Shown: positions 1-10,900 of the stretch, piece by piece
Layout: every line of letters begins with the position of its first letter
Position numbering within the stretch: the first letter of the stretch is position 1
From: Tannerella sp.
Lineage (GTDB): Bacteria > Bacteroidota > Bacteroidia > Bacteroidales > Tannerellaceae
Assembly: GCA_031272655.1 (NCBI GenBank)
Contig: JAISTJ010000019.1
Span: 1 to 10,900 of the forward strand
Reading direction: 5' to 3'
DNA length: 10,900 bases
Position numbers and translations under genes: made by a program
The notes under the pieces: model-generated
The model's database searches: none
Seen by the model: only the letters and a program-made list of their open reading frames with translations
Told to the model about the DNA's origin: nothing

Positions 1-107
1 ATTAGCATGAAAATACCCCAAGCTACCGAAAAGCCCGTAAGAAATGTACGAAGTTTATTTTTCCTCATCGCACTCCCTATTTCTCGTATGTCGTCAAAAT
101 CGAACAT
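1..107 (-). CDS. ABC transporter permease, MacB/FtsX type, N-terminal fragment (cut by window edge)
   Basis: Reading leftward from an ATG at 107-105 gives 35 uninterrupted codons that run off the window. The peptide begins [19 protein letters not shown] and continues into a hydrophobic stretch (about residues 18-35, [14 protein letters not shown]). A short amphipathic lead, then a basic RKNKLRT segment, then the first membrane helix, is the typical start of MacB-like permeases in Bacteroidota. The gene lies directly downstream of an ATPase gene of the matching family on the same strand, separated by a repeat-filled spacer of about 150 bp. The likely role is the inner-membrane half of an ABC complex that extrudes or senses an unknown substrate. 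The periplasmic domain and remaining helices lie outside the window, so the exact subfamily is unresolved. The neighbouring ATG at 118-116 hits a stop after three codons and was rejected. Confidence 0.8.
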
Positions 108-125
108 CAGCAAAGCATAGTTTGA

Positions 126-185
126 AGTTTATGAGTTTATAGTTTATGAGTTTATAGTTTATGAGTTTATAGTTTATGAGTTTAT
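126..185. repeat. Four tandem 15-bp repeats
   Basis: Four identical head-to-tail copies of AGTTTATGAGTTTAT occupy 126-140, 141-155, 156-170 and 171-185. Each unit is itself a near-doubling (AGTTTAT plus GAGTTTAT). The array lies in the spacer between the ABC ATPase stop codon and the permease start, and directly abuts a heptamer array. Identical copies suggest recent slippage or homogenisation. No coding function is visible. Confidence 0.95.
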
Positions 186-186
186 A

Positions 187-263
187 GTTCTCAATTCTCA
201 ACTCTTAATTCTTAATTCTTAATTCTTAATTCTTAATTCTCAATTCTTAATTCTCAATTCTCA
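187..263. repeat. Heptanucleotide tandem array, 11 units
   Basis: Eleven phased 7-bp units of the ATTCTTA / ATTCTCA type fill this stretch exactly, with small variants such as GTTCTCA and ACTCTTA at the left end. On the minus (coding) strand the units read TAAGAAT or TGAGAAT. The unit at 257-263 contains the TGA stop codon of the ABC ATPase gene (261-263), so the array starts inside the gene's last codon and extends away from it. The same heptamer family recurs at 2668-2681, 4087-4210, 9065-9090 and 10459-10486. Confidence 0.95.
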
Positions 264-920
264 ACTAATTATCCCGTCTTGAACGTGAATAACTCTGTCG
301 GTAACGTCTGCAACGGAGGATTCGTGGGTTACAATAATCATTGTCATCCCCTGAGAGCGGTTCACTTCACGTAACAGTTGCATCACCTCTACGGTTGTAA
401 CACTGTCGAGCGCCCCTGTAGGCTCATCGGCGAGTATCACCTGCGGTTTGGCTATCAGCGCCCGAGCTATGGCGACACGTTGCTTCTGACCACCGGACAA
501 CTCACTCGGCAGATGCTCTGCCCAGTCCTTAAGCCCTACACGGTCTAAATATTCCAAAGCTATAACATTTCGCTTTCGTCGTGCAACTCCCTGATAATAA
601 AGAGGCAAAGCTACATTTTCCATAGCATTCTTGAAATTAATCAAGTTGAACGACTGAAAAATGAAGCCTATCATACGATTACGCAGTTCAGCGGCGCGTG
701 TCTCGTTTAATTCCCAAATTAGCTGATTATTAAGAAAATACTCTCCGGCGTCATAAGAATCAAGGATGCCGAGTATATTAAGCAGTGTACTTTTCCCTGA
801 ACCCGAAGCGCCCATCACCGAGACCATTTCGCCCCGTTCAACATTCAGGTTTATCCCCTTCAAAACATGAAGCGGAGTCCCGTTATAATACGTCTTGTTA
901 ATATCTTTGAGTCTTATCAT
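261..920 (-). CDS. ABC transporter ATP-binding protein, MacB/LolD family
   Basis: This 219-residue cytoplasmic ATPase would power a membrane complex. All nucleotide-binding motifs are present: Walker A GASGSGKST (37-45), Q-loop Gln (89, in FIFQSFNL), signature LSGGQ (141-145), Walker B VILADE (161-166), D-loop GALD (169-172) and H-loop His199 in VTHE. The length and the LADEPTGALD segment fit the MacB/LolD/FtsE group, which partners FtsX-like permeases, and one such permease begins just downstream. I chose the ATG at 920-918. A TTG at 926-924 would add two residues and overlap the asnB stop. With the ATG, only two bases separate this gene from asnB (TGA at 925-923), so translational coupling is likely. 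The substrate cannot be told from the ATPase; drug, peptide, lipoprotein or sensory roles all exist in this family. The TGA stop falls within a heptamer repeat. Confidence 0.93.
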   Translation of the reverse strand: MIRLKDINKTYYNGTPLHVLKGINLNVERGEMVSVMGASGSGKSTLLNILGILDSYDAGEYFLNNQLIWELNETRAAELRNRMIGFIFQSFNLINFKNAMENVALPLYYQGVARRKRNVIALEYLDRVGLKDWAEHLPSELSGGQKQRVAIARALIAKPQVILADEPTGALDSVTTVEVMQLLREVNRSQGMTMIIVTHESSVADVTDRVIHVQDGIIS

Positions 921-922
921 CG

Positions 923-2593
923 TCAATATCCGTCGTTATGGACGTCCTTGACGGCTCTGCCGCTGGGATCGTTCATATTACGGAAGGAAGCGTCCCATGC
1001 GAGAGCTTCGGCGGTGGAGCATGCTACGCTCGGTACGCTTGGCACAGAGCGGGCGGCGCTATCGCTCGGGAAATGTTCCTCGAAGATAGTGCGGTAGTGA
1101 TACTCCTCTTTGTTCATCGGCGGGTTGATAGGGAAGCGTTGAGCCGCATGCGCCATGTCATAATCGGAAACGCTGTCCTCGGCAACCCTCTTAAGCGTAT
1201 CTATCCAGCTGTAGCCCACGCCGTCGGAGAACTGCTCTTTCTGCCTCCATGCCACGCTTGCCGGTAGCAGGTCTTCAAACGCCTCGCGAAGGATCTTCTT
1301 CTCGATAACCTTGCCCGGAGCCATCTTCGCTTCGGGGTTGAGGCGCATGGCAACGTCAAGGAACTCCTTGTCGAGGAACGGTACGCGCCCTTCAACGCCC
1401 CATGCCGCCAAACTTTTGTTGGCGCGCAGGCAGTCGTAGAGGTACAGCTTGCTTATCTTACGTAGCGTCTCTTCGTGGAAAGCGCGGGCATCGGGAGCCT
1501 TATGGAAATAAAGGTAACCGCCGAACACCTCGTCTGCGCCCTCGCCGCTAAGCACCATCTTGATGCCCATGCTCTTGATGACGCGCGCAAGGAGGTACAT
1601 CGGGGTGGATGCACGGACAGTCGTAACATCGTAAGTCTCAATATGATAGATAACATCGCGGATAGCGTCCAAGCCTTCCTGTATTGTATAGTTTATTTCA
1701 TGGTGAACGGTGCCGATATGGTCGGCGACTGTCCGTGCCGCTACGAGGTCGGGTGCGCCTTTCAGCCCTACTGCGAAAGAGTGGAGCTGTGGCCACCATG
1801 CCTCTGTCGTGAAGCCGTCTTCTATACGCTTGCCGGCGTAATGCTTCGCTACGGCCGATATGACCGACGAATCAAGCCCGCCCGACAGCAACACTCCGTA
1901 TGGCACATCGCTCATCAGCTGCCGCGAAACGGCGTCTTCAAGCGCTGCCCTCAACTCGGCCCTGTCTGCCCCGTTATCCTTGACGTTCTCATAATCCATC
2001 CAGTCGCGTTTGTACCAGCGTACCGGCTCTTTTTGGGCGCTTGACCATACGTATCCGGGCTTAAACTGGTCATATTCAGTCGCATAGCCTTCCAAACCTT
2101 TCAGCTCGGAGGATACAAGCACGTGTCCATTGTCGTCTTTACCTACATAAAGCGGTATGACGCCGATCTCGTCGCGCGCTATCATGAAGAGGTCTTTCTC
2201 TTCGTCATAGAGGGCAAAAGCGAAAATGCCGCTCAGGTCTTCGATAAAATCAACGCCTTTCTGTTGATACAGGGCAAGAATCACCTCGCAGTCCGAGCCG
2301 GTCTGGAACTCATATTTCCCTTTCAGCCGCTCGCGGATGTCGCGATGGTTGTAAATCTCGCCGTTCACACACAGCGCAACCTTCCCGTCGGGGCTGAACA
2401 AAGGCTGTTTGCCCGACGCAGGGTCAACTATTGACAGGCGTTCATGCGCCATTATCGCCGTTTTACCGCTGTAAATCCCACTCCAGTCGGGTCCGCGATG
2501 ACGGATCCGCTTGCTCATCTTCAGTACCTGCGAACGCAACATGTCGCGCTGCTCATCCGCCCGAATGTTAAATATTGCTGTTATTCCACACAT
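923..2593 (-). CDS. asnB: Asparagine synthetase B, glutamine-hydrolysing
   Basis: The enzyme converts aspartate, glutamine and ATP to asparagine, glutamate, AMP and pyrophosphate in the cytoplasm. The protein has 556 residues, close to the 554 of E. coli AsnB. It starts MCGI, so Cys2 becomes the N-terminal nucleophile of the class II glutaminase domain (about residues 2-190, with RHRGPDWSG and the CVNGEIYNH segment). The synthetase domain follows, with the pyrophosphate-binding loop SGGLDSS at 237-243 and the LSGEGADEVFGGY motif. The C-terminus (PSVACSTAEA...DPSGRAV) also matches the AsnB family. The start is fixed by the need for Cys2. The gene lies 34 bp downstream of gltD and 2 bp upstream of an ABC ATPase gene. 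Its place after gltBD matches a Bacteroides arrangement and suggests joint control by nitrogen supply; that control is inferred from the family, not seen here. Confidence 0.97.
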   Translation of the reverse strand: MCGITAIFNIRADEQRDMLRSQVLKMSKRIRHRGPDWSGIYSGKTAIMAHERLSIVDPASGKQPLFSPDGKVALCVNGEIYNHRDIRERLKGKYEFQTGSDCEVILALYQQKGVDFIEDLSGIFAFALYDEEKDLFMIARDEIGVIPLYVGKDDNGHVLVSSELKGLEGYATEYDQFKPGYVWSSAQKEPVRWYKRDWMDYENVKDNGADRAELRAALEDAVSRQLMSDVPYGVLLSGGLDSSVISAVAKHYAGKRIEDGFTTEAWWPQLHSFAVGLKGAPDLVAARTVADHIGTVHHEINYTIQEGLDAIRDVIYHIETYDVTTVRASTPMYLLARVIKSMGIKMVLSGEGADEVFGGYLYFHKAPDARAFHEETLRKISKLYLYDCLRANKSLAAWGVEGRVPFLDKEFLDVAMRLNPEAKMAPGKVIEKKILREAFEDLLPASVAWRQKEQFSDGVGYSWIDTLKRVAEDSVSDYDMAHAAQRFPINPPMNKEEYHYRTIFEEHFPSDSAARSVPSVPSVACSTAEALAWDASFRNMNDPSGRAVKDVHNDGY

Positions 2594-2616
2594 TTCAATA
2601 TAATTCTTTATTGAGT

Positions 2617-2681
2617 AAATCTAAAATCTAATATCTTAAATCTAAAATCAAAAATCTAAAACTCTTAATTCTTAATTCAAA
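2617..2681. repeat. Degenerate heptamer array spanning the 3' end of gltD
   Basis: Six 7-bp units of AAATCTA type (AAATCTA, AAATCTA, ATATCTT, AAATCTA, AAATCAA, AAATCTA) cover 2617-2658. They pass through a short junction into the ATTCTTA family (2668-2674, then ATTCAAA). Two heptamer families are thus fused in one array. The array contains the gltD stop codon (TAG on the minus strand, 2628-2630) and the last 16 codons of that gene, and it forms much of the spacer to asnB. Confidence 0.85.
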
Positions 2682-4088
2682 ATCAATCCCTGTAGCCGCC
2701 GCCCGTCCCGAAGCCATTGCGCGAACGACAAGGCTTGCGCCCGAGACCGCATCGCCGCAAGCAAACACTTTGGCTGCTGATGTGCGGCACAGGCCGTCCA
2801 CGGCGATATTTTTCCGTCCGTCCACGGCGAGCGACAGCTCTTTGATGACCGTATCCTGAACGGGATTAACAAACCCCATGCTAAGGAACACAAGGTCAGC
2901 GTCGAGCGTCTCTTTCCTGCCGGTAAGCTTCATTTCCGGTCGTCCGCCGTCGGTCGGCGTCGTCCATTCCACTTCCTCGACCTCCACCTGACGGACATGG
3001 CCGTCGGTATCGCCTATGAAACGGTTGGTAGTGAGGCTCCAGCGGCGGATGCAGCCTTCTTCGTGGCTGCTGCTCGTCTTGAGTATCTGCGGCCATTGCG
3101 GCCAAGGCGTCGCGGGGTTGAAATCTTCTGGCGGCTTGGGCATGATCTCTATCTGCGTTACGCTACGGGCGCCCTGACGGTTGGCCGTCCCAACGCAGTC
3201 GCTGCCCGTGTCGCCGCCGCCGATTATCAAAACATTCTTTCCTTTTGCGTTAATTCGCTCATTATCAGGTATTTCAATACCTTCCAAAAAGCGGTTTTGC
3301 TGCCCAAGATACTCAAGGGCGAAGTATATGCCTTTAAATTCGCGTCCGGTAGCTTTCAGGTCGCGCGGTTCCTCGCTTCCAATGGCAAGACAAACAGCAT
3401 CGTAATTGTCTGTTAACTCATTGATACTCAAGTCTTTACCTATATGACAACCGGTACGGAACTCTATCCCTCCGGCTTCCATCAGTCTCAGTCGGCGGTC
3501 TATAATCTGCTTGCCGAGTTTGAAGTTCGGAATGCCGAACCGCAACAGGCCGCCCGCCAGTTCATCTTTCTCAAAAACGGTTACCGTGTAACCTTTGCGG
3601 TTAAGCTGGTTTGCAGCTGTCAGACCCGCCGGTCCGCTCCCTACAACAGCCACTTTCAGGCCGTTACGCACAGGGGAGGCCGGTTTGATGAAGCCTTCGC
3701 GAAACGCCGCTTCTATGATCGAAACCTCGTTTTCGCGGATGGTTACAGGCTCGTGTATGCTGAGGTTGAGCACGCAGCTCTTCTCGCACAGCGCCGGACA
3801 GACCCTGCCGGTGAACTCGGGGAAGTCGCATGTCGAGTCAAGGGTATAAAAAGCGTCTTCCCATCGGCCTTTGAACAGCTGATCCTGCCATTCGGGCTGA
3901 CGGTTGCCTATCGGACAAGCCCAGTGGCAGAACGGTACGCCGCAGTCCATACAACGCGACGCCTGTTGGCGACGGTCGCTGCTGTTAAGAGTCTGCTCAA
4001 CTTCACTGAAGTCTTTAACCCTTTCATATACAGGTCTGTAGCCCGCCTCCTGACGTGGCACAGTTAAAAATGCTCTCGGATTTCCCAT
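2628..4088 (-). CDS. gltD: Glutamate synthase small (beta) subunit
   Basis: This 486-residue flavoprotein passes electrons from NAD(P)H through FAD and iron-sulphur clusters to GltB, where glutamate is made. Visible cluster ligands are C46, C49, C54 and C58 (CMDCGVPFCHWAC) and C87, C97, C101 and C105. The FAD-binding Rossmann motif is VVGSGPAG (148-155) and the pyridine-nucleotide motif is IIGGGDTG (288-295). A second FAD contact, VFACGDAVSG, lies at 441-450. The start MGNPRAFL matches the usual MGNP opening of the family. The core ends at about residue 470. The last 16 residues (471-486) are encoded by heptamer repeats rather than by family sequence, so the tail is probably acquired. The start codon touches the heptamer array that fills the gap to gltB, and no Shine-Dalgarno sequence precedes it. 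Confidence 0.97.
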   Translation of the reverse strand: MGNPRAFLTVPRQEAGYRPVYERVKDFSEVEQTLNSSDRRQQASRCMDCGVPFCHWACPIGNRQPEWQDQLFKGRWEDAFYTLDSTCDFPEFTGRVCPALCEKSCVLNLSIHEPVTIRENEVSIIEAAFREGFIKPASPVRNGLKVAVVGSGPAGLTAANQLNRKGYTVTVFEKDELAGGLLRFGIPNFKLGKQIIDRRLRLMEAGGIEFRTGCHIGKDLSINELTDNYDAVCLAIGSEEPRDLKATGREFKGIYFALEYLGQQNRFLEGIEIPDNERINAKGKNVLIIGGGDTGSDCVGTANRQGARSVTQIEIMPKPPEDFNPATPWPQWPQILKTSSSHEEGCIRRWSLTTNRFIGDTDGHVRQVEVEEVEWTTPTDGGRPEMKLTGRKETLDADLVFLSMGFVNPVQDTVIKELSLAVDGRKNIAVDGLCRTSAAKVFACGDAVSGASLVVRAMASGRAAATGIDFELRIKSFRFLILDLRY

Positions 4089-4210
4089 TCTTAATTTTTA
4101 ATTCTTAATTCTGAATTCTTAATTTTTAATTCTTAATTCTTAATTCTGAATTTTTAATTTTTAATTTTTAATTCTTAATTCTTAATTCTTAATTCTTAAT
4201 TCTTAATTCT
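4087..4210. repeat. Heptanucleotide array filling the gltB-gltD gap, 17 full units
   Basis: Seventeen full 7-bp units plus a five-base partial run without interruption. The units are ATTCTTA (11 copies), ATTTTTA (4) and ATTCTGA (2). The first unit overlaps the gltD start codon (4086-4088) and the partial unit overlaps the gltB stop codon (4209-4211), so the whole intercistronic sequence is repeat. On the coding strand the units read TAAGAAT, TAAAAAT and TCAGAAT. The sequence directly before the gltD ATG is AAAAATTAAGA, an A-rich context consistent with Shine-Dalgarno-independent starts in Bacteroidota. No terminator-like hairpin lies in this gap, so read-through transcription is expected. Confidence 0.97.
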
Positions 4211-7200
4211 AATAATCCCGTGTAACCTCCGCAATCCGTTTCGACAGTTTCTCCATCTGTTCTTCCTGAAGCACTTTCTTGTACTCGATAGGAACGACGG
4301 ATATAAACTCCTCTGAATAGCGGTCCCAGTTGTCAAGCATATCGCTTGCAAGGCGGCTACCGGTATAGTGATAATGTTTGCGTATCAGCTCGTGCAACTC
4401 TTTGCGGGCTGAGCTTTCTTCTATCAGAGACAGTTCGACCATCTCCATATTGCAGTAGTAGTCGAAGTTACCGCGTTTATTCCATACGTATGCGATACCT
4501 CCGCTCATGCCGGCGGCGAAGTTACGTCCTGTCTCGCCGAGCACTACGACCCGTCCGCCGGTCATATATTCGCAGCAGTGGTCGCCGACGCCTTCAACGA
4601 CGGCTATTGCGCCGCTGTTACGCACGCAGAAACGTTCGCCGGCGCGTCCGTTGATATAGACCTCGCCGCTTGTGGCGCCATACATCAGTGTGTTGCCGAC
4701 AATGATGTTATCCGATGCAACGAATGTGGAACGGCTTGGAGGCGAGATACTTATCCTGCCGCCGCTCAAGCCTTTGCCGAGATAATCGTTGGCATCGCCT
4801 TCCAAACGGAAACTGACGCCCTTGACGAGGAACGCTCCGAAACTCTGTCCTGCAGAGCCTTTGAACTTGATATTCAGTGTGTTATCTGGTAATCCCTCTT
4901 CGCCGTAACGTTTGGCTATGATGCCTGAAACCATCGCTCCGACAGCGCGGTCGGTATTGGAGATGGTGTATTCGAGCGACAGCTCTTCGCCTTTCTCGAT
5001 GCACCCTTCCGCCTGACGGATTATTTCGAGGTCTTTGACATTATCAATCTTATGTATCTGGTCTATAGTCTTCCGCAGTGTCGCATCCCTTCCGGGGAAA
5101 AACAGCAACCGGCTGAAATCCAATAGAGATGTCTTGTTGTCTTCCGTCATTGCGAACGAATGTGAAGCAATCCAGTCAGTTAAACCATTCATACCTATTT
5201 TTTCTGGATTGCTTCGTACCTCGCAATGACGCGGGGAAATTAGATCCGTTCTGCCGACAATCTCGTTGAGCGAGCGGAAACCCATCATTGCGAGATATTC
5301 CCGCACCTCTTGGGCGAGGAAAGTGAAATAATTCACAAGATACTCATATTTTCCCCTGAAACGTTTCCGCAGTTCCGGATCCTGTGTAGCGACGCCCACA
5401 GGGCACGTGTTGATATGGCACTTGCGCATCATAACGCACCCGAGCACAATAAGCGCCGATGTAGCGAATCCGAACTCTTCGGCTCCGAGCAGCGCCATCA
5501 GTATGATGTCCCGGCCGGTCTTTATCTGACCGTCGGTTTGAAGTCTCACTTGCCCGCGCAGGCCGTTCAGCACGAGTGTCTGCTGTGTTTCCGACAGTCC
5601 CATTTCGGGCGCAATGCCTGCATAACGGATAGAGCTTAGCGGGGAAGCGCCCGTGCCGCCGTCCGAACCGGAGATGATAATCCTGTCGGCTTTGGCTTTA
5701 GCTACCCCCGCAGCAATCGTTCCTACGCCCGTCTCGGCTACAAGCTTGACGCTTATCTCGGCGTCGGGATTGACGTTCTTAAGGTCGAAAATCAGCTGTG
5801 CAAGGTCTTCTATCGAATAAATATCGTGATGTGGCGGCGGGGATATAAGCGAAATACCCGGTATCGAATGGCGGGTTTTAGCTATAATCTTATCCACCTT
5901 GTAGCCGGGCAGCTGGCCGCCTTCGCCGGGCTTGGCGCCCTGCGCTATCTTTATCTGTATCTCGTCGGCGTTGACAAGGTATTCAGCCGTTACGCCGAAG
6001 CGCCCCGACGCTACCTGTTTGATAGCCGACCGCAACGACAGGCCGTCCTCGCGGGGCTTGAACCTGTCTGGGTCTTCGCCGCCTTCACCGGTATTGCTCC
6101 TGCCGTGTATCTTGTTCATAGCCAGCGCAATAGTCTCGTGCGCTTCCTTACTGATAGAGCCGTAACTCATCGCGCCTGTAACAAACCGCTTCATGATAGC
6201 CTCTACCGGCTCAACATCTTCTATCGCTAATGGCTTATCCGCAAGCTTGATGTTCAGCAGGTCGCGCAGGAAGATGGGGGGGCGGGTTGGTTCGCCGTTT
6301 GAAGTTGTTCCGTTTGAGGTTGTCCTTTCTTCCCCAACCTTAACAAGGTTTTGAACCTTGTTAAGGTTTAATGACGGCACCCCCGATGCGAGGGCGGTGT
6401 ATTCCTTGAATTTGGCGTAATTGCCGGTGCGGGTGGCAAGTTGAAGGGCGGCGATTGTTTCGGGGTTCCATGCGTGGGTCTCGCCGTCTTTACGGTATGA
6501 AAGCAGGCCGTGATTCGGCAATACGCGCAGGGATGGGTCTGTACTCGCCTCAAACAGCCGTCGCGAGTCGTTTGCCACTTCCTCAAGCCCGATACCACCT
6601 ATCCGGCTCTCGACGCCGCCGAAATACCTGTTACACAGCTCCTCGCCGATGCCAACCGATTCAAACAGCTTGGCGCCGCGGTAACTGCGTATAGTGCTGA
6701 TACCCATCTTGCTGATGATTTTAAGTAACCCTTTGCAGATGGCTTTTACATAGTTCTTCTGCGCCTGGTCATAGTCAAGCTGCAGTATCTTCTTTTTCAC
6801 AAGGTCGTCGAGCGCTGCGAACGCCATGTAAGGGTTGAGGGCGCTCGCCCCGTACCCAAGTAGTAATGCTGCGTGCATCACTTCGCGCATCTCGCCCGTC
6901 TCCATTATCAACGCTGTCTGCACCCGTTTCTGGACGGAAATAAGATGGTGATGAACGGCGCTCACAGCTAACAATGACGGAATGGGTGCAAGTCCCCCCG
7001 CATCGCGGTCGCTTAGGATAATGTAGTTAAACCCGTCTGTAACAGACTGTTCCGCTTTACGGCACAACTCCTGAAGAGCCTCTTCCAACCCATAGCATCC
7101 GCGCGTTACATCATATAATATAGGCAGCTTGATACTCCTGAAACCTTTGTACCGGATATTACAAAGTATGTCTAACTGTGTGTTTGTCAGCACCGGATGC

Positions 7201-8882
7201 GGCAGGCGCACCATCTTGCAGTGCGACTCGTTGGGGTGCATTATATCGTTGCCCACAGCCCCGATATACTCTTCGAGGCTCATCACAAGCTCCTCGCGGT
7301 AAGGGTCTATCGGCGGGTTGGTAACCTGCGCAAACTGTTGGCGGAAGTAGTTGAAAAGCAGCTGCGGATGCTTCGAGAGGGCGGCGAGCGGCACATCAAA
7401 TCCCATTGACCCAACAGGCTCGGCGCCGTTAGTCGCCATTGGGATGAGTATCCGTTCGATGTCTTCGCGGGTGTAGTCAAACAGCCGCAGCAGTCTGTCA
7501 AAATTAGGCACGCTGTTGGAAACAGTCCTGCCCGATTTCAGTTTGTCAAGCTCTACTCGGTTCTTAGTCAGCCATTTACGGTAAGGTTGCGCTTGGGCAA
7601 GCTCTTCTTTTATAGCTTCGTCATAAAGTATCTCGCCATTCTCGGTGTCTATCAGCAGGATTTTCCCCGGTTGCAGCCGTCCTTTGGCTTTGACGTCTTC
7701 CGGCGCGACGTCGGCGACGCCCGTCTCGGACGCCAAGATCATCGTGTCGTTCTTTGTTATAAGGTAACGCGCCGGCCGCAAGCCGTTACGGTCGAGCATA
7801 CCGCCTGTGTAGCGGCCGTCGGTGAACAGCAGCGCCGCAGGTCCGTCCCACGGCTCCATAAGTATCGAGTGATACTCATAAAACGCCTTAAGATCCTCAG
7901 AAATAGGATTTTTGTCGTTAAAACTCTCCGGTATAAGCATCGTCATGGCGTGCGGCAGACTCATCCCCGACGCCACAAGAAACTCAAGCACGTTATCCAA
8001 AGAGGCACTGTCGCTCATTCCGGGCTGTATTATCGGGCGAATGTCGTCAATACCTGTCAGCGGGAATTTCAGGACGCCTTCGCGGGCTTCCATCCAACCG
8101 CGGTTGCCGCGTATAGTGTTGATTTCGCCGTTATGTGCAAGCATCCTGAACGGTTGCGCAAGGCTCCATCGGGGGAAGGTGTTAGTGCTGAAGCGGGAGT
8201 GCACAAGCGCCAGACCTGTAGTGAAATACGCGCTCGTAAGGTCGGGAAAATACTCCCGTAGCTGCATCGTTTCCAACATCCCTTTATATACTATTATCTT
8301 CGTCGAAAGCGAGCATATATAAAAATCATCTTTACCCTCAATATCGCTGTTATTCACACGGTTTTCTATTATGCGGCGGAGTATGTAGAGCTTCAGTTCA
8401 AGCGTCTGCTGGTCCTTTCCCCCGGTAACAAAAATCTGCCACACTTCAGGCTCTACTGCTAACGCCTCATCTCCCAAGATTGAGGAGTTGACCGGCACAT
8501 CGCGCACTTTCATCAGTTCAAGTCCTGCCCGTTTCGTTTCATCGCTGATTATATCAAGTATCTCCGATTGTGAAGCTGTATTTTTGGGGAGGAAAACGAT
8601 GCCGGCGCCATACCGTCCTTTTTCGGGGACGGGAATGCCTTGCAGCAGGATGAACTCGTGAGGTATCTGAAGCAGCACGCCTGCGCCGTCGCCGGTCTTG
8701 TTGTCTGCACCCTCTGCCCCCCTGTGGCGCATGTTCTCAAGTACCTTCAGCGCCGTCTCCACTATGCCGTGCGACTTCTCGCCCCTGATATGAGCTATCA
8801 TACCCACGCCACACGAATCATGCTCATTTGACGCACTGTACAAGCTCTCCTGATTGTTTGTTAATTTGTTGTTTTTGAACAT
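4209..8882 (-). CDS. gltB: Glutamate synthase large (alpha) subunit
   Basis: This 1557-residue enzyme makes two glutamates from glutamine and 2-oxoglutarate. A propeptide of about 23 residues precedes Cys24 (HDSCGVG), which becomes the N-terminal nucleophile of the class II glutaminase domain (about 24-430). A central domain follows, then the FMN-binding synthase barrel (about 880-1200, with GSDGGTGASP). The 3Fe-4S ligands are C1149, C1155 and C1160 (CVMMRKCHINTC). A C-terminal beta-helix glutaminase-linked domain completes it (about 1290-1530, GGRISI...GGVVLG-like repeats such as MTGGRVVVLGETG). Two in-frame repeat insertions mark it: residues 839-863 in the linker before the synthase domain, and 1218-1246 before the beta-helix domain. 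Both sit at domain junctions, so the enzyme is probably active. It is the first gene of the operon; a TATCTTTG -7 box lies about 55 bp upstream. Confidence 0.97.
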   Translation of the reverse strand: MFKNNKLTNNQESLYSASNEHDSCGVGMIAHIRGEKSHGIVETALKVLENMRHRGAEGADNKTGDGAGVLLQIPHEFILLQGIPVPEKGRYGAGIVFLPKNTASQSEILDIISDETKRAGLELMKVRDVPVNSSILGDEALAVEPEVWQIFVTGGKDQQTLELKLYILRRIIENRVNNSDIEGKDDFYICSLSTKIIVYKGMLETMQLREYFPDLTSAYFTTGLALVHSRFSTNTFPRWSLAQPFRMLAHNGEINTIRGNRGWMEAREGVLKFPLTGIDDIRPIIQPGMSDSASLDNVLEFLVASGMSLPHAMTMLIPESFNDKNPISEDLKAFYEYHSILMEPWDGPAALLFTDGRYTGGMLDRNGLRPARYLITKNDTMILASETGVADVAPEDVKAKGRLQPGKILLIDTENGEILYDEAIKEELAQAQPYRKWLTKNRVELDKLKSGRTVSNSVPNFDRLLRLFDYTREDIERILIPMATNGAEPVGSMGFDVPLAALSKHPQLLFNYFRQQFAQVTNPPIDPYREELVMSLEEYIGAVGNDIMHPNESHCKMVRLPHPVLTNTQLDILCNIRYKGFRSIKLPILYDVTRGCYGLEEALQELCRKAEQSVTDGFNYIILSDRDAGGLAPIPSLLAVSAVHHHLISVQKRVQTALIMETGEMREVMHAALLLGYGASALNPYMAFAALDDLVKKKILQLDYDQAQKNYVKAICKGLLKIISKMGISTIRSYRGAKLFESVGIGEELCNRYFGGVESRIGGIGLEEVANDSRRLFEASTDPSLRVLPNHGLLSYRKDGETHAWNPETIAALQLATRTGNYAKFKEYTALASGVPSLNLNKVQNLVKVGEERTTSNGTTSNGEPTRPPIFLRDLLNIKLADKPLAIEDVEPVEAIMKRFVTGAMSYGSISKEAHETIALAMNKIHGRSNTGEGGEDPDRFKPREDGLSLRSAIKQVASGRFGVTAEYLVNADEIQIKIAQGAKPGEGGQLPGYKVDKIIAKTRHSIPGISLISPPPHHDIYSIEDLAQLIFDLKNVNPDAEISVKLVAETGVGTIAAGVAKAKADRIIISGSDGGTGASPLSSIRYAGIAPEMGLSETQQTLVLNGLRGQVRLQTDGQIKTGRDIILMALLGAEEFGFATSALIVLGCVMMRKCHINTCPVGVATQDPELRKRFRGKYEYLVNYFTFLAQEVREYLAMMGFRSLNEIVGRTDLISPRHCEVRSNPEKIGMNGLTDWIASHSFAMTEDNKTSLLDFSRLLFFPGRDATLRKTIDQIHKIDNVKDLEIIRQAEGCIEKGEELSLEYTISNTDRAVGAMVSGIIAKRYGEEGLPDNTLNIKFKGSAGQSFGAFLVKGVSFRLEGDANDYLGKGLSGGRISISPPSRSTFVASDNIIVGNTLMYGATSGEVYINGRAGERFCVRNSGAIAVVEGVGDHCCEYMTGGRVVVLGETGRNFAAGMSGGIAYVWNKRGNFDYYCNMEMVELSLIEESSARKELHELIRKHYHYTGSRLASDMLDNWDRYSEEFISVVPIEYKKVLQEEQMEKLSKRIAEVTRDY
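5145..5231 (-). repeat. Palindromic repeat pair inserted in frame in gltB
   Basis: Two inverted arms flank a 28-bp centre. The left arm is 5145-5175 (CGTCATTGCGA...GAAGCAATCCAG) and the right arm is 5204-5231 (CTGGATTGC...GCAATGACG). The arms match the element found as direct copies at 9037-9064 and 9100-9127; the left arm has three extra bases. The total of 87 bp is exactly 29 codons and encodes residues 1218-1246, starting RHCEVRSNP and ending FAMT. The inserted peptide is not part of the glutamate synthase family, to my knowledge of its domains. Confidence 0.9.
6294..6323 (-). repeat. Two tandem 15-bp units in gltB encoding TTSNG twice
   Basis: On the coding strand ACAACCTCAAACGGA is followed by ACAACTTCAAACGGC, 13 of 15 bases identical. 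They encode residues 854-863, TTSNGTTSNG. The tract is polar and likely a flexible linker. It lies just downstream, in reading direction, of the 33-bp inverted repeat, and is part of the same expanded interdomain segment. Confidence 0.85.
6336..6368. repeat. Perfect 33-bp inverted repeat inside gltB
   Basis: AACCTTAACAAGGTT (6336-6350), the spacer TTG, and AACCTTGTTAAGGTT (6354-6368) form a perfect 15-bp inverted repeat. The 33 bases equal 11 codons in frame (residues 839-849, NLNKVQNLVKV). The arms could form a strong hairpin in DNA or mRNA, although no U-tract follows on the coding strand. It is unrelated in sequence to the palindrome at 5145-5231. Confidence 0.95.
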
Positions 8883-8935
8883 TATTTATTTACCTGTATG
8901 TTAAATCTGTACCTTTTTATTCGTCAAAAAGTGCG

Positions 8936-8943
8936 CAAAGATA
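8936..8943 (-). promoter_or_regulatory. Probable -7 box for the gltB operon
   Basis: Read on the minus strand, 8943-8936 is TATCTTTG, a full match to the Bacteroidota -7 consensus TAnnTTTG. It lies 54 bp before the gltB ATG, which would give a leader of about 45 nt. No TTTG is visible at the usual 19-21 nt upstream, so the promoter may depend on an activator. That would suit a nitrogen-controlled operon, but it is inference. Confidence 0.6.
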
Positions 8944-9010
8944 ATAATTTTCTTTCGTTTTGTACGTTTTTTTCCCAAGTTTCTTACTGTTTTAACTTAC
9001 ATTAACGTCT

Positions 9011-9030
9011 TGTATGCCGTCAGGCATACA
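9011..9030. other. Hairpin in the divergent intergenic region
   Basis: TGTATGCC, the loop GTCA, and GGCATACA form a perfect 8-bp stem with a four-base loop. It lies between the gltB promoter and the dispersed repeat copies. No T-tract follows on either strand, so it is not a typical terminator. It could be a protein-binding dyad or another small palindromic repeat. Confidence 0.5.
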
Positions 9031-9032
9031 TC

Positions 9033-9127
9033 TCCCCGTCATTGCGAGGAACGAAGCAATCCAGCCTCTTAATTCTTAATTCTCAATTCTACATGTCCCC
9101 GTCATTGCGAGGAACGAAGCAATCCAG
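9033..9127 (+). repeat. Two direct copies of the dispersed palindrome-type element around heptamers
   Basis: Two identical 32-bp copies (9033-9064 and 9096-9127) begin TCCCCGTCATTGCGAGG and end GAAGCAATCCAG. The 31 bases between them are CCTCTTA, ATTCTTA, ATTCTCA, a partial heptamer and a short unique piece. The same element forms the inverted pair inside gltB, and a fragment lies at 10487-10500. This is a compound of two repeat families in the upstream region of two divergent genes. Confidence 0.95.
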
Positions 9128-9135
9128 AAACACTA

Positions 9136-9170
9136 AACGCAAAGAACGCCAAGCCACAAAGCCGCAAAGA
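9136..9170 (+). repeat. Degenerate short tandem repeat (ACGCAAAG-like)
   Basis: Roughly four imperfect units of 8-9 bp (ACGCAAAGA, ACGCCAAGC, CACAAAGC, CGCAAAGAG) follow the second palindrome copy. Such CGCAAAG-rich repeats are common in intergenic DNA of many bacteria. It ends before the A/T-rich promoter of the next gene. Confidence 0.55.
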
Positions 9171-9191
9171 GAAATTTTTTCCAAAAAAAAT

Positions 9192-9222
9192 TTTGCCATA
9201 AGAAAAAAACTCACTACCTTTG
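9192..9222 (+). promoter_or_regulatory. Bacteroidota-type promoter for the 160-aa gene
   Basis: TTTG at 9192-9195 and TACCTTTG at 9215-9222 are separated by 19 bases, a close match to the Bacteroidota -33/-7 arrangement. Transcription would begin near 9229, giving a leader of about 15 nt before the ATG at 9244. This position also argues against a TTG start at 9220, which lies inside the -7 box. Confidence 0.8.
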
Positions 9223-9243
9223 GCGTCGCAAAACGGCATTAAC

Positions 9244-9726
9244 ATGGCAATGAACAAAGAGAAAGAAAAATCAAAGACGCAGCTGATACTTGAAGAGGTA
9301 TTCAATGAGGCTGTTGAAAATTTGACCCGCAGCGACGACGGCAGGCAGGTCAGTGCGCTGCTTGTGCAGACCGACGTAGTGAGCGGCGAGATACAGATCT
9401 TCGACGATCGCGAGACGCTCCTTGCCAAGAACATCATCTTTGAATGGGCCGAGCGCTCGTCAAAGGGGCTGAACCCGCAGCGTTACGCCAACCATATCCT
9501 ATGGGTTACGCTTGCGGCGCTCAACAAGGGGCAACACCTGTTCGACAACCCCGTCTTCGGTCGTCCGTTTAACGTCTCAATAGTTGATGACGTCTTCAAC
9601 CCGCAGGAGTCGTTGCTTACTCTTAGGGAAGAAACCTTCACAGAGGCCTCTGAAGGGCGGTTGATGAAAAATCTTGATCACGAGTTGAAAAATTTTTACA
9701 AAAAAATCTTTGCAGATACAAAATAA
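9244..9726 (+). CDS. Hypothetical protein, 160 aa, function unknown
   Basis: I do not recognise this protein. It starts MAMNKEKEKSK at an ATG 22 bases after a well-formed promoter; an alternative TTG at 9220 would lie in the promoter and was rejected. It is soluble, with no signal peptide or membrane helix. The lysine-rich N-terminus is followed by a helical stretch, then a central region (about 30-115) with likely mixed strands and helices. Notable segments are LVQTDVVSGEIQIFDDRE and the NPQRYANHILWVTLAALNKGQHLFDNPVFGRPF region. The C-terminus is charged (LDHELKNFYKKIF). Base composition is richer in G+C than the neighbouring spacers and resembles gltB, so it looks like a resident gene rather than recent cargo. 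The tRNA promoter overlaps its last codons. The single-gene transcription unit gives no clue to function. Confidence 0.85.
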   Translation: MAMNKEKEKSKTQLILEEVFNEAVENLTRSDDGRQVSALLVQTDVVSGEIQIFDDRETLLAKNIIFEWAERSSKGLNPQRYANHILWVTLAALNKGQHLFDNPVFGRPFNVSIVDDVFNPQESLLTLREETFTEASEGRLMKNLDHELKNFYKKIFADTK

Positions 9727-9738
9727 TCGCTATCTTTG
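9709..9738 (+). promoter_or_regulatory. Bacteroidota-type promoter for tRNA-Thr
   Basis: TTTG (9709-9712) and TATCTTTG (9731-9738) are 18 bases apart. The -33 element lies inside the final codons of the preceding gene. Transcription should begin near 9745, about 44 bases before the tRNA. The leader contains three degenerate heptamers (AAGTTTG, AAGTTTC, AGGTTTG at 9754-9774). Confidence 0.78.
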
Positions 9739-9753
9739 CACCTCGAACACTTT

Positions 9754-9774
9754 AAGTTTGAAGTTTCAGGTTTG
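9754..9774 (+). repeat. Three degenerate heptamers in the tRNA leader
   Basis: AAGTTTG, AAGTTTC and AGGTTTG stand head to tail. The sequence differs from the ATTCTTA and AAATCTA families, but the 7-bp period is the same. With only three imperfect copies, chance is possible. Confidence 0.5.
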
Positions 9775-9788
9775 AAAAAAGAAAATAT

Positions 9789-9861
9789 GCCGAAATGGCT
9801 CAGTTGGTAGAGCAATTCATTCGTAATGAATAGGTCCCCGGTTCGAGTCCGGGTTTCGGCT
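9789..9861 (+). tRNA. tRNA-Thr (anticodon CGT)
   Basis: The 73-nt sequence folds into a complete cloverleaf. The acceptor stem is GCCGAAA with TTTCGGC, seven pairs. The D arm is GCTC-AGTTGGTA-GAGC. The anticodon stem is ATTCA with TGAAT, and the loop TTCGTAA gives anticodon CGT. The variable loop is AGGTC, and the T arm is CCCGG-TTCGAGT-CCGGG. The discriminator base is T, and CCA is not encoded (CAA follows), so CCA must be added after transcription. It decodes ACG threonine codons. Confidence 0.97.
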
Positions 9862-9879
9862 CAATTCGGAAATAGTTAC

Positions 9880-9891
9880 CCTGCAAGCAGG
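9880..9891 (+). other. Small hairpin after the tRNA
   Basis: CCTGC, AA, GCAGG forms a five-pair stem with a tight two-base loop, 18 bases after the tRNA. The bases after it are ATCGAAAAAC, with no T-run, so it is a poor terminator. It may be a processing or weak pausing site, or chance. Confidence 0.25.
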
Positions 9892-9942
9892 ATCGAAAAA
9901 CTTTTATTAAGCTTATTTTACAGCAACAACAAAGAAAAAGTT

Positions 9943-10128
9943 ATGGATAGAAAACAAGTCATAGAACTCATCTTACACGAAAGGATGAAAACCAAGGCGC
10001 AGTTAGAGATGCTTCGGTTTATGCATGAGTCCAATACACGTAAGAGTTACGAGAATGAAATCAACAAATGCCTTGATAGGATGAGTGAGCTTGAAGAGAT
10101 GTATAATACGCTTATAAACGAAATATAA
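9943..10128 (+). CDS. Small hypothetical protein, 61 aa, helical
   Basis: I do not recognise this protein. It starts MDRKQVIELILHERMKTKA and is rich in Lys, Glu and Met. It has no cysteine cluster, signal peptide or membrane segment; a single Cys is near residue 43. Heptad-like spacing of hydrophobic residues through most of its length suggests one or two long alpha helices, possibly a coiled coil. The ATG at 9943 was chosen because longer versions would start inside the tRNA. A purine-rich AAAGAAAAAG precedes the start by two bases. No promoter of the TAnnTTTG type lies between the tRNA and this gene, so it may be read through from the tRNA promoter. The next small gene follows 28 bp later on the same strand, and the two probably form one unit. 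Confidence 0.75.
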   Translation: MDRKQVIELILHERMKTKAQLEMLRFMHESNTRKSYENEINKCLDRMSELEEMYNTLINEI

Positions 10129-10156
10129 TACTTAATTATTTAAAATATAAACAATT

Positions 10157-10417
10157 ATGGAACTGAATGCGGAATTAAACAAAATGGAAAAAATGTTTGC
10201 TGAGGGGCAAGTGTCGTCCTTCAAGAAGCAATACAATCATATTGTTGACAAGTTTTCATCGGAAGACGAGTTGGCAAGGTTAGACTCTTTCTCCGACAAG
10301 ATGATTAAGCGTTCTATGTCTGACAGCGATAAAAATATGGAAAGAATACGCCTCGGATTCCAAATTTTTGACGACAAGGTTTCCGAATCTCATATCAAGT
10401 TACATAAAATCGCTTGA
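10157..10417 (+). CDS. Small hypothetical protein, 86 aa, helical and charged
   Basis: I do not recognise this protein. It begins MELNAELNKMEKMFAEGQ at the first ATG and ends KLHKIA. The whole sequence is charged, contains no cysteine, tryptophan or long hydrophobic run, and is predicted by eye to be mostly helical, so a soluble cytoplasmic protein is likely. It lies 28 bp after the 61-aa gene in A/T-rich sequence (AATATAAACAATT before the ATG, no Shine-Dalgarno). Codon use is more A/T-rich than in gltB or the 160-aa gene, as in its small neighbour, which could mean later arrival or weak expression. A toxin-antitoxin or phage-related pair is possible, but nothing in the sequence shows it. Confidence 0.75.
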   Translation: MELNAELNKMEKMFAEGQVSSFKKQYNHIVDKFSSEDELARLDSFSDKMIKRSMSDSDKNMERIRLGFQIFDDKVSESHIKLHKIA

Positions 10418-10433
10418 ATAATATTATATTTAC

Positions 10434-10447
10434 TGTACGCACGTACA
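10434..10447. terminator. Possible weak terminator or dyad after the small gene pair
   Basis: TGTACG, CA, CGTACA forms a six-pair stem 16 bases after the last stop codon. The flanks are A/T-rich, but there is no clean T-run, so rho-independent termination is uncertain. Confidence 0.3.
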
Positions 10448-10458
10448 TTATATATAAT

Positions 10459-10500
10459 TGAGAATTGAGAATTGAGAATTAAGAGGCTGGATTGCTTCGC
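10459..10500 (-). repeat. Heptamers joined to a truncated palindrome element
   Basis: Three TGAGAAT units and TAAGAGG (10459-10486) run directly into CTGGATTGCTTCGC (10487-10500), which is the end of the dispersed palindrome element in reverse orientation. Twenty-five bases (10475-10499, minus strand) are identical to 9052-9076, including the join between the two repeat types. Confidence 0.95.
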
Positions 10501-10525
10501 TCTTTTACGTCGTGCCTTCTTGCCT

Positions 10526-10576
10526 TCGTGTCTTCGTGTTGAAGCGCCGTCGTGTCTTCGTGTTGAAGTGTTGAAG
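10526..10576. repeat. Tandem 24-bp period repeat
   Basis: TCGTGTCTTCGTGTTGAAG occurs at 10526-10544 and again, identical, at 10550-10568, followed by a further TGTTGAAG (10569-10576). The flanks hold more TTCGTG/CTTG fragments. The tract follows the truncated palindrome copy and is part of a patch of repeat debris that carries no supported gene from 10418 to 10713. Confidence 0.9.
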
Positions 10577-10713
10577 AGCCGTAGTGTCGAAGAAAAGCCA
10601 CAAGAGTGTGGTTAATGATAACGATTTGTTTGCTGAAAGACGTGTTTTGTACAGAAAAAGCAGGGTATTGGATAATATTTTGGCGTAACAGCAAAAAATT
10701 TTTTTTCAATATT

Positions 10714-10745
10714 TTTGTTTAATCGAAAACTAATATGTATCTTTG
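10714..10745 (+). promoter_or_regulatory. Bacteroidota-type promoter at the right end
   Basis: TTTG (10714-10717) and TATCTTTG (10738-10745) are 20 bases apart, and the surrounding sequence is A/T-rich. Transcription would begin near 10752 and run rightward out of the window. No gene of normal size starts before 10900, so the transcript has a leader of at least 150 nt. Confidence 0.75.
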
Positions 10746-10798
10746 TCGTTGCAAAGGAAGTGTGCAAAGGCGCTTCAGAGACCCTACACAGAGGTGGA

Positions 10799-10822
10799 AT
10801 GGTCTGGTGGACAGGTATTTAG
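10799..10822 (+). CDS. Possible seven-codon leader peptide with two Trp codons
   Basis: ATG GTC TGG TGG ACA GGT ATT TAG reads MVWWTGI. It lies about 47 bases after the predicted transcription start, and GAGG occurs five bases before the ATG. The tandem Trp codons resemble those of ribosome-mediated attenuators in front of tryptophan genes. AGACC (10779-10783) can pair with GGTCT (10801-10805), which overlaps the start of the peptide. No clear terminator stem is visible before the window ends, and a frame of this size can occur by chance. Confidence 0.35.
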   Translation: MVWWTGI

Positions 10823-10900
10823 GTCATTTTTCAATGGACAATTGATAATTGACGACGGACATTTTTTGGTTTTACGGATTTGCTCGGTCGCGACGGTTCC

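Follow-up and report, generated by a model that had tools for sequence, protein, structure and literature searches.

The best-known palindromes lying in frame within genes are those of Rickettsia. In the available parts of two papers, Rickettsia palindromic elements (RPEs) are described as inserted in frame in Rickettsia conorii genes (PMC10969869, PMC3733652). The accessible text of Di Nocera et al. 2013 (PMC3733652) defines a superfamily of CGTC-tagged REPs with families CGTC-1 to CGTC-4, a stem of 8–9 bp and a loop of 4–5 nt (its Table 1); dimers with tags outside and conserved spacers predominate in it, transposase genes are not associated with it, RPE-4 and RPE-6 are classed among its members, the hosts include Bacteroidetes, and intragenic REPs are given for several species. 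A 2024 review, in the portion available, treats a similar process in other prokaryotes as conceivable (PMC10969869). In the open-access literature searched we recognised no paper on the repeat described here or on in-frame repeats in Bacteroidales.

The window, by which we mean the whole stretch of 10,900 nucleotides analysed, is contig C179 of a gut-type Tannerella sp. genome (G000; 2.18 Mb, 72.5% complete, 225 contigs), and thus has the Bacteroidota host that the original prediction had supposed. Its minus strand carries gltB (4209..8882), which its open reading frame, Pfam matches and PDB relatives identify as the glutamate synthase large chain (1557 aa) with two in-frame repeat insertions. 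The Pfam matches are GATase_2, Glu_syn_central, Glu_synthase (residues 872-1203) and GXGXG (1306-1493). At 5145..5231 (minus strand, residues 1218-1246), where an inverted repeat pair had been predicted, we find a full-length member of a dispersed family: an 87-bp palindromic element made of two CGTC-tagged arms, tags outward, with a conserved spacer between them (28-nt arm, 28-nt spacer, 31-nt arm). The first arm (5204..5231, minus strand) has the CGTC tag, a 5-bp stem and a CCA tail; the spacer (5176..5203, minus strand) is common to most full-length copies; and the second arm (5145..5175, plus strand) is inverted with respect to the first. The element is defined by the alignment of its copies and by its hairpin fold, the arms by sequence, alignment and fold, and the spacer by sequence and the alignment of copies. 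As a single strand it forms one long hairpin, both as DNA (−22.2 kcal/mol, z −6.64) and as RNA (−34.5 kcal/mol, z −6.67). Folded alone, the first arm gives a 5-bp stem with a 10-nt loop and the second 5 bp plus an inner 2-bp stem; CGTC is unpaired in these single-arm folds, while in the dimer fold the two tags pair with each other.

As predicted, the gltB frame stays open through both arms, reading RHCEVRSNP...DWIASHSFAMT over residues 1218-1246, and the site falls between the 3Fe-4S ligands and the C-terminal domain: cysteines 1149, 1155 and 1160 (fragment numbering plus 858) precede it, and Glu_synthase and GXGXG stand on either side. Elsewhere in the window, repeat pairs and the arm listing place two intergenic arms of the same family at 9037..9064 and, in direct orientation 63 bp further, at 9100..9127 (both plus strand). 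A partial arm (CTGGATTGCTTC) adjoins a TTAAGA tract at 10487..10502 (minus strand; repeat pairs I1 and I25). Intergenic AATTCTT/AGTTTAT heptamer tracts occupy 119-265, 4079-4211 and 2624-2683, and the C-terminal tail of the gltD ORF (IKSFRFLILDLRY) extends into A/T-rich sequence resembling them.

In a MAFFT alignment, the element was absent from GltB of all 29 relatives. Between RTDLI and an LLDF-type motif, 27 of these have 12 residues, two (L030 and L034) have 13 and the window has 37 (28 relatives were counted by program and L020 by eye). A homologous loop of equal length was rejected, as none of the 29 relatives has such a segment, and the insertion reading stands. The original prediction spoke of exactly 29 added codons: the element itself spans 29 codons, but the protein gains 25 on balance (24 relative to L030 and L034), because eight residues flank the element where relatives have 12 or 13. 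Comparison with the relatives by eye revealed no recognisable target-site duplication. Against PDB 7mfm, the insert stretch can be aligned only by admitting 24 gap columns. An AlphaFold model of residues 859-1557, weak overall (pLDDT 65.7, 26 sequences), puts the insert within its second-longest stretch under pLDDT 50 (fragment residues 362-394), and the best Foldseek matches of this weak model are glutamate synthases at about 25 Å rmsd.

The second in-frame insertion in gltB, of about 31 extra residues (835-865; 6288..6380, minus strand), is likewise absent from the 29 aligned relatives. Inside it, at 6336..6368 (no strand assigned), lies a member of a second palindromic family (AACCTTAACAAGGTT...AACCTTGTTAAGGTT), unrelated to the 87-bp element. 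About 0.05 matches to its 12-mer core would be expected in 426,578 bases, and 23 occur, spread over 14 of 113 stretches; open frames elsewhere in the genome also encode its peptide NLNKVxNLVKV. The core of a third repeat (CGCTTGCGGAAAAA) matches 20 times, in 19 of 113 stretches, and open frames through this repeat give FFPQAKKKKR, FASSFSLAEKM or FFFACGKND (L130, L154, L160, L165, L167).

A protein from a near-identical strain bears on how strongly gltB is constrained. Five of the best 120 of 7979 scored candidates were read, and among these the insert was common only to P0001, a near-identical GltB of 1246 aa that has the same insert plus an extra arm, then a stop inside the element. P0121 (313 aa) is the remainder of the split gltB, with its predicted start at an ATG in the element's last arm. 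Outside the repeat, three residues (853, 1216 and 1249) distinguish the two from the window; both are recorded with a longest contig of 9397, and they probably lie on one contig. To call gltB "essential-type" was therefore too strong, and since a near-identical strain carries it split at this very site, the gene may not be under strong selection. The split gene, with its extra arm and stop, also lends some support to the idea that gltB and the other struck genes are decaying, the inserts being neutral debris and the in-frame cases merely those not yet broken. The genome-wide data below make this unlikely.

In G000, the exact 13-mer arm CGTCATTGCGAGG occurs 149 times (85 forward, 64 reverse) and its reversed control not once, and 18 other sites align with 77 or more bases of the element at 83–95% identity, with the same spacer in most. 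Together these counts exclude a chance origin. Two arm patterns (the 149 CGTCATTGCGAGG copies and 80 GTCATTGCGAAC) were used to collect 112 stretches around arms, which with the window yielded 229 arms in 140 clusters. Open frames of at least 110 aa span 75 of the clusters. All 54 distinct ORFs of at least 180 aa were scanned with Pfam, and six had no match (L075:1837, L086, L154:4312, L165, L176 and L178). By hand tabulation, twenty-seven of the 140 clusters, in 26 ORFs, lie inside one Pfam match (15) or between two matches of one open frame (12). The former are in peptidase C26, GH106, PPDK_N, ABC2_membrane_3, Mur ligase, RibD_C, aconitase family, ATP synthase gamma, 2-hydroxyacid dehydrogenase, VTC, chorismate synthase, EPSP synthase, CLC channel, CTP_transf_1 and ABC-F; the latter are in A2M, PurL-type, Fe-S protein, Lnb, GH106/GH2, RimM, radical SAM, arabinofuranosidase, D-Ala ligase, U32 peptidase, ABC-F again and GltB. 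Gene names beyond the Pfam names are our own reading. Stray repeat-encoded peptides would thus apparently sit in dozens of ordinary enzymes of this genome.

The PPDK_N-domain ORF (L082:3201-6431, 1077 aa) has three separate in-frame arm clusters. Further real-looking cases were left out of the 27, among them a leucyl-tRNA synthetase-like ORF (LeuRS, L127) with an RHCEVRSNP insert plus LTPNPSPKERG...GEGRGEV, which may be another repeat-encoded peptide.

These 27 clusters weigh on two of the alternatives. They include housekeeping genes (AroC, Ddl, AtpG, CdsA-type, RimM and EPSP synthase), which does not fit decay. An assembly artefact joining repeats within genes might be suspected in an assembly as fragmented as this one (225 contigs), and some relatives' contigs do end in the repeat (L333). 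Yet all 27 clusters keep the reading frame, and another database record, perhaps from the same sample, has the gltB site occupied, in a frame-broken form of a near-identical allele; we find an artefact very unlikely.

Protein comparisons delimit the inserts in other enzymes. Residues 271-304 of chorismate synthase are an insertion relative to PDB 7rca (aligned blocks end at 281 and start at 285), residues 149-214 of D-Ala ligase stay unaligned between blocks, and residues 298-330 of the aconitase-family ORF are unaligned. The chorismate synthase insert is missing at the site in 33 of 34 other matching genomes, with gaps of 0–24 nt (read by eye); a separate motif search located the AroC site in 6 of 30 loci, its own included. 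That all relatives lack this insert had to be rejected: in G005, too, an arm occupies the very site in chorismate synthase that is hit in G000. Its contig C16 (L333) ends inside an arm there, in the RHCE frame, and G005:C143:108-132 is an exact arm within a match running through the site. This arm could have been inherited together with that of G000 or could be an independent second strike. G005 may also carry an arm in Mfd (L218).

The shared chorismate synthase site, and the persistence of inserts in important enzymes, could indicate that the peptides are useful, enzyme-tuning modules kept by positive selection. However, the arms of the 27 clusters use five frames (18, 13, 7, 3 and 2 arms), which give unrelated peptides; the genes are unrelated too, and the relatives compared are mostly without inserts. 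We regard a useful role as very unlikely.

A codon model was applied to both flanks of all 140 clusters. Both flanks coded in the same, open frame in 30; the frame differed in 11, was the same with a stop in 4, and lay on opposite strands in 9, while 43 had one coding side, 31 neither, and 12 lay at an edge. With coding on both flanks of one strand, 30 clusters were therefore in frame and open and 15 were not; a stricter threshold with shorter flanks left 10 same-frame open and 2 with differing frame. None of the 15 mismatched clusters was seen splitting a domain, although five (L103, L154, L162, L167 and L171) had at least one flanking ORF without a Pfam match; the other ten separate different genes or two complete family copies (Rnf-Nqr). 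This lack of visibly broken genes again speaks against decay, although the 43 one-flank and 31 no-flank clusters could conceal decayed genes.

The same counts bear on whether the cell takes the inserts out again before the protein is functional, through RNA excision, translational bypassing or protein splicing. The strong RNA hairpin of the element (−34.5 kcal/mol, z −6.67) is what one might expect of such a process, but then the frame would need no keeping, and yet 30 coding-flanked clusters keep it and no clear frame-broken gene appears among the 15 others. Removal therefore strikes us as highly improbable.

The original prediction also suggested that the repeat's frames tolerate insertion into coding DNA. 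This holds only in part: a single consensus arm is open in five of six frames, but the 87-bp element in only two of six, so the notion of an element open in all frames was rejected. Nor did we accept avoidance of the sixth, stop-containing frame (0 of 43 arms) as evidence, since only open ORFs had been selected. The spacing between same-orientation arms is a multiple of three in 9 of 9 intragenic cases versus 28 of 52 elsewhere, in what is a small sample.

How the repeat is distributed outside G000 offers a further comparison. The 25-nt arm pattern was found in 17 of 61 genomes, all of the same genus, with 145 copies in G005, 140 in G006, 116 in G000, 68 in G022 and 42 in G019. With identical requirements throughout (an ORF of 180 aa or more, 50 aa or more on each side, 600 nt of flank), a long ORF spanned 43 of 100 clusters in G000 versus 5 of 46 in five same-genus genomes (G005, G006, G007, G016 and G022; G019 was left out), p = 1.1e-4. 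Because G000 had been sampled with shorter patterns, we recounted only clusters with the 25-nt arm and obtained 29 of 68 versus 5 of 45 (p = 3.2e-4). The relatives' places were hand-picked from those listed, away from contig ends, in 80 stretches, so that contig-end repeats, such as the one in chorismate synthase of G005, were missed. At random positions, ORF occupancy was 0.50–0.55 in the relatives (0.49 in G006) and 0.64 in G000. None of the relatives' five spanned ORFs was bracketed by Pfam matches: three had no match, and in two the arm precedes the matched domains (FecR, MFS).

Records with arms bear the titles Tannerella, Tannerellaceae, Prevotellaceae and uncultured Bacteroidales/Bacteroidia (among at least 115 stretches, 80 of them listed); among the matches listed, arms are also present in Legionella, Rhodopseudomonas, Zoogloeaceae, Methylobacteriaceae and Kaiserbacteria. 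A 33-nt stretch of the full element had zero matches in the genome contigs searched. The 80 listed loci held 90 clusters, 14 of them spanned (13 ORFs); ten of these ORFs were scanned, and by our reading six have an arm inside or between Pfam matches: TRCF/Mfd (L218), FakA (L230), PP2C (L253), TilS (L264), aminotransferase V (L277) and semialdehyde dehydrogenase (L281). Coding insertion is not unique to G000, only denser there within the sample.

Taken together, we put at roughly 80% the probability that a non-autonomous, REPIN/MITE-like inverted dimer of CGTC-tagged arms entered gltB after the G000 lineage had split from the compared relatives. The insert would be translated as 29 residues, presumably a loop within the linker that joins the FMN/3Fe-4S domain to the C-terminal beta-helix. 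Purifying selection would discard insertions that shift the frame or bring a stop and retain those that read through. As the same repeat sits mostly outside long ORFs in the sampled same-genus genomes, something about the G000 lineage matters too; a change in this lineage, towards weaker selection or towards more active mobilisation, could account for the density in genes.

It is tempting to speculate further that in the G000 lineage a REP family otherwise lying mostly between genes turned into a mobile element that inserts into proteins, but we hold this only tentatively and think it doubtful. By hand arithmetic, arms are about 0.15–0.42 times as dense in long ORFs as in other DNA, depending on how strictly genes are counted; this is near the ceiling of 0.28 that would result from the survival of all arm insertions that are in frame and free of stops. 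If the idea is right, most in-frame insertions of about 10–60 residues into enzymes would be close to neutral in this lineage, and a change in mobilisation or selection would have acted within one genus, on several repeat families at once.

G000 is 72.5% complete, and in it we found no mobilising enzyme and no full-length RAYT-type gene flanked by the repeat. The only Y1_Tnp match in G000 (L039, contig C53) is truncated; two arms lie about 1 kb downstream of it, inside an alcohol-dehydrogenase-like ORF (SDCFVPRNDVVHGSSDCFAPRKD), and the other 29 of the 30 Y1_Tnp loci read are without arms. G019 (42 copies) has a good Y1_Tnp match. RAYT-driven spread is not supported: Y1_Tnp is unmatched in repeat-rich G006, G007, G016 and G022 and weak in G005.

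As far as the available parts of PMC3733652 and PMC10969869 go, the kind of insertion is already known, from RPEs and intragenic REPs; the density, the host group and the within-genus contrast are new within the literature searched. This is a dense Bacteroidales case in which same-genus genomes carry the repeat mostly outside genes, a natural contrast useful for learning what admits repeats into proteins and how far enzymes tolerate random internal peptides. It is also a caution: when repeat-encoded peptides such as RHCERSEAI or DCFVPRND turn up in predicted proteins, a gene-calling error need not be the cause.

Among known systems, the element resembles REPINs, RAYT-mobilised in the accessible text of PMC8049555, in being an inverted REP pair with a spacer that forms a hairpin; it differs in its heavy coding insertion and in that a repeat-flanked full-length RAYT-type gene was not found in G000. 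With CGTC-tagged REPs, so far as the available text describes them, it shares the terminal CGTC tag, unpaired in single-arm folds, AT at the first stem positions, intragenic units and a CCA-type tail (GCAAT-CCAG in most of 24 rows, CCGG in L049, L050, L052 and L054). Full-length copies here are head-to-head dimers with a conserved spacer, but by the criterion applied such a dimer is present in only 24 of 140 clusters, and arrays of several arms are common. The arm stem of 5 bp is too short, and the loop of 10 nt differs from the published range, so that the repeat falls outside the CGTC-tagged REP definition. RPEs, at about 150 bp in the accessible portion of PMC10969869, are longer than the 87-bp element, which also differs in its Bacteroidales host and in occurring as single arms as well as dimers; the likeness is one of palindromic form and in-frame insertion. 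The parallel with RPEs drawn from gltB extends well beyond it, to 27 in-frame clusters in 26 conserved ORFs: as with RPEs, in what is available of their description, palindromic repeats stand in frame in many unrelated conserved genes and also between genes.
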